From Bacteroidota bacterium (GTDB taxonomy: Bacteria; Bacteroidota; Ignavibacteria; Kryptoniales; JAKASW01), in assembly GCA_021825585.1 (NCBI GenBank), contig JAKAGT010000017.1, positions 1 to 64,000 on the forward strand: a stretch of DNA of 64,000 bases. Direction: 5' to 3'. The notes below the pieces were generated by a model. The model saw only the letters and a list, made by a program, of their open reading frames with translations, ran no database searches and had not been told where the DNA came from. The first letter of the stretch is position 1. Every line of letters starts with the position of its first letter. Below, in pieces: positions 1 to 64,000 of the stretch. The translations under genes were made by a program, and so were the position numbers.

Positions 1-1252
<1,252 letters not shown>

Positions 1253-1458
1253 GAAAAACCTTTTTTTGAGACTAGAGTAACCAGACTTTTCTACATTTTA
1301 GGGACGGATCTTCCGACCAATCTTTCGATTTGCCGGACGACCGTATAAATAATTGTTTCAGACTCAGTAAACACAATCGACTCGTTTGCTACTTCGGCCG
1401 AAGCCTTTTCGCTACTGAACGTCGACCACATTTACATCCCAAATTGTCAAAGAACTCT

Positions 1459-1519
1459 TCTCAATTATCAATTAACAATGACCAATGATCATTGATAATT
1501 GTCCATTGAGCATTGAAGA
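1459..1519. repeat. AT-rich imperfect palindrome in the rRNA spacer
   Basis: The spacer between 23S and tRNA-Ala (1253-1520) has no gene. Its right half is built of overlapping CAATTATCAATT / CCATTGA-type words around a perfect 12-base palindrome CAATGATCATTG. It could fold into a long weak hairpin during rRNA processing, or be a copy of a dispersed intergenic repeat. The remaining spacer would contain the leader side of the 23S processing stem, which I cannot define without folding. Confidence 0.5.
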
Positions 1520-1520
1520 G

Positions 1521-1593
1521 TGGAGCTGAAGGGATTCGAACCCTCGACCCTCTGGTTGCAAACCAGATGCTCTCCCAGCTGAGCTACAGCCCC
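1521..1593 (-). tRNA. tRNA-Ala (anticodon UGC)
   Basis: A 73-nt cloverleaf read on the minus strand. The acceptor arm GGGGCTG pairs with CAGCTCC (one G-U), the anticodon loop is TTTGCAA, giving UGC, and a T-loop GGTTCGAATCC is present. The discriminator base is A and no CCA is encoded. It lies in the 16S-23S spacer downstream of tRNA-Ile, the common bacterial arrangement. Confidence 0.97.
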
Positions 1594-1622
1594 GTAGCCG
1601 GTAGTTTCGCCGACACGCCGAG

Positions 1623-1696
<74 letters not shown>

Positions 1697-1784
1697 AGTG
1701 TTTTCACGGCAAACAACTGATTAAAAGAACTTTATCAAAAAAAATTGACAATCTGTGCACGGAGGAAGTCAATCGACTTAGGCT

Positions 1785-3334
<1,550 letters not shown>

Positions 3335-3842
3335 AGAAAACCTTTAAGCCATAGACTCACCAGTTTTCAGATGAGAGTTCGCCTGACATCATTGTTATGT
3401 CAAGGCTGAACCTTAAAGCCGAATTGACTTCATCTCGCTGTGCACAGATTTGTCAAATAACATACCCGATTAGAATCAGCACAATCGGGGAGAAAAAAAT
3501 CGCCCCCATTTACTTTGAGGGCGTTTCCTTCATCAAACTTTTTAAAACTGTTACGACTGGATGTCGTTCAAAGCTATAAAATATATACTCTGTGCCCTGA
3601 AAAGTCAAGCTCTTTCACACACTATTTTGAACGAAAATCACTCGCCTGTCCCTGTATTTCCTCCTCTGGCTTCAGATATATGAGTAATAATTTCCATGTG
3701 CCCGTAAATATTTCAACGCGCGCCTTTCGCCTCCTGCCGCAGCATTGCGGTCACGAGCCATTTAACCTCGAAATTCGTCCGTCTGAACGGATTATCACCC
3801 ACCCACCCGAATTCATTTCCGCGGCATGGGGATTGTCTAAAT
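3335..3842. other. Intergenic: rRNA leader and upstream region
   Basis: About 500 bases without a gene I can support. The right part holds the candidate rRNA promoter; 3335-3579 would be the transcribed rRNA leader. Open frames in 3515-3850 (+) and 3713-4090 (-) have no recognisable protein character and are treated as chance. Confidence 0.5.
3580..3608 (-). promoter_or_regulatory. Candidate rRNA operon promoter
   Basis: On the minus strand TTGACT (3603-3608) is followed after 17 bases by TATATT (3580-3585), about 245 bases before the 16S 5' end. The same two hexamers occur before the pilin gene (16271-16300) and, as TTGACA/TATATT, at 50157-50185, which supports it as the housekeeping promoter form of this organism. 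No start site is measured. Confidence 0.6.
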
Positions 3843-4616
3843 GTGAATGAAAGGAAAAAACATTTGAGGGATATGATGGAAAACGCAATCCAAACTTCGA
3901 CGCAGGCCAGAAAGCCTGTCAATATCTTCCCGAAAGCAGAAGGCGTACCCCTCGATTTTTCCCCGGCAATCGGGAATGCCAGCGCGAGTCTGCGCTTCAT
4001 GGTCAACCGAAATGGCATTGACGTGAAGCTGTCAAACTCCGCTGCAATCACCGCCCTGAGATTTGAAATCGAATTTGAAAGCAGATTCAAATACAGACCG
4101 CCTGAGCTCCATGCCAGAGTTCAGAGACTTAACAGCTACATAAACTTCCAGGATAACGTTCTCTCATTTGTTCTGCTCGGAATGCACGGAGAAGGCATCT
4201 CGGCTGGCAACAGCACGATTGCCTCGATCCCGTTAGATCAGGACCTGAACTTCAACGTGGTCGCCGCTTACGCCTCTACCGGGACGGGATATATCACGGA
4301 AATAAAGTACCAGGTTTCCAACGACGATTCCGAAGAGAGCGCGCTTACTCTCGAGCAGAACGATCCTAATCCGTTTGCGACGAAGACCAGAATCGAATTC
4401 GCCGTTTCCGATGAAACAGACGCCAAGCTTCTGATTTACGATGTCGGAGGGGCACTTGTGCGGACGCTGCTCGACCGCGTGCTCAGTGCCGGCGAATACA
4501 GTGCCGAGTGGGACGGAACAGATGACAGCGGACGGAGTGTCGACTCGGGGATTTACTTTTACAGGCTCTATGCGGGAGTTTACAGCATAACGCGGAAGAT
4601 GGTCTTAGCAAGATAG
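3843..4616 (+). CDS. T9SS C-terminal sorting-domain protein, probably 5'-truncated
   Basis: A 257-residue protein whose last ~90 residues are a type IX secretion/FlgD-like beta-sandwich: an 'NDPNPF' entry motif near residue 170, 'LLIYDVGG', and the end 'GIYFYRL...ITRKMVLAR'. Residues ~25-160 look like a small beta-rich domain, possibly cohesin-like, but I do not recognise it firmly. T9SS cargo must carry an N-terminal Sec signal, and none is visible; the frame opens with GTG and a charged stretch (NERKKHLRDMMEN). It is therefore likely the 3' remnant of a longer cargo gene, or the start is wrong. It is isolated, convergent with the pilus operon, and followed by a good terminator. Confidence 0.7.
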   Translation: MNERKKHLRDMMENAIQTSTQARKPVNIFPKAEGVPLDFSPAIGNASASLRFMVNRNGIDVKLSNSAAITALRFEIEFESRFKYRPPELHARVQRLNSYINFQDNVLSFVLLGMHGEGISAGNSTIASIPLDQDLNFNVVAAYASTGTGYITEIKYQVSNDDSEESALTLEQNDPNPFATKTRIEFAVSDETDAKLLIYDVGGALVRTLLDRVLSAGEYSAEWDGTDDSGRSVDSGIYFYRLYAGVYSITRKMVLAR

Positions 4617-4663
4617 AGAGTTTCCCTCCCCCGAAGGCTCACTTCGGGACAAGCCAACGCTCA

Positions 4664-4708
4664 ACAGGGGGGTGTGATCCCGTAAGTCGCACCTCCCTTG
4701 TTTTTTTA
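4664..4708 (+). terminator. Intrinsic terminator after the T9SS-domain gene
   Basis: A GC-rich stem (AGGGGGGTGTGA against TCGCACCTCCCT) is followed directly by seven T residues at 4701-4707. It ends plus-strand transcription at the convergent junction with the response-regulator gene, whose stop codon lies within it. Confidence 0.75.
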
Positions 4709-5086
4709 TTTACCCAGCGCCCGATTAATCGAAGTCAGGATATCGTCGAGATCATAGGGCTTGCTTACGAAGTCCGAGGCGCCGAGACGAAGCGATTCTA
4801 TAGCGTTCTTCACATCGGCGTAGGCCGTCAGCATAATCACCTTAGTCTCGGGCACCTTCCCCTTGACAAACTTCAACACTTCAAACCCGTCCACCTTAGG
4901 CATCTTTATGTCCAACAAAACCACGTCAAACCTGTCGCCCTGCTCGCTCCTCGCCCGGACTAATTCGATTGCCTCGTCACCGTCTCCCGCGCTCTGGACT
5001 TCAAAGGCTTCCGCCTCCAGCTCACTGGCGAGGAGGAACCTGAGTGCCTCCTCGTCGTCAACGACCAGAACTTTCGGTTTCGACAT
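4706..5086 (-). CDS. Stand-alone response regulator receiver (CheY-like)
   Basis: A 126-residue single REC domain. The acidic pair D10/D11, the phospho-acceptor D59 in 'VVLLDIKMPKVDG', T87 in 'MLTA' and K109 in 'SKPYD' are all in place, so it should accept phosphate. There is no output domain. It is the last gene of the minus-strand pilus operon, 9 bases after the secretin gene. By analogy with PilG/PilH and CheY proteins it may tune pilus motor activity; the partner kinase is not in the window, and this role is inferred from position. Confidence 0.93.
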   Translation of the reverse strand: MSKPKVLVVDDEEALRFLLASELEAEAFEVQSAGDGDEAIELVRARSEQGDRFDVVLLDIKMPKVDGFEVLKFVKGKVPETKVIMLTAYADVKNAIESLRLGASDFVSKPYDLDDILTSINRALGK

Positions 5087-5095
5087 TAAGTCTTC

Positions 5096-6367
5096 TCACT
5101 TTCCATTTTGTGGGTCATATTGCTTTATGCGCTTTTCCAGATTCTGCAGTTCCTGCTCCAGCGACCTAGTCGGTTGTGGCCCCCTGGTCTCAAGCGCCTC
5201 AAATCTCTGCCTCAAAGTCGGAAGAATCTTAGCCTTTATGACTATTATCAGCTCCTTGGTCTGCACGGTAATCTGGTCTGACCCTGTCAGGTACCTGAGG
5301 CCCAAAACCCACCATGGAAGGTCCTTAAGAACGGGAATCCCTTCTCTGTGTGTAGTTTGTGTTGAGCTGTAGAGTCCTCCTATTGTAGTCTGCTCACCGT
5401 TCAAAAGCAAGACTTTTGTGTTTGCCTGCTCGGTGTTTATGATCGTGCCGGCTGCGCTGTTGCCGCCCAAGGAGCTGTTCGTAAGGTTAAGATTAAGGCT
5501 GACGTAGTCTATGCTGTCCTGACTGTAGACCGTCGGTGTAGCGTCAACAATGATACCGGTATTCTGCATTTGCTGGACTGAATTTCCCGCAAAATCTCTC
5601 GTCGTCACGAAGAAATTCACGCCTACCTGGATGTGACCGATTTCTCCCGACCTGACCGTTATTTCAGGGCTGGCAAGAATCTTTCCGAGATCTTCCGACT
5701 CCAGAAGACCGAAGATAGCTCCAAGACTCCCGAACGAAAAATCATGTTGACCGCTGACCGTAAAATCACCCGACGTCGGCGCGTTTATCCCGACATTCGA
5801 AGGCGCCGTACCGATCCCGGATGGGAGGTTGCTCTGCGGTATGCTCGTTATTCCGTGCCAGGTATTCGAAATGAGGAAGTTTATGTTGATCCCGTGCGAA
5901 TTGAGTTTTGTAAGATCTGCCTCAAAGAATATCGCTTCGATATTGACTTCCCTCGAACTCAGAGTCGGGGTACCGGGTGGCAAAGGCGCTGCTTTTTCTT
6001 CTCCCTTAACAATTACCTGCTGTGCACTGGGCACAATCTGGATATAACTCTCGTATTCTTTATACCACAGGTTGTTTGACCGCAGTATAGTTTCGAGAGC
6101 ATCGAGCCACTGCATCCTGTCGATATCTACTCCGATAGGCGTACTCCTGTTTTCAGGATCTACTATTATCTTGTTGAGAAATTTGCGGCTGTAGCTGTCC
6201 AGGATAGTCAGTGCCTGGTTAAATGGAGTGCTCGATGTAATGGTAACCATCTGGGCTGGTGTAACATACTGGTGCCTGAGTTCCGGAGGTGCAGAATTGA
6301 TTTGTGCACTCGCTTCCATCGTACAAATCGAGGCAACAGCGAAAAACATTATCAGCTTTTTCATCAT
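5096..6367 (-). CDS. pilQ: Type IV pilus secretin (PilQ-like, short form)
   Basis: A 423-residue outer-membrane secretin. A signal peptide ends near 'MEASAQ' (residue ~22). An STN/N0-like module follows (residues ~45-110, 'ALTILDSYSRKFLNKIIVD'), then the secretin domain, with 'VNIEAIFFEAD' near 145 and the signature 'GEQTTIGGLYSS...REGIPVLKDLPW' near 325-355. The C-terminal end is a predicted helix rich in E and K. It is far shorter than proteobacterial PilQ (~700 residues) because no AMIN domains are present, so outer-membrane targeting must work differently. It lies downstream of the PilO/P gene in the pilus operon. Confidence 0.9.
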   Translation of the reverse strand: MMKKLIMFFAVASICTMEASAQINSAPPELRHQYVTPAQMVTITSSTPFNQALTILDSYSRKFLNKIIVDPENRSTPIGVDIDRMQWLDALETILRSNNLWYKEYESYIQIVPSAQQVIVKGEEKAAPLPPGTPTLSSREVNIEAIFFEADLTKLNSHGININFLISNTWHGITSIPQSNLPSGIGTAPSNVGINAPTSGDFTVSGQHDFSFGSLGAIFGLLESEDLGKILASPEITVRSGEIGHIQVGVNFFVTTRDFAGNSVQQMQNTGIIVDATPTVYSQDSIDYVSLNLNLTNSSLGGNSAAGTIINTEQANTKVLLLNGEQTTIGGLYSSTQTTHREGIPVLKDLPWWVLGLRYLTGSDQITVQTKELIIVIKAKILPTLRQRFEALETRGPQPTRSLEQELQNLEKRIKQYDPQNGK

Positions 6368-6376
6368 AATCCTCTT

Positions 6377-7261
6377 CTATTTTCCAAATCTGACTTTCAA
6401 AACGACGCGATCGACAATTCCGCCTTTGTTAAGTGTAAACTCCGCTTCATTCTTGCCGGGATCGATCTTCGTCAGGTAACCGAGATATACTTCATCTCCG
6501 ACTCTTAGAATATGACCGACGCCTTTCTGGTCTACGATGAATACCTTGTCTCCCATTACGGCCCTGAGATCCGAACGCTCGACATCGACCAACCCAAGGA
6601 CATTGGCCGGGGGTTCACTGGAAATCAGGGGCTTGAAGTAATTCAGCCCAATGGAAACGTTCTTGTACAACGTTGGATCCTCCCCGCTTTGTCCGGCCGA
6701 GAGCCCGGCAACAGTAGAATAGTATGCGTGAAGTTCCATCGTAAACGGCACGACGGTCTGCGGCCTGTCCGAGGTCTGGTCGCGTACCTCGAGTCCCGAC
6801 AGGGTGAGATCCCCTACCTTATACATCAGCTTTGCATGTTCGAGATACCAGATAAACCTGAAAAGATTGTCGTAAGATGTCTCGCCTTTGAGGTTGTAAA
6901 GGTTGTAGCCGTACTGTTTGAAGCTTCTCGCTCCCTGATAGAGCATGTCGAATTTCACGAAGCCGCTCGCGTCCATGATCCTATTCAGGTAGGCGTAGGT
7001 CAAAGCCGTAGTGTCGTTGCTCGGAATGACTTTAAACCTTTTTGAATATTTTTCCTTCATGCTCACAAGTTGCTGCTCCGACTCCTTCAGTTCGCTTTCT
7101 ACTGCCGGGCGTTCGCCGATGGTCTTGTCAAGCGATGCTACCTGCGTCCTCAGCTGCCGCTCCTCTTTCGGCTGCGATACTTTGGTCAGATAGAAGCCCG
7201 CCCCAAAAATGACGACCAGAAATGCCGCCAGAACTACTGTATTTCTCAGTGCGTAAGACAT
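6377..7261 (-). CDS. PilO-PilP fusion, pilus alignment subcomplex
   Basis: A 294-residue inner-membrane protein. One transmembrane helix (residues 8-25) is followed by a coiled coil (~30-75) and a ferredoxin-like PilO domain (~80-185, 'NLFRFIWYLEHAKLMYKVGDL'). After a linker, residues ~212-294 resemble the PilP beta-domain, with 'VLGLVDVERSDLRAVMGDKVFIV', 'GVGHILRVGDEVYLGYL' and a C-terminal 'VLKVRF'. PilP normally is a separate lipoprotein that ties the PilNO complex to the secretin; here it appears fused and no separate pilP exists. PilO assignment is firm from context; the PilP part is by pattern only. Confidence 0.8.
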   Translation of the reverse strand: MSYALRNTVVLAAFLVVIFGAGFYLTKVSQPKEERQLRTQVASLDKTIGERPAVESELKESEQQLVSMKEKYSKRFKVIPSNDTTALTYAYLNRIMDASGFVKFDMLYQGARSFKQYGYNLYNLKGETSYDNLFRFIWYLEHAKLMYKVGDLTLSGLEVRDQTSDRPQTVVPFTMELHAYYSTVAGLSAGQSGEDPTLYKNVSIGLNYFKPLISSEPPANVLGLVDVERSDLRAVMGDKVFIVDQKGVGHILRVGDEVYLGYLTKIDPGKNEAEFTLNKGGIVDRVVLKVRFGK

Positions 7262-7272
7262 TGGTCAAATCC

Positions 7273-8799
7273 TCACTTTCCTGCGTACCTAAGATCAATC
7301 TGGAACTCATACACGGTTTTGCCGCGAATGTCGGCTACATCCACCTTTCTGAGAATTGACCCCGGATAGCTCTGCGCGAACCGTGGTATCCTGTTTCTGT
7401 ATACTGAAAATCCGCCGATCGAATAAGTGTCTTTGTTAATTTGATGGACGTTAGTGAGCCACATATTACCTACTCTGTATACCGTGCGCGAAAGCGAACT
7501 CATGAGGCTCGACCATCTCTCTGTGTTCGGGGTCAACGAGTCCAGAAGAGCCGTTGCCGTGGAATACTTGGCGAACTGACCGCGCACATTCACGATCTGG
7601 GCGCGGAGCGCATTTATCTGCGCGACCTGGATTTTCTTGTTCGCAATCTCCGAATTGACAGCCCTGATGCGGCTTTCATTAGCGGCATAGTTATAGGAAA
7701 AGTAGAAGGTCGAAGCAAACACTACCACGGTCAGCGCAAGACCATGCCAGGCAAGCTTGAATATCTTCTGGCTCTCAAGAATGTTATCCGGGGTCAGGTC
7801 GGCAATATAGTAATCCTTCGACTTCTTGTTGACGGCGCGCAAAGCGCTCGCAATCGGTATGGCAAATTGCGGGATAAGGTCGGCTCCGCCTGCCGGTAGC
7901 CTGGAGACGTCGACCTGCCTGAGCTGGAGATAGTCAACCTCGGCGCCGACCAGGAGCGACGAAAGGAAACCCTTGATGTCGAAATTCTTGCACTCGCCGC
8001 AAAGGATAACTTTGTCTATCCGCGGAAGGCTCAGGTTATCCTGCCCGAGGAGTATTCTGCTGTATATCGTGTTCTGAACGCTAAGCGAGTCGGCACCCTC
8101 GCTGATGAGCGGGGCAATATTGAAGAGATTTCTCCCGCGCATGAAAATCAGACGGGTATACTCTACGCCGACGTACACTATTACAGTGACCTCACTCCCC
8201 TTCAACGTGTAGTTGTTTTTGATAAGGTTGACAAGGGATATATCGCTGCTTTCGACGAAAGAAATCTTCGGCATTTTCGACCCGAGGAAGGGCCGGGCAC
8301 TCATTACAAGGTCCAGAACCGGAATCTCCCGCTCCCTGATGACACCGACGAAGCTGGATTCGGAAGTCGTCGAAAGAAGCTTGACCCGCTCCTTCGTGAT
8401 GCCCGATCGTGTGGCCTGAAGCTCCTCGACGATTCTCTTTACTATCCTGTCGTAATTCTGCTTTTCCTGAACCTCGATGGGATGATAGAAGACGTAGGGT
8501 TCTCCGATCGACAGCGCCAGCACATTTTTCTTCTTCCCGTACCTGTTGAACAGTTCAGTCATGACCGAGGCGTTTGTCTCGGCGGCAGAAGTCTCGGTGA
8601 GCTCGGGTTGAGTGATATCGATAGGTTCTGTTGCGGAATCAAAGCCCCCCGCGGTCATTGAGGCCGCAACTTCCAGTTTCTGAAAGAGCCTTGAGCTGTG
8701 TAGATCGAGAAGCGAGACCCTGGAACCGTGCCGGGATACCTGAGCAACCTTCATCTCGACTCCGTCCGCATAAAGTCCTAGGGCATTATTAGAGGCCAT
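7273..8799 (-). CDS. PilM-PilN fusion protein
   Basis: A 508-residue protein. Residues 1 to ~340 form a PilM-type actin-like ATPase fold ('ALGLYADGVEMKVAQV' at the start, 'EVTVIVYVGVEYTRLIFMRG' near 203-222, 'IDKVILCGEC' near 261-270). A single transmembrane helix (~352-370) and a coiled coil (~373-405) follow, then a PilN-like periplasmic domain ('LLDSLTPNTERWSSLMSSL'). PilM and PilN are normally two proteins, with the PilN cytoplasmic N-terminus docking into PilM; here they are one chain. It is upstream of the PilO/P gene, separated by 11 bases. Confidence 0.85.
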   Translation of the reverse strand: MASNNALGLYADGVEMKVAQVSRHGSRVSLLDLHSSRLFQKLEVAASMTAGGFDSATEPIDITQPELTETSAAETNASVMTELFNRYGKKKNVLALSIGEPYVFYHPIEVQEKQNYDRIVKRIVEELQATRSGITKERVKLLSTTSESSFVGVIREREIPVLDLVMSARPFLGSKMPKISFVESSDISLVNLIKNNYTLKGSEVTVIVYVGVEYTRLIFMRGRNLFNIAPLISEGADSLSVQNTIYSRILLGQDNLSLPRIDKVILCGECKNFDIKGFLSSLLVGAEVDYLQLRQVDVSRLPAGGADLIPQFAIPIASALRAVNKKSKDYYIADLTPDNILESQKIFKLAWHGLALTVVVFASTFYFSYNYAANESRIRAVNSEIANKKIQVAQINALRAQIVNVRGQFAKYSTATALLDSLTPNTERWSSLMSSLSRTVYRVGNMWLTNVHQINKDTYSIGGFSVYRNRIPRFAQSYPGSILRKVDVADIRGKTVYEFQIDLRYAGK

Positions 8800-8897
8800 A
8801 TTGCACTCCTATATTAAAAGTTGAACCATCTTTCCGAACATTTCCCAATTTGCGGCCCGATTCCGCATGATAAGCTTCGGCCGTGCGATGCCTGCTC

Positions 8898-10154
8898 CTA
8901 TAATGCGGGGCGAACACCGGCAGACAGGAGCTGCTCCATCCTGCGCTTGTTGTTCGCATAATTGACCGCGTTCTCCTTCGAAATCTTTCGCTGCATGTAA
9001 AGACGCCTTAAATCCTGCTCCATCGTGTTCATTCCGAGCTCAGCACCCTCTTGAATCATCTGGTATATCTCACCGGTATTCTTGTTCTTGATGGCCGCCT
9101 TCACCGATGGACTCGCAATGAGTACCTCCTTTGCAAGGACCCGCTTTCCGTCCAGGCTCGGCACAAGCTTCTGCGATACGACGCACTGCAAGACGTCGCC
9201 CAGACGCTGCCATACTCGTTCCTGCTCCACGGGAGGAACTTCGGCGACGATCCTGTCGATGCTCTCGACCGCAGACGCCGTGTGAAGGGTTGAAAACACC
9301 TTATGTCCGCTGTCTGTAATCTCCAGGGCCGTCATGATGGTATCCGGATCGCGCATTTCCGCAATCATCACGATGTCAGGGTCCTGTCTCAGCGCCTCTA
9401 CTGCGCCGTCCTTAAAAGACAACGTGTCCCTGCCAACTTCGCGGTGACGTACAATACACTTATCGGATTTATGAACGTACTCAATAGGGGAGCCGATAAT
9501 CGCTATGTGTCCATCGACGGTGTGATTGTTCATATCTATGATGGAATCCAGGGTCGAGCTCTTTCCTGATCCGGTTATGCCCGTAATCAGGATGAGTCCC
9601 GCCTTGGTATGCGCCAGACTCAAAACGTTAAGTACGCTCTGATGAAACGTAAGTTCCCCTATGTGGCGAACCTGTTCGTTTATTGCACGCATGTTCAACG
9701 CTACTTCCTCCAGATCGAGGTATGCATCGGCACGGAACCGAAACATTTTGCCGTCGTCTTCGACGCTATAGGAGAAATCCAGATTGCGCCGGTCGTACAG
9801 GAACTGCCGTTGCCTGTCGCTGAGGATATTCTGAACCATGATGCTTGACTCGTCGGGGGTAAAGGTCCCCCATGAATCATCCGCACGCTTCAGGCCGAAT
9901 ATCCTGTACCACACTTTCCCCTGAGCTCCGAACCCGCCGAAGTCGATATCGGACGCGCTGTTTTCATGCATCCTCAACAACAGTGCGTCGAATGCCAACT
10001 TCAGGAAACGGCGCTGGTCGTCCGGGAGATTGGAGACCATGTTCCCGATAAAAATGTGTCTTTCCAATCCACGGACAAGATCGGACACTTGTGCTGCCAG
10101 TTGCTTCAGAGTATTCTTAGTTTCCGCAATTTCCGCGTTGACTGCCGTGTCCAT
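8898..10154 (-). CDS. PilT-like pilus retraction/secretion ATPase with variant motifs
   Basis: A 418-residue hexameric secretion ATPase. Walker A GITGSGKSS lies at residues 192-200, Walker B 'DPDIVMIAEMRD' at 258-269 and the His box 'STLHTASA' at 288-295. Length and the missing tetracysteine motif point to PilT rather than PilB. Two canonical spots differ: the Asp box, usually EDPIEY, reads GSPIEY (221-226), and the Walker B Gly before EMRD is Ala. The N-terminal ~150 residues are diverged and predicted helical at the start. The start ATG follows the stop of a small ORF by one base (TGAAATG), which suggests translational coupling. Confidence 0.88.
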   Translation of the reverse strand: MDTAVNAEIAETKNTLKQLAAQVSDLVRGLERHIFIGNMVSNLPDDQRRFLKLAFDALLLRMHENSASDIDFGGFGAQGKVWYRIFGLKRADDSWGTFTPDESSIMVQNILSDRQRQFLYDRRNLDFSYSVEDDGKMFRFRADAYLDLEEVALNMRAINEQVRHIGELTFHQSVLNVLSLAHTKAGLILITGITGSGKSSTLDSIIDMNNHTVDGHIAIIGSPIEYVHKSDKCIVRHREVGRDTLSFKDGAVEALRQDPDIVMIAEMRDPDTIMTALEITDSGHKVFSTLHTASAVESIDRIVAEVPPVEQERVWQRLGDVLQCVVSQKLVPSLDGKRVLAKEVLIASPSVKAAIKNKNTGEIYQMIQEGAELGMNTMEQDLRRLYMQRKISKENAVNYANNKRRMEQLLSAGVRPAL

Positions 10155-10155
10155 T

Positions 10156-10419
10156 TCAATACACCCTTACGTTTCTTCTTGAATTCCGAATGGAGCTGCA
10201 GAAGCCGTCGTCCCCGGGCGGCACGCACGAGTTCTCCGGTGAAACCGGCTCATCAGACGATAAAGCGAGACGAAACGACAGCCGCAAGTCTTCGATTATC
10301 AGACGGTTACATTTTCCGGCAAGAACAAGTACGGCATCGCGCACCTGTTCCGTCCGAGTAGAATCGTCACCGACTGACTCGGCAAATTCTCCGGGACGCC
10401 CATCAGATTTCAATTGCAT
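10156..10419 (-). CDS. Small hypothetical protein of the pilus operon
   Basis: An 87-residue ORF with no family I recognise. Residues 20-55 read like a helix-containing domain ('TEQVRDAVLVLAGKCNRLIIEDLRL'); the tail is basic. Its stop touches the start of the PilT-like gene (TGAAATG), and its start overlaps the end of the 51-codon ORF at 10403-10558. The two could be one gene split by a one-base frameshift, or two coupled small genes. Supported only by position and protein-like composition. Confidence 0.45.
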   Translation of the reverse strand: MQLKSDGRPGEFAESVGDDSTRTEQVRDAVLVLAGKCNRLIIEDLRLSFRLALSSDEPVSPENSCVPPGDDGFCSSIRNSRRNVRVY

Positions 10420-10558
10420 GCCCTGCTGCGATCATTTTATGTGTACCATGGTAGTAAAGAGCGTTCATAAGGACGTCGAGATTCGGTCCACCGGCGATCA
10501 CGCGGAAATCCGTCCCGAGCCGGTCGACATCGCCCTGGTACATATTCAAATTGCTCAT
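10403..10558 (-). CDS. Small hypothetical protein of the pilus operon
   Basis: A 51-residue ORF between pilB and the 87-residue ORF. It starts with ATG at 10558, 29 bases after the pilB stop, and reads as plausible protein ('GDVDRLGTDFRVIAGGP', 'LMNALYYHGTHKMIAAGHAI'). No family recognised. It overlaps the next ORF by 17 bases in another frame. It may be the N-terminal half of a frameshifted ~130-residue protein. Confidence 0.45.
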   Translation of the reverse strand: MSNLNMYQGDVDRLGTDFRVIAGGPNLDVLMNALYYHGTHKMIAAGHAIEI

Positions 10559-10587
10559 CACAAAGATCTCTATATCCCCTATTCATT

Positions 10588-12387
10588 TTATTCTTCTGTC
10601 GTCGTGGCTGCGACTTCTTCCATTGTCGATATGCCTTCCAGGATGCGATTGATGCCCGCTCGTCGTAGTGTCCACATACCATCCTTCAATGCCTGTTCTC
10701 TAATATCGTCTTCGTTGATGTTCTCTCCGGCGTTCAGAATGATATGCTTAATCTCCTTCGTGAAGTACAGCGCCTCATGAATCGCAGCCCTTCCCTTGTA
10801 CCCGGTGTTGTTGCATTTATCGCAACCCACGGCCTTGTAGATTGTGTGATTACGCAACTCCTCTTCCTTGAAACCGAACCTCAGATAAGCTTCTCTGTCT
10901 AATTCTTCATCCGTCATCGGCTTCTTGCAATTGCTGCAGAGCGTGCGAACAAGACGCTGTGCAACGATAATATTAACCGCGCTTGAGAGAAGGAAAGGCT
11001 CGATTCCCATTTTGTACAGCCTTGCCACCGCGCTCGGCGCATCGTTGGTATGCAACGTGGAAAATGTGAGGTGACCTGTGTTAGCAAGCTTAACCGCGAT
11101 CTCCGCCGTCTCCCTGTCTCTGATTTCGCCGACGAGAACGATATCGGGATCATGCCTCAGAATCGACCTTATAGCCTGCTCAAAATTCATCTTCGGTCCG
11201 ATCCTCAGCTGCCTGGCGCCGTGGATTATGTATTCGACGGGATCCTCGACAGTCAGGACGTTGACGGTGGGATCTATTACCTGATGAAGGGCTGCCACGA
11301 GGGTCGTCGATTTTCCACTTCCGGTGGGACCGGTCAGTATCACCATCCCCTGGGGCCTCTTTATGGCCTTGAAAAACCCTTCCTTTGCGGGGCCCTGAAG
11401 CCCGAGCTTCTCCAGGTCCGTTATTACTTTCCGGTCGTCAAGGATACGGATGACGATGGTTTCAAACTTGTGCCTGAATTCACTCGCGACCATCGGCAGA
11501 ATAGAAACTCGGAATCTTATCCAGTGGTCGTCTATCTTCCGCTGCATGAAGGCGTCCTGGCCAGCCTCGCGCTCAAATCTGTCCGCGCCTTTCGATCTGT
11601 CCTTTATGACCGCCGAGATCGCCTCGGGCAGTACCCCTTCCTGTGTATACCATAATCTCAGGTCGCCGTCGATACGAAAGTGAATATCTGTTTTCCCGCC
11701 GTCTTTCGGTACAACGTGTACATCGCTGGCACCCTTTCGAACTGCTTCGACCAGCATGCCCTCGATGAGATTGATGAGGACGCTCTTGCTAATTTCAGCT
11801 TCAAGCTGCTGCTCGTCCAGCCCTTCCTCTTCACCCGCGCTGCCGATGTCACCGAGCTCGTCCTTCGAAGTATTGGCCAGAACCTTCAGGAACTCATTCT
11901 CAGGCGGGAATACTTTGTCGATCAGTCCCTGGAGGTCCTTCAGCCGTACGTAGGCTACTTCGTACCTTTTTGCCATGAAACTTCTGGCAAGTCTGGGGAT
12001 TTGTTTGTTTGTCGGATCGGCGGCGACTACAACAAGTTTGTCGGGCCGTGCCTCGTCGAATTTGAGGGGGAGCATCTTTGCGTTTATGATCTCCTCACGC
12101 AGGCCATCGCCGGATTCCACAAGTTTCTTGATGAAATCAATGCGGCCCGCGTCGACCACCTCATCGGTAAGATAAATTTCCCGGAAGCCGTACAGGTTGG
12201 CCACTTCCTTGAACACAAGGTCGTGCTCGACATAGAAATCGGAGACAAGAATCTGTGCCAGTGTTCGGCGAATCTTCGGATCCTCGGCTTCCTTTCTCTT
12301 TATTGCCTGCTCGAGGGTCTCGTAATCTATGATGCCCTTCTTGAGAAGCGTATAGCCTAGTTTGTCGCTTATATCTATCTCAGGCAT
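10588..12387 (-). CDS. pilB: Type IV pilus assembly ATPase PilB
   Basis: A 599-residue GspE/PilB-family extension ATPase that powers pilin addition at the inner membrane. Residues 1-160 form a MshEN-like N-terminal domain. Walker A GPTGSGKSTT is at 353-362, the Asp box EDPVEY at 381-386, Walker B 'DPDIVLVGEIRD' at 413-424 and the His box 'TFSTLHTND' at 441-449. A zinc-type tetracysteine is complete: C484, C487, C522, C525. All key residues are present, so it is expected to be active. Its start overlaps the end of the DUF559 gene by 8 bases. Confidence 0.95.
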   Translation of the reverse strand: MPEIDISDKLGYTLLKKGIIDYETLEQAIKRKEAEDPKIRRTLAQILVSDFYVEHDLVFKEVANLYGFREIYLTDEVVDAGRIDFIKKLVESGDGLREEIINAKMLPLKFDEARPDKLVVVAADPTNKQIPRLARSFMAKRYEVAYVRLKDLQGLIDKVFPPENEFLKVLANTSKDELGDIGSAGEEEGLDEQQLEAEISKSVLINLIEGMLVEAVRKGASDVHVVPKDGGKTDIHFRIDGDLRLWYTQEGVLPEAISAVIKDRSKGADRFEREAGQDAFMQRKIDDHWIRFRVSILPMVASEFRHKFETIVIRILDDRKVITDLEKLGLQGPAKEGFFKAIKRPQGMVILTGPTGSGKSTTLVAALHQVIDPTVNVLTVEDPVEYIIHGARQLRIGPKMNFEQAIRSILRHDPDIVLVGEIRDRETAEIAVKLANTGHLTFSTLHTNDAPSAVARLYKMGIEPFLLSSAVNIIVAQRLVRTLCSNCKKPMTDEELDREAYLRFGFKEEELRNHTIYKAVGCDKCNNTGYKGRAAIHEALYFTKEIKHIILNAGENINEDDIREQALKDGMWTLRRAGINRILEGISTMEEVAATTTEE

Positions 12388-12790
12388 GGGAATTCCTCAA
12401 ATCCCCCCTGCCCCCCCTTTGAAAAAGGGGGGAAGGGGGAATTTCTAAACTATCATAAATCCTCTCGAGAACTGCAGCAGTCTCCGCCATCACCTGTCTT
12501 GAGGAGAAGTGAAGGATCCGCAGGCCACATGATTCAAGATAAGCGTCCCTGATCCTGTCCTTCTGAATCCCTTCCGTAGTGTAATGCTGGGAGCCGTCAA
12601 CTTCGATAACTAGCTTCGCTTTGGCACAATAGAAATCCACAATGTAGTTGCCGATTGTTTTCTGCCTATAGAACTGATAGCCTAGTAACTGCTTTCTCCG
12701 CAGTTTTGCCCAAAGGAATCGTTCTGAATCCGTCATGTTGTTCCGAAGAGCGCGCGAAGTTCCTTTGAGTTTTCCGTTGTACCAGATCAT
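12380..12790 (-). CDS. DUF559 (Vsr-like fold) endonuclease-related protein
   Basis: A 136-residue DUF559 protein. The fold is related to very-short-patch-repair endonucleases. Visible family features are 'LWAKLRRKQLLGYQFYRQ' (~27-44), 'IGNYIVDFYC' with the metal-site Asp (~47-56), 'KLVIEVDGSQH' (~60-70) and 'GLRILHF' (~90-96). The C-terminal ~20 residues ('PPSPLFQRGGRGD') are encoded by a G-run hairpin repeat of a kind also found upstream of the gene. The gene interrupts the pilus operon between pilC and pilB. Biochemical role unknown; DUF559 genes with such repeats are scattered in many genomes and may be mobile. Confidence 0.85.
   Translation of the reverse strand: MIWYNGKLKGTSRALRNNMTDSERFLWAKLRRKQLLGYQFYRQKTIGNYIVDFYCAKAKLVIEVDGSQHYTTEGIQKDRIRDAYLESCGLRILHFSSRQVMAETAAVLERIYDSLEIPPSPLFQRGGRGDLRNSHA
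12399..12444. repeat. G-run hairpin repeat, copy 1 (3' end of DUF559 gene)
   Basis: An inverted repeat with arms like AAATCCCCCCTGCCCCCC and GGGGGGAAGGGGGA, separated by a short AAAA loop. Near-identical arms recur at 12821-12857 and 13031-13055, so the DUF559 gene lies between two copies. Confidence 0.75.
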
Positions 12791-12820
12791 TGGATTAATA
12801 CCAGCCTAGTGAATGGCTCT

Positions 12821-13055
12821 AAATCCCCCCTGCCCCCCCTTTTAAGAAAAGGGGGGAGTGCACAAGACAACCCTACCTCTTCCCTCAAGCCTTTATCACC
12901 CGATGTGGCAAATCCTTGTGTCCACATTCCCCCATTTCCAAAACGGCGGAGTGCACAAGACAACCCTACCTCTTCCCTCAAGCCTTTATCACCCGATGTG
13001 GCAAATCCTTGTGTCCACATTCCCCCATTTCCAAAAGGGGGGCCAGGGGGGATTT
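12821..13055. repeat. G-run hairpins plus two 89-bp direct repeats
   Basis: Between the DUF559 gene and pilC lies a repeat block. 12821-12857 and 13031-13055 are G-run arms like the copy at 12399. Between them 12855-12943 and 12948-13036 are direct repeats of 89 bases with a period of 93 that look identical by eye (both start GGAGTGCACAAGACAACC and end CCATTTCCAAAA). Frames across it encode proline/glycine-rich junk peptides and are not genes. Two units of this length are not a CRISPR. Confidence 0.9.
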
Positions 13056-13087
13056 CAAAAGAACTCTCTGTGCTCCTCATTCACTCC

Positions 13088-14428
13088 TCACATTGTCGAT
13101 GGATTCCTGGGACTGATCATCGCCGTCTCCGATGAGACGACCGTCAACGCTATCATGACGATCATGATGATCATGGAAATAATTACCTGAATGAAATCGA
13201 TCGCGTTCTTGAGCTTGTAGCCGGTTTCTTTTTCGTAATAATTCGCCAATTGCAGCGCTGAGTGTCTGACCGTACCGGTCTCGGCCCCGCTGTGGAAGCG
13301 GGAAATAGCAGTTTCAGTGAAAACATTGGTTGCGGCAAGGGATTCGGTCAGGCCTTTGCCCTGTGTGACCATCATCGGAATTGCGACATTTTTGATCTGA
13401 TACTCCATATACTTATTGCCGCACGCCTCTGAAGCAAGCCTGATGACATCTATATTTTCCCCTGAGCCGCTGTACATCGCATAGAAAACCCTGCAGAATA
13501 TCTCTATGCTTGTCTTGTGAAGCAGGCTCCCGATAGCCGGCACCTTCATCATGTACTTATCAAGAAGGAATCTTCCCTTCTTTGTCGATATAAAACGCGC
13601 CAGGAAAATGCCGCCGGCCACGAACACCATCGACAACCACCAGAGATTCTCCGTTACCAGATGGCTGAGCTTCAAAGTAGCCTCAGTCATCGGGGGTACC
13701 TGCCCAAGTTTGGCGAAGAGCTCCGCAGTAGCCGGGAATATGTACCCGACGTAATAAATAACAGCTATGAACAGGACAAACAGAGTAACCATGGGCATTA
13801 TCAGGGCACTCTTGAGACTCTTCTTGAATTCGGCTTGCCGCTCCAGGAACTTCGCGGTGCTTTCGTAAATTTCAGCCATATTGCCGCTTTTTGAAGCGAG
13901 CCCCAACATGTGGGCCGTAAATTTGCCGAAGATTTTTTCATGCTTGAGAAACGCCTGTTCGCTGTCCTTCCCCTGCTTGAGATCGTTATTGATCTCTCTC
14001 ACCGAGTCCCGGAGAGTCTTGTTTTCAATGTCGTTGGTCAGCAGCTGAAGGATTTCGTTGAAGGGCAGCTTCTCGCGGAGCAAATCGGCACTGACACGAA
14101 CGAAGGTTACCACTTCCGTAGCAGGGGGTTTTGGCTTGAAATCTATGAGCTTCTTCTGAACAGATATGACTTTATAGTCGAGGCGCTGAAGAGCTTGCTG
14201 AACCTCTTCCTTGGTAAAGGCCTTCTGTTCGCCTCTGACCGGCTTCTCGCCGTTCCGTCTTACTCTGTAAACAAATGTAGCCCGCGTCCTGAGACCGGTG
14301 AGTTTGAACTGATTCTTTTGGGATATCTCGGTGACAATTTTCTTTGCCTGTGCGCGCGTCTCGGCAGACACAACTCCCTGGACACTTCTTCCGCCGGGCC
14401 TCAACCCTTGAAATCTAAATTCCGGCAA
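13088..14428 (-). CDS. pilC: Type IV pilus inner-membrane platform protein PilC
   Basis: A 446-residue protein of the GspF/PilC family, the membrane platform on which PilB and PilT act. Two T2SF domains are visible (~105-230 and ~310-430), with three transmembrane helices near 210-230 ('MPMVTLFVLFIAVIYYVGY'), 268-285 and 410-435. The N-terminal ~100 residues carry a repeated small domain ('AKKIVTEISQKNQFKLTGL', 'VQQALQRLDYKVISVQ'). The start is TTG at 14428, chosen because GAGGAGG sits nine bases upstream. It is the first gene of the pilus operon. Confidence 0.93.
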   Translation of the reverse strand: MPEFRFQGLRPGGRSVQGVVSAETRAQAKKIVTEISQKNQFKLTGLRTRATFVYRVRRNGEKPVRGEQKAFTKEEVQQALQRLDYKVISVQKKLIDFKPKPPATEVVTFVRVSADLLREKLPFNEILQLLTNDIENKTLRDSVREINNDLKQGKDSEQAFLKHEKIFGKFTAHMLGLASKSGNMAEIYESTAKFLERQAEFKKSLKSALIMPMVTLFVLFIAVIYYVGYIFPATAELFAKLGQVPPMTEATLKLSHLVTENLWWLSMVFVAGGIFLARFISTKKGRFLLDKYMMKVPAIGSLLHKTSIEIFCRVFYAMYSGSGENIDVIRLASEACGNKYMEYQIKNVAIPMMVTQGKGLTESLAATNVFTETAISRFHSGAETGTVRHSALQLANYYEKETGYKLKNAIDFIQVIISMIIMIVMIALTVVSSETAMISPRNPSTM

Positions 14429-14766
14429 CTTGCCCTCCTCAATCGTAACTTCTTTTAATTAAACATCAAACCGCAACTCACTTTCCATCTGGAAAGTGGA
14501 AAAGGAAAAATGAAGAAGGGTTACAGATTAAAGTCCAGGTTGCCGCGATCAAACGAGTTGAACATCAACTTCTGGAACGTACTTGCCGTGCGGGCACGGC
14601 CGAATAGTGTAGCCGAGTGCGCAGAGATATTCATAAAGATCGCAAAGAAAGTCGCATTCGCATTGTTAAACCTTACTGCTCTTTGCGCCTTTCCCGCTCA
14701 TTATTATCCCAAACGGAATATGCGGGAAGCCGTGAAGCGGCACTTTGTGTGCTTTGTGGTTTCAGG
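14429..14766. other. Intergenic before pilC; short palindrome, no gene
   Basis: About 340 bases. A perfect 9-bp palindrome CACTTTCCA/TGGAAAGTG lies near 14480-14500, upstream of the pilC start. The right part has 'CGCAAAGAAAG...CTTTGCGCC' and 'GTGTGCTTTGTGG' words typical of degenerate intergenic sequence in this window. A plus-strand open frame here (14510-14875) overlaps hicA and is judged spurious. The pilC promoter should be here but no clear hexamers are seen. Confidence 0.5.
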
Positions 14767-14952
14767 TCATGGGTTTGAGATTCCCAGGTCTTTGCAGATC
14801 TTCTGCACCAACTGGTCGATTATCTCCTTGTGCCGTGGAACGCTGGACACTTTCTTCGCACTTCGGTTGACATAGATTGTGTGTTTGCTTCCCTCTCGCA
14901 GAAATTCACAACCATGCTTCTCCAGATGACGGATCACATCAGCCCGCTTCAA
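14767..14952 (-). CDS. hicA: HicA-family toxin (mRNA interferase)
   Basis: A 61-residue double-stranded-RNA-binding-fold toxin. The family signature is clear: 'MKRADVIRHLEKHGCEFLRE', then G-S-K-H with the catalytic His, 'VPRHKEI' and 'KICKDLGI'. It cleaves mRNA when free of its antitoxin. It follows hicB by three bases, so the pair is one operon with the antitoxin first. Confidence 0.93.
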   Translation of the reverse strand: MKRADVIRHLEKHGCEFLREGSKHTIYVNRSAKKVSSVPRHKEIIDQLVQKICKDLGISNP

Positions 14953-14955
14953 AGG

Positions 14956-15171
14956 TCAGCTCGCCAAGTTAAATTCCTCTTTGATTACGTCATGGCCAGC
15001 TATATTCTCCTCCGCGAGCTGCCGATTTGCTTCCAGCACCATTTCGACGGCTTCGGCGAGATTTTCCCGTGTCTCTTCGAGTGTCCTTCCCTGGGTATTT
15101 GCGCCAGGTAACTCTTCAACAAACCCGACGTAGCCATCCGGGAACTTCTGAAATACCGCGGTTAAAGTCAC
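14956..15171 (-). CDS. hicB: HicB-family antitoxin
   Basis: A 71-residue antitoxin with the partial RNase H-fold core 'FPDGYVGFVEELPGANTQGRTLEETRENLAEAVEMVLEA' in family form (residues 9-47). No C-terminal DNA-binding domain, so this is the short HicB type. The start is GTG at 15171 with AAGGAGG nine bases upstream. It neutralises the HicA encoded next to it. Confidence 0.93.
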   Translation of the reverse strand: MTLTAVFQKFPDGYVGFVEELPGANTQGRTLEETRENLAEAVEMVLEANRQLAEENIAGHDVIKEEFNLAS

Positions 15172-15233
15172 TTCGGACCTCCTTACGGGTAGAAATTTAC
15201 AACCCTTTCCTCAGAAAGGCTAAGGTTAACGGT

Positions 15234-15479
15234 TCACTTGACATGATTGTGGGCTTTCTGAGTCTTCCGTCGAGGTCTCACCCGGGAAGCTTTGGTTATC
15301 AGTGATCTCAGAGCTCGGTTTACGGATTCCTGGGTAGGAAAAGCTTTCGCGACATCGGGGTCAAGCAGTACCACATTCGTTCCGTTTCGGTATGAATCGT
15401 AATACTTTCCCCTGACGCCCGTTCCTAACTCTTCGCGATGATATTCTTCTCTCATCTCTCTCAGTTTATCCTTCTTCAT
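15234..15479 (-). CDS. Small conserved hypothetical, antitoxin-like
   Basis: An 81-residue protein with a recognisable conserved core: 'GVRGKYYDSYRNGTNVVLLD', then 'PDVAKAF', 'ESVNRALRSLI'. Proteins of this type are widespread in genomes rich in toxin-antitoxin genes and resemble antitoxins in size and pattern, but I know no proven function. I place the start at the Met of MKKDKL (15479); the frame is open 27 codons further upstream, and that part does not look conserved. No toxin partner is adjacent. Confidence 0.7.
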   Translation of the reverse strand: MKKDKLREMREEYHREELGTGVRGKYYDSYRNGTNVVLLDPDVAKAFPTQESVNRALRSLITKASRVRPRRKTQKAHNHVK

Positions 15480-15693
15480 CCCACTCGAATTCCATTCAGA
15501 AGAAAGATACAAGGTTGGCCCCAGAAATTCTACTACGCCTTCTCCATTCAGCCTTTTCAAAGAACTCTCTTGCAGGAGGCTTCCCTTGCGAACGCCGGGT
15601 GAAGATCGAAAAACGCCAGCAGAAGTAAAACTCTAAACGTTTCCTGCGCCCTTCCGGCAACCTTCGCCCTCCTCATTTGAAGAAGAAGCCAGA

Positions 15694-15729
15694 GGGCAGC
15701 AAGTCCATCATGTTAGGGAACTGCTGCCC
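15694..15729 (-). terminator. Hairpin after the pilin gene, possible terminator
   Basis: Arms GGGCAGC and GCTGCCC flank a 22-base loop about 22 bases past the pilin stop. The following minus-strand sequence is only moderately T-rich (TCTGGCTTCTTCTTC), so termination or mRNA 3'-end protection are both possible. Confidence 0.35.
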
Positions 15730-15750
15730 ATCTAACTTCCAAAGTTTTGA

Positions 15751-16206
15751 TTAGTTAAGCACTGTTGTGGTTGCACCGTTCTGCGTAACCTTTATGACGG
15801 CTTCTGTCTTATGCGTTGCATTGCCGTCGTTCCCAACCTCCGTACCAAGACCTACTATATAAAGAGAGTCAAGAGCTGTTCCGACCGTTCCTATTACGCC
15901 ACCAGTGGTTCCAGGGTAAGTCGTGTAAGCTGTCGGTTGCGTAGCCGTTGCCCAGTAGACCCCGTTAGCATCCGAACTGTCGGCGGGCGAAAGGCTGAAA
16001 CCACCGAAGCTCTGTCCACCACCGGCCATTGCTGTCGGTTTGCGATAATACTGTTGAGCCTTTGCCGCAAGGTTGTTCAGATCATTTATAACCTGGTCCC
16101 GGTTCGAGCTTTGCGCATTGCTCTTGAACATTGATATACCAACCGCTATGGCGATACCGACGATGATCACGCCAAGAACAATAAGTAGAAGTTGTTGCTG
16201 TCCCAT
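15751..16206 (-). CDS. Type IV pilin-like protein, atypical N-terminus
   Basis: A 151-residue protein with one hydrophobic N-terminal helix (residues 6-26, 'LLLIVLGVIIVGIAIAVGI'), an amphipathic extension ('DQVINDLNNLAAKAQQYYRKP', as in pilin alpha1) and a small Gly/Thr-rich globular part (residues ~60-151). It looks like a major pilin by size, architecture and location near the pilus operon. The classical class III prepilin cut site (G|FxxxE) is absent: the sequence begins M-G-Q-Q-Q-L-L-L, without Glu at +5. It has its own promoter and a very strong AAGGAGG site, consistent with high expression. Confidence 0.8.
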   Translation of the reverse strand: MGQQQLLLIVLGVIIVGIAIAVGISMFKSNAQSSNRDQVINDLNNLAAKAQQYYRKPTAMAGGGQSFGGFSLSPADSSDANGVYWATATQPTAYTTYPGTTGGVIGTVGTALDSLYIVGLGTEVGNDGNATHKTEAVIKVTQNGATTTVLN

Positions 16207-16270
16207 TTTAACCTCCTTTTAATTGTTGGGGACGTTTGAAGAAGACTCTAAAAACGCCTTGCCACGACGG

Positions 16271-16300
16271 AATATAAACGGCATTTATCAAGAAAGTCAA
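16271..16300 (-). promoter_or_regulatory. Candidate promoter of the pilin gene
   Basis: Minus-strand TTGACT (16295-16300), 18-base spacer, TATATT (16271-16276), about 65 bases before the pilin ATG. The hexamers are the same as those before the rRNA operon. Confidence 0.6.
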
Positions 16301-16620
16301 GCTTCTCCTCCTTCGGGTAGTAACCCCTCACTTATGGTTTCTCGCCAAGCGAACCGCTCGTCAACATTTCTTTGCGTTCTTGGCGCCTTTGAGAGAGAAA
16401 TAACCCTTTCAGTGAGGCATTACTTCGGGTAAGCCGTCTTACTCGTGGTTGACATCTCTATAAAAGCAACAGCGGTGCCAATCACTTCGGATGGTCACAC
16501 AACCTTATATCGGCTTAAAATTGAGGATTATTGAGCTACTCGGCGGGAAAAAATTACTGATTGGCCGCAATATTTACCGCGGTTCCATGGAAATGATGGT
16601 GCAAAGATGATCGGCCCCAA
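16301..16620. other. Intergenic between truA and the pilin promoter
   Basis: About 320 bases in which I see no gene or RNA. It contains a 'TTTCTTTGCGTTCTTGGCGCC' type word that recurs in degenerate form elsewhere in this window's spacers. Confidence 0.4.
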
Positions 16621-17499
16621 CTACCTTTCGTTTCCGCTCACTTCCCAAATATCAAACCCGTACTTGACTTCCTTCAGAAAAAGGCCGCATGCTGGCGCAG
16701 ACATGGAAGCAAGAGAGCGCTCCTCCGTTTCCATAATTCGAACAAAATCAATCACCGCGATTTTTCCCCGCCCAACGTCTATCAGCGTCCCTACGATTGC
16801 CCGAACCATCCCGTGAAGAAAACGATTGGCCTCGATCTCGAACTGCAGAAATGGGGACTGGGAGAAAGGGGGACGGGGGGATGGGAGGATGGGGGAAACA
16901 GGTAACTCAGGGCGTGTATCGTCCTTCTCCTCCTCCTGTCTCCACATCCCCCAATCTCCCACTCTCCCAGTCTCCACCTTCCATTCCGCTTTCGTTACGT
17001 CACAGATGAAGCTGCGCTGCTGGTCGGCATACTTGGTAAATGATTTGAAGCTCTTTCTACCGATCAGGAAGCTGGCCGCCTCATTCATTTTCTCGACCGA
17101 AATCCCGTAAGGAACGAATGCGGCGAAGTCCCTGAGGATTGGAGTCTTCCGTTGAACGACCCTGTAAATGTATTTTCTTCCCACTGCATCAAAACGCGCG
17201 TGAAAGCTCTCGTGGACTTCAGCCGCTTTGATTATTGCGATATCTTCAGGGAGTGTCCCATTCAAGGCATAAAGAAGCTTGCCCGTCTCCCATTTGCGCT
17301 CCGTGCGGAAGTTAGCAACCTGGCCGTATGCGTGGACGCCCGAGTCTGTTCGTCCTGCGCCGATCACCTTGACTTCTTCCTGAAGCAAATGAGTCAGAGT
17401 GCCTTCCAGAACAGCTTGTATACTTCGGCTGTTCTTCTGTATCTGCCAGCCGCCGTAAGCTGTACCATCGTACTCAATCAGTAAGGCGATGTTGCGCAT
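16621..17499 (-). CDS. truA: tRNA pseudouridine synthase A (TruA)
   Basis: Makes pseudouridine at positions 38-40 of tRNA anticodon arms. The 292-residue protein starts at the Met of MRNIALL (17499), which begins the first conserved strand 'LIEYDGTAYGGWQ'; an open frame 33 codons further upstream is encoded by a low-complexity repeat and is rejected. The catalytic Asp is D52 in 'GAGRTDSGVHA'. C-terminal motifs 'FLHGMVRAIVGTLIDVGRGK' are present. Residues ~175-217 are a Pro/Ser/Glu-rich insertion (e.g. 'PSPRPPFSQSPF') placed between two core strands and encoded by a G-run palindrome. The enzyme may tolerate it as a surface loop. Confidence 0.93.
   Translation of the reverse strand: MRNIALLIEYDGTAYGGWQIQKNSRSIQAVLEGTLTHLLQEEVKVIGAGRTDSGVHAYGQVANFRTERKWETGKLLYALNGTLPEDIAIIKAAEVHESFHARFDAVGRKYIYRVVQRKTPILRDFAAFVPYGISVEKMNEAASFLIGRKSFKSFTKYADQQRSFICDVTKAEWKVETGRVGDWGMWRQEEEKDDTRPELPVSPILPSPRPPFSQSPFLQFEIEANRFLHGMVRAIVGTLIDVGRGKIAVIDFVRIMETEERSLASMSAPACGLFLKEVKYGFDIWEVSGNER
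16849..16977. repeat. Palindromic G-run repeat inserted in frame in truA
   Basis: Left arm words such as GGGGACTGGGAGAAAGGGGG and right arm words such as CCCCCAATCTCCCACTCTCC are inverted copies. The whole is a multiple of three in effect and keeps truA open. Related G-run sequence lies at 17510-17580 and 18790-18838. Confidence 0.8.
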
Positions 17500-17590
17500 T
17501 TTCCAGGGGACTTTGGGACTTGGGGATTGGGGGAAAATGGGATAGGGGGACAGTGAGACTGTGGGAAAAATGGAATAGTGGTATAAGTAT
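17500..17590. repeat. G-run low-complexity repeat upstream of truA
   Basis: Words of the type GGGACTTGGGGATTGGGGG and GGGATAGGGGGACAGTGAGA. Same family as the insertion within truA. It sits where the truA leader would be. Confidence 0.7.
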
Positions 17591-17624
17591 TTTGGCAACT
17601 TCCCTGCCTGATACGGCTTTGAGC

Positions 17625-17848
17625 TTAGACACTTAACGGCTCAAGCTCGAAATTGACCAAAACAGCCGGATGCGGTCCTATGCCAAGTTCTTCCAAATCT
17701 TCACCTTCCAAATGAAGCAACAACGCCTCTTTCAGATTCGAAACTGCTTCATCGAGAGAGATACCCTGAGTCACGATCGAAGGTCAACACCTTCAACGAC
17801 ATATTTATCTTCGCCTCTATAAATCCTGAATTGAATTATATTTTTCAT
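17625..17848 (-). pseudogene. Frameshifted HicB-family antitoxin
   Basis: Starts with ATG at 17848 and reads 'MKNIIQFRIYRGEDKYVVEGVDL' in pieces typical of HicB, then hits TGA. In the next frame the family pattern continues at once: 'IVTQGISLDEAVSNLKEAL', then 'LHLEGEDLEELG', ending 'NFELEPLSV' with a stop at 17625. One base lost around 17775-17785 explains it. No hicA is adjacent, so this is an orphan remnant, unless the frameshift is a sequencing error. Confidence 0.8.
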
Positions 17849-17875
17849 CGTTCGCCCTCACTTGTCTTTAGGTAT

Positions 17876-17980
17876 CTACTGTAAATATAACATTTTCGTT
17901 AATCGGATACATCCACAGCCTACCTGCCGGCCGCTGTATGCTGTGCCACCATATTCAAGAAGGAGTGCGATATTGCGCAT
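17876..17980 (-). pseudogene. Diverged 5' fragment of a second truA
   Basis: ATG at 17980 opens MRNIALLLEYGGTAYSGRQ, matching the truA start MRNIALLIEYDGTAYGGWQ at 15 of 19 positions, then runs into unrelated sequence and a stop. Nucleotide identity to the intact truA is only moderate over ~60 bases, so it is not a fresh duplication; it may derive from a different truA. It ends three bases from the left boundary of the cassette at 17984. Confidence 0.7.
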
Positions 17981-18082
17981 CCTGTTATACGCAAGCGCGC
18001 GTCCGTATTCAGTCAAGAAGGTCGCCAGCTTTGACTAATCGAGAGGTTTAGTCTATATTTTCTCATTAGAAAGGCCTGTAAT

Positions 18083-18301
18083 ATGAAAGCGAGTGTTATT
18101 TACTCTTCGCCGGATATTCTAAGCGGAATGCCAGTATTCCTGGGAACCCGGGTTCCTATCAAGAACCTATTTGATTATTTGGAAAGCGGGGATACGATTG
18201 AGAATTTTCTCAACGATTTCCCTACTGTCAAACGGGAACAAGTCATCGAGGTTCTCGAATGGGCTGAACGCGTGCTGACTGCAGACGCATCGATTGCATG
18301 A
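18083..18301 (+). CDS. DUF433 antitoxin (VapB45-like)
   Basis: A 72-residue DUF433 protein: 'DILSGMPVFLGTRVPIKNLFDYLESGDTIE' in family form, then 'DFPTVKREQVIEVLEWA'. The fold is a small winged-helix type that binds DNA and the partner toxin. Its stop overlaps the toxin start (ATGA, 18298-18301), so the two are translationally coupled. Confidence 0.88.
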   Translation: MKASVIYSSPDILSGMPVFLGTRVPIKNLFDYLESGDTIENFLNDFPTVKREQVIEVLEWAERVLTADASIA

Positions 18302-18618
18302 AAATACTTCTTGACGAATGCCTCAACTGGCGTTTGAAAAAAGAGTTTGAGCCACATGAAGTATTTACGGTACAGGATATGGGATGGTCAGGAATTACCA
18401 ATGGGAAGCTGATGGCGAAGGCCTCCGAACAGAAGTTCGAAGTGTTCGTCACAATCGACAAAAACTTGCTTTTTCAACAAAATATCAGGGAGTACAAGCT
18501 GGCGGTAGTAGTTTTTCAAACGCCGCTTAACCGTTTGGAGTACATACGACCGCTGATGCCAACTCTACTAAAGAAGCTCCCGGAAATGGCATCTGGCGAA
18601 GTGTACGAAATCAGCTGA
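18298..18618 (+). CDS. DUF5615 PIN-like toxin (VapC45/Mut7-C-like)
   Basis: A 106-residue PIN-like nuclease candidate: 'MKILLDECLNWRL' with the first acidic residues, 'VFTVQDMGWSGITNG' and 'FVTIDKNLLFQQN' with a further Asp. These are the conserved acidic sites of the family. It is paired with the DUF433 antitoxin, as is usual. The pair is the only cargo of the cassette-like element, and toxin-antitoxin pairs are common in integron arrays. Confidence 0.87.
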   Translation: MKILLDECLNWRLKKEFEPHEVFTVQDMGWSGITNGKLMAKASEQKFEVFVTIDKNLLFQQNIREYKLAVVVFQTPLNRLEYIRPLMPTLLKKLPEMASGEVYEIS

Positions 18619-18637
18619 AGACTGGACGCGCGCCAGC

Positions 18638-18771
18638 GTATAACAGCACGAACCACGACCCTCGATTATTGTATATCATCGTGCTCGGTTCACGCCGCGC
18701 TCATTGTATATCGCGTAGAGGCGCGGCAGGACGTGGTTCGTGCGGACGTTTTAGCGAGGTGGCTGTTAAGA
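18638..18771 (+). repeat. attC-like palindromic site
   Basis: Inverse core GTATAAC at 18638, then outer arms GCACGAACCACG (18647 onward) and CGTGGTTCGTGC (to 18743), an inner pair GCCGCGC/GCGCGGC, and two ATTGTATATC words in the middle; it closes with GCTGTTAAG. About 130 bases is within the attC size range. The right arm has ~18 unpaired bases before the terminal core, more asymmetric than textbook attC sites, which keeps confidence moderate. Confidence 0.5.
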
Positions 18772-18839
18772 GATAAATAAATATTTATTCTTTCTCCCAT
18801 TCTCACCGTCCCCCAGTCCCATAGTCCCCAATCCTCTCG

Positions 18840-19646
18840 TCAGAAGGACGCCGCTAGATTCAGATAAATTCCCTCAGTGCCGGGGGTGTTGTTGAGAGAA
18901 GAAGTTGCTGACGCATTGAAATTTGCCGTGAGCCGCGCGGCATCAATTGCGCTTACCAGGTGGTTCAGTATGATCACTGCGGCCGTGTATCTTCCGTAAT
19001 TCAGGTATTCATCCGCTTTTATCCTGAGAGCCTTGAACCTTCCCCGTTCCGCATCCGATTGCCATTGCCACTGGTAGGACGCCGAAGAATACAAATTCCC
19101 GTAATCGCCGTCATGGATCTTCTTTATATTGTAGTCCTGAGTATTCAGGAAGTTTCCGATATTGACGAGGAACTGGGACGATTTCCCGCTTACATCCGCA
19201 CCCGCGTAGATCTTTGCGTAATTTATCGCATCATTTCTCACTTGATCAGAGTAAAGCTGGGTCGCTGTGTAGAACGCCCACAACGTCACCTCTGCAATCG
19301 TCGAATACTTGCCGACATCATACCTGCCTGCATACAGCTCTCCTAAACCTGGAACCACGAAAGAAGCAATGGCCGCAAGCGCCGGGGACTTGCGCTCCGC
19401 GGTGAAAGGTTTGGAAAGTTCAGTTTGGTTCATGTTTTGAAACAATTTTGCGCTCAATTCCATCCTGGACTGGGAGAATGCGGCGTTGAACGAGCCAAGA
19501 AAAAGGATGATGAAAAGAAGAGGTAAGAGGCAAGAAGCCGGCGAAAAGACGTAATTGCGGCTCATGATTCCGTGCCGCCGAATACCGAGCGCCGATAGCT
19601 GACCGCTGATAGCTGACTTCCTGCTTCCAACAACTGGTTTCTTCAT
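18840..19646 (-). CDS. DUF5683-like envelope protein
   Basis: A protein of up to 268 residues. A signal peptide ends near 'FNAAFSQS'. A central motif 'KSPALAAIASFVVPGLGELYAGRY' with 'GKYSTIAEVTLWAFY' is typical of Bacteroidota DUF5683-type proteins; two hydrophobic segments follow this pattern. No function is known. The first ~27 residues are encoded by an AGCTATCAGC-type micro-repeat, so the real start is probably the Met of MSRNYVF near 19565; if so it does not overlap mtaB. Confidence 0.7.
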   Translation of the reverse strand: MKKPVVGSRKSAISGQLSALGIRRHGIMSRNYVFSPASCLLPLLFIILFLGSFNAAFSQSRMELSAKLFQNMNQTELSKPFTAERKSPALAAIASFVVPGLGELYAGRYDVGKYSTIAEVTLWAFYTATQLYSDQVRNDAINYAKIYAGADVSGKSSQFLVNIGNFLNTQDYNIKKIHDGDYGNLYSSASYQWQWQSDAERGRFKALRIKADEYLNYGRYTAAVIILNHLVSAIDAARLTANFNASATSSLNNTPGTEGIYLNLAASF

Positions 19647-21082
19647 AGAATTACCTGTCCCAATACAGTGTTGTCGCTGACGCCGGTTATGAGGACATCA
19701 GATATTTCGTTTGCGTGAGTTGAGCCGGCTTCAACCGGAGGTTCTGCACCGTTAGAGGCGTTGGCCAACGGGATTTCAACCCTTACATAATTCGACGTAA
19801 ATCCGAACACTTTACCGCTCTTCACCTCATCCTCGATAAGGACCCTCAATATCTTTCCTACGTGCTGCCGGTTGAATTCGTAGCGTTTCCTGGCAGACAG
19901 CATCCTCATAAGCTCACTTCTTTTCCTGCGAACGCGCGGATCCACGCTGCCATGGTAGCCGCCGGCGTCCGTTCCAGCTCTCTCCGAATATGAGAAAACG
20001 TGCAGGTAAGAGAGCGGCAGACTTTCAGCAAAATCATAACTTCTCTCGAACGACTCGTTTGATTCGCCCGGAAATCCGACGATGACATCCGCACCTATCC
20101 CGGCCTCCGGGATCAGCTCCTTAATATACTCTATCGTTTCACGGTATTGGGTCGAGTTGTATCGCCTCCTCATCTTTCTGAGCGTGTCATCCGACCCGCT
20201 TTGGAGAGGGACATGAAAATGCTTGCAGAACTTCGCAGACGAGGCGACAAATCGGACGATTTCCTTCGTGAGCAAATTAGGCTCGATCGAGCTTATTCTA
20301 AACCGTTCAATGCCGGCGATATCCTCCAGTGCCTTCAGCAAGTCCAGGAATGACCGACCCTGACCATCACTGGGTTTTCTGGAAGCCTCCGGCCTCCCGT
20401 AGTCCCCGACGTTTACGCCGCTGAGGACGACTTCCTTGAATCCATGCGACGCTATCTCTTTCGTCTGCTGGACCAGAAAGTCGATGGAAGGACTTCGACT
20501 ATTGCCGCGCACGGTCGGGATAGTACAGTATGAGCAATTGTAGTTGCACCCGTCCTGTACTTTAAGGAAGGCCCGGGTGCGGGTTTGCAGGCCGGAATAC
20601 CGTGTGACGTGCAGCCCGCTCGCTTGCTCGCCGTTTCCGTCCAACGCAGAATCGGCGGCGCCGAACTCCACCAGGTCATCGATAGGGCCGGAGAAGATTC
20701 GTGCGTGATAATTCTTCGTGAAATCATCCACGAAATCAAAGAGATTAAACTTTTCCTTTGCACCCAACACGAGGTCTACGCCCTCAATCCGGGCTATCTC
20801 ATCAGGCTTACCCTGCGCGTAACAGCCGGTGACCACGACATATGCGCCGGGCGAGTTTCGGAGGGCGCGCCTCACTATCTGGCGGCAGTCGCTATCCGCG
20901 CTCTGAGTAACCGTGCATGTGTTGATTACTAAAACATCGGCAGGTGATGAGGAATCGACGACGTCAAATCCACGCCGGATGAATTCCTTCTCTATTTGAA
21001 CAGTCTCGGCGTAATTTAACTTACAGCCGAGACTCTCAAAAGCGACACGCTTGTTCTGCATTCCGTAGAATCTTTCAGACAT
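19643..21082 (-). CDS. mtaB: tRNA t6A37 methylthiotransferase MtaB
   Basis: Adds a methylthio group to t6A37 of tRNAs. The 479-residue protein has the UPF0004 domain with C20, C56 and C87 for the auxiliary cluster, the radical SAM motif C179-x3-C183-x2-C186 ('DGCNYNCSYC') and a C-terminal TRAM-like region. 'SLGCKLNYAE' is the MtaB rather than MiaB/RimO form. A start at the Met of MQNKRVAF (21061) fits homologs equally well. It follows the S1 gene by 47 bases. Confidence 0.93.
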   Translation of the reverse strand: MSERFYGMQNKRVAFESLGCKLNYAETVQIEKEFIRRGFDVVDSSSPADVLVINTCTVTQSADSDCRQIVRRALRNSPGAYVVVTGCYAQGKPDEIARIEGVDLVLGAKEKFNLFDFVDDFTKNYHARIFSGPIDDLVEFGAADSALDGNGEQASGLHVTRYSGLQTRTRAFLKVQDGCNYNCSYCTIPTVRGNSRSPSIDFLVQQTKEIASHGFKEVVLSGVNVGDYGRPEASRKPSDGQGRSFLDLLKALEDIAGIERFRISSIEPNLLTKEIVRFVASSAKFCKHFHVPLQSGSDDTLRKMRRRYNSTQYRETIEYIKELIPEAGIGADVIVGFPGESNESFERSYDFAESLPLSYLHVFSYSERAGTDAGGYHGSVDPRVRRKRSELMRMLSARKRYEFNRQHVGKILRVLIEDEVKSGKVFGFTSNYVRVEIPLANASNGAEPPVEAGSTHANEISDVLITGVSDNTVLGQVIL

Positions 21083-21095
21083 CTGACAGCGTCAA

Positions 21096-21117
21096 TTTCA
21101 GGCGGTGTAGCCTGAAA
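21096..21117. terminator. Small hairpin between rpsA and mtaB
   Basis: Arms TTTCAGGC/GCCTGAAA with a 6-base loop, just after the rpsA stop. No T-run follows on either strand, so it is more likely an attenuating or mRNA-stabilising hairpin than a full terminator. Confidence 0.35.
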
Positions 21118-21129
21118 ATCAAGCCGTTC

Positions 21130-23112
21130 TCAGAGACTAGGAGCAGCGTCGCCCGTATTCTTGTCTTCTGTGTCCGGTGACGGAGCGCCAGTGCTGTCCT
21201 CATGGGCTTGTGAGCCGGTTTCGGACAGAGAGCTTTCGGCTTCCGCTGTTTCCTTCGTCTGAATCGGCACGGCCGAATCACTCCTCTGAGCTGCTTCGGA
21301 TTGCTCTCTTGGCTTCTTCTCAGTTGTACGGAGTCTTCGATCGCGCCTCTCGTCAGGACTGATCTTGTGAGCCGCAAGGAATTCCTGGTACTGCGCGGCA
21401 TCCTTGTCCTTATAGAACTCCAGGACACTCAGAACTATTCTTTTCCCGTCCTTATCGAACTCGATAACTTTGAGGTTCAGATCCTCGCCGGCCGGGAAAT
21501 GCACCGAGAAATTCTTCAGGTTGCTCGGCGACATGTGGGAATGGGGAATGAAGCCGTCCACTTCGCCGGGAAGCTCGACAATAGCGCCTTTCTCAATATG
21601 CCTTATGACCTTTCCAACGACTTCGGCTCCAACTTTGAATTCCTTCTCGAATTTATCCCATGGATTGTCGAGCGCCTGCTTGTGACCGAGAGATATACGG
21701 CGCTGCTCTTTGTCCACTGAAAGGACCACAACATCGATTTCGTCGCCGCGTTTAACGAGTTCTCCGGGGTGACGTATCTTCTTCGTCCATGACAGATCCG
21801 AAATATGGATGAGTCCGTCGACGCCGCTCTCCAACTCCACGAAAACCCCGAAATTTGTGAGGTTGCGGACGATGCCCTTGTGCTTCGAATCGACAGGATA
21901 CTTCTCAATCAGCTGCTCCCATGGATCGGGCTCGAGCTGCTTCAATCCCAGGGACAATTTCTTGTTGTCCTTGTCAAGGCTCAGGATGACCGCCTCTATC
22001 GTCTGTCCCATCGAAACCTTCTGAGATGGATGCTTTACATGTTCGGTCCAGCTCATTTCCGATATATGGATAAGGCCTTCAATTCCCTTCTCGATTTCAA
22101 CGAAGGCGCCATATTCTGTCAAAGAGACGACTCTACCGTTTACCTTCTGGCCGACCTGATACTTGTCTTCGATACTCTTCCACGGCTCGGGTTTCAGGGC
22201 TTTCATCGACAAAGAAATACGTTTCTTCTCTTCGTCGAAGTCCGTAACGACGACCTGGATTTTCTGGTCAAGCTTCACAATTTCAGATGGGTGGTTGACT
22301 CTTCCCCAGGAGAGGTCGGTGATGTGGATAAGACCGTCCACACCGCCCAGATCGACAAACACGCCGAATTCAGTAATAGCCTTGACGTTTCCTTCAAGAA
22401 TAAGGCCCTTCTCAAGCTTGGAGAGGATGCGTTTGCGCTGTTCCTCAAGCTCCGCTTCAAGAAGCGCTTTGTGGCTTACGACAACATTTTCCGCTGCTTC
22501 GTTTATCTTCACTACACGGAAGTCCATCGCCTTTCCGACAAAGGAGTCAAAATCCCTGACCGGCTTGACGTCGACCTGGGATCCGGGCAGGAACGATTCC
22601 AGCCCCATGAGATTGACCATTAAACCGCCTTTGACACGGCGAAGTACGGTGCCCTGTAAAACGGTTTGATTCTCGTGGGCATCGACTATGCGGTCCCATA
22701 TCCTGATGAAATCCGCCCGCCGGCGCGACAGTACAACCTGACCGTCCTGATCTTCCACACTGTCGAGGAAGACTTCTACTTCATCGCCAGCTTTCAACTC
22801 GTTTAGATTCGGGAACTCGATTTTCGGGACTAGTCCGGACGATTTGAATCCGATATCCACTATAACATCGTTGTCAGTAAGTCCGATTATTCTTCCTTTG
22901 ACAATTTCGCCTGCATCGAATTGCTTGAGACTCTTGTCATAAAGATCCACCATTTCCTTCAGTTCCGCCTCGGTATACGGCGAATCGTCTCCGGCAAGCA
23001 GTTTCACCTTGCTGGACTGTGTCCTTTTCGCCGTGGCTACTTCTGAATCCTTCATTACCATCGTGTCTGTGACCTTCTCCCCGCGCGCGGGATCTTCGAC
23101 TTCTTCGGCCAT
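21130..23112 (-). CDS. rpsA: 30S ribosomal protein S1
   Basis: A 660-residue protein with six S1 RNA-binding repeats, beginning near 'GEIVKGRIIGLTDNDVIVDIG', 'VLQGTVLRRVKGGLMVNL', 'EGNVKAITEFGVFVDLGG', 'NGRVVSLTEYGAFVEI', 'KGIVRNLTNFGVFVELE' and 'VGKVIRHIEKGAIVELPG'. It recruits mRNA to the 30S subunit. The N-terminus (~45 residues) and the C-terminal ~90 residues are low-complexity and acidic/Ser-rich, as in other Bacteroidota S1. AGGAGAGG lies five bases before ATG. Confidence 0.96.
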   Translation of the reverse strand: MAEEVEDPARGEKVTDTMVMKDSEVATAKRTQSSKVKLLAGDDSPYTEAELKEMVDLYDKSLKQFDAGEIVKGRIIGLTDNDVIVDIGFKSSGLVPKIEFPNLNELKAGDEVEVFLDSVEDQDGQVVLSRRRADFIRIWDRIVDAHENQTVLQGTVLRRVKGGLMVNLMGLESFLPGSQVDVKPVRDFDSFVGKAMDFRVVKINEAAENVVVSHKALLEAELEEQRKRILSKLEKGLILEGNVKAITEFGVFVDLGGVDGLIHITDLSWGRVNHPSEIVKLDQKIQVVVTDFDEEKKRISLSMKALKPEPWKSIEDKYQVGQKVNGRVVSLTEYGAFVEIEKGIEGLIHISEMSWTEHVKHPSQKVSMGQTIEAVILSLDKDNKKLSLGLKQLEPDPWEQLIEKYPVDSKHKGIVRNLTNFGVFVELESGVDGLIHISDLSWTKKIRHPGELVKRGDEIDVVVLSVDKEQRRISLGHKQALDNPWDKFEKEFKVGAEVVGKVIRHIEKGAIVELPGEVDGFIPHSHMSPSNLKNFSVHFPAGEDLNLKVIEFDKDGKRIVLSVLEFYKDKDAAQYQEFLAAHKISPDERRDRRLRTTEKKPREQSEAAQRSDSAVPIQTKETAEAESSLSETGSQAHEDSTGAPSPDTEDKNTGDAAPSL

Positions 23113-23230
23113 TAACCCTCTCCTTATACAGCCAAGAGCTTAACGCTCATGGCAATTGTGTTGATCACTTAGCATTGAACCCAAGCCGCCGCAGAATTCA
23201 ATGTAAAGTGTTTTTTTCGTTGAACATTAG

Positions 23231-24154
23231 TTAATTGTCGCGGCTTTCATGAGAAACCCCGATCGGGGTCTCTCCCATTTCTATTCGCTCGATAGAATGT
23301 GCAACTTTTTCCATGAGCCATTGCGGCGTGGAGGTCGCCCCGGTTACACCTACGGTTTCGGCTCCCTCAAACCACTGGGATTGAATCTCTTCCTCACTTT
23401 CTATGAAATAGGAGGAGGGATTTTCCTCTTTACAAATCTCAAACAACACCTTGCCGTTCGAGCTGTTCTTGCCGGCAACGAACACGACAACGTTGTTCTT
23501 GGCCGCAAACTCCCGCAGCTTTTTGTCTCTGCCGGAGACCTGTCCGCATATCGTGTCCTTCGCGAGGAACGTCCTGGCTATTTCTTCCATCGTTCCGACA
23601 ACGAGATCCTTCACCTTCCTGGACAGCGCCTCTTTTATGGAATAGAATGTCGGCTTATCCATCGTAGTCTGGGAAAAGAGTACAGTCTTACGTTGGAAAT
23701 CGACCTTGGTGAGCGCCTCTTCGATGGACTTCACTACTACTGCCTCATCATTGCACACACCGCGGAGGCCTATAACTTCCGCATGATCCTTCTTCCCGAA
23801 GATCACTACCTGGTAGCCATCATCGTAAAACTTTCGGATCCGCTCCTGGAGCTTTGTTACAACCGGGCAGGTAGCGTCAATTAACTCCAGATTATATTCC
23901 TTTGCAAGCTCGAATGTCGATGGAGGCTCCCCGTGAGCCCTTATGAGGACCTTCGCGTCTCTTATGTTCTCAAGATCCTTATGGGAAATTGTCTGGAGAC
24001 CTTTCGCGCCGAGACGGTCGATTTCCTGTGGATTGTGTATGATGTCCCCGAGGGAGTAGAGCTTGCCGGATTTACCGAGCTCTTCCTCCGCAAAATCGAT
24101 AGCTCTGACGACTCCCCAGCAAAAACCGCTGTTCTTATCTATAGTCACCTTCAT
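23231..24154 (-). CDS. ispH: 4-hydroxy-3-methylbut-2-enyl diphosphate reductase
   Basis: Last step of the MEP isoprenoid pathway. The 307-residue protein has the three iron-sulfur cysteines C12 ('GFCWGV'), C96 ('DATCPVV') and C203 ('TICGQV'), plus 'AHGEPP' and 'GATSTPQWL' of the family. Its ATG overlaps the cmk stop (ATGA), so cmk-ispH are coupled; a similar cmk-ispH-rpsA order is known in several phyla. Confidence 0.96.
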   Translation of the reverse strand: MKVTIDKNSGFCWGVVRAIDFAEEELGKSGKLYSLGDIIHNPQEIDRLGAKGLQTISHKDLENIRDAKVLIRAHGEPPSTFELAKEYNLELIDATCPVVTKLQERIRKFYDDGYQVVIFGKKDHAEVIGLRGVCNDEAVVVKSIEEALTKVDFQRKTVLFSQTTMDKPTFYSIKEALSRKVKDLVVGTMEEIARTFLAKDTICGQVSGRDKKLREFAAKNNVVVFVAGKNSSNGKVLFEICKEENPSSYFIESEEEIQSQWFEGAETVGVTGATSTPQWLMEKVAHSIERIEMGETPIGVSHESRDN

Positions 24155-24843
24155 TTTCTCTGCATCTCCTCATGTCCTACTGCAACTTCACGTGCATAGC
24201 TCAGAATAATCTCTACCTGCTCATCAATCGTCAAGTTCGTGGTGTCTATCTCGATTGCATCGTCCGCTTTTTTTAACGGGCTCGTTTCCCGTGTAGAATC
24301 CTTGAAATCTCTTTCCTTAAGTTCCTGTACGACCTGCTCCACCGGCAGATCAACGCCCGTACCCGATAGTTCCACCTGCCTGCGCCTTGCCCGCTCGGCG
24401 ATATCGGCCACCATGTAGAATTTCAGGTCCGCATGCGGGAAGACAACCGTGCCGATGTCCCTGCCGTCTACCACACATCCCCCCGCGGCCCCGATCTGCC
24501 GCTGCTTTTCGACCATGAGCACGCGTACTTCATTGTACGAGCTGACCAGGCTGACGCTCTTAGTGACCTCCTCTGATCTAATCGCCTCCGTCACGTCCTG
24601 GCCGTCAAGCATCACTTTGAGCTCTCCGCCATCCACGAGCGATATCCGGGTGTCACGCGAGAGTTTGACGACTGCAGCCTCATCGGCTGGACTTGCGCCG
24701 GAGGTGAGCACCTTATATGTCATTGCGCGGTACATGGCTCCCGTGTCAACGTACACATAACCCAATCTCCGCGCCACGAGTCTTGCCGTGGTGCTCTTTC
24801 CGGAGCCTGCGGGGCCGTCGATTGCAATGAGTATTTTTTTCAA
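24151..24843 (-). CDS. cmk: Cytidylate kinase
   Basis: Phosphorylates CMP and dCMP. P-loop 'AIDGPAGSGKSTTA' near the N-terminus, 'YVDTGAMYRAMT', 'DGRDIGTVVFPHADLKFY' and 'RARRRQ' lid are all intact. I take TTG at 24843 as start: it is preceded by GGAGAGG at ideal distance and gives a 230-residue protein of standard length; the frame is open 14 codons further to an ATG at 24885 with no conserved sequence. Confidence 0.93.
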   Translation of the reverse strand: MKKILIAIDGPAGSGKSTTARLVARRLGYVYVDTGAMYRAMTYKVLTSGASPADEAAVVKLSRDTRISLVDGGELKVMLDGQDVTEAIRSEEVTKSVSLVSSYNEVRVLMVEKQRQIGAAGGCVVDGRDIGTVVFPHADLKFYMVADIAERARRRQVELSGTGVDLPVEQVVQELKERDFKDSTRETSPLKKADDAIEIDTTNLTIDEQVEIILSYAREVAVGHEEMQRK

Positions 24844-24986
24844 ACCTCTCCTTTTAAAACGTCTCCTGGCGCAAGTTTCAGTCACCGGGGCATTAAATTT
24901 AGCCTTTGGGGGTCAAACAAGCAACGCCGCCGCTGCTGCGCTGCCGCGGGTCTGCGACAGAAATGTAACTATGTGAAACACGCAGA

Positions 24987-25036
24987 CACATAGGGCACAT
25001 AAGAAATAAATCTATGTGTTCTGATGTGCCTATGTG
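24987..25036. repeat. Intergenic palindrome of CACATAGG words
   Basis: Arms CACATAGGGCACAT and ATGTGCCTATGTG differ by one base; the loop is AT-rich. It lies in the 288-base spacer (24844-25131) between cmk and the ABC permease gene, in which I see no gene. It could be a 3' hairpin of the exporter's neighbour or an inert repeat. Confidence 0.6.
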
Positions 25037-25131
25037 GTTAATTTTGTTCTTCTTCACAAATTTGCCGCACACACCCCTGCCGCCCTCGCCTCCTGGAAAC
25101 GCCTTAGAAGGACGCGGATTTCGCCTGTCTC

Positions 25132-26376
25132 CTACCCTTTCTTCGTCGCCCAGCGCATCAGGTCATTGAGGCTAGGCCGCTTTCCGTAGACCAGAATCCC
25201 TATCTTAAATATCCTGCCCGCCGCTATCATGCAGAAGTATGTCGATCCCAGCAGGATCAGCGTGCCGGCCACCAATTCCCACAGGTCGGGAGTTTGAATC
25301 GGGATGCGAAAGGCCATCATAGTCGGCGTCAGTAGAGGAATCAAAGATAATATCTTTATATAAGGCGCATTCGGGTTCTGTGCCACCATCGTCGCGAGAA
25401 TAATAGGAAGGAAGAGCAGCATCGAGACATACGTGGTTGCCTGCTGCGCCTCCTGCTCTGTAGTAACGGGAGCGCCGGCCATAACGAATATCGATGAGTA
25501 AAAAAGGAATCCGAGTATGAAAAATACCCCTTCCCACCAGATGCTCCCCGGCACCGTTATGTACTGGGCAATCTGACCGCCAAACGTGAGGGCTATCGCT
25601 CCCCAGACGGCGAGTTGTGTCAATCCGAGGAGGCTGAGACCGAGTATCTTACCTGTCATGATTTCGTCCGCTGTAGTCGAAGAGAGAATCACTTCGACTA
25701 TCCTGTTGGATTTCTCCTCGACCACGCTCCGAACAAGCAACTGACCGGAAGTCAGGACAAACATAGCCAGTATTATGATGAAGATATAGCCAAGAATGAA
25801 CCCCGATCCAGCTTGTGTCTTCTCTTCTCTCCCCTCCTTGGAAAGTCTGACCGTTTCCAAATCGACCGGTCTCGTTACCTCCCTGACGATGCTGGAGCTG
25901 ATGCCATTTCGCTGAAGTTCGTTCCGCACCATTATATCTTTCACCGCTGATTGAAACCTCGAAATATCCTTGAAGTTGGAAACGTTCTCGGATATGTATT
26001 CGAACTTTCGGGAGGTCATGATGTTCGTGTCGACGACTATATACGATGACAGCCGACCCTGCAGTACCATCCTGTTCGCCTCGCCCCGCGCGCTGTCCAC
26101 GGGGGGAATGACAACCACGTTGTAATTCGGACGTCCGTCCGGGAGTTTGTACTTCTCAAGCAGGTTAGCATCTAGCACCGGCGCAATCACCCCGGTTCTG
26201 TCTATGATTCCGATATTGATGGTCGTAGTGCTCGGCTTATTTATCAAGAGCGAGGGGACTACCGACATTACCATTATGAAAACCGGCATGAGTATCAGGG
26301 AGATAATGAAAGCCTTCGTCCTGACTTTCTCGATAAATTCCCAACGCGCAACTACCAGAGCTTTCTTAAGCAACAT
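25132..26376 (-). CDS. ABC exporter permease (NatB/ABC-2 type)
   Basis: A 414-residue ABC-2 permease. The N-terminal helix 'AFIISLILMPVFIMVMSVV' is followed by a ~150-residue extracytoplasmic loop and about five more helices (~205-390). Such proteins pair with NatA-type ATPases for efflux of sodium or other substrates; the substrate is not evident. The start is the Met of MLLKKAL (26376): GGAGG sits nine bases before it, and the frame open 8 codons upstream lacks this. It overlaps the ATPase gene by 11 bases. Confidence 0.9.
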   Translation of the reverse strand: MLLKKALVVARWEFIEKVRTKAFIISLILMPVFIMVMSVVPSLLINKPSTTTINIGIIDRTGVIAPVLDANLLEKYKLPDGRPNYNVVVIPPVDSARGEANRMVLQGRLSSYIVVDTNIMTSRKFEYISENVSNFKDISRFQSAVKDIMVRNELQRNGISSSIVREVTRPVDLETVRLSKEGREEKTQAGSGFILGYIFIIILAMFVLTSGQLLVRSVVEEKSNRIVEVILSSTTADEIMTGKILGLSLLGLTQLAVWGAIALTFGGQIAQYITVPGSIWWEGVFFILGFLFYSSIFVMAGAPVTTEQEAQQATTYVSMLLFLPIILATMVAQNPNAPYIKILSLIPLLTPTMMAFRIPIQTPDLWELVAGTLILLGSTYFCMIAAGRIFKIGILVYGKRPSLNDLMRWATKKG

Positions 26377-27280
26377 TTTCGCCTCCGGTTTTGTCTGCAT
26401 TCACTGCATTTATGAATATAGAATTTAATGACGCCTCCTCGACGGAGAACTTGGTAACGTCCACGAGCGACACCACCTGTTTCAGAAATTCATGACGGCT
26501 GACACCGTCCCTTATTCTGACCTCGGCGTAGTTCTCATACAGATCCATAGCGGCAATACCGCCGAGGCTCTTAAGATTCGACGACTCTCCCTCAAACTCC
26601 ATATGGATCGTCCCATCCCCGTATTTCCGCTTTATCTGGCCGAGTCCTCCGTAGAGTACCACTCTTCCTTTGTTTATAAGGCAAATCTCGTCGCAGAGTC
26701 TCTCCGCCTGCTCCATCTGATGAGTCGAGAAGATAATCGTCTTCCCTTTCGTTTTCATCTCGCGGATCAGATCCTTCATGACAATCTGGTTCACAGGGTC
26801 GAGACCTGAAAAAGGCTCATCCAGGATAAGCAGTTCCGGCTCATGAAGAAGGCAGGAGATAAACTGGACCTTTTGCTGCATTCCCTTGGATAGTTCGTCC
26901 ACCTTGTGATTTGCGACACCGGAGAGTTCAAACTTCTCGAGCCAATGCATGGCTCTCTTTCTCGCGTCGATCGGCTGAACGTTTCTCAGCCCGCCGAAGT
27001 ATACAAGGACGTCGATGACCCTGCTCTTGCGGTAAAGCCCTCTCTCTTCCGGAAGATACGCCAGTGAGTCCTTCATACCGGCGTTCAGTTCTTTCCCGTT
27101 GAACAGCACAGTCCCGGAATCGGGCTCTATGATCCCGAGAGATATTCTAATAGTCGTCGTTTTGCCCGCCCCGTTAGGGCCGAGGAGCCCGAATATTTCG
27201 CCCGGCTTGACTTCGAACGACACCCCGTCAAGAGCGCGCGTGGCTCCGTAACTCTTTCGAAGATCTGTAATTTGCAGCAT
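26366..27280 (-). CDS. ABC exporter ATP-binding subunit (NatA type)
   Basis: A 304-residue ABC ATPase. Walker A 'GPNGAGKTT' (~35-43), Q-loop region 'LAYLPEERGLYRK', signature 'LSKGMQQKV' (~133-141), Walker B 'LLILDEPFSGLDP' and the H-loop 'STHQMEQ' are intact. The C-terminal ~85 residues form the DUF4162-type extension usual in such exporters. Operon with the permease. Confidence 0.94.
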   Translation of the reverse strand: MLQITDLRKSYGATRALDGVSFEVKPGEIFGLLGPNGAGKTTTIRISLGIIEPDSGTVLFNGKELNAGMKDSLAYLPEERGLYRKSRVIDVLVYFGGLRNVQPIDARKRAMHWLEKFELSGVANHKVDELSKGMQQKVQFISCLLHEPELLILDEPFSGLDPVNQIVMKDLIREMKTKGKTIIFSTHQMEQAERLCDEICLINKGRVVLYGGLGQIKRKYGDGTIHMEFEGESSNLKSLGGIAAMDLYENYAEVRIRDGVSRHEFLKQVVSLVDVTKFSVEEASLNSIFINAVNADKTGGENVA

Positions 27281-27400
27281 TTCTCCTCCAGTATTTTAGG
27301 AAGTCACAAAAGTCCACCGGCGCTCAGGAAGCCGGGGACACAGAACAGCATCGTTCTTTCCCCTGTGCCTCTGTCACTCTGTACTATTGCCCCTGTTCAC

Positions 27401-28708
27401 CTACGGCGTATTCCTGTATATCATCCTGGGAAATGGAATAGTCTCCCTGACATGGTCCAACCCGCAGATCCAGGTGACCGTTCTCTCGATCCCCAACCCG
27501 AAACCGGAGTGCGGAACACTTCCGTACTTCCTCAAGTCGAGATACCATTCAAAGGGGTCTCTCGGGAGATTGTTTTCCTCGAGGCGTTTTACGAGCGCGT
27601 CATAATCGTCCTCGCGCTGGCTTCCGCCAATAATCTCACCGTATCCTTCCGGTGCGAGGACGTCGACGGAAAGCGTCAGATCCGGCCGTCCCGCGTCGCG
27701 CTTCATATAAAAAGCCTTGCATGCCGCGGGATAATGATGTACCATGACGGGCCGGTCGTATTGCTGTGAGATGATCGTCTCGTCCGTTCCGCCGAGATCG
27801 TTGCCGTACTGGAACTCAACTCCGTTCTTCTTCAGAATCTCGACGGCTTCGTCGTAATGGAGGCGCGGGAACGGGCGCTTCACCGGCTGCAGCTTCGTGA
27901 CATCACGCTCCAGCAGTTTCAACTCTTCGGCCGACTGCCTGAGGACCGTCTGCACGACGTGTTCGATGAATTCCTCGGCAAGATCCATGTCGTCGTTCAG
28001 GTCAGCCCATGCAACTTCCGGCTCAACCATCCAGAACTCCGTCAGATGCCTCCTTGTCTTCGACTTCTCGGCCCGGAAGGTCGGCCCGAAGCAGTAAACC
28101 TTCCCGAACGCCATCGCCGCCGCCTCCGCGTACAGCTGTCCGCTCTGCGTCAGATAGGCCTTTCCGAGATCGAAATACTCAGTCTCGAACAGAGTGCTCG
28201 TCCCTTCGACCGAAGCGGGGGTGAGAATCGGGGAATCGACAAGCGTGAACCCCTTGTTGTCGAAGAACTCCCTGACGGCCTTAATTATCCTATGCCGTAT
28301 GGTTAAGATCGCGTGCTGCCTTGACGACCTCAGCCATAAATGCCTGTGATCCATCAGGAATTCGGTGCCGTGCTCTTTCGGAGTTATAGGATAATCTTTT
28401 GCAATGTGGACGGTCTTCATGTCCTCGATCTGCAGTTCGTACCCGCCCGGAGCGCGGTCGTCTTTATGTACTTTTCCCGTCACCGCTACCGAGCTTTCCT
28501 GCGTCAGTAGATCGAACATCCCGAACACATCGGGGCTCACCTGATTCTTCACGGCGACGCATTGCGCGACTCCGGACCCGTCGCGGACAAGTAAGAAGTG
28601 TATTTTTCCGCTTGACCTCTTGTTGTAAACCCAGCCGCGGATTGTAACGGTCTTGTCGTTGAAATCTGAGAGTTGAGCGATCATGGTCACAGGAATGCTT
28701 TCTGACAT
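27401..28708 (-). CDS. asnS: Asparaginyl-tRNA synthetase
   Basis: A class IIb synthetase of 435 residues: OB-fold anticodon-binding domain ('[26 protein letters not shown]'-type pattern), motif 2 region '[22 protein letters not shown]' and motif 3 '[15 protein letters not shown]'. I use the Met of MSESIP (28708) because GGAGAGG precedes it by five bases; the frame is open 28 codons further. It is divergent from the epimerase gene at 28883. Confidence 0.94.
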
Positions 28709-28882
28709 CTGCCTCTCCATCGTTGTTGTTTGAATTGCCGAATCAATATAACTTTCTTTGTTTACCTGTTCAAACTTCAGGCTCTGCGGCATGACGAGTC
28801 ATGTTCAACCGGTTTTCATGAGTCTAAATTTCGTGATGGATCTTTCGTTTTTAATCTCAGACCCAGAAAGGAACTACGCAGC

Positions 28883-29866
28883 ATGAAAGCTCTCGTTACC
28901 GGTTCGACCGGTTTCATCGGCAGTCAGCTCGTCGAGAAGCTGGTTGCGCGCGATTATACCGTGTCGTGCCTGATCAGAAAATCCACGAAGCTGGAATATA
29001 TAAACGATCTCCCTGTCCAACTTGTGAACGCCGACTACGGAAACACCGAATCGCTCCGGGCAGCCGTGGAAGGTGCGGACTATATATTTCACGTAGGTGG
29101 GGTGACGAAGGCGAAGGATAAGCGCGTCTATTTCCTCGGAAACCATCAGACCACGAAGAATCTTCTCGATGCCGTACGCATGTACAATCCCGGACTGAAG
29201 CGGTTCGTTTTTGCAAGCAGCCTTACTGCAGTAGGACCTGGGACGGGTACGGAGTCTGTCGATGAGAACACGCCGTACCATCCAATAACGACATACGGCA
29301 GGAGCAAGATGGAAGCCGAGAAGGAGTGCCTGGCCGTCATGCAGTCGCTGCCGATAACCATCGTCAGACCCCCTGCCGTGTACGGCCCGCGGGATAAGGA
29401 TGTCTTCGAGTTTTTTAACTCGGTGAACAAGCATTTTCTACCGCTGTCGGGATTCGGGAGAAAGATACTCAGTTTTGTCCACTCGTATGATTTGGTCGAC
29501 GGAATCATAGCGGCCGCCGAGCACCCGAAGGCTGCCAGCCAAATCTACTTCATATCGAACGAAGAAGTCTACGATTGGGAAATGTTGGGAAATATCGCGG
29601 GGAAATTCCTGAAGAAATGGGTAGTCAAAGCGAGGATTCCACATTTCCTCCTTTATACGGTTGCTGGAATCAGCGAATTCATAGCCGGGATGCAGGATAA
29701 ACCGGCGCTCATGAACATCGAGAAAGCGCGCGACGGAGTGCAGTCGAACTGGCTTTGCAGCCCGAAAAAGGCATTGGAAGAGCTTGGCTTCAAGACGAAG
29801 CTTTCGCTTGAAGAGGGGGTGGCAATCTCCTTAGAGTGGTATAGGAAAAACGGATGGATGAAGTAA
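28883..29866 (+). CDS. NAD(P)-dependent epimerase/dehydratase
   Basis: A 327-residue extended SDR. Rossmann motif 'VTGSTGFIGSQLVEKL' at the N-terminus, 'YGRSKMEAEK' (active-site Y-x3-K), 'RPPAVYGPRDKD' and 'FVHSYDLVDGIIAA' (3-beta-HSD/dihydroflavonol-reductase-like pattern). Substrate unknown; sugar-nucleotide or sterol-like small molecules are both handled by this family. The start at 28883 is where the Rossmann strand begins; the frame opens 51 codons upstream without conservation. One of the few plus-strand genes. Confidence 0.9.
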   Translation: MKALVTGSTGFIGSQLVEKLVARDYTVSCLIRKSTKLEYINDLPVQLVNADYGNTESLRAAVEGADYIFHVGGVTKAKDKRVYFLGNHQTTKNLLDAVRMYNPGLKRFVFASSLTAVGPGTGTESVDENTPYHPITTYGRSKMEAEKECLAVMQSLPITIVRPPAVYGPRDKDVFEFFNSVNKHFLPLSGFGRKILSFVHSYDLVDGIIAAAEHPKAASQIYFISNEEVYDWEMLGNIAGKFLKKWVVKARIPHFLLYTVAGISEFIAGMQDKPALMNIEKARDGVQSNWLCSPKKALEELGFKTKLSLEEGVAISLEWYRKNGWMK

Positions 29867-29891
29867 GTCAGAAGTCAAAAGTAAAAAGTCA

Positions 29892-29950
29892 AAAAAAGAC
29901 CGAGACCATTTGCAGATTCCCGCCGTTGAATCTTGACTCCTGGTCTTTTG
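29892..29950. terminator. Possible bidirectional terminator between convergent genes
   Basis: AAAAGACC (near 29894) and GGTCTTTT (near 29942) can pair around a ~40-base loop, with A- and T-runs at the outer edges. It lies between the converging epimerase and pccB genes. Preceded by AAGTC tandem words. The large loop weakens the case. Confidence 0.4.
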
Positions 29951-29953
29951 AAT

Positions 29954-31498
29954 TTACAACGGAATGTTCCCGTGTTTTTTCTTGGGATTTGTATCGACCT
30001 TAGTCTCGAGCATTTCGAACGCTCGGATGAGCTTTGAGCGTGTGGCGGACGGCTCGATGACCTCATCGATGTACCCGCGCTCAGCGGCGATGTACGGGTT
30101 GGCGAATTTCGCGACGTAGTCCGCAATGAGCCTGGTCTCCACCTCCTCGCGATTATCGGCATTCTCAATGTCTTTCCTGAATATGATTTCGACGGCACCC
30201 TTGGGCCCCATCACAGCTATCTCGGCTGACGGCCAGGCAAAGTTTATGTCTCCCCTAATGTGCTTCGAGTTCATCACGTCATAAGCCCCGCCGTAAGCTT
30301 TGCGTGTTATGACCGTGATCTTCGGCACAGTCGCTTCGCTGAAGGCGAACAGAAGCTTGGCGCCGTTCTTAATTATGCCCCGCCATTCCTGATCCGTTCC
30401 GGGCAGAAAGCCCGGGACATCCTCGAAGACGAGGAGCGGTATGTTGAAGGCGTCACAGAACCTGACGAAGCGGGCCGCCTTGACGGAGGCATCGATATCG
30501 AGTACGCCTGCAAGAACGGCAGGTTGATTGGCAATTATCCCTACCGATCTTCCTCCGAGACGCGCAAAACCAACGAGTATATTCTGCGCAAATAGCTCGT
30601 GCACTTCGAAAAAGACCCCGTCGTCGACCACCAGCCCGATAACATCCTTCATGTCATACGGCTTATTGGGATTATCCGGGATGATTTCATCGAGCTGTGC
30701 CTCTGCTCTGTCCGGACTGTCTTTAGTCGGAAGACGCGGAGGATCCTCGCGATAGTTTTGAGGAATGTAGGAAAGAAGCCGACGTATTCCCATCAGGCAA
30801 TCGGCCTCATTCTCGCTTGCAAAATGTGCGACCCCGCTCTTTGTGGCATGTGTGAGGGCGCCTCCCAGTTCCTCAAACGAAACATCCTCATGGGTAACTG
30901 TCTTCACGACATTCGGACCCGTTACGAACATGTAGCTCGTGTTCTTCACCATGAAAATAAAATCGGTTATGGCTGGAGAATAAACGGCGCCTCCTGCCGA
31001 GGGTCCCATCACTGCGGATATTTGCGGGACGACGCCGCTCGCGAGAGTGTTCCTCAGGAAGATATCGGCATAGCCGCCGAGCGACACGACTCCTTCCTGT
31101 ATTCGTGCACCGCCCGAGTCATTCAAACCGATCACCGGTGCGCCCATCTTCATCGCCATGTCCATGATCTTGCAGATCTTCTCGGCATGTGTCTCGGATA
31201 AGGATCCACCGAAAACGGTAAAGTCCTGACTGTAGACGAAAATCAGCCTGCCGTCTATCTTGCCGTACCCTGTCACGACTCCGTCGCCGGGATAATGCTG
31301 CTCCTCCAGGCCGAAATCGTGAGAGCGGTGCTTCACGAACATGTCAAGTTCGACGAACGAGCCTTCATCGAGGAGGATGTCGAGGCGCTCGCGGGCGGTC
31401 AGTTTCCCCTTCTTGTGTTGTTGGTCGATCCGGTCTTTGCCGCCGCCTTCTTTGGCCTCTTCTTGTAGCCGTCTGAGTTCTTCAGTCTTTTCTTTCAT
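29954..31498 (-). CDS. pccB: Acyl-CoA (propionyl-CoA) carboxylase beta subunit
   Basis: A 514-residue biotin-dependent carboxyltransferase that moves CO2 from carboxybiotin to propionyl- or acetyl-CoA. Family blocks '[16 protein letters not shown]', '[16 protein letters not shown]', '[14 protein letters not shown]', '[12 protein letters not shown]', '[12 protein letters not shown]' and '[10 protein letters not shown]' are present across the length. The biotin carboxylase and biotin carrier subunits are not in the window. It starts three bases after the stop of the barrel-protein gene. Confidence 0.94.
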
Positions 31499-31501
31499 TT
31501 C

Positions 31502-33154
31502 TCATCTGAAAGGAATTGTTGTGGCAAAATTATAGTAGATCGTGAAGATGAAAGAGAATGCCCCCTTATCGACACCGGGGACATAATCGTAGTTATGGTT
31601 CCGGGCATACATAACCGCCGCCTTCCCGTAGAAGCTCCCAGCCGGCTGGTACATCGCACTCGCCTCCAGCAGGTTGGTCACCTGAACGGTGCCATAAGGA
31701 AACGGTTCGTGGTAACCCGTCTGGACAGTGATATTAGGATCTGTCAGCCAGGGCATGGTGTAAGGGCCGTACATATTCTGACTGCCGTGTTCCAGGTGCA
31801 TTATCTCGAGACCGATCTGCCAATCATAATCGACCCATTGAGAGAGGCTGAGGTCGAGGTTCCAGTAGTCATCGCCGTACGGGTTTGCAATCGGGTAATT
31901 CCTGAGCATGAGCTTTTCAAAGCTCGCCCAGTCGTACTCATTGTATGTCCGGTTGGTCACCATTCTGTACTGGATGGCTGCATCGGTGCCGGCTATCCCG
32001 AGCCCGCCCAGGATGTCGGATGCCCTGGCGCCGAGGTCGAACGCATATAGATTCGGCTTGAGATCGCCCTTTGTCTTGTGGTCTACCTGCCAGTCGTCCA
32101 CCATTAGCTCACCGTAGAAATTGAATCCTTTCGGATAGAAGACGCTCATATCTACTCCCAGAAAGGCATTCATGTCCTTGTGGCTGTTGTTTTCCGTCTC
32201 ATATGTCACCCTGACCGGATTGATGTCTTCGAGATCGATCGGCGCGTTCGGGCCGCCAAATGTCGCCGCCTGGTATGCACCGAGGAAGACTTTGTTCGCA
32301 ATGTTGAACTCAACCCGGGATCCGGTCAGATATCTGTTTGCCAGCGGATCGGGAACACCGACAGTCTGGAAAGGCATGTAGCTGTTCGTGTCCGGCGTAA
32401 ACTCAGGCATAGGATTGAGCTGCGCCACAAACCAGTTATACTTCACGAGATGGGTCTTCACAAAAAGCGACATCATGTCGAGGGCGCCGGGGGTCGTTGA
32501 TACAAGTAGTGTACCATCATTGCCATACCCCCACGACAAATAGTCACGACCGAAAGTAAAATCCAGGTACTTGTTCGAGTATTGGACGTACGCCTGCTGA
32601 TGCAGCGCATCGAGACCGAATTTTGTTGAGCCGGTATAAAGCGTATCGTCCTTCAGCGTCTGGTCCACCGTAGCATCGGTGTAGAAAGCAAGATGGTTGC
32701 CGATGCTGAAACCGAACTCGGTCCGAAGTGTTGGTCGGAATTCAAACTTGTCCGCATATTTGAATGTCTGATAGTCTCCTTTGACAAAATTGAAGAACGC
32801 TTCCTCCGCAAATCTCGCACCGACGAAGGAACTATCCGGCTTTGCCTTTTCGGCATTATGGAGTCTCATTTCATACGAAAATTCTTTATCCAATTTTTCG
32901 ATCAGCCATCTATCGGATTGCGGGAGCTTTGCGATGTCGGTCCTCGCCCGAAGATGCTCGAGCGCCTGGGCTACTTCCATCCTGCGATAAGGCTTGAACC
33001 CCGGACTCAGGTCGAGAAGGTAGCCGCGAGTCTGAAGCTGCTGGATTACTTCGTACGTCCAATTATCTATCGGGATGGAAAAATTTTGCTGGGCAAAAGA
33101 GGCCTCCGAGGCCAGAAGAAGGATTAAAAGAGCAACTGCGACCATGTGTTTCAT
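31502..33154 (-). CDS. Outer-membrane beta-barrel protein, Wzi/capsule-assembly-like
   Basis: A 550-residue exported protein: signal peptide ending 'SEASFAQ', an N-terminal 'PIDNWTYEVIQQLQTRGYL' and 'YRRMEVAQALEHLR' region like S-layer-homology or Wzi starts, then ~450 residues of alternating amphipathic strands rich in aromatic residues ('LDFTFGRDYLSWGYG'), ending in a Phe/Arg C-terminus. Wzi-type barrels anchor or export surface polysaccharide; this assignment is by pattern. Co-transcribed with pccB by spacing, though no functional link is evident. Confidence 0.75.
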   Translation of the reverse strand: MKHMVAVALLILLLASEASFAQQNFSIPIDNWTYEVIQQLQTRGYLLDLSPGFKPYRRMEVAQALEHLRARTDIAKLPQSDRWLIEKLDKEFSYEMRLHNAEKAKPDSSFVGARFAEEAFFNFVKGDYQTFKYADKFEFRPTLRTEFGFSIGNHLAFYTDATVDQTLKDDTLYTGSTKFGLDALHQQAYVQYSNKYLDFTFGRDYLSWGYGNDGTLLVSTTPGALDMMSLFVKTHLVKYNWFVAQLNPMPEFTPDTNSYMPFQTVGVPDPLANRYLTGSRVEFNIANKVFLGAYQAATFGGPNAPIDLEDINPVRVTYETENNSHKDMNAFLGVDMSVFYPKGFNFYGELMVDDWQVDHKTKGDLKPNLYAFDLGARASDILGGLGIAGTDAAIQYRMVTNRTYNEYDWASFEKLMLRNYPIANPYGDDYWNLDLSLSQWVDYDWQIGLEIMHLEHGSQNMYGPYTMPWLTDPNITVQTGYHEPFPYGTVQVTNLLEASAMYQPAGSFYGKAAVMYARNHNYDYVPGVDKGAFSFIFTIYYNFATTIPFR

Positions 33155-33275
33155 TCAAGACTCCTGTAAAGTATGCCAACACATCAATGATTTATCAAGA
33201 TATAACTCCCTCGAATTTTATCATAACCATTTGATTCACATCTCCATTAAAAAAGCACATCGAAATGAGAACGGG

Positions 33276-34745
33276 TCAGCTCACAGTTACAATATTCAAC
33301 AGCGTATCATCAGCAACCAGCCCTTCGATGCACGTGCTCGGATCGGTGACTATTCTCCAGTCACTCACAATGTCCATCCAGTCTTGAAGAGACAGTCTTC
33401 CCCGTAGGACATCAACAAAAATCCTCAACGCTCCCGCAATCACCTCAACCGCCGGGTAACCCGTCTTGTATAGTTTCGCAAACTGACGACCGAATTCATC
33501 AGCGGGTAACCGGCTCGGCATTACGAGATGCAGGAGATCAAAGAGATCATAGCGGTGGCAGATCACGTTCTTCCCTAGTTCTTCATGAAGCGTCGTCCCT
33601 GGAAGAGGTGTCAGCACAGTGAAGTACGGGAGCACTAAGGACAGTTTCTTGATATATCCCCTGAGTTGCCGAAATTCATTCACCCCATATTCAGGATCCA
33701 CGATAAAAGAGACTACAGGCTCAATCCCGTGAACCTTCAACATCCCAAGAGCCTTCTCGTTGTTCTCGACTGAATTATGCTTTTCCGCGGAATCAAGTTC
33801 CTCTTGTGTGGTCTTCTCAAATCCCAGAAAAGCGGATCGCAAACCGACATCCGCCCATTTATCCAATAGTTCAGGGTTAGATGAGATGGTGTCGGTCCTC
33901 GCCTGAATAAGATATCGCTTCTCTATTCCCTCTCTCTTGATTAGGTCCGCGATCTTCTGCGCCCTCTTGGCACTCGTGAAAAAATTGTCATCCACAAAGA
34001 AAACATTCCCGGCGGCGGCGTTTCTCACTTCATCCACTACTCTCTCCGCAGATTTCATTCGCACTTTCCCCCCGTAGAATTTCCAGACGCCGCAGAAATT
34101 GCATTTGAACTGGCAGCCACGAACCGTCTCAAGCAATGTTACGGATCTTTCAGTAAAGAGCCGGTATCTTTTTCTGAAACGATCTGAAATCCTCAGATCG
34201 GGACGAGGCAACAAGTCGAGGTCGTGGATAAGTGGTCTTGTTCCCGTCATCAGCTGCTCATTCTTAATATTCAGCGCCAAACCGGCGACTTTTCTCGGGT
34301 CACCTCCTTCTTTCAGAACGCTGATGAGTTCTCTAACCGTATTCTCTCCCTCCCCTATGACAACCGCGTCAATAAATGGGAGTTTGAAGTCCGTGGAGCA
34401 CATCGAAGGGTGGTGACCGCCGACAAACACGAAGGTCCGCCTGTCCGCCTCCTTAATGATCTTTGCGGCACTTACTGTCTGGTTGTAATCCATCGTGAAT
34501 GAAGAGGTGATGCCGCACGCGTCCACGCCTTCAGATGCGATGATGTTTTCCAATTCAGATGGAGTTGAGAACCGCATGTCGATAAAACCGACGTCACATA
34601 TTTCATTGATTGCCCCGGCAACAGCCTCAAGACCGAGAGGTTCAAGATATCCGAACGGATTCGCCAGAGGCTTTTCTCTCTTCCCCGGTTGTATCAGAAG
34701 CACACGCATGCCCGGCTCCCGGATTAATCGGATGGTTCGTAGCAT
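33276..34745 (-). CDS. B12-binding radical SAM enzyme, HpnR-like
   Basis: A 489-residue protein. An N-terminal cobalamin-binding domain ('YLEPLGLEAVAGAI', 'FVFVGGHHPSM') leads to a radical SAM domain with C211-x3-C215-x2-C218 in 'TVRGCQFKCNFCGVWKFYGG' and 'VFFVDDNFF'. The layout and these words resemble hopanoid C-3 methylase HpnR and related class B methylases more than other subfamilies I know. No hopanoid genes are in the window, so the substrate is open. GGAGG lies four bases before ATG at 34745; a second candidate start is the Met at 34709. Confidence 0.82.
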   Translation of the reverse strand: MLRTIRLIREPGMRVLLIQPGKREKPLANPFGYLEPLGLEAVAGAINEICDVGFIDMRFSTPSELENIIASEGVDACGITSSFTMDYNQTVSAAKIIKEADRRTFVFVGGHHPSMCSTDFKLPFIDAVVIGEGENTVRELISVLKEGGDPRKVAGLALNIKNEQLMTGTRPLIHDLDLLPRPDLRISDRFRKRYRLFTERSVTLLETVRGCQFKCNFCGVWKFYGGKVRMKSAERVVDEVRNAAAGNVFFVDDNFFTSAKRAQKIADLIKREGIEKRYLIQARTDTISSNPELLDKWADVGLRSAFLGFEKTTQEELDSAEKHNSVENNEKALGMLKVHGIEPVVSFIVDPEYGVNEFRQLRGYIKKLSLVLPYFTVLTPLPGTTLHEELGKNVICHRYDLFDLLHLVMPSRLPADEFGRQFAKLYKTGYPAVEVIAGALRIFVDVLRGRLSLQDWMDIVSDWRIVTDPSTCIEGLVADDTLLNIVTVS

Positions 34746-34835
34746 CGCACCTCCAAACCTTCGGATGCGAACTCACGATCCGCGTCTTGACAGCAAGAAA
34801 ATAAGACCTATTTAGAAACGATACCGCAATGGTCT

Positions 34836-35417
34836 TTAGGGGTAGATATAAACCTCGGTGCGCCTGTTTTCTGCCCTGCCGGCGGGGGTGCTGTTGGGTG
34901 CAATCGGCTTACTGAAACCGTTCGCGACTATCTCGATATCGCTCCTGGGAATTCCCAGTCGCCTTGAAAGAGAATCGGCGACGCGCTCGGCTCGCATTCT
35001 CGAAAGCTGAACGTTGTACCACTTCGGTCCGATAGAGTCTGCGTTACCCTCAACGACTATTCGTAAGCCCTGGCCACTCTCGCGCCGGACCGCATTCTGT
35101 ATCCTGTCAAAGATGCAGTACACATTCTTGTTGATGCGGGCATGATTAAACGAAAAGAAAATTTTTGCGGGTCCTGCGTAGCCCTGACGCACGGCAGGTT
35201 CCGGAGCTTCTTCCTCTGCGGTCTGTTGGACTGGCGCCGGACTTGGTTGCTCGGGGACGGCTTTTGCAGATTCCGCAACCTCAGTTGCCGATCTGGCCGG
35301 GACCGGAGCCCTCCCTCCCTTCGACATGATTACCGTGAAAAATAAGAAAAGCAAGGCACTCAGAATTATCAGGGCAATCAGTACCTTGCCGCCAGGTTCG
35401 ATCTTGACTCGAGCCAT
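34836..35417 (-). CDS. Membrane-anchored OmpA-family protein
   Basis: A 193-residue protein with one N-terminal transmembrane helix (residues ~12-31), a Pro/Ala/Glu-rich linker (~35-80) and a C-terminal OmpA-like peptidoglycan-binding domain ('VEGNADSIGPKWYNVQLSRM', 'RVADSLSRRLG', 'NRRTEVYIYP'). It probably links the inner membrane to the cell wall. It follows the coiled-coil gene by 8 bases. Confidence 0.88.
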   Translation of the reverse strand: MARVKIEPGGKVLIALIILSALLFLFFTVIMSKGGRAPVPARSATEVAESAKAVPEQPSPAPVQQTAEEEAPEPAVRQGYAGPAKIFFSFNHARINKNVYCIFDRIQNAVRRESGQGLRIVVEGNADSIGPKWYNVQLSRMRAERVADSLSRRLGIPRSDIEIVANGFSKPIAPNSTPAGRAENRRTEVYIYP

Positions 35418-35425
35418 TTCCTATG

Positions 35426-36073
35426 TCAGTTTTCTGAAGAACGTCTGCGCCTGGTGGTGCGGGGTTGTTCCGGTACCTCCTGTGACACAAAATATTGGAG
35501 AACCCCCGACAGCCTTTGTTCTTCTTTTTCTTTCTCCTGCTGCCAGGACTGGAATTTTTCGCGAGCTTCTTTCAACAAATTGTTGTTGTCTTCCATCTTC
35601 TCGCGGATCTCGTTGAAAATTCTCTCCATCTCTTCCTGAAGGCGCTTGTTCTCTTCGCTCTTCTTCTGCTCCATCTCACGCAGTCTGCGCTCCTCGATCT
35701 TCTCGAACTGTGTCAGAGCCTTGTCACGCTTGACCGCATCCTGGATAACTTCTTCGGGCGGAATCCTCAAAGCCTCAAGTGCTACCATCAGGGCGCTGCG
35801 CTTGATGTCAGGTGATGTGTCTTTAAGGTGTACGCTCTTCAGGAGTTCTTCAGCCCGGTAGACAGTGAATCCGCTGGCAGGTTCCTTAATTCCAAATGCC
35901 CGGAAGATCGCCTCAAAACTCGGCAGCTCTTCGCCTACGCGGGCAACAGGCTGCTCAAGTTCCGGTTCAGCTATCTCTAAACGACTCTGCCCCTCGACCG
36001 GCTTCGATTCAACGGCCTTCTTTTCCTCGTCTTCAACGGATACAAACACGTTATACCATTTTTTCTCTGCCAT
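35426..36073 (-). CDS. Coiled-coil hypothetical protein
   Basis: A 215-residue cytosolic protein with no signal or membrane segment. Residues ~50-120 form a helical region with 'LPSFEAIFRAFGI' and 'RSALMVALEALRIP'; residues ~120-190 are a strong heptad coiled coil rich in E, K and Q. The tail is basic ('RTTRRRRSSEN'). Co-transcribed with the OmpA-like gene, so a scaffold or polymerising role at the envelope is conceivable. Family not recognised. Confidence 0.75.
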   Translation of the reverse strand: MAEKKWYNVFVSVEDEEKKAVESKPVEGQSRLEIAEPELEQPVARVGEELPSFEAIFRAFGIKEPASGFTVYRAEELLKSVHLKDTSPDIKRSALMVALEALRIPPEEVIQDAVKRDKALTQFEKIEERRLREMEQKKSEENKRLQEEMERIFNEIREKMEDNNNLLKEAREKFQSWQQEKEKEEQRLSGVLQYFVSQEVPEQPRTTRRRRSSEN

Positions 36074-36263
36074 TATTACCTCCAGAAATTCGCAACTAAT
36101 TTAGAAAACGGCGCCAACTTTAGCAAGAATCGGCGGTTATATTTTGATAAACCGCTGTCCGGCGCCTGATCATCATATCGGATGAATCAGGCCAGTCTAT
36201 ACGAGCACAACTGATCTCCTGCCGCTGCAACCCCGTCACAAAAGGCCTCTTTCAGAAATCGGG

Positions 36264-37682
36264 TCACTGTTGCTGCAACTGAACATATTTCTGCCAGTCC
36301 GGATCACTGACCTCGCCCTGCTTCGTGGAGTGAATTAAAATGTAATCATTGAATCCGGTGAGGTCTACGAAGACGAATATCACTCCGCCTTCTATTGAGT
36401 TATATGTCCATATCTCGTACGGCTTGCTACCAGACGAATTTGGATGACGGTCTATTTGGTCGGGTTTTCCGTAATCAATGTAGACCCTCCCCCTGTCCGT
36501 TAACCAGCCTTTCTTAAAGGCAGTCTTATATTCCTCATTAGCATATTTGAAACGCTCATCAAATTTCTGCCAGGAATTGAATCCTCCGGGACCGGCTTTT
36601 CGGTCTTCTCTTGCCCAAAAATCGGCAAGGAAACGTCTCTTTCCATCCACACTGCCTAGTTTCTTGAACTCGTCGGTTTGCTGCGGGGTCTCGAGATAAT
36701 TTGCGGCGTAGAAAAGATCGTTGAGTTCCTTCAATCCCATTTGAAAGAATGGAGATGAAAGGACATCGACGCTTACATTCGACGCAATCTCAGGTTGCTT
36801 TACATAAGGATTGTAAACGAAAAAGTACTTGCTGGCGGACGCCGATCGCTTGGCTACCGAATCGGCAACGAAAATTTCGAGGGCATACCTTCCCGACGGC
36901 AAATTGGAGATGTTGTCCGACCCGACTTTAACAACGTCAGGGGACAGGCCTGTTTCCACAGCAGAGTGCTGCTTGACGATTCTTCCGTATGTATCTATCA
37001 CATGCCATGTCACATTATACTCCGTAGAATCACCCCGTGTTCCGAGTCCGTATATTTCGGCATAGTAAGATACGACGGGCATTCCAAGTCCGTATGTATC
37101 TTCAGGATTTGGAACGACGTGAAGCGTGTTCTTGTAATACGGATCCGCTTTCGAAGCGGCATTGGTTATGTCACTGCACAGCTCGACGCCCGAAACCGCA
37201 AGCTGGGAATCCGGAAAGGCATTAATCACCAGGTCCCGCTGCAATGTGTCTAGGGGTGTGCCGGTTTTCCCGTCAACCGCGATCGCCGTAAGATGGTACC
37301 TGCCAGAATCGGAAAGGAGACGTGTAACCGAAACGATCCGTGAAGCCAGCGCTATGGAGCTCGTGTCCGGCATGCGAACGGGAATCTCACTGGAGATCTG
37401 ATAAGCAGAATCCGTATTGATGTTCTTCATCTGAAATTCAAGCTTGACGGTAGAGACCAATTGGCTCGAATCGGACCCCTCTTTCCCGACCGCTTTATGG
37501 AACCAAAGGCGGGAGGGGGAAATTGAAGTGTATAGTTCCACGAGAGTAGACACTGAATCGTACCTGAATTGAGAGTAATCCAACGCCCGCAGCAAATCCT
37601 GCTGTGCAAAGCTCACGCCGGATGCAGCCAGTAAGATAACCACGCCAGCTATCCACATCCTGAAAGGTCTTATGTTCGTCAC
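36264..37682 (-). CDS. GWxTD domain-containing exported protein
   Basis: A 472-residue protein with a signal peptide (after an N-terminal 'RMWIAGVVILLAASGVSFAQ') and a C-terminal GWxTD domain ('GWLTDRGRVYIDYGKPDQ', then 'YEIWTYN', ~residues 390-470). GWxTD proteins occur in Bacteroidota and Acidobacteriota; function unknown. I place the start at GTG 37682: GGAGG lies six bases upstream and the GTGA overlaps the stop of the TonB-receptor gene. Confidence 0.86.
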   Translation of the reverse strand: MTNIRPFRMWIAGVVILLAASGVSFAQQDLLRALDYSQFRYDSVSTLVELYTSISPSRLWFHKAVGKEGSDSSQLVSTVKLEFQMKNINTDSAYQISSEIPVRMPDTSSIALASRIVSVTRLLSDSGRYHLTAIAVDGKTGTPLDTLQRDLVINAFPDSQLAVSGVELCSDITNAASKADPYYKNTLHVVPNPEDTYGLGMPVVSYYAEIYGLGTRGDSTEYNVTWHVIDTYGRIVKQHSAVETGLSPDVVKVGSDNISNLPSGRYALEIFVADSVAKRSASASKYFFVYNPYVKQPEIASNVSVDVLSSPFFQMGLKELNDLFYAANYLETPQQTDEFKKLGSVDGKRRFLADFWAREDRKAGPGGFNSWQKFDERFKYANEEYKTAFKKGWLTDRGRVYIDYGKPDQIDRHPNSSGSKPYEIWTYNSIEGGVIFVFVDLTGFNDYILIHSTKQGEVSDPDWQKYVQLQQQ

Positions 37683-40012
37683 GGCAACCTCCAACTCAAA
37701 GAAAGATTAACGATAAACGGCAGCGAATACTCGACATCTCCGCTTACGTTGTTAATATAGAATACATTCTTGCGATTATAAATGTTAATCAACATCAATT
37801 CTGAAGTCCAGTTCATTCCCAGAATGTTCATCTCGTATGATGCGCTTACATCGAGCCTGTGATAAGCCGGCATTCTGGCGGCGTCCTTCTGGCCGAAGAC
37901 TATCTGATTCGAAGCAGCGGCATTTTTATAACCCTGCAGGTTGTTCGGATCGAGAAGCAGCTGCGGATAGAATCCGGCGAGCGGGGTATAAGGCAGGCCC
38001 GAGCCATATTCCCAATGCATACGCAGCCAGAATCCATCGAACGGCTGCCAGCCCGCGGACAGGTTCGCCTGATGCCTTCTGTCATACCTTGGGGCAAACG
38101 TGAAACCGTCGGAGGTGTTTGTGACTCTTCCGTATGTATAGTTCGCCGTCAGGTAGAAGCTGCCGATATCGTACTCACTGCTTAACTCCAGCCCGTACGA
38201 CCTCCCCGTCCCCATTATAAAATCCGGATCACTTGCATCGATCTTGTTCCGGTTTATAGTCACCAGCCTCGTGAAGTCTTTGTAGTATATCTCCGCTTTC
38301 GTCCTCAAGACGTTAGTCGGCAGGTACTGGCCTCCCAGGATGAAATGGTACGCTTCTTCGTCTTCAAGATTGGTATTGTCCTCCGGAATGGGGACAATCA
38401 GATCGAACGGCGTGTAAATATCATCCTCATTGTTGAGGCTGATTATACGCTGGTGATATTGACCTGTCGCAAAGTACAAAATGGCATTATCACTCGGATG
38501 ATAGGTCAAGGTAGCCCGCGGATCCGCAATATACCCTTTGCCGGAACCTGTTGCATACTGGAACGTTCGGGAAAGGTCAAACCGCAATCCAAGTTCCAAA
38601 TCGAGATTTTCAATCACTTCCCATTTATACCTTGCCCAAAAATTGGGCTCTGTTTCCTGGTCGCTGATGTTCAAAGGGTTTCCAAAGGCGTTAGTAAAAG
38701 TGAAATTGTAGGACGGGAAATTGAACAATAGACCGAAATCGAGCCGAGTGGTCGAGCTGCCGTAGTATGTCAGATCGCCATAGAAGGCCGGATCGAGAAT
38801 CTGGTCGGATTCGTAGTGCAGGTAACTGGATGCCCTCGGTATTTGTTCCGCATTGTAGACGGAACTGGACACGGAGAACCGAAAGCTGTACTGATCACTG
38901 AACAGGTAATTGCCGGAAAGAGAGTACCCCGCATCTCTCCAGTTGTAATCGGGATCGACCTGATTTTCACTCCAGATCTGATCGCCTGTAGTCAAAAATT
39001 CGAAAGACAAGTGACCTGTGGAGGTAAAGTCGGAAGTGATTTTACCGAAGCCATCGAAAAACTCAAACGGCATAGTCCGATCAAAATACCGCCTCAGGGA
39101 ATTTTTGTAGAGTGAAGTGCGGAAGAAGCCGATGAAGCTCGTGTGGTCGCCCATTATGTTCAAGGGCACGGGACCGCTGAACATCACATCGGAGGACAGC
39201 AGATCAAAACTTCCCGCGGCGTTATAATTCCGCATGTCCCCGTCTTTTGTCTCGATGCTCAGGACGGACGACAGCCTGCCTCCGTATTGCGCCTGGAAAC
39301 CGCCTGTGCTCATGTCCGCTACTTTTACAATCAGTGGATCTATGAAACTGAAGAGTCCAAACGCGTGAAACAAGTTGTAAATCCTGATGCCGTCAATCGT
39401 CACCAGGTTTTGATCCGAAGCTCCGCCTCTGACATAATACTGGCTCGAGACCCCTCCTACGGTGACAATCCCGGGGAGTTGCGTGACTGCCTGCACGGCG
39501 TCGTTACTGAAGAGTCCCGCTGCTCTCTGCAGGTCTCTGCCGTAGAGAACTGTCGTGCTCGGCTCGACCGGCCTCATCTGACCCTCGAATTCGCCGTTTA
39601 CCTCAACGGGAGCGAGTGTCGTTGGTTCCTCGGCTAATTGAAACGTGACGTTCACAACCGGAGAGCCGCTTTCAATCTCGAAAACATGTTCGCGGTATCC
39701 TACCGCGCTCACGACAATCCGTCTGTCTCCGCTCGGAATCCTCGGAAGGACAAAGTATCCCTGACCGCTTGTGTAGGTGCCGATGAAAGTTCTCTGAACC
39801 CTGACGGTTGCATAAGGGAGCCTGTCGCCTGAGGAGGAATCCACAACCGAACCGCGTATGGTGTAAGTCGATTCCTGAGCCTGTGCAAATCGTGGAATGA
39901 GGAAAATGCCCGCTGCTATTAACAGGAACGCAAGAAGGCAGCCTGTACGGACGAAGGTCCTGACGTTTGCAAGTACCGGTCGCGCCATGCGGCAACCGTC
40001 TCTTCGAAGCAT
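37679..40012 (-). CDS. TonB-dependent receptor with CarboxypepD-regulatory domain
   Basis: An outer-membrane transporter-type barrel of ~777 residues. Signal peptide, then a carboxypeptidase-regulatory-like domain ('TIRGSVVDSSSGDRLPYATV'), plug ('NDAVQAVTQLPGIVTVGGVS', 'YYVRGGASDQNLVTIDGI') and a ~550-residue barrel ending 'NLSLSWRLP'. It is paralogous to the receptor at 52878. The frame opens at TTG 40045, overlapping the DUF4249 stop; ATG at 40012 with GGGGGG upstream or ATG at 39988 are more natural starts. Cargo unknown. Confidence 0.88.
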   Translation of the reverse strand: MLRRDGCRMARPVLANVRTFVRTGCLLAFLLIAAGIFLIPRFAQAQESTYTIRGSVVDSSSGDRLPYATVRVQRTFIGTYTSGQGYFVLPRIPSGDRRIVVSAVGYREHVFEIESGSPVVNVTFQLAEEPTTLAPVEVNGEFEGQMRPVEPSTTVLYGRDLQRAAGLFSNDAVQAVTQLPGIVTVGGVSSQYYVRGGASDQNLVTIDGIRIYNLFHAFGLFSFIDPLIVKVADMSTGGFQAQYGGRLSSVLSIETKDGDMRNYNAAGSFDLLSSDVMFSGPVPLNIMGDHTSFIGFFRTSLYKNSLRRYFDRTMPFEFFDGFGKITSDFTSTGHLSFEFLTTGDQIWSENQVDPDYNWRDAGYSLSGNYLFSDQYSFRFSVSSSVYNAEQIPRASSYLHYESDQILDPAFYGDLTYYGSSTTRLDFGLLFNFPSYNFTFTNAFGNPLNISDQETEPNFWARYKWEVIENLDLELGLRFDLSRTFQYATGSGKGYIADPRATLTYHPSDNAILYFATGQYHQRIISLNNEDDIYTPFDLIVPIPEDNTNLEDEEAYHFILGGQYLPTNVLRTKAEIYYKDFTRLVTINRNKIDASDPDFIMGTGRSYGLELSSEYDIGSFYLTANYTYGRVTNTSDGFTFAPRYDRRHQANLSAGWQPFDGFWLRMHWEYGSGLPYTPLAGFYPQLLLDPNNLQGYKNAAASNQIVFGQKDAARMPAYHRLDVSASYEMNILGMNWTSELMLINIYNRKNVFYINNVSGDVEYSLPFIVNLSLSWRLP

Positions 40013-40041
40013 ATCGACATACCCCCCGCCGTTCGGATGTT

Positions 40042-40953
40042 TCAAGGAAACACCTGGATCGTCAAAGAGTCCTCGGCTGCACTTCCGAAGAAACCGAGTC
40101 CGTCGGTGACATTGCTGAAGACCGGCTTCTCTGTCCTCATCGTGAGCGGGTCATTGAATCCGTTGGAGATGCTGTAGAAATCATATAACGTGGCGTCCAC
40201 TTGCAGGAGTCTGATGACTGCCACGACTCTACCGGAACTTATCTTGCCGACAGCATTAGAAAAGGCATCGGAGTAATCAGAGAGGTTAAACTGGACCGCC
40301 GTCGTGGCACCGTTTATCCGCAGAAAATACGAGGTGGTATCGAGCTGATATGAAGGGGCAAGATCAATTTCTCCGGTAACGGGAGATCCGTCCTGACCAA
40401 CACCGTTGTAGATGAGAGCCATAGTCAAACGGATGGCTGCGGTCTGCGGAGATGGATAGACAGTGAACTTCGGAGCAGGCTGCCCCGGTCCGGACGGATT
40501 GCGCAATACGCTCGTGGTATAGTAAGCGGGATATATGACCCCGCTGTCCAGTACGGTTAGATTTGACGAACAGGATTTGTACCCGTCGGCATGGACCTGA
40601 AGCGTGAGATTCATGCCAGAGACAAGATGGATCTCAGCCGAAAGTAAATTAGTGCCATTGACATATCCAGCTGCAAGAGTTGCGCCAGCCCCGTTGGCAG
40701 CGTTCACCAGTGTCCCCCCGAGGCCGGTAATCGGTTCCGCCGCGGTGGTATCGCTCACTGCAGTCTTGCTGTTTACGTCCACCCGTACCACCAATGTGGA
40801 ATCGCCCTCAAAAGCAATCCCATACAATACTAATTTCGGCGAGTAAACCTGCTCAGGCTGAAAAGGGGAATTACACGATTGGAGGACAATCAAAAGAAGC
40901 GGCAGTAGGAAGGCCATCGAGCGCGGGAAAGTAATGTTCACTTCCCTCTCCAT
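40042..40953 (-). CDS. DUF4249-type lipoprotein
   Basis: A protein of ~303 residues with a lipoprotein-like start ('FLLPLLLIVLQSC') and a first strand pattern 'QVYSPKLVLYGIAFEG' seen in DUF4249. Beta-rich. DUF4249 genes usually sit next to TonB receptors in Bacteroidota, as here, and may act as the receptor's surface partner; that is inference. Start at ATG 40953; TTG at 40971 is also open. Confidence 0.75.
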   Translation of the reverse strand: MEREVNITFPRSMAFLLPLLLIVLQSCNSPFQPEQVYSPKLVLYGIAFEGDSTLVVRVDVNSKTAVSDTTAAEPITGLGGTLVNAANGAGATLAAGYVNGTNLLSAEIHLVSGMNLTLQVHADGYKSCSSNLTVLDSGVIYPAYYTTSVLRNPSGPGQPAPKFTVYPSPQTAAIRLTMALIYNGVGQDGSPVTGEIDLAPSYQLDTTSYFLRINGATTAVQFNLSDYSDAFSNAVGKISSGRVVAVIRLLQVDATLYDFYSISNGFNDPLTMRTEKPVFSNVTDGLGFFGSAAEDSLTIQVFP

Positions 40954-41057
40954 AAAATCATCGCCACGCAAATCCCATCGTAGTCAGCCAAGAAGCTCCT
41001 TCTCAAATTAACTTCCGCCAGTGTCGCCTGATGCTCGAGTCAGCCTAGAAACGAAAA

Positions 41058-41090
41058 GCCGCCGGGCACGCGAAACGCACGCCCGGCGGC
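41058..41090 (-). terminator. Intrinsic terminator after the PorV-family gene
   Basis: Read on the minus strand, a 10-bp GC stem (GCCGCCGGGC / GCCCGGCGGC) with a 13-base loop is followed by TTTTC, 22 bases after the stop of the gene at 41112. Confidence 0.8.
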
Positions 41091-41111
41091 ATTCAAAGCC
41101 CCAGAGTCAGC

Positions 41112-42158
41112 TTAGAAGGCGACGTGAACGTCAAACAGGTTGTTAGCGCCAAAATACCTGGCCGGAACATAAGCATATTCAAACGATAGGCCGAGCCCTG
41201 TCAGTTTCGTCAGGTCAACCCCGGCACCAAAACTCCAGCCTTCGAAAAGTGAGACGTTTCCTGCACTGCTGCTGAAGGCACCACCCGTCTGGCTGAACAG
41301 GTATCCGCCGCGAATGTCTATTGTTTTCATGAAGCCGTAGTCGGCACCTACTCTGTATTCGTCGATACCGAAGTTATTATTCTCGAATGTACCCATCACC
41401 TCAAGAGAGTTGTTGTCATCCAGCGATTTCTTATATCCGAGGCCGATGTCTATGACCGATGGAAGCTGGAAGGATGCCGCTTCGACCTTATAGTATGACA
41501 ATCCGATTCCAGCGGAGGGAATCGTGGCCTGTACATACAATCCTGAGCCGCCGTATTTCATTTCAGTACCCACGTTTTTCACGGCGACGCCGAGACCGAG
41601 GCCGTTAATGCCGACAAGGTTCTCGTACTGGACACCGAAATCAAAACCGATGGCGGAGCCGCTTACGTTGCCGAAGCTCTCATCAATCAGGTTCATGGTG
41701 GCACCTATGCTGATCCTGTCGGTCAATCGTTTTGAATAAGTGATTCCTCCGGTGAAGAAGGTCGGGTTGAGCTGCTCCCCGGTGCCGTCAGGCTGATCTT
41801 CCGTCGTCACACTTATAGTTCCTATGTTAAACGATCGGAGGGAGACTGCTATGCTTCCCAGGTCGCCGAACCTGCCGCCGACCGCAAGATAGCTGATTCC
41901 TATGCCTGCAATGTATTGCCTGTAGGAGAAAAGCGCACCTCCGGTCGACTTCTCCATATCAAGTCCGGCTGGGTTCCAATAAATGGCGTCCACTCCTGTC
42001 ACGAACGCATTGGCCGATCCGGCTGTGGCCTCATACTTAGCACCGACCGGAATCAAGAGTTCAGGCGCCGCGGAGGTTCCAGCCCGGTCCTGGGCAAACA
42101 CAGCAGCCGCTGTGAATGTCAGCACCATCAAGCTTGTTATAAGTAAACCTCTTTTCAT
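41112..42158 (-). CDS. PorV/PorQ family outer-membrane protein
   Basis: A 348-residue UPF0164/PorV-type barrel. Signal peptide to 'AAAVFAQD', then the family signature 'GTSAAPELLIPVGAKYEATAG' and 'VDAIYWNPAGL', followed by FadL-like strands. PorV moves T9SS cargo from the translocon to the surface attachment complex. It lies just downstream of a large T9SS cargo gene, the same order as at 62503-64000, so each may be a dedicated shuttle. Confidence 0.9.
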   Translation of the reverse strand: MKRGLLITSLMVLTFTAAAVFAQDRAGTSAAPELLIPVGAKYEATAGSANAFVTGVDAIYWNPAGLDMEKSTGGALFSYRQYIAGIGISYLAVGGRFGDLGSIAVSLRSFNIGTISVTTEDQPDGTGEQLNPTFFTGGITYSKRLTDRISIGATMNLIDESFGNVSGSAIGFDFGVQYENLVGINGLGLGVAVKNVGTEMKYGGSGLYVQATIPSAGIGLSYYKVEAASFQLPSVIDIGLGYKKSLDDNNSLEVMGTFENNNFGIDEYRVGADYGFMKTIDIRGGYLFSQTGGAFSSSAGNVSLFEGWSFGAGVDLTKLTGLGLSFEYAYVPARYFGANNLFDVHVAF

Positions 42159-42184
42159 ATTCTACTCCTTTGTTAGTTAATCAA

Positions 42185-42212
42185 TCCCGACAACCCGAAC
42201 GGGCTGTCGGGA
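42185..42212. terminator. Hairpin between cargo and PorV genes
   Basis: Arms TCCCGACA and TGTCGGGA, 12-base loop. No T-run follows, so it more likely separates or stabilises segments of one transcript. Confidence 0.4.
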
Positions 42213-42224
42213 TATCAACAACCG

Positions 42225-45200
42225 TCAATATGCTGGCAGCACCTGCTGCTGCTGAACCATTGCGAACTTCAGAATCTTCGTGCCAAGTTTTCCCATGTCG
42301 ACATCGATTATATAGATGCCGCTTGCCACGGGGAGATCGCTTTCATTTCTCAAATTCCATATGGCAAACTGGGTATTGTCGTTCTTGTAAATAGTCTTGA
42401 CAAGGGTGCCGGCAAGGTTGTAGATCCTTATCGTGGCAACCTGCGGTAAATGATTGAATGTAACCTGCTTGTTCAACGCATTGGTCTCACGATATTGCCA
42501 CCCGTAATAAGGATTCGGGAAGACGTTAACCTTCTGCACGTCCGCCTTAGCCAGGGAAGTGCTCTGGGTCGGAGCAGGCGTCGTGAAGGTGTAGACGTCT
42601 GAAGCGGTTATCGGGCTCGTCATATAAATCATATCGACCGTACCGGTCGGCGGAAGTTTTCCGGTTCCGGCGAAGTCGCAGATTATCATTCTACCGAAGT
42701 ATTCTGTCATACCGAAATTATCTGCGGCCGCCGTGTCTCCTGCCGCACAGGCAGCGGCGAAGCCGGCATAACCTGTCTGGCCTTTATACGCATCCGCCTG
42801 AGTCGTGTCGGAGTACCAATAGATCCAGTCGGTAGCAGGATACCCGAAATACGGGTCGGTATTCTTGTATTCGAATGTGCCGGCATTAGCGGGGCTGGCG
42901 CCTCCGGAATACAGAACAGGGATGAGTCTCTCACTATCGCCAGTTGTAATATTGTATTTCCACAATGCGAACGGCACCTTCGCTATTTGGCCGTTGTCGA
43001 AGTACCACATACCCCAGTTTGGACCTGACGGGTCTACCCATTCAAGTTTAAAGTTGTTCCCTGCTGCATTTTGCGGGTCGTCTCCTCGCAACATGCGGTC
43101 GAGGTTACCGTCACCGCCGCCTGCACTGACATAGTAAGTAGCGTTTGAGTTAAGACTGTGCCACACCTTGTTGCCGTGGAATGGTTTACCTGCAGCATCG
43201 TATTGTGAAGACGTCAGGGGCGTTCCGGCATAGGCCGTTTCTACAAATCCGTCTGCGGCACTTCCCGGGGCCGACTTAATCTGGGGAGGCGGTCCCTGCA
43301 CCTTCACCATCACACCGTCTACGATCGGATACAGGTTGTCACCCGCAAAATCAGAATTGTCTGTTACGAGCGTCTTGTTGGCGGTGGAATCAGACAGGTT
43401 CCACACCAATCCTGTCGGCGAATTAGAGAACGTTATCTTGTATGTGTGACCGGTCAACGCGGTCGGATCGACGACTACAGGATAGATTACTCCATCGCTG
43501 GTGCCGGCAATGTGATCGACGGTTTTGAGCGTGTCACCCGTGATAGCGCCATATGTAATGCCAGGATTGGGAGAATGGGGCGTCACGGTCAGGATCACAG
43601 GCGCGCTTTCCAAAGCGCTGAAAGGCGCATTTGGATCCAGATTGACCGAATAAGCAGTAACCGCATAATAGTATGTCTGCCCGTCTACGAGCGGCTGATT
43701 TCGTATCATGTCCTGCGTCAGCGTTATTACACGCTTGATACCGGAGTCAGAGCCAAATTCGACAGGCTTCTTGATCACAACACCGGTGGACGGATCAATT
43801 TCCGGACTGAGGACAGTCAGAATGCCATCCTGCTTATCGTAGGTCGCTATGCGAACTGCATCGGAAGTAGATGAGCTGGCTGAAGGGAACTGATAAACGT
43901 TGTATCCTTCAAAAGAGAATCCGCCTCCGGAGTTATTTTCGATCGCCGTGAGGCTCTTCTGATCGCTTCCCCAATCGAGGACAACCGTGTCGTTCAAGGC
44001 CGTGGCCACCACATGAGGAGGCGGCGGCGCCGACGGGAGCTTGAAAAGGTTGTCAAATGCATAATGGGCGAATGTAGCATTGTACTTCAGCACGGAGACG
44101 CTGGAGAGATAGTTCACTCCAAGTCCTCCGATCATCGCGGTTACAACCTCGATTGTATCATGAAGCTTCAAAGTGAACGGTCCGGAGACTTCCATGTCCC
44201 TTCTGTCACTGGCGCTGATATCGTAGCCGTCTACCCATCCGGTGTGGGTAACAGGGTCACCGGGCAATGCATACGAAGTCACTATTCCATGTGCTGAAGC
44301 ATATGTAGAAGCCGTGTAAACAGGTGTGCCGGTAGCGGGCCAAACGGGTGAGTAAGGCAGATCACCTCTGCACAAATTGTAGAATTCGCCGGCTCCATCC
44401 GAATAGCCCCAGTTAGGATCGTTGAGTTGCTGCGATCCAGCGGCAAAGTAATCGTAAGCGGTCAAAGCGGTTGTAGGATAGCCGCCGTAAGGTTGTTGAT
44501 TCGTCTGGTACCAGTATTTGTAGCCATGCCTCCACTGGAAGTCGATGACGGCGCTGTCGTTCGGATCACCCGTGAAATGCGCGGGACCCTGCAGGAAACA
44601 GCCACCACTCGCGGGCGGTGCCAAGCCGAGGGGAGTATACTTGGAATCTGTAGGCTCGCCATTGTAGACGAATCCGAGCGCAAGCGTTGAATCTGAACCG
44701 GCATAGTCATCGCCATAATAGCCGTTGTCGGGATCTCTCCACTGAACAACGTAAGCGCTGTCGATCTCGGAATTCGCGTTGCTGGTTGCGGTGCCCTTGT
44801 ATATCATCTTCACTTGTTTGAAGTAGATATTGTTCAGGGGTGTCGATGTTGCATAGTCCCAAACCGTTTGCTGTTCTTCGATGCCGGTAGGCGGTGAACC
44901 AAGGAGAGCGGTAGACTGGGAATTTATGTCGTTGCAAACGAACCACACGGTTTCAGTCGCGCCCGGTACTCCTGGAATGTCATGAGGATTGCTAGGGTCG
45001 AATGTGTGGTTGGCATCGTTATACTGAAGGACTCCGACCGTATCGACATACCAGGGGGCGCCTTTGTCCGCAGGCCATTGAGACCAGTCGGTCTGGTACT
45101 GCTCGACAGTGGCGGCGATTTGCGCCGGCGTCACGGAACTGGTCGGTATCTGGTTGAAAGTCGCGGCGTCGATAGTCAGGTCAGGAATCGAGTTCTGCGA

Positions 45201-45668
45201 TTCACCCGGATAGACATCGGATCTGACTCGCCATATTCGAACATCAGGCGCATCAGGGTTGTCCACGCCTGTCGTTATATCCGACGCGTTTTGAACGATG
45301 GCACCTGCCTGCATAGAGGTCGCGTAAGTTGAGCCTTCCGCTCTGAGTATCGGGAGAGAGCCGTCATTCACGAGTCCCGCTATCACAATCCCTTCCTGGT
45401 AGATGAACCCGACTCCTGACCCACGCGGGAACTCGCCGTTCCAAGATTGCGCTACGTTGGCAGGATAAAAAGCATTGGATTCTATCCAGGAAGTGATGTT
45501 ATTACCGTTTAACAGAGTGAGATTCGGCGTTCCTGCTGTTCTATATATCTTCTGTCCCTTCTTGTAGGTTGCAGGCTGCCGCGCGAAAGCGTTTGAGCCA
45601 ACTATGAAGAGAGCAGCAAGAAGCACCCATCCAAAGGTTCCTTTGGAAAACTTGCCACGAGATTTCAT
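42225..45668 (-). CDS. Large T9SS type A cargo protein
   Basis: A 1147-residue secreted protein: signal peptide 'WVLLAALFIVGSNAFA', a long beta-rich body with repeated Asp/Tyr/Trp-rich segments and fibronectin-III-like parts (~600-700, 'NVYQFPS', 'TYYYAVTAYS'), and a C-terminal sorting domain ('VNVFPNPYYGWQY', 'IRIYNLAGTLVKTI', 'GIYIIDVDMGKLGTKILKFAMV'). The start at ATG 45668 has AGGAG upstream; the frame is open 19 codons further. It is similar at its end to the partial protein at 63632. Stops 4 bases... close downstream of the SusC-like receptor gene (45729), so they form one operon. Confidence 0.88.
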   Translation of the reverse strand: MKSRGKFSKGTFGWVLLAALFIVGSNAFARQPATYKKGQKIYRTAGTPNLTLLNGNNITSWIESNAFYPANVAQSWNGEFPRGSGVGFIYQEGIVIAGLVNDGSLPILRAEGSTYATSMQAGAIVQNASDITTGVDNPDAPDVRIWRVRSDVYPGESQNSIPDLTIDAATFNQIPTSSVTPAQIAATVEQYQTDWSQWPADKGAPWYVDTVGVLQYNDANHTFDPSNPHDIPGVPGATETVWFVCNDINSQSTALLGSPPTGIEEQQTVWDYATSTPLNNIYFKQVKMIYKGTATSNANSEIDSAYVVQWRDPDNGYYGDDYAGSDSTLALGFVYNGEPTDSKYTPLGLAPPASGGCFLQGPAHFTGDPNDSAVIDFQWRHGYKYWYQTNQQPYGGYPTTALTAYDYFAAGSQQLNDPNWGYSDGAGEFYNLCRGDLPYSPVWPATGTPVYTASTYASAHGIVTSYALPGDPVTHTGWVDGYDISASDRRDMEVSGPFTLKLHDTIEVVTAMIGGLGVNYLSSVSVLKYNATFAHYAFDNLFKLPSAPPPPHVVATALNDTVVLDWGSDQKSLTAIENNSGGGFSFEGYNVYQFPSASSSTSDAVRIATYDKQDGILTVLSPEIDPSTGVVIKKPVEFGSDSGIKRVITLTQDMIRNQPLVDGQTYYYAVTAYSVNLDPNAPFSALESAPVILTVTPHSPNPGITYGAITGDTLKTVDHIAGTSDGVIYPVVVDPTALTGHTYKITFSNSPTGLVWNLSDSTANKTLVTDNSDFAGDNLYPIVDGVMVKVQGPPPQIKSAPGSAADGFVETAYAGTPLTSSQYDAAGKPFHGNKVWHSLNSNATYYVSAGGGDGNLDRMLRGDDPQNAAGNNFKLEWVDPSGPNWGMWYFDNGQIAKVPFALWKYNITTGDSERLIPVLYSGGASPANAGTFEYKNTDPYFGYPATDWIYWYSDTTQADAYKGQTGYAGFAAACAAGDTAAADNFGMTEYFGRMIICDFAGTGKLPPTGTVDMIYMTSPITASDVYTFTTPAPTQSTSLAKADVQKVNVFPNPYYGWQYRETNALNKQVTFNHLPQVATIRIYNLAGTLVKTIYKNDNTQFAIWNLRNESDLPVASGIYIIDVDMGKLGTKILKFAMVQQQQVLPAY

Positions 45669-45728
45669 ATCAGCAATCTCCTGAATTTGTAAAGCTTTGA
45701 TTTCTTGATTGGTCTTTGATCCCATACG

Positions 45729-48692
45729 TCAGAACTCCAATCTCGCGCCGATTCTGAGCTGGCGGGGCATCCCGAAGTTGTCGAAATTATTCCCGCTCCG
45801 TTGGTTCTGCTCATCCAGACCGTTGATCACATTATACATCGGGACGAACATCGGACCATTAGCCGCCACGATAGTCTGACTCAGCGACGGGGTCGTCAAG
45901 AAACCATCGGCATAGCCGTTTCCGGTGCGATAATAAACATTAATGACGTTCTGTGTGTTGAGGAGATTCTGTGCGTAAATGTAAACATCGAGAGAGACTC
46001 CGCCTGGAAGGTCGATATTCTTGTCCAGCCTTGCGTCGAGCTCATATACCCACGGGGTAGTCGAACTGTTAACCGGCTCTACAGGGAGTCTTCCGCGGGC
46101 ATCGCTATTGAAAAGAATAGCGCCTTGCCATGCCGCCGTCTGACCGGCGCCGCCTGTTGCAAGGGTGAACGGATGTCCGGAGTTGAATGTGAAGAGCAGG
46201 TTCAAACCCATCTGTTGCAGGATGGGCCCGCCGTCATTCTTGCCGAAACGGTAATCAAGCATTACCGATCCGCGGTTTCCCTGATCGTAGTCGAGAGGTG
46301 TAACCATCGTAACTGGAATTCCTGCGACAGATTGCAGCGCCAGTGCACCTGTTGCAAACGAGTTGGTTCCTCGTGCATCCTGGAGAGTGTAATTCACCTC
46401 AGCTTCGAGCCTCTGGACCCTTCTTACGCGCAGAGTGAACTCCAGACCCATGACTGTCTCGAAGTCGCCGTTCGCAAACGTCTCGTAGTTTCCTGCACGT
46501 GAAGTGGCGGCATGCTGAACGATAACCGAAGTCAGCTGTCCCTGGACGTTCTTATAAAACGCCGTAGCGTCGAACGCGGCGAAGTCGGTAAACTGTTGCG
46601 ATAGCCCGATCTCGTACTGCGTTGTTCTGATTGGCCCTAAATTATAACCCAGACCGCCGCCGGTGAAGTAATAGTTGGCCTGGAACAACTGTGCAGCGTA
46701 AGCCGGCCCGCCATATACCTGGTTCAGCTGAGGCGCCTGGACAAATTTGCCATATTCAAGATGAAACACCGTCCTGTCCGTTACGGGGAATGAGAACCCT
46801 ATGCGGGGCTCGAGATAGGTCAGCACCCTGCTCGTCTTGTAACCCAGAGAATCGGTTTTGGAATACGGGTAGACTGAGAAATTGTTAATATCGAATCCGG
46901 GATTCGACAGATTCGGGAAGTCCCAGCCATCCATGAAGATGTTGTCGAGTCTCAATCCGACGTTGACAACGAGGTCGCTGAACTCTATTCTGTCCTCTAT
47001 GTAACCGGCGGCAAAATATGGGTGCTTTGCCGCATTGGGGCCGCTCCCGTTGTAGACGTTTCCGAACTCATCGTAGCCGTAATTGTTCACCGCATTGGCA
47101 CGGAGAATTTCGGCTAACGCGCTCGGGACCCTCGCGGAATCGGGATTGTTTTCCAAGAGATAGAAAGTGCGGGCGCCGACACCACCGTACGACCGCATCG
47201 TCCAGTACTGATACGAACCGCCAACCTTGATTTCATGATTTCCGATTTGGGATGTCAGATCCACTGTACCGCCTAAATAGCCGTCATGATTTTTTCCAAA
47301 ACCAGTCAGATTGGTGCCTGGCCGGTCAAATGGAAATCCGGAGAAGTCGTAAGCGGCAGGGCCGGTGGTGAGTGACCTGTAGGTCCAGCCATGGGCTGCT
47401 GCATCAACACTGTCACCGTACGCAAGGACGTTGGTCCCGTAGTTGGGATCTGTCGTCATGTCTCTGTAGTCCAAATAATCGACGTTCAATTCGAAGAACG
47501 TCTTTGGCGACAGGAAGTAACTGAGTTTTCCGCTCAACAGCGCGTTCTGGGACTGAAACAGGCCGGTCTCTGCAAGATTATAAATATCAAAGATGGTCGA
47601 ATTGTTCGACTGTGCGTTCGATGAAAACGCGCCTGCAACCCTTATCTGAAGCGGCATGTAGTCGAGCAGCAGCGTACCGTTAAGGCTGTACCTGTTGTTC
47701 ATTCCTTTCGGGAGATTCCCGGACGGCCACGCGACTAAAGCGGAATCGCCTTTCGTCCCGCCGTATGCTCCGGTGTCTTTCAGATACCCGAAGTTGGCGC
47801 CTGACCAGAAGAGCGGGCCGCCGCTGTAGTTATCTGCGTAGTAGTTGTTTTCACCGGCAAGAAAGAGCTTTATGTGGTCTGACATAATAGGACCGCCGGC
47901 AGTAGCCGTATAATCGGAATACCCGTAAGAATATGTGTTGGCGAACTTTTTCCCGGGATAATTTCCGAAATTGTCGGTTTCTCCCTGAGCTGTGAAGTTC
48001 CACTTGGAGCCGCCGGTTTTGAAGGTCTGCTGAATGAATCCGGAGTTGGATCCGCCGTATTCAGCGCCATAGCCGCCTTCCTGAACGCTGACCTCCTGAA
48101 GAGCTTCGGGGATCGTTGTCACGAAGTTGCCGCTTCCGACTATGTTAGTAGTAGTTGCACCTTCAATCTGGTAACCGACTTCGTCCGCTCGGCTGCCTCT
48201 CATATAGACCGCGCCGTTTTGCAGCACAACTCCGGGCTGCAAACTGAAATATGCCTGCACCCCTCTGACGGGGAGCTTCTGAATTTGGGACGCGGTGGTA
48301 ATTTCAACGGCATGAGTGGCCGTCTTTTCGATCAACGGCCTTTGAGCCACAATCTCAACAGTCGGCGCTTTCACCGCGGTACTCGACAGCTTGATATCGA
48401 GATCTCTCGTCAGACCGGATAGCACGCTGACATTAGTAATCGTCAGTGGGTTGTAACCGACGTAAAACGTCTTGATTGCATACGTGCCTGCGGGGACATT
48501 GAGTATAACGTAGTTTCCGTTAATATCGGTAGAGGCACCGAAAGTCGTTCCCTGAAGGAGCACAGTCGCTCCGACCAAAGGCTCCTTCGTCTCGCTGTCT
48601 GTCACTTTCCCGGAAATCTTTCCGTACTGAGCGTATGACAAGACGGGAATCGCGACTATAAAGAGCAAACCTATAGCAAATCTTTTAAGCAT
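45729..48692 (-). CDS. SusC/OmpA-type TonB-dependent receptor
   Basis: A 987-residue receptor. Signal peptide to 'LSYAQ', carboxypeptidase-regulatory domain ('GKISGKVTDSETKEPLVGA'), a plug domain ('VRGVQAYFSLQPGVVLQNGAVYM' pattern, 'RGSRADEVGYQIEGATT') and a ~750-residue barrel ending in 'RIGARLEF', with the C-terminal Phe needed for outer-membrane assembly. GGAGG precedes ATG. Placed between the DUF4397 lipoprotein gene and the large cargo gene. Confidence 0.93.
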   Translation of the reverse strand: MLKRFAIGLLFIVAIPVLSYAQYGKISGKVTDSETKEPLVGATVLLQGTTFGASTDINGNYVILNVPAGTYAIKTFYVGYNPLTITNVSVLSGLTRDLDIKLSSTAVKAPTVEIVAQRPLIEKTATHAVEITTASQIQKLPVRGVQAYFSLQPGVVLQNGAVYMRGSRADEVGYQIEGATTTNIVGSGNFVTTIPEALQEVSVQEGGYGAEYGGSNSGFIQQTFKTGGSKWNFTAQGETDNFGNYPGKKFANTYSYGYSDYTATAGGPIMSDHIKLFLAGENNYYADNYSGGPLFWSGANFGYLKDTGAYGGTKGDSALVAWPSGNLPKGMNNRYSLNGTLLLDYMPLQIRVAGAFSSNAQSNNSTIFDIYNLAETGLFQSQNALLSGKLSYFLSPKTFFELNVDYLDYRDMTTDPNYGTNVLAYGDSVDAAAHGWTYRSLTTGPAAYDFSGFPFDRPGTNLTGFGKNHDGYLGGTVDLTSQIGNHEIKVGGSYQYWTMRSYGGVGARTFYLLENNPDSARVPSALAEILRANAVNNYGYDEFGNVYNGSGPNAAKHPYFAAGYIEDRIEFSDLVVNVGLRLDNIFMDGWDFPNLSNPGFDINNFSVYPYSKTDSLGYKTSRVLTYLEPRIGFSFPVTDRTVFHLEYGKFVQAPQLNQVYGGPAYAAQLFQANYYFTGGGLGYNLGPIRTTQYEIGLSQQFTDFAAFDATAFYKNVQGQLTSVIVQHAATSRAGNYETFANGDFETVMGLEFTLRVRRVQRLEAEVNYTLQDARGTNSFATGALALQSVAGIPVTMVTPLDYDQGNRGSVMLDYRFGKNDGGPILQQMGLNLLFTFNSGHPFTLATGGAGQTAAWQGAILFNSDARGRLPVEPVNSSTTPWVYELDARLDKNIDLPGGVSLDVYIYAQNLLNTQNVINVYYRTGNGYADGFLTTPSLSQTIVAANGPMFVPMYNVINGLDEQNQRSGNNFDNFGMPRQLRIGARLEF

Positions 48693-48704
48693 CGCTGTCC
48701 TCCT

Positions 48705-49430
48705 TTAGTGTTCCTGTATAACTAGCGACTTAATGTCGGCATGATTTCCGTAAACGACGACCGCATATCTGCCATAAGACTGTAAGCCGCTCATCGTGGT
48801 AGTTGGGATTAGCGGGGTAGCGCCTGTCGTATCTGCATTCGTGGCAAACACCTCGTAACTCGAGTTACCGGCAGCGATCTTCATGTATCCGGTTCCGTTT
48901 CCAAATGCGACTCCGGTAGCACCCAGACCGAGGGATGCTGAACCAAGCGTGAAGTCCATACCACCTGAAAAATCAGATACGGTATCGGTTGATAAATTGA
49001 AGAACCTAACCAAAGCAGTGTCCTTTATTCCGGGAGAATCAAACGTATAGCTTTGCCCTGCCAGAATATAATGCCTTGCTACATCGCCGTTGGCTGGGTC
49101 GAAGACACTGAAATAGGTGTACTGGGTCATGGAAGCAAACCCCTGACGAAGAGTATCAACTGCTGATCCGTAGACAAATTTCATCCGCCGGGAACCCGAT
49201 GGCAGCGAGTCGAGACTCGAGTATTGGCCAAAGTTTACTGTTCCCACCGAAGTGTTGTCGTAACTGACCGCCATTGGGGTGCCCGTGTTAGCCAGATCCA
49301 CAAACAGGACGCCGGACTCGTAATTAGTGGGCGGCACATTTACCTGATCAACATTCAAACACCCAGAAATGCTCACGACCAGACCGACCAGCAAAAGGCC
49401 GGCCAGCCCGATTCTAGCGGTGTGTTTCAT
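48705..49430 (-). CDS. DUF4397 lipoprotein
   Basis: A 241-residue lipoprotein with lipobox 'VVSISGC' and two DUF4397-like beta-domains ('LFVDLANTGTPMAVSYDNTSV', 'LVRFFNLSTDTVSDFSGGMDF'-type repeats). The start is fixed by AAGGAGGT six bases before ATG 49430; the frame is open 68 codons upstream but without conservation. First gene of the operon with the SusC-like receptor and T9SS cargo. Function unknown. Confidence 0.85.
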   Translation of the reverse strand: MKHTARIGLAGLLLVGLVVSISGCLNVDQVNVPPTNYESGVLFVDLANTGTPMAVSYDNTSVGTVNFGQYSSLDSLPSGSRRMKFVYGSAVDTLRQGFASMTQYTYFSVFDPANGDVARHYILAGQSYTFDSPGIKDTALVRFFNLSTDTVSDFSGGMDFTLGSASLGLGATGVAFGNGTGYMKIAAGNSSYEVFATNADTTGATPLIPTTTMSGLQSYGRYAVVVYGNHADIKSLVIQEH

Positions 49431-50156
49431 ATTACCTCCTTGAGTGTGAAGTTTGTTCCAACCGAGACCGGTCGGACTTGTAATTGGAGAAATGAAAGAA
49501 AGGCGATACCAATCCTCAATTTGCCCCCTGTACTTGCTGGAAAGATAAAACCAAACCAAACGGATAAGCGGAACCAACCAGCATATTTCCTCTTTTCTTA
49601 TCGGTGAATCTGATACCAATTTTCCCCGATACAATGAGAGATCGTATCGGGCAGAAACTCCCAGAAAATGAGTGCTACACGAATCGGTAAATGCGGGCGT
49701 ACCACGATGGCATTGTGCTACTCACCTGGTCATGGAATGGAAAAGGTTCTCTAGAAACTTCACGACAGCCATACCATAGCAGGTCTCACACCATTGATGG
49801 GATTCCTGTGGGGAAGTTACGTTTTGTGGAAGGATTACGAAAGAGCCTAGAATGCTCGCTGTGTTTTGCAATTGTCCTTCTCTAACGCGTCTCATTGGTC
49901 GAGACTCCGGTTAAGCTCGGGGGCGATTCATCGCCTGATCGACTCGATACTTCCGGAATGCCTCATTGAATCCGTGGTAGCCAAACAACAAATGGTCCTC
50001 CTCTAAGTTCAGAAAAGGTAGCACTCATTAACACTCCCCGTCGAGACAACGGGATAAAGGCAAGGTGGGAAGACTAACATTGATAGAATCGGAAAGATCC
50101 GACGAACACAGTTCCATGTTCTTCGACAGCTCCACCGCCAGCATAATTTTCGTTGA
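49431..50156. other. Long leader/intergenic region
   Basis: About 730 bases between a strong promoter and the DUF4397 start. It holds an 8-bp hairpin CCCGATAC/GTATCGGG (~49625-49650) and inverted GAGTGCTAC words near 49669 and 50020. No riboswitch class is recognised. It may be a long 5' UTR, hold a small RNA, or contain a decayed gene (see 49911-50024). Confidence 0.4.
49911..50024 (-). CDS. Possible 37-residue ORF or gene remnant
   Basis: GTG start at 50024 directly after two stops, reading 'NLEEDHLLFGYHGFNEAFRK' in the middle and ending in a basic stretch. The composition is protein-like, and GAGGAGG lies inside the frame. No family recognised; it could be the remnant of a larger gene. 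Weak call. Confidence 0.2.
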   Translation of the reverse strand: MLPFLNLEEDHLLFGYHGFNEAFRKYRVDQAMNRPRA

Positions 50157-50185
50157 AATATAATCTGCCATATTTGCTTTGTCAA
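50157..50185 (-). promoter_or_regulatory. Near-consensus promoter
   Basis: Minus strand: TTGACA (50180-50185), 17-base spacer, TATATT (50157-50162). The best promoter match in the window. The next annotated minus-strand gene is the DUF4397 lipoprotein ~720 bases on. Confidence 0.6.
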
Positions 50186-50386
50186 GTACATTCAGCGGAG
50201 ACTTCTGTATTTTTAGGCACTCGAACACTCACAGTGCCATTCAATCTCATCATTAATGGACCGGATGATAAGAGCAAACGGCGATCGGCGGTGTAGTGTG
50301 GGTTACCGAAGAGGTTATCCCTCCCGGTTGCATGCCGTGATCATAAGTTGATCCTCCAACCTTCAGTATGACGGTGTCAATGCCGT

Positions 50387-52738
50387 TCAATTGCTGATCA
50401 GGTTTGCCAGCAGCATATATGCCGCCTCATCGACTGCAAGCAACCTCGGATAAAGATTGAGCGCGCAAAAAACAATTTCGCCATGGCCTGCGGTCTCTCC
50501 GACTACAAGAGGGATCCCGCTCTGAGCAGAAACCAAAACCTTCGACCCGCCGACCTTGTATCCCCTTATTCCACCGAACGAAATCGGAAATGCGCCGGTA
50601 CTGAAATCATCCTTGGTCAAACGATTAGGGTAATTCAGGAATCTCTCGGTCGAATCGACGAATACTTCAGCGGACGGTTGCGTTATCGGCAGATATGTGA
50701 ACTCGGTTTCCTCTCCGGGTTGAAGGCTTCCCATATCAATTCCGAATTGCGGCATGATTAACAGCCTCCCCCCCGAGTCAACCCATCGTCTCAGATTCTC
50801 CAGCCGGGTCGCTGATTCCGCATACGTCTTATAAGAAAACTGGTCCATTATGATTGCCGAATATCCGGACAAGTCTTCCGGTGACGAATTGGCCATGTCG
50901 AGATCCGTTTTCTCAATTCCAAGTCTGGAGAGAGCAATTTTCAAAGGGCTATCCTTGATAACCGAATAAAGTCCGACCTTCCTGCTCACCCTCACTCCTG
51001 GATCGAGTGGATGAACCGTGAAGCTTCCGATGGCTAATCCCTGGGACGCCAGTATCTCGACTCTTCTCGGTTGTGCAAGGTTCGCGGCGTTCCACCGCAA
51101 GGGGAGCGTATCGGTGACGACAATGTTCTTCCCAGGAAGCTCCACCCTCTCGTGGGGCGAAGAGACCAACGAGTCTTCCACGTAGAATTCACCGCCCGAC
51201 CTGTCGCGAACGTTGCTCTTGAAACGGACGGTTATTCCGTCGTCATGGAGCATAGCGACATGCGGGGTCATCACCTCAATGGAACGATAAGGAGCAATAG
51301 TTAACGGCACCTCTTCACGCCAATAGAAATCGTAATTGGGATTTGAATCTTTGTGTACCACGATGAACATGAACGGAGTTCTCACTTGCATTGCCTCAAA
51401 CCCTTCGGGAGTCTCAGGCGAATTCAGCGGTATCGAACGGGGTGAGACAACCCTGAATTGTGCGCTGTCCTTCCAATCGTAGAACTCCTTCTGAGTCTCA
51501 TCAGCAATCCACTCTTTCCGCACGACTCCCGGAAACAAGAGCTGAGTCTTTCCGTTTTCAAAGGCTCTGTCAAGCTTGTCGAACTTGAGAAAGAAAAGTT
51601 GAAGCGGGGTGACGACCGTGTCACTCACGCTGTATCTGATATTGACCCCAAGAATCGCACAACGCAGCTTTTCGAGCCCAAGCTTCCATGCCGTCAAAAC
51701 CCGCAGGTCCCGTTTATCCAGAAAATGCGCATCGTGAAAAATGAACGCGTCCACCCTCGCTATCACATCTCGAAGCAGCCCAAGCCGTTTTCCCCTGTCA
51801 TCGATTTGCCGAACCGAGGCCACGGAACTGACTGCAGGCAGCAACTCCTTCAATCTCTTGCCAATTTCTAACGCTCCATCACCCGGAAGCAGCCCGGATA
51901 TGGGGAAATGGTTCCCGGACCGGGACGCCCCAGTCCGGACTGTCTTCCCATCAATCGAATAAACCCGCTGGTATTGATGAGGTCCGCCGTCGTGCCATAG
52001 AGCTATCTGGTATTTCAGACTCTTGTAGAACTTCCGGGCCTTATGAGCCATCCTCACATAGCTCTCTGCCCACACCGGATCCTTTCGTTCTACAGGAATA
52101 GTAACGCTCCCTTTGGAAACAGTACCCTGAACGAAGAGGTGCATTACTTCCCACGAGTGCGAAGCTGCACCGGCGCGAATGCCCTCGCTAAGAAGGCTCC
52201 TAAGATACTTCGTTTCAAAAGAGCTATCCGGGACTGCAAGAGGGTTTCCATTGAGCATAATAATATCGGGCTTAACCTCCGAGATGAGACTGTCGAGGCG
52301 ATTCTTGAGTGTTTCAGTGAGTTCAGTGGTGGGATGAAAAGAAGCTTCCGCAACCGGGAATTCGTTGGCAGGAACATTTAAGAAATACGATTCTGCACCG
52401 AGGTAAGAAAGCGCACGGTATGCTTCCTCTTTTCTCCGCGAGGCAAGGAGATAAAAAGTCTCGCCGTTGAGATCGCTCGGTATGTCTTCACCGTTCGTGA
52501 TGTAGGCAACCGCGACTCGTGCCCCCAACCCGACCCTGAGATATGCTATGGTGGGTAGATCTTCAAGCCCGGGTGCTGTGGCTATGACCAGACATACGCT
52601 CGGATTCTGAATTTCCCGTAAATCCTGCACGACAGCCTGTCGACCAGTTTCCGGAAAATACGGTGACGGCTGGGCCCACGCGGCGGAACTCGCGAAGAAA
52701 CTCAAAACGACAAGAAAAACAAAGATGTGTGTCCTCAT
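50387..52738 (-). CDS. PIG-L-like exported protein with degenerate active site
   Basis: A 783-residue exported protein (signal peptide to 'SSAAWAQ'). Residues ~45-240 follow the PIG-L/LmbE deacetylase layout: 'PSVCLVIATAPGLEDL' in place of the zinc motif region, 'RRKEEAYRALSYLGAESYFLN' and 'SEVKPDIIMLNGNPLA'. The PHPDDE zinc motif reads APGLED and the later His pair is missing, so deacetylase activity is unlikely. The C-terminal ~300 residues include a Rossmann-like region ('LSGYSAIIMDQFSY', 'WVDSGGRLLIMPQFG') typical of glutamine-amidotransferase-like domains at PIG-L ends. The start at 52738 begins the signal peptide. Confidence 0.8.
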   Translation of the reverse strand: MRTHIFVFLVVLSFFASSAAWAQPSPYFPETGRQAVVQDLREIQNPSVCLVIATAPGLEDLPTIAYLRVGLGARVAVAYITNGEDIPSDLNGETFYLLASRRKEEAYRALSYLGAESYFLNVPANEFPVAEASFHPTTELTETLKNRLDSLISEVKPDIIMLNGNPLAVPDSSFETKYLRSLLSEGIRAGAASHSWEVMHLFVQGTVSKGSVTIPVERKDPVWAESYVRMAHKARKFYKSLKYQIALWHDGGPHQYQRVYSIDGKTVRTGASRSGNHFPISGLLPGDGALEIGKRLKELLPAVSSVASVRQIDDRGKRLGLLRDVIARVDAFIFHDAHFLDKRDLRVLTAWKLGLEKLRCAILGVNIRYSVSDTVVTPLQLFFLKFDKLDRAFENGKTQLLFPGVVRKEWIADETQKEFYDWKDSAQFRVVSPRSIPLNSPETPEGFEAMQVRTPFMFIVVHKDSNPNYDFYWREEVPLTIAPYRSIEVMTPHVAMLHDDGITVRFKSNVRDRSGGEFYVEDSLVSSPHERVELPGKNIVVTDTLPLRWNAANLAQPRRVEILASQGLAIGSFTVHPLDPGVRVSRKVGLYSVIKDSPLKIALSRLGIEKTDLDMANSSPEDLSGYSAIIMDQFSYKTYAESATRLENLRRWVDSGGRLLIMPQFGIDMGSLQPGEETEFTYLPITQPSAEVFVDSTERFLNYPNRLTKDDFSTGAFPISFGGIRGYKVGGSKVLVSAQSGIPLVVGETAGHGEIVFCALNLYPRLLAVDEAAYMLLANLISN

Positions 52739-52877
52739 AGCCCCTTGCAGCTCCCTTCGATTAACAAGTTTGTTAAGGATAATCTGGTTGAAACGCACGG
52801 CCTGATTCCCGTTTTCTAACAGCCCGTCGCCGCACACGAAGCACTAAGAGAGATCGTCAGATAATAGCTCTTCACGG

Positions 52878-55202
52878 TCAAATATCCCAGCCCAACGACA
52901 GGTTGAAGAGCAGTGGAAGCTGGTAAACAACTTCGCCGGTGACATTGTTGATATAGAAAACATTTCTGTTATCGAGAACGTTGATTACCGCCGCCTGAAG
53001 ATTGAAATGCGTCCAATCCAGATCCAGATCGTAGGACGCGCTGAAATCAAGACTCTGATAACCGGGAAGACGGGCAGAATTAACACTCCCGAAGAGCGCC
53101 TGGCTGTACAGGGCCTGATGAGTGTAGGACGGAATGTCGACAGGGTCGGATTTAATGACACCGAAGTATCCTTCGATCGGTGTATAAGGAAGACCGCTGG
53201 TTAATTTGAGTCGCGCTCTGATCCAGAGCCTGCTTATCGGTTGAAATCCAGACGAGAGATTAATTTGATTCCGAAGATCATAGCGCGGACAGTAACTTAT
53301 GCCGCCAAACGCACGCGTCGTACTCCCGTATGAATACCCTGCAAGGAAATACAAAGCCGGACCGGCATCATATCTTATGCTGATGTCCATACCGTATGCC
53401 TTTCCTTTCCCATATAAGAAATCACTTTCCCAGTCATAGACTTTATTCAGATTGACCGCCACAAGATGGCCTAGGTCTTTGTAATAGACTTCTACCTTTA
53501 CAGACGCGAGGTTGTTCGGCTCGAACCTGCATCCTAAGATGTATTGGGATGATTCCTCGTCTCCGCTGCTGTCAGGCACCGGTGCAAGAACATCGAACGG
53601 AGTGAACACAAGATTCTCGTCATTCAGGTCCATCAAGCGCTGGTGATAGATCCCGAAGTTTGCATAAACGATAACAGGATCCGTAAGCCTGTACGAGAGA
53701 GTCAGCCTCGGCTCGGCGAGATAGCTTACCGGTGTTCCGAGGAATTTTTGGAAAGTCCTCTGCAGATCGGCGCGTAGTCCGGCCTCAAAGGAGAATCTTT
53801 CTCCCGATTTGAAAGCGTATTTTGCCCACAGCTGCGGCTCCACTTCCGCGACCGTCTCCCCGATAGCACTCCCGTATTTGTTTGTGAAAGTATAACTGTA
53901 ATTGGGAAACCCGAAGTTGAATCCGACATCCAGCTGGTCTCTTGAGGACATGTATGAGACCACATCTCCGTACAAGGACAGGCTTGAGATATCGTCAACC
54001 TGATAACCTAATGTGCGCGATTGCTTTGGAAGCTGCTCGGAATGGTAAGTCGAATATGAAATTGAAAATCTGAGGTCAAACTGATCGCCGGCAATAAATC
54101 CCCCGGAAACAGCGACTGCCTTGTTATTCCATTTGAAATCGGGTTGAAACGGATTTTGCTGCGTAATCTGGTCTGCGCTTGTTAAGAACTCCGCGCTAAA
54201 ATGGCCATCCCTTGAGAAGTCCAATGTGGCTTTGCCGAATCCGTCATAGTAATTGAAGGGCAAGCCGAGCGAATAGAATTTTTCAAGCGCATTTTGAAAA
54301 AGCGGGCGTCGGTAGAATGCCACGAAACTGCTGTTCCCGCGTGAAAAAAGAGGGCCGGTCAACAGCACATCGGACGACATCAAATCCAATGTCCCTTTTG
54401 CTCTGTACTTATACTTATCGCCGTCGATAGTTTGAATATCGAGCACGGAAGAGAGCCTGCCACCGTATTCGGCCTGAAATCCGCCAACGCTGAAACTGGC
54501 AACCTTTACTATCATCGGATCGACAAAGCTGAACAACCCAAATGCGTGCGACAGGTTATATACCTGCATGCCGTCGACTAAAACAAGATTCTCGTCCGGT
54601 CCGCCGCCGCGGACGTAATACTGGCTCGATACCCCGCTGACCGTCACCACTCCGGGAAGCTGTGTCAGGTACTGAACAGCGTCGTTCCTGAAAACGCCCA
54701 CGCTATTCTGCAGTTGACCCGCTGTTATGACAGTCGTACCGGCAATACCTGCAGCTCCCTTAAGGCTTCTCCCGACAATCTCGACATTAGGCAATGTCTT
54801 GGGAGATTCAGGGAGAGTGAGACTCAGCGAGATTGTCTGCCTGCCCTTGTACTCCACGTTGACTTCTTTCTCTCTGTACCCGATGGCCGAGACGCGCAGT
54901 CTGATCTTGGTCAGTTTCAGGTTTCGCAATATGAAATACCCGTTGACGTCTGCCATCGTTCCTATGGTCGTACCCACTACCATCACCGTTGCGTAAGGGA
55001 TCCGCTCACCGCTCGCACTGTCGGCAACGGAACCGGTAATTGTCATGGCACCTTCCTGCGCCAAAAGAGATGATGAAATCAGGAGGAGACTAATCCAGTA
55101 GCAATAAAACACGTTACATATCAATGAAGCACCACGATTTATCGTGGTGTCGCCATATTTTACCAGCCTCTTAACTGATTCACCGGTTTCCATCATCGGC
55201 AT
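52878..55202 (-). CDS. TonB-dependent receptor with CarboxypepD-regulatory domain
   Basis: A 774-residue receptor paralogous to the one at 37679, sharing 'GVSSQYYVRGG', 'AFGLFSFVDPMIVKVA' and 'FQAEYGGRLSSVL'. Signal peptide to 'SSSLLAQEG', then the regulatory domain, plug and barrel, ending 'NLSLGWDI'. AGAGGA precedes the ATG closely. Adjacent to a DUF4249 gene (55261), the same pairing as 37679/40042. Confidence 0.9.
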   Translation of the reverse strand: MPMMETGESVKRLVKYGDTTINRGASLICNVFYCYWISLLLISSSLLAQEGAMTITGSVADSASGERIPYATVMVVGTTIGTMADVNGYFILRNLKLTKIRLRVSAIGYREKEVNVEYKGRQTISLSLTLPESPKTLPNVEIVGRSLKGAAGIAGTTVITAGQLQNSVGVFRNDAVQYLTQLPGVVTVSGVSSQYYVRGGGPDENLVLVDGMQVYNLSHAFGLFSFVDPMIVKVASFSVGGFQAEYGGRLSSVLDIQTIDGDKYKYRAKGTLDLMSSDVLLTGPLFSRGNSSFVAFYRRPLFQNALEKFYSLGLPFNYYDGFGKATLDFSRDGHFSAEFLTSADQITQQNPFQPDFKWNNKAVAVSGGFIAGDQFDLRFSISYSTYHSEQLPKQSRTLGYQVDDISSLSLYGDVVSYMSSRDQLDVGFNFGFPNYSYTFTNKYGSAIGETVAEVEPQLWAKYAFKSGERFSFEAGLRADLQRTFQKFLGTPVSYLAEPRLTLSYRLTDPVIVYANFGIYHQRLMDLNDENLVFTPFDVLAPVPDSSGDEESSQYILGCRFEPNNLASVKVEVYYKDLGHLVAVNLNKVYDWESDFLYGKGKAYGMDISIRYDAGPALYFLAGYSYGSTTRAFGGISYCPRYDLRNQINLSSGFQPISRLWIRARLKLTSGLPYTPIEGYFGVIKSDPVDIPSYTHQALYSQALFGSVNSARLPGYQSLDFSASYDLDLDWTHFNLQAAVINVLDNRNVFYINNVTGEVVYQLPLLFNLSLGWDI

Positions 55203-55260
55203 CTTCCTCTATTTCATGAGGGTCGAATCCATATTGGGAAAGAATAGTTTGCAGCTATTT

Positions 55261-56217
55261 TCAAAACAGGAATATCCTTGTCGTGTCGATCGAGGCCGCG
55301 GAGACGATGCCAGTACCGGCCTTGTTGAAAATATTTGTGAATATAATTTTATCCGTTCTCATCGAAAGCGGATCGAGTGAACGCATGGAGGTCACAAAGA
55401 ACCGGTAAAGGTTGTTGTCGACCTGAGACACAATAATTTGTACGTACATATGCGAAACTTTCAGACTCGAAGTGGCCTTTTTTGCGAGAGCGAACGCATC
55501 CCTGTACTGAGATATGTTTACGCTCACAGGAAGCCTGGCGGCTTCTATTTCCGTGAAGGGGTTGACGGAATCTATCGGCATGACGTTGAAAGCGCCCACG
55601 CAAAAATTTCCGGTGCTGTCGAGCCCCCTGTACTCGACCAGGACCTGAACGAACGCAGCGCTCGCAAAGCCGGAGAGAATCGCCTCGATACCAAGGTTTG
55701 ACCCCGTATCCTCCGGATCACGGAAAGCAGAATAGACATTCTGCTCCGGTACCGTGGCATAGCCAAAAGGAACCGTCACATTCGCCGTAACAGGCGGATA
55801 TCCACCCTTTTCAACTGATACTGAATAGGAAAATCCGGGGAGGATCCGAACTGGAGCGTAATAATATGAAGCTGTGTCGCCATCGATCACTTCGGTTGTA
55901 TCTACTAACGACAGAGAATATCCGTCGAGCATTCTGGTTAGCTTGACCGACGCCCCGCGGACCGGTTCCGATACGTCTGTTGGAGACTCTACGACGGACA
56001 TGACTCTCACGTACGCGGCCCGCGCATTGGCGAATAATACAGAGTAAACGTTCAGCTTCGGCTTGTAATTTACTTCGGGCTGAAAAGTCTGATTGCAGCT
56101 CAAGGAGAACAACGAAGCAAGAAACGCGAGGCAAGAAGCAAGAGATCGAACCAATTGACCGAGATTTTGAGAGCGCGATTGACGTCGAGAGTCCGATGGT
56201 TCCACCTTCATTTGCAC
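55261..56217 (-). CDS. DUF4249-type lipoprotein, copy 1
   Basis: A 318-residue beta-rich protein with a signal/lipoprotein-like start ('LAFLASLFSLSCNQTFQPE'), then 'KPKLNVYSVLF'. It is complete, including the C-terminal 'LYRFFVTSMRSLDPLSMRTDK' segment that resembles the end of the 40042 protein. The first 86 residues are identical to the chimera at 58723 because of the shared 715-bp tract; the rest is about half identical. Starts 10 bases inside the end of the propeller gene. Confidence 0.82.
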   Translation of the reverse strand: MQMKVEPSDSRRQSRSQNLGQLVRSLASCLAFLASLFSLSCNQTFQPEVNYKPKLNVYSVLFANARAAYVRVMSVVESPTDVSEPVRGASVKLTRMLDGYSLSLVDTTEVIDGDTASYYYAPVRILPGFSYSVSVEKGGYPPVTANVTVPFGYATVPEQNVYSAFRDPEDTGSNLGIEAILSGFASAAFVQVLVEYRGLDSTGNFCVGAFNVMPIDSVNPFTEIEAARLPVSVNISQYRDAFALAKKATSSLKVSHMYVQIIVSQVDNNLYRFFVTSMRSLDPLSMRTDKIIFTNIFNKAGTGIVSAASIDTTRIFLF

Positions 56218-56678
56218 ATTACCATCTTCTTTACAGAGACGTAGTCCCCGGCCCTGATTTGGCAGAAGTACACTCCGCTCGCGAGCTTGCTTCCGTCAAA
56301 CCTGACTTCGTAGCTTCCCGGTCTCTGGATTTGATTGACCAGGGTAGCCACCTCTCTCCCAAGCACATCGTAAACCTTCAAGGTAACATTGCTGACCGCT
56401 GACAGCTGATAGCTAATTGCTGTTGTCGGGTTAAATGGATTCGGGTAGTTCTGGAACAGACGAAACGAAGAAGCTACAGGCTTATTTTCCCGAATTGCGG
56501 TCACAACGCGGTCGCTTTTGAACAAACCACCGTCCGTTCCTGCATATATATATCCCAGATTATCAAGAAGGAGCGCTGTAACATTTGAATCTGCAAGACC
56601 CGTATTCTCAGGCTCCCAGCTCAGTCCATGGTCGGTTGACATAAATACTCCACGATCGAATGTGCCGGCAAAATATCT
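55964..56678. repeat. 715-bp near-identical tract, copy A
   Basis: Matches 59342-60056 at an offset of 3378 with one difference that I can see (near 56618, a C/T change giving Ser or Asn). It covers the last ~157 codons of propeller gene 1 and the first ~85 codons of DUF4249 copy 1. Outside the tract both genes diverge sharply. Confidence 0.93.
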
Positions 56679-58343
56679 AGAAGAAAAATCCATATTGAAG
56701 CATGTGACGCTCTTCCCGGTTATTGACGAAATGTTCTTCCAGGTTGCCCCGGAATCGTCAGAATAGTAGCCACCGGACGTGTCCGTCCCAGCAAACATTC
56801 TCCCCATGTAGCCGATTTTCAATGCCTTCACGGAGTTGAATATGATAGGTGAGGTTATACCCGTCTCCGCCCATAGTATACCTCCATCCGTGCTCTCGAA
56901 AATTCCGTCGAACTTTGTCCCGGCAAAAAGATTGTTTGATGAGTCGACGGCAAGACAGTAGATACTCGTGAGAGGAAGTCCGATCGATTCTAACGGCATC
57001 CAGATATCCTGCCCGCCATACGATTTGAGGATTCCTCCCGGAGTTCCGATGTATACATATGTTGGAGTTTCTACAAAATCGTAAGTCCATTCCTTCGTAA
57101 GTGGAATCCAGTAGTTACCGGGCCCAGGAAGGTAGAAAAATCCATCCTCAGTCGCAGCATACAACATTTTCTCATTCGTTGACAGGCGGATTTGATAGAC
57201 CGTGGCTTTACTTAAACCATCACTTACCTTCAGCCAGTGACCGGTGCTCTTCTCCATCTCGAAGATTCCATCGTCTGTGCCAGTATACAAATTGTGGGTG
57301 GTGTCCATGCCGAGCGATATGACCGATGCCGGTGAAATACCACATTGAACCCACGGCGGCACCGAGTTGTCGAGAAAATACACTCCGTCAGTCCCTGTTC
57401 CGGCATAACTTCTCCCCCCTGGATCATAAGTCGCCGTTGTGATCGAATCTGAGGAGATGGCAGGAAGGACGCTGTTCCAGTTCGACGTGCTATCATCATA
57501 CAAGTAGATCTCTGCATTTGTGACAGCGACGACATTCCCGTCTCTATCCCCGAACATTTGGTCAATGCTGTTTACCCAGTATGGAATCCCGGCACCATCT
57601 CGTTTCCAATCTCTGCTTTTTTGAGCTGCCGAAAAGATGCTATAATACATCAATACGATGAAGACTTTTCCTGTCTTTTTTTCTGCCACCATCGATGTAA
57701 TCGAAACCTGCTCCATTCCGTAAAACCCCCACATCCTTCCGCTGTCCGATGAAATATATACACCACCTCCGTATCCAGGATTATTGGGCGAAGTCGGGAC
57801 GCCCCTGAGTCCCGCATAAATGTTCCCAGAATCATCTTCGGCAATTGATAACACTTCGACAGGATCCGTTGTCACCTTCGACGTCGTCCAGGTTCTCCCC
57901 CCATCGCTTGAGATTGAGACCGTCTGTCTCCCTCCCACACAGACCCTGTTTCCTGAAATAGCCGTTATGGCGGACACACCTCCGGCAAGAGTTGTCCTAA
58001 ACCATGATGTTCCTCTGTCGGTAGATTCAAACAAACCTGTGCCGATGTCTCCATAATAAATGTTATTCGAGGAGTCTACACAAAGCGCAGCCTCATATCC
58101 GTAGCTCAGGAGGCTGAACACCTGTTGCCAGTCTTCTCCGCGGTTGGTTGACCGGTAAATCTCCACCCTCCTGTCAAACACCGTAGCAAAAACATCTCCT
58201 GTCTGATCCACAGCGAGCAGTTCCACCTGGCCAGAATAAGGACCTTTCATCCGCGACCATGAGAAAGTCTGTGCGTCTCCCTCAGCAGAATATGCCACCC
58301 AGACAAGAACGGTCAAAGATCCGAGGCAAATTATAGTTCGCAC
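56208..58343 (-). CDS. T9SS cargo: Asp-box beta-propeller protein 1
   Basis: A 711-residue secreted protein. Signal peptide to 'EGDAQT', then many BNR/Asp-box hairpins (S-x-D-x-G-x-T/S-W forms such as 'SSDGGRTW', 'STDRGTSW', 'SDDSGATW', 'STDHGLSW') which form sialidase/photosystem-stability-factor-like propellers, and a C-terminal type A sorting domain ('NYPNPFNPTTAISYQL', 'VYDVLGREVATL', 'GVYFCQIRAG'). It is likely exported and anchored or shed at the surface; binding role unknown. Paralog at 59586. Confidence 0.93.
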   Translation of the reverse strand: MRTIICLGSLTVLVWVAYSAEGDAQTFSWSRMKGPYSGQVELLAVDQTGDVFATVFDRRVEIYRSTNRGEDWQQVFSLLSYGYEAALCVDSSNNIYYGDIGTGLFESTDRGTSWFRTTLAGGVSAITAISGNRVCVGGRQTVSISSDGGRTWTTSKVTTDPVEVLSIAEDDSGNIYAGLRGVPTSPNNPGYGGGVYISSDSGRMWGFYGMEQVSITSMVAEKKTGKVFIVLMYYSIFSAAQKSRDWKRDGAGIPYWVNSIDQMFGDRDGNVVAVTNAEIYLYDDSTSNWNSVLPAISSDSITTATYDPGGRSYAGTGTDGVYFLDNSVPPWVQCGISPASVISLGMDTTHNLYTGTDDGIFEMEKSTGHWLKVSDGLSKATVYQIRLSTNEKMLYAATEDGFFYLPGPGNYWIPLTKEWTYDFVETPTYVYIGTPGGILKSYGGQDIWMPLESIGLPLTSIYCLAVDSSNNLFAGTKFDGIFESTDGGILWAETGITSPIIFNSVKALKIGYMGRMFAGTDTSGGYYSDDSGATWKNISSITGKSVTCFNMDFSSRYFAGTFDRGVFMSTDHGLSWEPENTGLADSNVTALLLDNLGYIYAGTDGGLFKSDRVVTAIRENKPVASSFRLFQNYPNPFNPTTAISYQLSAVSNVTLKVYDVLGREVATLVNQIQRPGSYEVRFDGSKLASGVYFCQIRAGDYVSVKKMVMCK

Positions 58344-58379
58344 CTCAATGCCTTTTTGAGAGAAAACCTTCGTAAAGGG

Positions 58380-58407
58380 GAGTGACCGACGAGAAGATCG
58401 GTCACTC
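58380..58407 (-). terminator. Intrinsic terminator after the Cys-rich peptide gene
   Basis: A perfect 10-bp stem (GAGTGACCGA / TCGGTCACTC) with an 8-base loop, followed on the minus strand by CCCCTTT, 24 bases past the peptide stop. It separates this gene from propeller 1. Confidence 0.7.
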
Positions 58408-58431
58408 TCCGATTGTCAGGAGCCCGACGGT

Positions 58432-58665
58432 CTATGGGCCGCCGCACCAAGCAGCGCAATTAGTGGTATAGCACGGGTACTCGGGGTGACACGACCTGTC
58501 CGAACAAGGACAGTGAATCGGGTCACTAACGCAGCCAGGATCGTTTATGCAAATTTGGTCACACCACTGTGCGCAAGCGCCGGCCGGCTCAGCCAATTGT
58601 AGCATCCCAACGAATCCTACGACAACAAAAGAAACCACAATTGCTGCCTTCTTGGCTGTTTTCAT
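58432..58665 (-). CDS. Secreted cysteine-rich small protein (10 Cys)
   Basis: A 77-residue precursor. 'KTAKKAAIVVSFVVVGFVG' is a clear signal sequence, with likely cleavage after 'AEPAGA'. The mature ~47 residues hold ten cysteines (31, 35, 39, 45, 52, 54, 59, 65, 70, 74), enough for five disulfides, and many Asp, Pro and Trp. It is preceded by an excellent AAAGGAGGTGA site and followed by its own terminator, so it is a real and well-expressed gene. It recalls the Bacteroides NVEALA-type peptides found next to MauE, TlpA and propeller genes, but has no NVEALA motif. Here its neighbours are a TlpA-type remnant, propellers and a MauE-like gene. Confidence 0.85.
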   Translation of the reverse strand: MKTAKKAAIVVSFVVVGFVGMLQLAEPAGACAQWCDQICINDPGCVSDPIHCPCSDRSCHPEYPCYTTNCAAWCGGP

Positions 58666-58722
58666 CTTTTCTCACCTCCTTTCTGTTCTATTTCGCAGAC
58701 AGTCATTTATTGTCGCCCATCA

Positions 58723-59595
58723 TCAACCGGTGATTGAAATCACCTCTTTGACCGGCCCAGCACTGAGTTCTCCAGGCCAATTGTTCTTCACCCTTCCATC
58801 GCCGTTTATCAGAATAGTTTGCGGAACAGTTCTTACCCTGTAAAGATGCTCAAATGCAGTATCAGTCATCAGTGTTGTGAACTTCAGCCCGTACTTAATG
58901 GATACCATTATCGGAAGTTGCGCTGGCTCAATCTCCGTGAAAGGGTTCACAGAATCAATCGAAATCAGGTTAAAGGAGCTGACACGAAACTTTCCCATGC
59001 TGTCGATGCCTCTATATTCAACAAGCAGCCGAATGAATGCGGCACTGGCAAGGTGTGAAAGATTCGGGACGACGCTTATATCAGAAGTTGCATCTCCCGG
59101 ATCACGAAGATCTTCATAGGTGCTCTGTTCGAGTATGGTGGCATAACCGAAGGGTACAACCGCACTCGCAGTCGATGTTGGATATCCCTCCTTGGAAACA
59201 GAAACCGTAAAGGATTGGCCGGTAATAACTCGTAGAGGGCCATAGTAGAACAAAGCCCTGATGGCGTCAATTATCGCAGTGGTGTCGACCAGACTGAGTG
59301 TTCCATTAGAACTTCTAATGGTGACAGCCGCTCCATGCACTGGTTCCGATACGTCTGTTGGAGACTCTACGACGGACATGACTCTCACGTACGCGGCCCG
59401 CGCATTGGCGAATAATACAGAGTAAACGTTCAGCTTCGGCTTGTAATTTACTTCGGGCTGAAAAGTCTGATTGCAGCTCAAGGAGAACAACGAAGCAAGA
59501 AACGCGAGGCAAGAAGCAAGAGATCGAACCAATTGACCGAGATTTTGAGAGCGCGATTGACGTCGAGAGTCCGATGGTTCCACCTTCATTTGCAC
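58723..59595 (-). CDS. Chimera: DUF4249 N-terminus fused to TlpA/thioredoxin C-terminus
   Basis: A 290-residue open frame. Residues 1-~233 follow DUF4249 copy 1 (identical over the first 86, then similar to 'SVNPFTEIEPAQLPIMVSI'). From ~234 the match ends and a thioredoxin-like C-terminal half begins: 'AFEHLYRVRTVPQTILIN' with the cis-Pro loop T-V-P, 'GDGRVKNNWPGELS'. The thioredoxin part lacks its CxxC half. The simplest reading is a deletion between a DUF4249 gene and a downstream TlpA gene that kept the frame. Probably non-functional as either, unless it has been reused. Confidence 0.8.
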   Translation of the reverse strand: MQMKVEPSDSRRQSRSQNLGQLVRSLASCLAFLASLFSLSCNQTFQPEVNYKPKLNVYSVLFANARAAYVRVMSVVESPTDVSEPVHGAAVTIRSSNGTLSLVDTTAIIDAIRALFYYGPLRVITGQSFTVSVSKEGYPTSTASAVVPFGYATILEQSTYEDLRDPGDATSDISVVPNLSHLASAAFIRLLVEYRGIDSMGKFRVSSFNLISIDSVNPFTEIEPAQLPIMVSIKYGLKFTTLMTDTAFEHLYRVRTVPQTILINGDGRVKNNWPGELSAGPVKEVISITG

Positions 59596-60056
59596 ATTAC
59601 CATCTTCTTTACAGAGACGTAGTCCCCGGCCCTGATTTGGCAGAAGTACACTCCGCTCGCGAGCTTGCTTCCGTCAAACCTGACTTCGTAGCTTCCCGGT
59701 CTCTGGATTTGATTGACCAGGGTAGCCACCTCTCTCCCAAGCACATCGTAAACCTTCAAGGTAACATTGCTGACCGCTGACAGCTGATAGCTAATTGCTG
59801 TTGTCGGGTTAAATGGATTCGGGTAGTTCTGGAACAGACGAAACGAAGAAGCTACAGGCTTATTTTCCCGAATTGCGGTCACAACGCGGTCGCTTTTGAA
59901 CAAACCACCGTCCGTTCCTGCATATATATATCCCAGATTATCAAGAAGGAGCGCTGTAACATTTGAATCTGCAAGACCCGTATTCTCAGGCTCCCAGTTC
60001 AGTCCATGGTCGGTTGACATAAATACTCCACGATCGAATGTGCCGGCAAAATATCT
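59342..60056. repeat. 715-bp near-identical tract, copy B
   Basis: Partner of 55964-56678. It spans the 3' end of propeller gene 2 and the 5' end of the chimera. Confidence 0.93.
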
Positions 60057-61718
60057 TGAGGGAAAATCGACCAGGAAACTGGTTACGTTCTTCCCGCTTA
60101 TTGATGAAATGCTTTTCCACGTCTCCCCTGAATCGTCCGAGCAATATGCCCCGGATGAATCTGTGCCTGCAAACATTCTCCCCATGTAGTCGACCTCTAA
60201 TGTCTTTACGCTGCTGAATATTATCGGTGAAGAGATACCGACCTGCCACCAGAACGTCCTGTCTCCGCTACTGACAAAAACACCGTCATGCTTTGTGCCG
60301 GCGTAGAGATTGCCCGATGAATCGAGGGCAAGGCAATAAATACTGGTGAGAGGAAGGCCGACGGTCGACAGGGGACCCCATCCCGCACCCAACCCGTTCG
60401 CCGCTTCAAATATCCCTCCCGGAGTACCGGCATAATATGCCGTAGGCGTCTCAACGAAATCATATATCCATTGCTTCGTAAGAGGAATCCAGAAATTCCC
60501 CGAATCGGGCAAATAGAACAATCCACCCGCAGTCGCTGCATATAATATTTTGTTGGATACCGACCAGCGGATTTGATAGACTGTCGCCTTGCCCAAGCCG
60601 TCGCTAGTTCTCAGCCAGTGCCCTGAATGATGTTCCTTCTCGAAGATTCCACCGTCTGTACCGGCATACAAATTACCGTCGTTGTCCATGCCAAGCGACA
60701 TGATTGCAGCCGGGTAAATTCCACATTGAACCCACATTGAAGCTGATTTGTCCAGGAAAAATATGCCGTCATTTTCCGTCCCGAGATAGCTAATCCCGTT
60801 GTGGTCGTAGAGGGCCGCTTTTATCGCTGCACCAGACAGGGTGGCCTTGACCACCGGTTTCCACCCTGATAAGACATCGTCGTAAACATAAACACCCATG
60901 TCTGTCATAGCAATTGCTTCTGCCGAGCGGTCAATCTGGACCACTCCGATACTTGCTCCCAACGGAATTCCAGCCGCATCTTCCTTCCAACTCCCATTAC
61001 CTGGTGTCAAGGAGTAAATGCTGGTGAATGCCCCATCACTTGCTAGAGCGAAGACTTTTCCTGATTTATCCACGGCCATGGATTCAATCGAATCCGACGC
61101 CATCCCAGTGAGTTGCCATGTTTTTCCGCCGTCAGAAGAAATATAGACTCCTCCACCGCATGGAAAGCGTCCGAACGAGCGATAATATCCTACGTAGATG
61201 TCACCTAGACTACCCTCGGCAATTGACGATACATACCCACAGTCCGCTCTCACTTGGGATACAAACCATGTTTTTCCAGCGTCGTTTGAGATCGAGACAG
61301 TTTGAAACCCGCCGACACAGAGCCTGCTCCCTGAAATAGCCGATATAGCCGATGCACCTCCGGGTAGGCTCGTCTTGAACCATGATGTTCCTCTATCGGT
61401 CGACTTGTACAATCCGACGTCCATGTCTCCATAGTAAATATTGTTGGCGGAGTCAGTAGCAAGAGCAGTATCAAACCCGTAGCTCAGGAGGCCTAACACT
61501 CGCTGCCAGCTCTCGCCTCTGTCTGTTGAGCGATATATTTGTTCTATGCCGGTAAAGGTAGCAACATAAACGTTTCCCGCTTGATCCAACGTCAGAGATT
61601 GTATCGAGCCGGAATAGGGCCCATTGATTCTCGACCATGAAACGGTCTGTGCCCCTGCAAAAGTACAACATATTCCGCAGATGGCTATAATTGCCGCAAA
61701 CGATCCTATGCGTTCCAT
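59586..61718 (-). CDS. T9SS cargo: Asp-box beta-propeller protein 2
   Basis: A 710-residue paralog of propeller 1: signal peptide to 'TFAGAQT', Asp-box hairpins ('SNDAGKTW', 'SSDGGKTW', 'SDDSGETW') and the same type A sorting domain. The last ~157 codons are nearly identical to propeller 1, while the rest is clearly diverged. It overlaps the chimera start by 10 bases, the same overlap as in the first copy. Confidence 0.93.
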   Translation of the reverse strand: MERIGSFAAIIAICGICCTFAGAQTVSWSRINGPYSGSIQSLTLDQAGNVYVATFTGIEQIYRSTDRGESWQRVLGLLSYGFDTALATDSANNIYYGDMDVGLYKSTDRGTSWFKTSLPGGASAISAISGSRLCVGGFQTVSISNDAGKTWFVSQVRADCGYVSSIAEGSLGDIYVGYYRSFGRFPCGGGVYISSDGGKTWQLTGMASDSIESMAVDKSGKVFALASDGAFTSIYSLTPGNGSWKEDAAGIPLGASIGVVQIDRSAEAIAMTDMGVYVYDDVLSGWKPVVKATLSGAAIKAALYDHNGISYLGTENDGIFFLDKSASMWVQCGIYPAAIMSLGMDNDGNLYAGTDGGIFEKEHHSGHWLRTSDGLGKATVYQIRWSVSNKILYAATAGGLFYLPDSGNFWIPLTKQWIYDFVETPTAYYAGTPGGIFEAANGLGAGWGPLSTVGLPLTSIYCLALDSSGNLYAGTKHDGVFVSSGDRTFWWQVGISSPIIFSSVKTLEVDYMGRMFAGTDSSGAYCSDDSGETWKSISSISGKNVTSFLVDFPSRYFAGTFDRGVFMSTDHGLNWEPENTGLADSNVTALLLDNLGYIYAGTDGGLFKSDRVVTAIRENKPVASSFRLFQNYPNPFNPTTAISYQLSAVSNVTLKVYDVLGREVATLVNQIQRPGSYEVRFDGSKLASGVYFCQIRAGDYVSVKKMVMCK

Positions 61719-61753
61719 TGTTACGCTCCGTTAATGACCTCTCTTAGCGTAAG

Positions 61754-61786
61754 GAGAGTCCAATAAACTCTCGGACACTCTTTTTT
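61754..61786. other. Hairpin with T-run just upstream of propeller 2
   Basis: Arms GAGAGTCC and GGACACTC followed on the plus strand by TTTTTT. It sits 36 bases before the propeller 2 start and could block plus-strand readthrough or shape the propeller leader; no plus-strand gene precedes it. Confidence 0.4.
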
Positions 61787-61837
61787 CCCTGACAGAAAAG
61801 GAATCCCGATGTCTCAACAAGACCGCAGGCAAAACGG

Positions 61838-62323
61838 CTAATTACAGGTTATGGCCCAAAGGATTTGCTTTTCCTTATCATGTACAATGAATGCCGTTCC
61901 CAGGAGGAGCAAATCTCGAATAAGAAAAATCGTATCGACACGGCTTGAGAGAAAAGGCCCGAAACAGTTGCAATCAACCTCATTTTGAACCATCAATTGG
62001 GGCAAGAAGACAGCGATGAAAAGGACCAGGAGAAACATCACAACAAGGCTTGACTGCTTAACAAGCAGGCCTGCAATTAGAAATATCCCCACGATAATCT
62101 CGACCGCGCAGAGAACAATCGCGATCTCACCGGCTACGGAACTTAAGTCTATTGACAAGCTCTTGATCATCCCCACTAAAGATTCGGCACTTATGATTTT
62201 CGAGATACCGGAAGACAGAAAAACTGCCCCGAGGGTAACCCTCAAGAGAAATACTATCCCGTCTAGAGTTCTCTTTATGTTTCTATATTGCTTTGTTTGT
62301 GCATCGCGAATAAGCCGTACCAT
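61838..62323 (-). CDS. MauE/DoxX-family redox-associated membrane protein
   Basis: A 161-residue protein with four transmembrane helices (~25-40, 66-86, 92-112, 133-148). The MauE-type cysteine pair sits in 'EVDCNCFGPF' (C118, C120), and 'FLSSGISKI' near the first helix is typical. MauE and partner thioredoxin MauD are needed to mature the disulfide-rich small subunit of methylamine dehydrogenase; related proteins feed electrons to or from TlpA-type thioredoxins. Here it is upstream of propeller 2, the TlpA-chimera and the Cys-rich peptide. Confidence 0.88.
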   Translation of the reverse strand: MVRLIRDAQTKQYRNIKRTLDGIVFLLRVTLGAVFLSSGISKIISAESLVGMIKSLSIDLSSVAGEIAIVLCAVEIIVGIFLIAGLLVKQSSLVVMFLLVLFIAVFLPQLMVQNEVDCNCFGPFLSSRVDTIFLIRDLLLLGTAFIVHDKEKQILWAITCN

Positions 62324-62447
62324 CCCGGGCTACTCCCATATTCACCACGTGTACACATCTAGAGAACGCTTACACCAAACTTACCCCAAAAGAACCGAAC
62401 GCGTGACCCCGCTCAACTCAAGTGCCGACAAAAGCAGACACCACCAG

Positions 62448-62481
62448 AAAAAGGTCGCCCGCTGAACGTGGGCGACCTTTT
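62448..62481 (-). terminator. Intrinsic terminator after the second PorV gene
   Basis: Stem GGTCGCCC/GGGCGACC flanked by A and T runs on both sides, so it can work on both strands; 22 bases past the stop of the gene at 62503. Confidence 0.85.
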
Positions 62482-62502
62482 CCGATCACTCTAGATTATT
62501 CC

Positions 62503-63564
62503 TCAGAACCCAAGCTTCACGGTGAACACGTTGTTCGAGCTGAGCATCACAGCGTGCTGATAGGCGTAGTCAAAAGTAAAGTTGAATGTACCTAAGTTAT
62601 AGTTTATCCCGGCTCCAAGCGTGTAGTCGTAAATCTGAGACAATTGTCCCGTCTGATCCTTCGGCGCCTGCGGAGCATAATTGTAGCCGCCGCGGACGAA
62701 TATCATATTGTTGAAGGCATACTCGGCCCCGATGTTATACAAATCGGAGCTGTAGTTGTTATTCTGGAAAGTGCCGAAGACGGTGATCTTATTCATGCTC
62801 CCCAACTGCTTGTCATAGGCAAGCCCGACTTCCATCTGAGACGGAAGCTCGAACGAGGCCGCGTCGACCGAATACCATTGGGTACCACGGATGTCTCCTA
62901 CCGTCGTTCCCTGACGGAGAAGGTTCGGACCGCCGAACGTCATGTTCGGGCCGAGGTTCTTGATCACGACCCCCAACTTCAACTCGGGAACGAGCAGACC
63001 GCTGTACTGGACACCAGCATCTAAAGCAAACCCCGTAGCTGAGGTGCTGACAATAGTCTCGCTTATGAAATTAAAATTCGCACCGACAGATATCCGGTCT
63101 GTGAGCTGCCTCGAATACGTGAGACCGGCTACGATGAATGTCGGGGAATAGGTCGCGCCTGTCCCGTCGGGGTTATCTTCAGTGGTTACAGCGATGTTGC
63201 CAAACGCAATGGACTTAAACGAAGCAGCGAACGTTCCGATTCCGGAGAAGGAGACGTCGACTGCCCCATAGTCTACTCCGATATTGGCAAAGTAGGTCAT
63301 GTGTGAAAAGTACGCTTCCGTGCCGAAAGATGTCCGTGAAACACCCGCAGGGTTCCAGTAGATCGCGTCTGCCCCGCTTGCAAAAGCGATATTGCTTCCG
63401 CCCAGGGCAATTCCACGGGCACCAACCGGTATCAAGAGTTCCTGGGCACCCGCGGTGCCTGTGCGATTCGTGTTCCCCGCCTCTGCCTTCGGCACGAATG
63501 CAGGGACATAAACCAGGCCGAGCAGCACAAGAACAACGGCTAGACGCCTTAGTGTGATATTCAT
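62503..63564 (-). CDS. PorV/PorQ family outer-membrane protein
   Basis: A 353-residue paralog of the protein at 41112: signal peptide to 'PKAEAG', signature 'GAQELLIPVGARGIALGGS' and 'GADAIYWNPAGVS', then a FadL-like barrel. The start at 63564 has GAAGGAGA at good distance; the frame is open 43 codons further without a signal sequence. It follows a T9SS cargo gene, as its paralog does. Confidence 0.9.
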   Translation of the reverse strand: MNITLRRLAVVLVLLGLVYVPAFVPKAEAGNTNRTGTAGAQELLIPVGARGIALGGSNIAFASGADAIYWNPAGVSRTSFGTEAYFSHMTYFANIGVDYGAVDVSFSGIGTFAASFKSIAFGNIAVTTEDNPDGTGATYSPTFIVAGLTYSRQLTDRISVGANFNFISETIVSTSATGFALDAGVQYSGLLVPELKLGVVIKNLGPNMTFGGPNLLRQGTTVGDIRGTQWYSVDAASFELPSQMEVGLAYDKQLGSMNKITVFGTFQNNNYSSDLYNIGAEYAFNNMIFVRGGYNYAPQAPKDQTGQLSQIYDYTLGAGINYNLGTFNFTFDYAYQHAVMLSSNNVFTVKLGF

Positions 63565-63631
63565 AGAATATCTCCTTCCAATCTTAAGATTCTCGAATAG
63601 CAGCGTTTTCAATTTCATATCCTCCCGGTTC

Positions 63632-64000
63632 TCAGTAGTGATCCAGGAACTGTTGCTCGGGGATAATCGCGAGCTTAAGTATTTTCGTCCCAATGCCGGG
63701 GCAGTCGATGTGCGCTATGTACATCCCTGCCGCGATGGGCAATTGATGCTCATTCATCAGATCCCAGTCAGCAAACTGCGTGTTGTCGCTCTTCACCAAC
63801 GTACGGACGAGAATACCCGCAAGATTGAAGATGCGAATCGTCGCATTCTTGGGGAGGTGAGTGAACCTTACCCATCTCGTGTACTTATCGGCTTCGAGCC
63901 TGTTGAATCCGAAGTAAGGATTCGGGAAGACGTTGATCTTCGAGATATCGGCTACTTCATTGGCTTTATCCTGGGTAGGAGCTGTGGCAGTGAAAGTAAA
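63632..64000 (-). CDS. T9SS cargo protein, C-terminal part (cut by window edge)
   Basis: The final 122 residues of a cargo protein whose 5' end lies beyond the window. 'TATAPTQDKANEVADISKIN' leads to 'VFPNPYFGFN', 'IRIFNLAGILVRTLV', 'AAGMYIAHIDCPGIGTKILK', a type A sorting domain closely similar to the end of the 42225 protein. The shared layout (cargo then PorV) suggests two copies of one module. Confidence 0.88.
   Translation of the reverse strand, partial: FTFTATAPTQDKANEVADISKINVFPNPYFGFNRLEADKYTRWVRFTHLPKNATIRIFNLAGILVRTLVKSDNTQFADWDLMNEHQLPIAAGMYIAHIDCPGIGTKILKLAIIPEQQFLDHY

Follow-up and report, generated by a model that had tools for sequence, protein, structure and literature searches.

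The assembly of type IV filaments is taken to begin with the cutting of a leader peptide by a prepilin peptidase, and it is by this leader that pilins are recognised. In the excerpted text of one survey, prepilin leaders are described as hydrophilic, 6-26 residues long and ending in Gly, with Glu5 needed in homopolymers and a peptidase found in every prepilin-bearing phylum except Nanoarchaeota (PMC4471445). As far as the extracts of two further papers go, the so-called type II secretion system of Bacteroidetes forms a branch of its own, with a divergent major pilin (PMC6668835), and a Geobacter-PilA-like pilin is present in one Ignavibacteriales genome (PMC7399161), so that classical pilins do occur in the latter group. 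A genome in which pilB, pilC and pilQ are present and pilA and pilD absent has also been described (PMC3534657). Partial texts on families other than the one considered here mention a prepilin peptidase for every Fibrobacteres genome tabulated (PMC4704652) and the harmful effect of an unprocessed classical prepilin in a cyanobacterium (PMC8546353). Among the papers listed in searches of the open-access literature, one of the listings showing 20 of 350 entries, we recognised no description of leaderless type IV pilins and found no report of a filament, N-terminus or mutant of an MGQQQ protein, the family described below.

The locus compared here with these systems lies in a window of 64,000 nucleotides (the whole stretch of DNA analysed) from a bacterium of the phylum Bacteroidota. 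A pilin candidate of 151 residues is followed downstream, on the same strand, by pilC, a DUF559 gene, pilB, pilT, a pilM-like gene, a gene in the pilN/pilO place, a secretin gene and a response regulator gene:

16271..16300, minus strand: promoter-like site, TTGACT-18-TATATT, 10/12, consensus match only
16219..16221, minus strand: in-frame stop, the fifth codon upstream of the pilin ATG (sequence)
16212..16218, minus strand: Shine-Dalgarno sequence AAGGAGG, 5 nt 5' of the ATG (sequence)
15751..16206, minus strand: leaderless major pilin candidate of the MGQQQ family, 151 aa (relatives, AlphaFold2, VIA-align)
13088..14428, minus strand: PilC/GspF inner-membrane platform protein (PF00482, 3e-32; NF052607 PilC, 6e-42, below its cut-off; PilC tree)
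12380..12790, minus strand: DUF559 gene between pilB and pilC (PF04480, 8.8e-36)
10588..12387, minus strand: PilB extension ATPase (PF00437, 4.3e-106; TIGR02538, 5e-135, below its cut-off)
8898..10154, minus strand: PilT-family retraction ATPase (TIGR01420, 8.7e-96, 321.1 bits versus a cut-off of 319.1)
7273..8799, minus strand: PilM-like protein (NF045709 Amuc_1101 PilM-like, 3.9e-4, far below cut-off; conserved place in the operon)
6377..7261, minus strand: PilN/PilO-position protein, named by place only; conserved
5096..6367, minus strand: secretin of PilQ/GspD type (PF00263, 8.7e-28; GspD, 1.1e-22, and PilQ, 2.4e-22, both below cut-offs)
4706..5086, minus strand: response regulator at the operon end (PF00072, 2.6e-30; same place in three same-genus operons)

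The pilus operon that the first-pass annotation had placed near the gene is real, with pilC, pilB, pilT, pilM-like and secretin genes assigned by profile matches, and PilB, PilC, PilT and a secretin, the combination that serves as the criterion for type IVa, are found together in this one locus. The 6377-7261 protein has no Pfam, PilN or PilO match in a profile search. The DUF559 gene is absent from three same-genus operons examined and is probably an insertion, not a part of the machine; the same segment (12380-13080) also holds frames with repeated peptide stretches that are not seen in those three operons. In the window copy of the operon, pilB and pilT are not separated by a block of minor pilins, and no multi-pass frame resembling a peptidase lies next to the operon.

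The reading frame of the candidate pilin proved exact in coordinates, strand and start. It opens with ATG GGA CAG CAA CAA and encodes a protein beginning MGQQQLLLIVLGVIIVGIAIAVGISMF..., which is named by no Pfam or NCBIfam family in a profile search. The in-frame stop at the fifth upstream codon makes a longer or classical leader impossible. A leader could consist of Met-Gly at most, as opposed to a hydrophilic one of 6-26 residues, and both the aromatic residue at +1 and Glu5, the latter usual in bacterial pilins, are missing, which confirms the original observation that the gene lacks a G|FxxxE processing site. The ribosome site, described as strong, is indeed so (AAGGAGG, 5 nt from the ATG), in contrast to the promoter, which had been called strong as well and is modest: the sigma-70-like site at 16271-16300 agrees with 10 of 12 consensus positions, where shuffles average 0.5.

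The same start is found throughout the family. Counts that include loci from a genome collection (start codons, upstream starts, charge and a 64-member alignment) lean to MGQQQLLL, because this was one of the six patterns in the scan behind those loci; with that limit, the first codon in 153 unique relatives is ATG in 132, TTG in 12, GTG in 8 and ATA in 1, an upstream in-frame start codon is absent in 148 of the 153, positions 1-24 contain a single Lys5 as their sole charged residue and no acidic residue, and M1, G2, Q3, Q4, Q5, L7 and L8 are invariant in the 64 aligned members. Among the inner codons of the relatives, TTG makes up 15% of Leu codons and GTG 17% of Val codons, and the chance of 12/12 Leu as TTG together with 8/8 Val as GTG, were position 1 internal, is approximately 6e-17. 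Judged from these codons, position 1 of the MGQQQ family is truly the initiator, and a misannotated start codon is ruled out by the upstream stop, the start-codon pattern and the 148 of 153 relatives without an upstream start.

Of 395 genomes from the phylum, 129 contain a relative of the protein at E<=1e-3, far beyond chance, although these genomes are related and the counts are not independent events; 128 of the 129 also contain PF00482 (pilC). The conservation of MGQQQ, which the first-pass annotation had proposed to check in related genomes, is therefore borne out both by this spread and by the 64-member alignment. In the genome collection, relatives were found in 459 stretches, and the titles of the best 80 of these include Kryptonia, Ignavibacteria, Melioribacter, Calditrichota, KSB1, Gemmatimonadetes, a few ‘Deltaproteobacteria’ bins and others. 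Members that begin with MGS, MGT or MGN exist outside the 64-member alignment. Gly2 is present in 153/153 rows, a figure conditioned on a pattern that requires Gly; 5 of 180 matches fall outside the Gly pattern, comprising one cut by a contig edge, two MGNQQ, one MGQQQLF and one with an unclear start.

Some family members lie on contigs other than that of the operon. Three further sequences (G259:C7, C19 and G039:C38; L183-L185) share 96-100% identity with the first 43-47 residues of the window protein and end at contig ends. A repeated, near-identical N-terminal half combined with divergent C-terminal halves seems to break assemblies here; one of these genomes, G259, has nine family matches, and a pilin diversification system is possible.

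The pilin architecture that had been attributed to the protein is supported by its predicted fold as well as by its operon. An AlphaFold2 model built from the 64-member alignment (pLDDT 88.5, pTM 0.79) consists of a helix spanning residues 2-55 and four strands; this is the pilin arrangement of a long N-terminal helix on a C-terminal antiparallel sheet, as seen in the predicted model only. With Foldseek by itself, no match reached E<=0.001. When the Foldseek candidates were realigned with VIA-align 2, the top eight were all type IV pilins, with Z from 8.4 to 4.7 (4d40, 8.4; PilV, 8.0; PilE, 8.0; PilX, 6.6; FimA, 6.2; two PilA fusions, 5.6 and 5.2; TTHA1218, 4.7), and the ninth row had a Z of 3.9. 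When the window protein was compared by sequence with solved structures, no match was significant (a porin is best at E 0.079; a Geobacter geopilin has 0.16), and Pfam ComP_DUS matches 9 of the 64 members (best 1e-4), the window protein itself having no match. By its modelled structure, the protein is a type IV pilin. Furthermore, in several of these alignments residue n of the model aligns with residue n-3 of the matched chain (PilV, 28 on 25; PilE, 30 on 27; PilX, 31 on 28; FimA, 4 on 1), which suggests that the N-terminus of the protein falls close to that of a mature pilin, provided that the entries are numbered from the mature residue. The register places residue 4 near classical residue 1 in most structural alignments, while the Asp of a minor protein described below points to residue 2.

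The order of the window operon recurs in relatives. In 13 fetched regions and the window, within the reach of each region, one to three copies of the MGQ gene are followed by pilC, pilB, pilT, pilM, pilN/O and the secretin gene, with the MGQ copies directly 5' of pilC and up to three of them in tandem; L143 is the sole fetched region without an MGQ gene (within its 12 kb). Five operons (L144, L146, L148, L149 and L150) have, in the pilB-pilT gap, single-helix proteins with an MG.. or similar start directly before the helix. In L145, minor-pilin-like proteins are found on the other strand. The genome from which the window comes (G000) has a trio of leaderless single-helix proteins at each of two loci (C24 and C77). 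The finding is consequently broader than was first supposed, in that it is system-wide, with the minor-pilin-like proteins leaderless too.

Homologues of the three proteins of the G000 trio number 34, 31 and 22 frames in the searched loci, a few of these being the same place fetched twice. Measured from the earliest start to the most hydrophobic 19 residues, rather than to a helix boundary, and in frames with an upstream start codon, the distance is <=5 residues in 27 of 32 first minors, <=9 in 29 of 31 second minors and <=5 in 15 of 17 third minors. The model of the first minor (pLDDT 86.5) resembles minor pseudopilins: its top six VIA-align matches, with Z from 8.2 to 7.0, are chains of type II minor-pseudopilin complexes (XcpGHIJK, XcpV/W, GspK-I-J, XcpVWX and EpsI/J), which we take, from chain letters and size, to be GspI subunits. 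Row seven (Z 5.8) is a protein other than a pilin, which makes the gap less clean than that of the major pilin, and Foldseek alone was uninformative for this model too.

Of 30 distinct rows of the second minor, 20 carry an Asp at residue 6 with Met as the first and 5 at residue 8, with none placed in the other 5; counted after Met, its position is close to that of classical Glu5. One of 11 second minors matched NCBIfam PRK10557, ‘prepilin peptidase-dependent protein’, at 4.1e-5 (below cut-off; residues 5-66 on profile 14-75), with no match in the other ten, and as a link to pilins this sequence match is no more than suggestive. For the major and the first minor families, NCBIfam was of no use. 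The third minor is long, with a sub-threshold DUF4900 match in two members; GspK, for its part, is not known to carry Glu5. The trio may correspond one-to-one to GspI, GspJ and GspK.

Other proteins were observed in the same places. In L148 (13477-17221), three tandem similar proteins with MGRGLM or MGRGLI starts, in frames of 358-382 aa, lie in the pilB-pilT gap, where they occupy the place of the large third minor and have no match to the third minor of G000 at 1e-3. Similar soluble proteins of 170-174 aa lie in the pilB-pilT gap of L143 (5023-5532) and L147 (7837-8358), and a similar frame is found among the minor proteins of L148 and L149; these could be a regulatory component of the pilus system.

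The prepilin peptidase, which it had been suggested should be identified, is undetectable in most MGQQQ genomes of the phylum sample. PF01478 (A24) is found in 52 of the 395 genomes, PF00482 in 181 and the N_methyl motif (PF07963) in 33, and a detectable A24 peptidase is rare in this phylum. Within the 129 MGQQQ genomes, 16 contain PF01478, 18 contain N_methyl and 110 contain PF00482 with neither; PF01478 is thus undetected in 113. The peptidase follows the classical motif, occurring in 16 of the 18 MGQQQ genomes with N_methyl versus 0 of the 111 without. The 110 include 12 single-contig genomes (G003, G030, G073, G112, G124, G132, G179, G188, G191, G236, G294 and G302) that have MGQQQ and PF00482 without PF01478.

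Detection of A24 is imperfect, as PF01478 goes unmatched in 14 of the 33 genomes with the classical motif. A phylum-specific profile, built from 20 A24 proteins and run on all 113 negative genomes, yielded no full-length candidate and one partial match at E<=1e-3, while 19 of the 113 have some match at E<=0.1; the partial match (G119; 1.8e-4, profile positions 51-139 of 257, in a 506-aa frame) was rejected since it covers about a third of the profile. The same profile rescued 5 of 13 control genomes, so that its sensitivity is limited. In seven control genomes with classical pilins there is no A24-like gene beside pilC, which makes this control weaker than hoped; the sole other frame there with >=3 hydrophobic stretches, of 180 aa in L136, has no A24-profile match. 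These genomes (G021, G103, G142, G206, G289, G261 and G363; L136-L142) come from other families and combine pilC and classical N_methyl pilins with no A24 found; their enzyme may be highly divergent, or the peptidase may have been lost a second time.

A second sample comprised 50 genomes behind the collection loci (50 of 75 first chosen, their completeness unstated). PF01478 is present in 17 of them and has no match in 33; ten of the 17 carry Calditrichota or KSB1 titles, and A24 is present in 10 of the 11 Calditrichota/KSB1 genomes tested, L045 being the exception. Two close relatives, L037 and L038, have A24, and the closest, L036, is without it. Also without PF01478 are both genomes titled Melioribacter roseus (L063 and L094), three Kryptonia (L051, L054 and L055) and two records titled ‘chromosome’ (L067 and L110). 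M. roseus is a cultured member of the group, and its two records here are MAGs that carry the gene. In some phyla, therefore, leaderless pilins and a peptidase are found together, and in Bacteroidota such pilins mostly occur without one.

G000 has two A24 genes, on contigs C13 and C54, three classical pilin-motif matches (two on C13, one on C54), separate pilC-like genes on C13 and C34, and a second MGQ protein on contig C75. The first-pass annotation had named a classical major pilin gene elsewhere, together with no filament containing this protein, as what would count against its reading; pilin-like genes do exist on C13 and C54, with A24, whereas A24 and the classical motif are both missing from the draw's three genomes of the same genus, which do contain MGQQQ and PF00482. 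The classical pilC-like genes on C13 and C34 (L157:10498-18525 and L158:646-7197) lie near huge frames of 2676 and 2184 aa with starts that by eye resemble signal peptides, and dedicated secretion of giant surface proteins is possible.

In a maximum-likelihood tree of 43 PilC sequences, all from this phylum, 22 MGQ-type and 21 classical sequences are separated by one branch with 100/100 support, and the MGQ-type pilC genes are one clade. Seven of the 22 MGQ labels (L175-L179, L181 and L182) were assigned to the other pilC copy or to a chosen extra row, not by an adjacent MGQQQ gene, and L143, also labelled MGQ, has no adjacent MGQQQ gene in its fetched region. Some long branches on the classical side were flagged by the program. 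Both kinds of PilC, one or more each, are found in G000, G019, G065, G143, G297 and G364.

Taken together, these observations make it probable that the locus encodes a variant type IV pilus, with its major pilin encoded at 15751-16206, in which pilins are made without a cleavable leader and without an A24 step. Translation would begin at, or within about three residues of, the first residue of a classical mature pilin, and the protein would enter the membrane via its N-terminal hydrophobic helix, from which PilC and PilB would hand it into the filament; insertion by the first helix, extraction by PilC/PilB and packing in the filament are what the fold and the operon suggest. N-terminal processing would amount to Met removal at most, leaving the A24 prepilin peptidase unneeded. 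The specificity of methionine aminopeptidase favours Met removal before Gly, and for the window pilin this removal is likely because Gly follows Met. The uncharged QQQ run, at the cytoplasmic face, may replace the contact between Glu5 and the N-terminus by neutralising or capping the latter, and the three leaderless minors (GspI/GspJ/GspK-like), present in many members, may form the tip and start assembly. Several observations run against the leaderless reading: Gly2 is near invariant, as a prepilin peptidase site would also need; the N-terminus is without positive charge to fix its topology; A24 is present in G000 (two genes), in the L037 and L038 genomes and in 10 of 11 Calditrichota/KSB1 genomes; and the imperfect detection of A24, the Foldseek result without a match and the Geobacter-PilA-like pilin of one Ignavibacteriales genome (PMC7399161) count on the same side.

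The first of these observations could also be explained by an unrecognised or very divergent prepilin peptidase that cuts after Gly2, with Gln3, perhaps as pyroglutamate, as mature residue 1. Gly2 is invariant in all 64 aligned members (and in 153/153 rows under the Gly-requiring pattern), and since these profiles detect no A24 in some genomes that have classical pilins, such an enzyme can be missed. We nevertheless consider such an enzyme unlikely. No conserved multi-pass gene that could serve as a replacement was found in the 13 fetched operon regions and the window, PF01478 is present in 0/111 MGQQQ genomes without the classical motif, and the 12 single-contig genomes have none. In addition, the minor proteins share no common Gly at position 2. 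A two-residue leader would also be far below the 6-26 residues of the survey, although its excerpted text notes that leaders are shortened in some systems (PMC4471445).

That the pilin is served by the A24 enzyme of another system, as proposed for MSHA pili, is very improbable as a general explanation: the A24 genes of G000 on C13 and C54 and those in 17 of the 50 collection genomes would allow it, and MSH loci, all without a peptidase, may borrow one according to the extract available (PMC6668835), but none was detected to borrow in 113 of the 129 MGQQQ phylum genomes, including the three of the same genus, which contradicts sharing for most of the phylum sample unless A24 was missed. It is equally doubtful that the protein is a membrane-anchored accessory of the pilus machine instead of a filament subunit. 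The members off the operon's contig would permit such a role; against it stand the fold predicted for the protein, the position immediately ahead of pilC with as many as three tandem copies, the strong ribosome site and the lack of an N_methyl pilin in 111 of the 129 genomes.

The observation made in the first-pass annotation was hence right, and its interpretation as a pilin largely right. Beyond the single locus, and with slightly less assurance than for the pilus itself, we regard it as likely that Bacteroidota and their neighbours (Calditrichota, KSB1 and Gemmatimonadetes bins) possess a separate lineage of type IV pili whose major and minor pilins are leaderless. In much of Bacteroidota the peptidase would have been discarded or never used, a Gln-rich cap would handle membrane extraction and the N-terminal charge, and the peptidase, where present, would serve classical pilins. 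Were this true, leader cleavage, supposedly universal, might be dispensable in a large bacterial group, the roles of Glu5 and N-methylation would become testable by natural deletion, and the missing pilin would be supplied for many environmental bacteria. It would also explain a genome with pilB, pilC and pilQ and without pilA or pilD (PMC3534657), of which the MGQQQ family would be the missing pilA.

MSHA prepilins have leaders, and MSHA genomes hold the peptidase of another system, which distinguishes them from the present case; the likeness lies in loci without a prepilin peptidase of their own, as stated in the extract of PMC6668835. The Nanoarchaeota type IV pilin systems are alike in that prepilins are present with no peptidase detected (PMC4471445, in excerpt) and differ in being archaeal, with proteins that are still recognised as prepilins. 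Compared with the GspI/GspJ/GspK tip of the type II secretion pseudopilus, there are likewise three minors here, the last being the largest, of which the first matches GspI/J-type minor-pseudopilin complexes and the second keeps an acidic residue close to the N-terminus; in contrast to that tip, all three start directly before the helix, often without a detectable peptidase partner. The likeness to the type IVa pilus lies in an operon with PilB, PilT, PilC, a PilM-like protein and a secretin and in a predicted pilin fold. The difference is that the major pilin here is without a leader, an aromatic residue at +1 and Glu5, that A24 is undetected in 113 of 129 genomes, and that MGQ-type and classical pilC fall into different clades in a tree of this one phylum.
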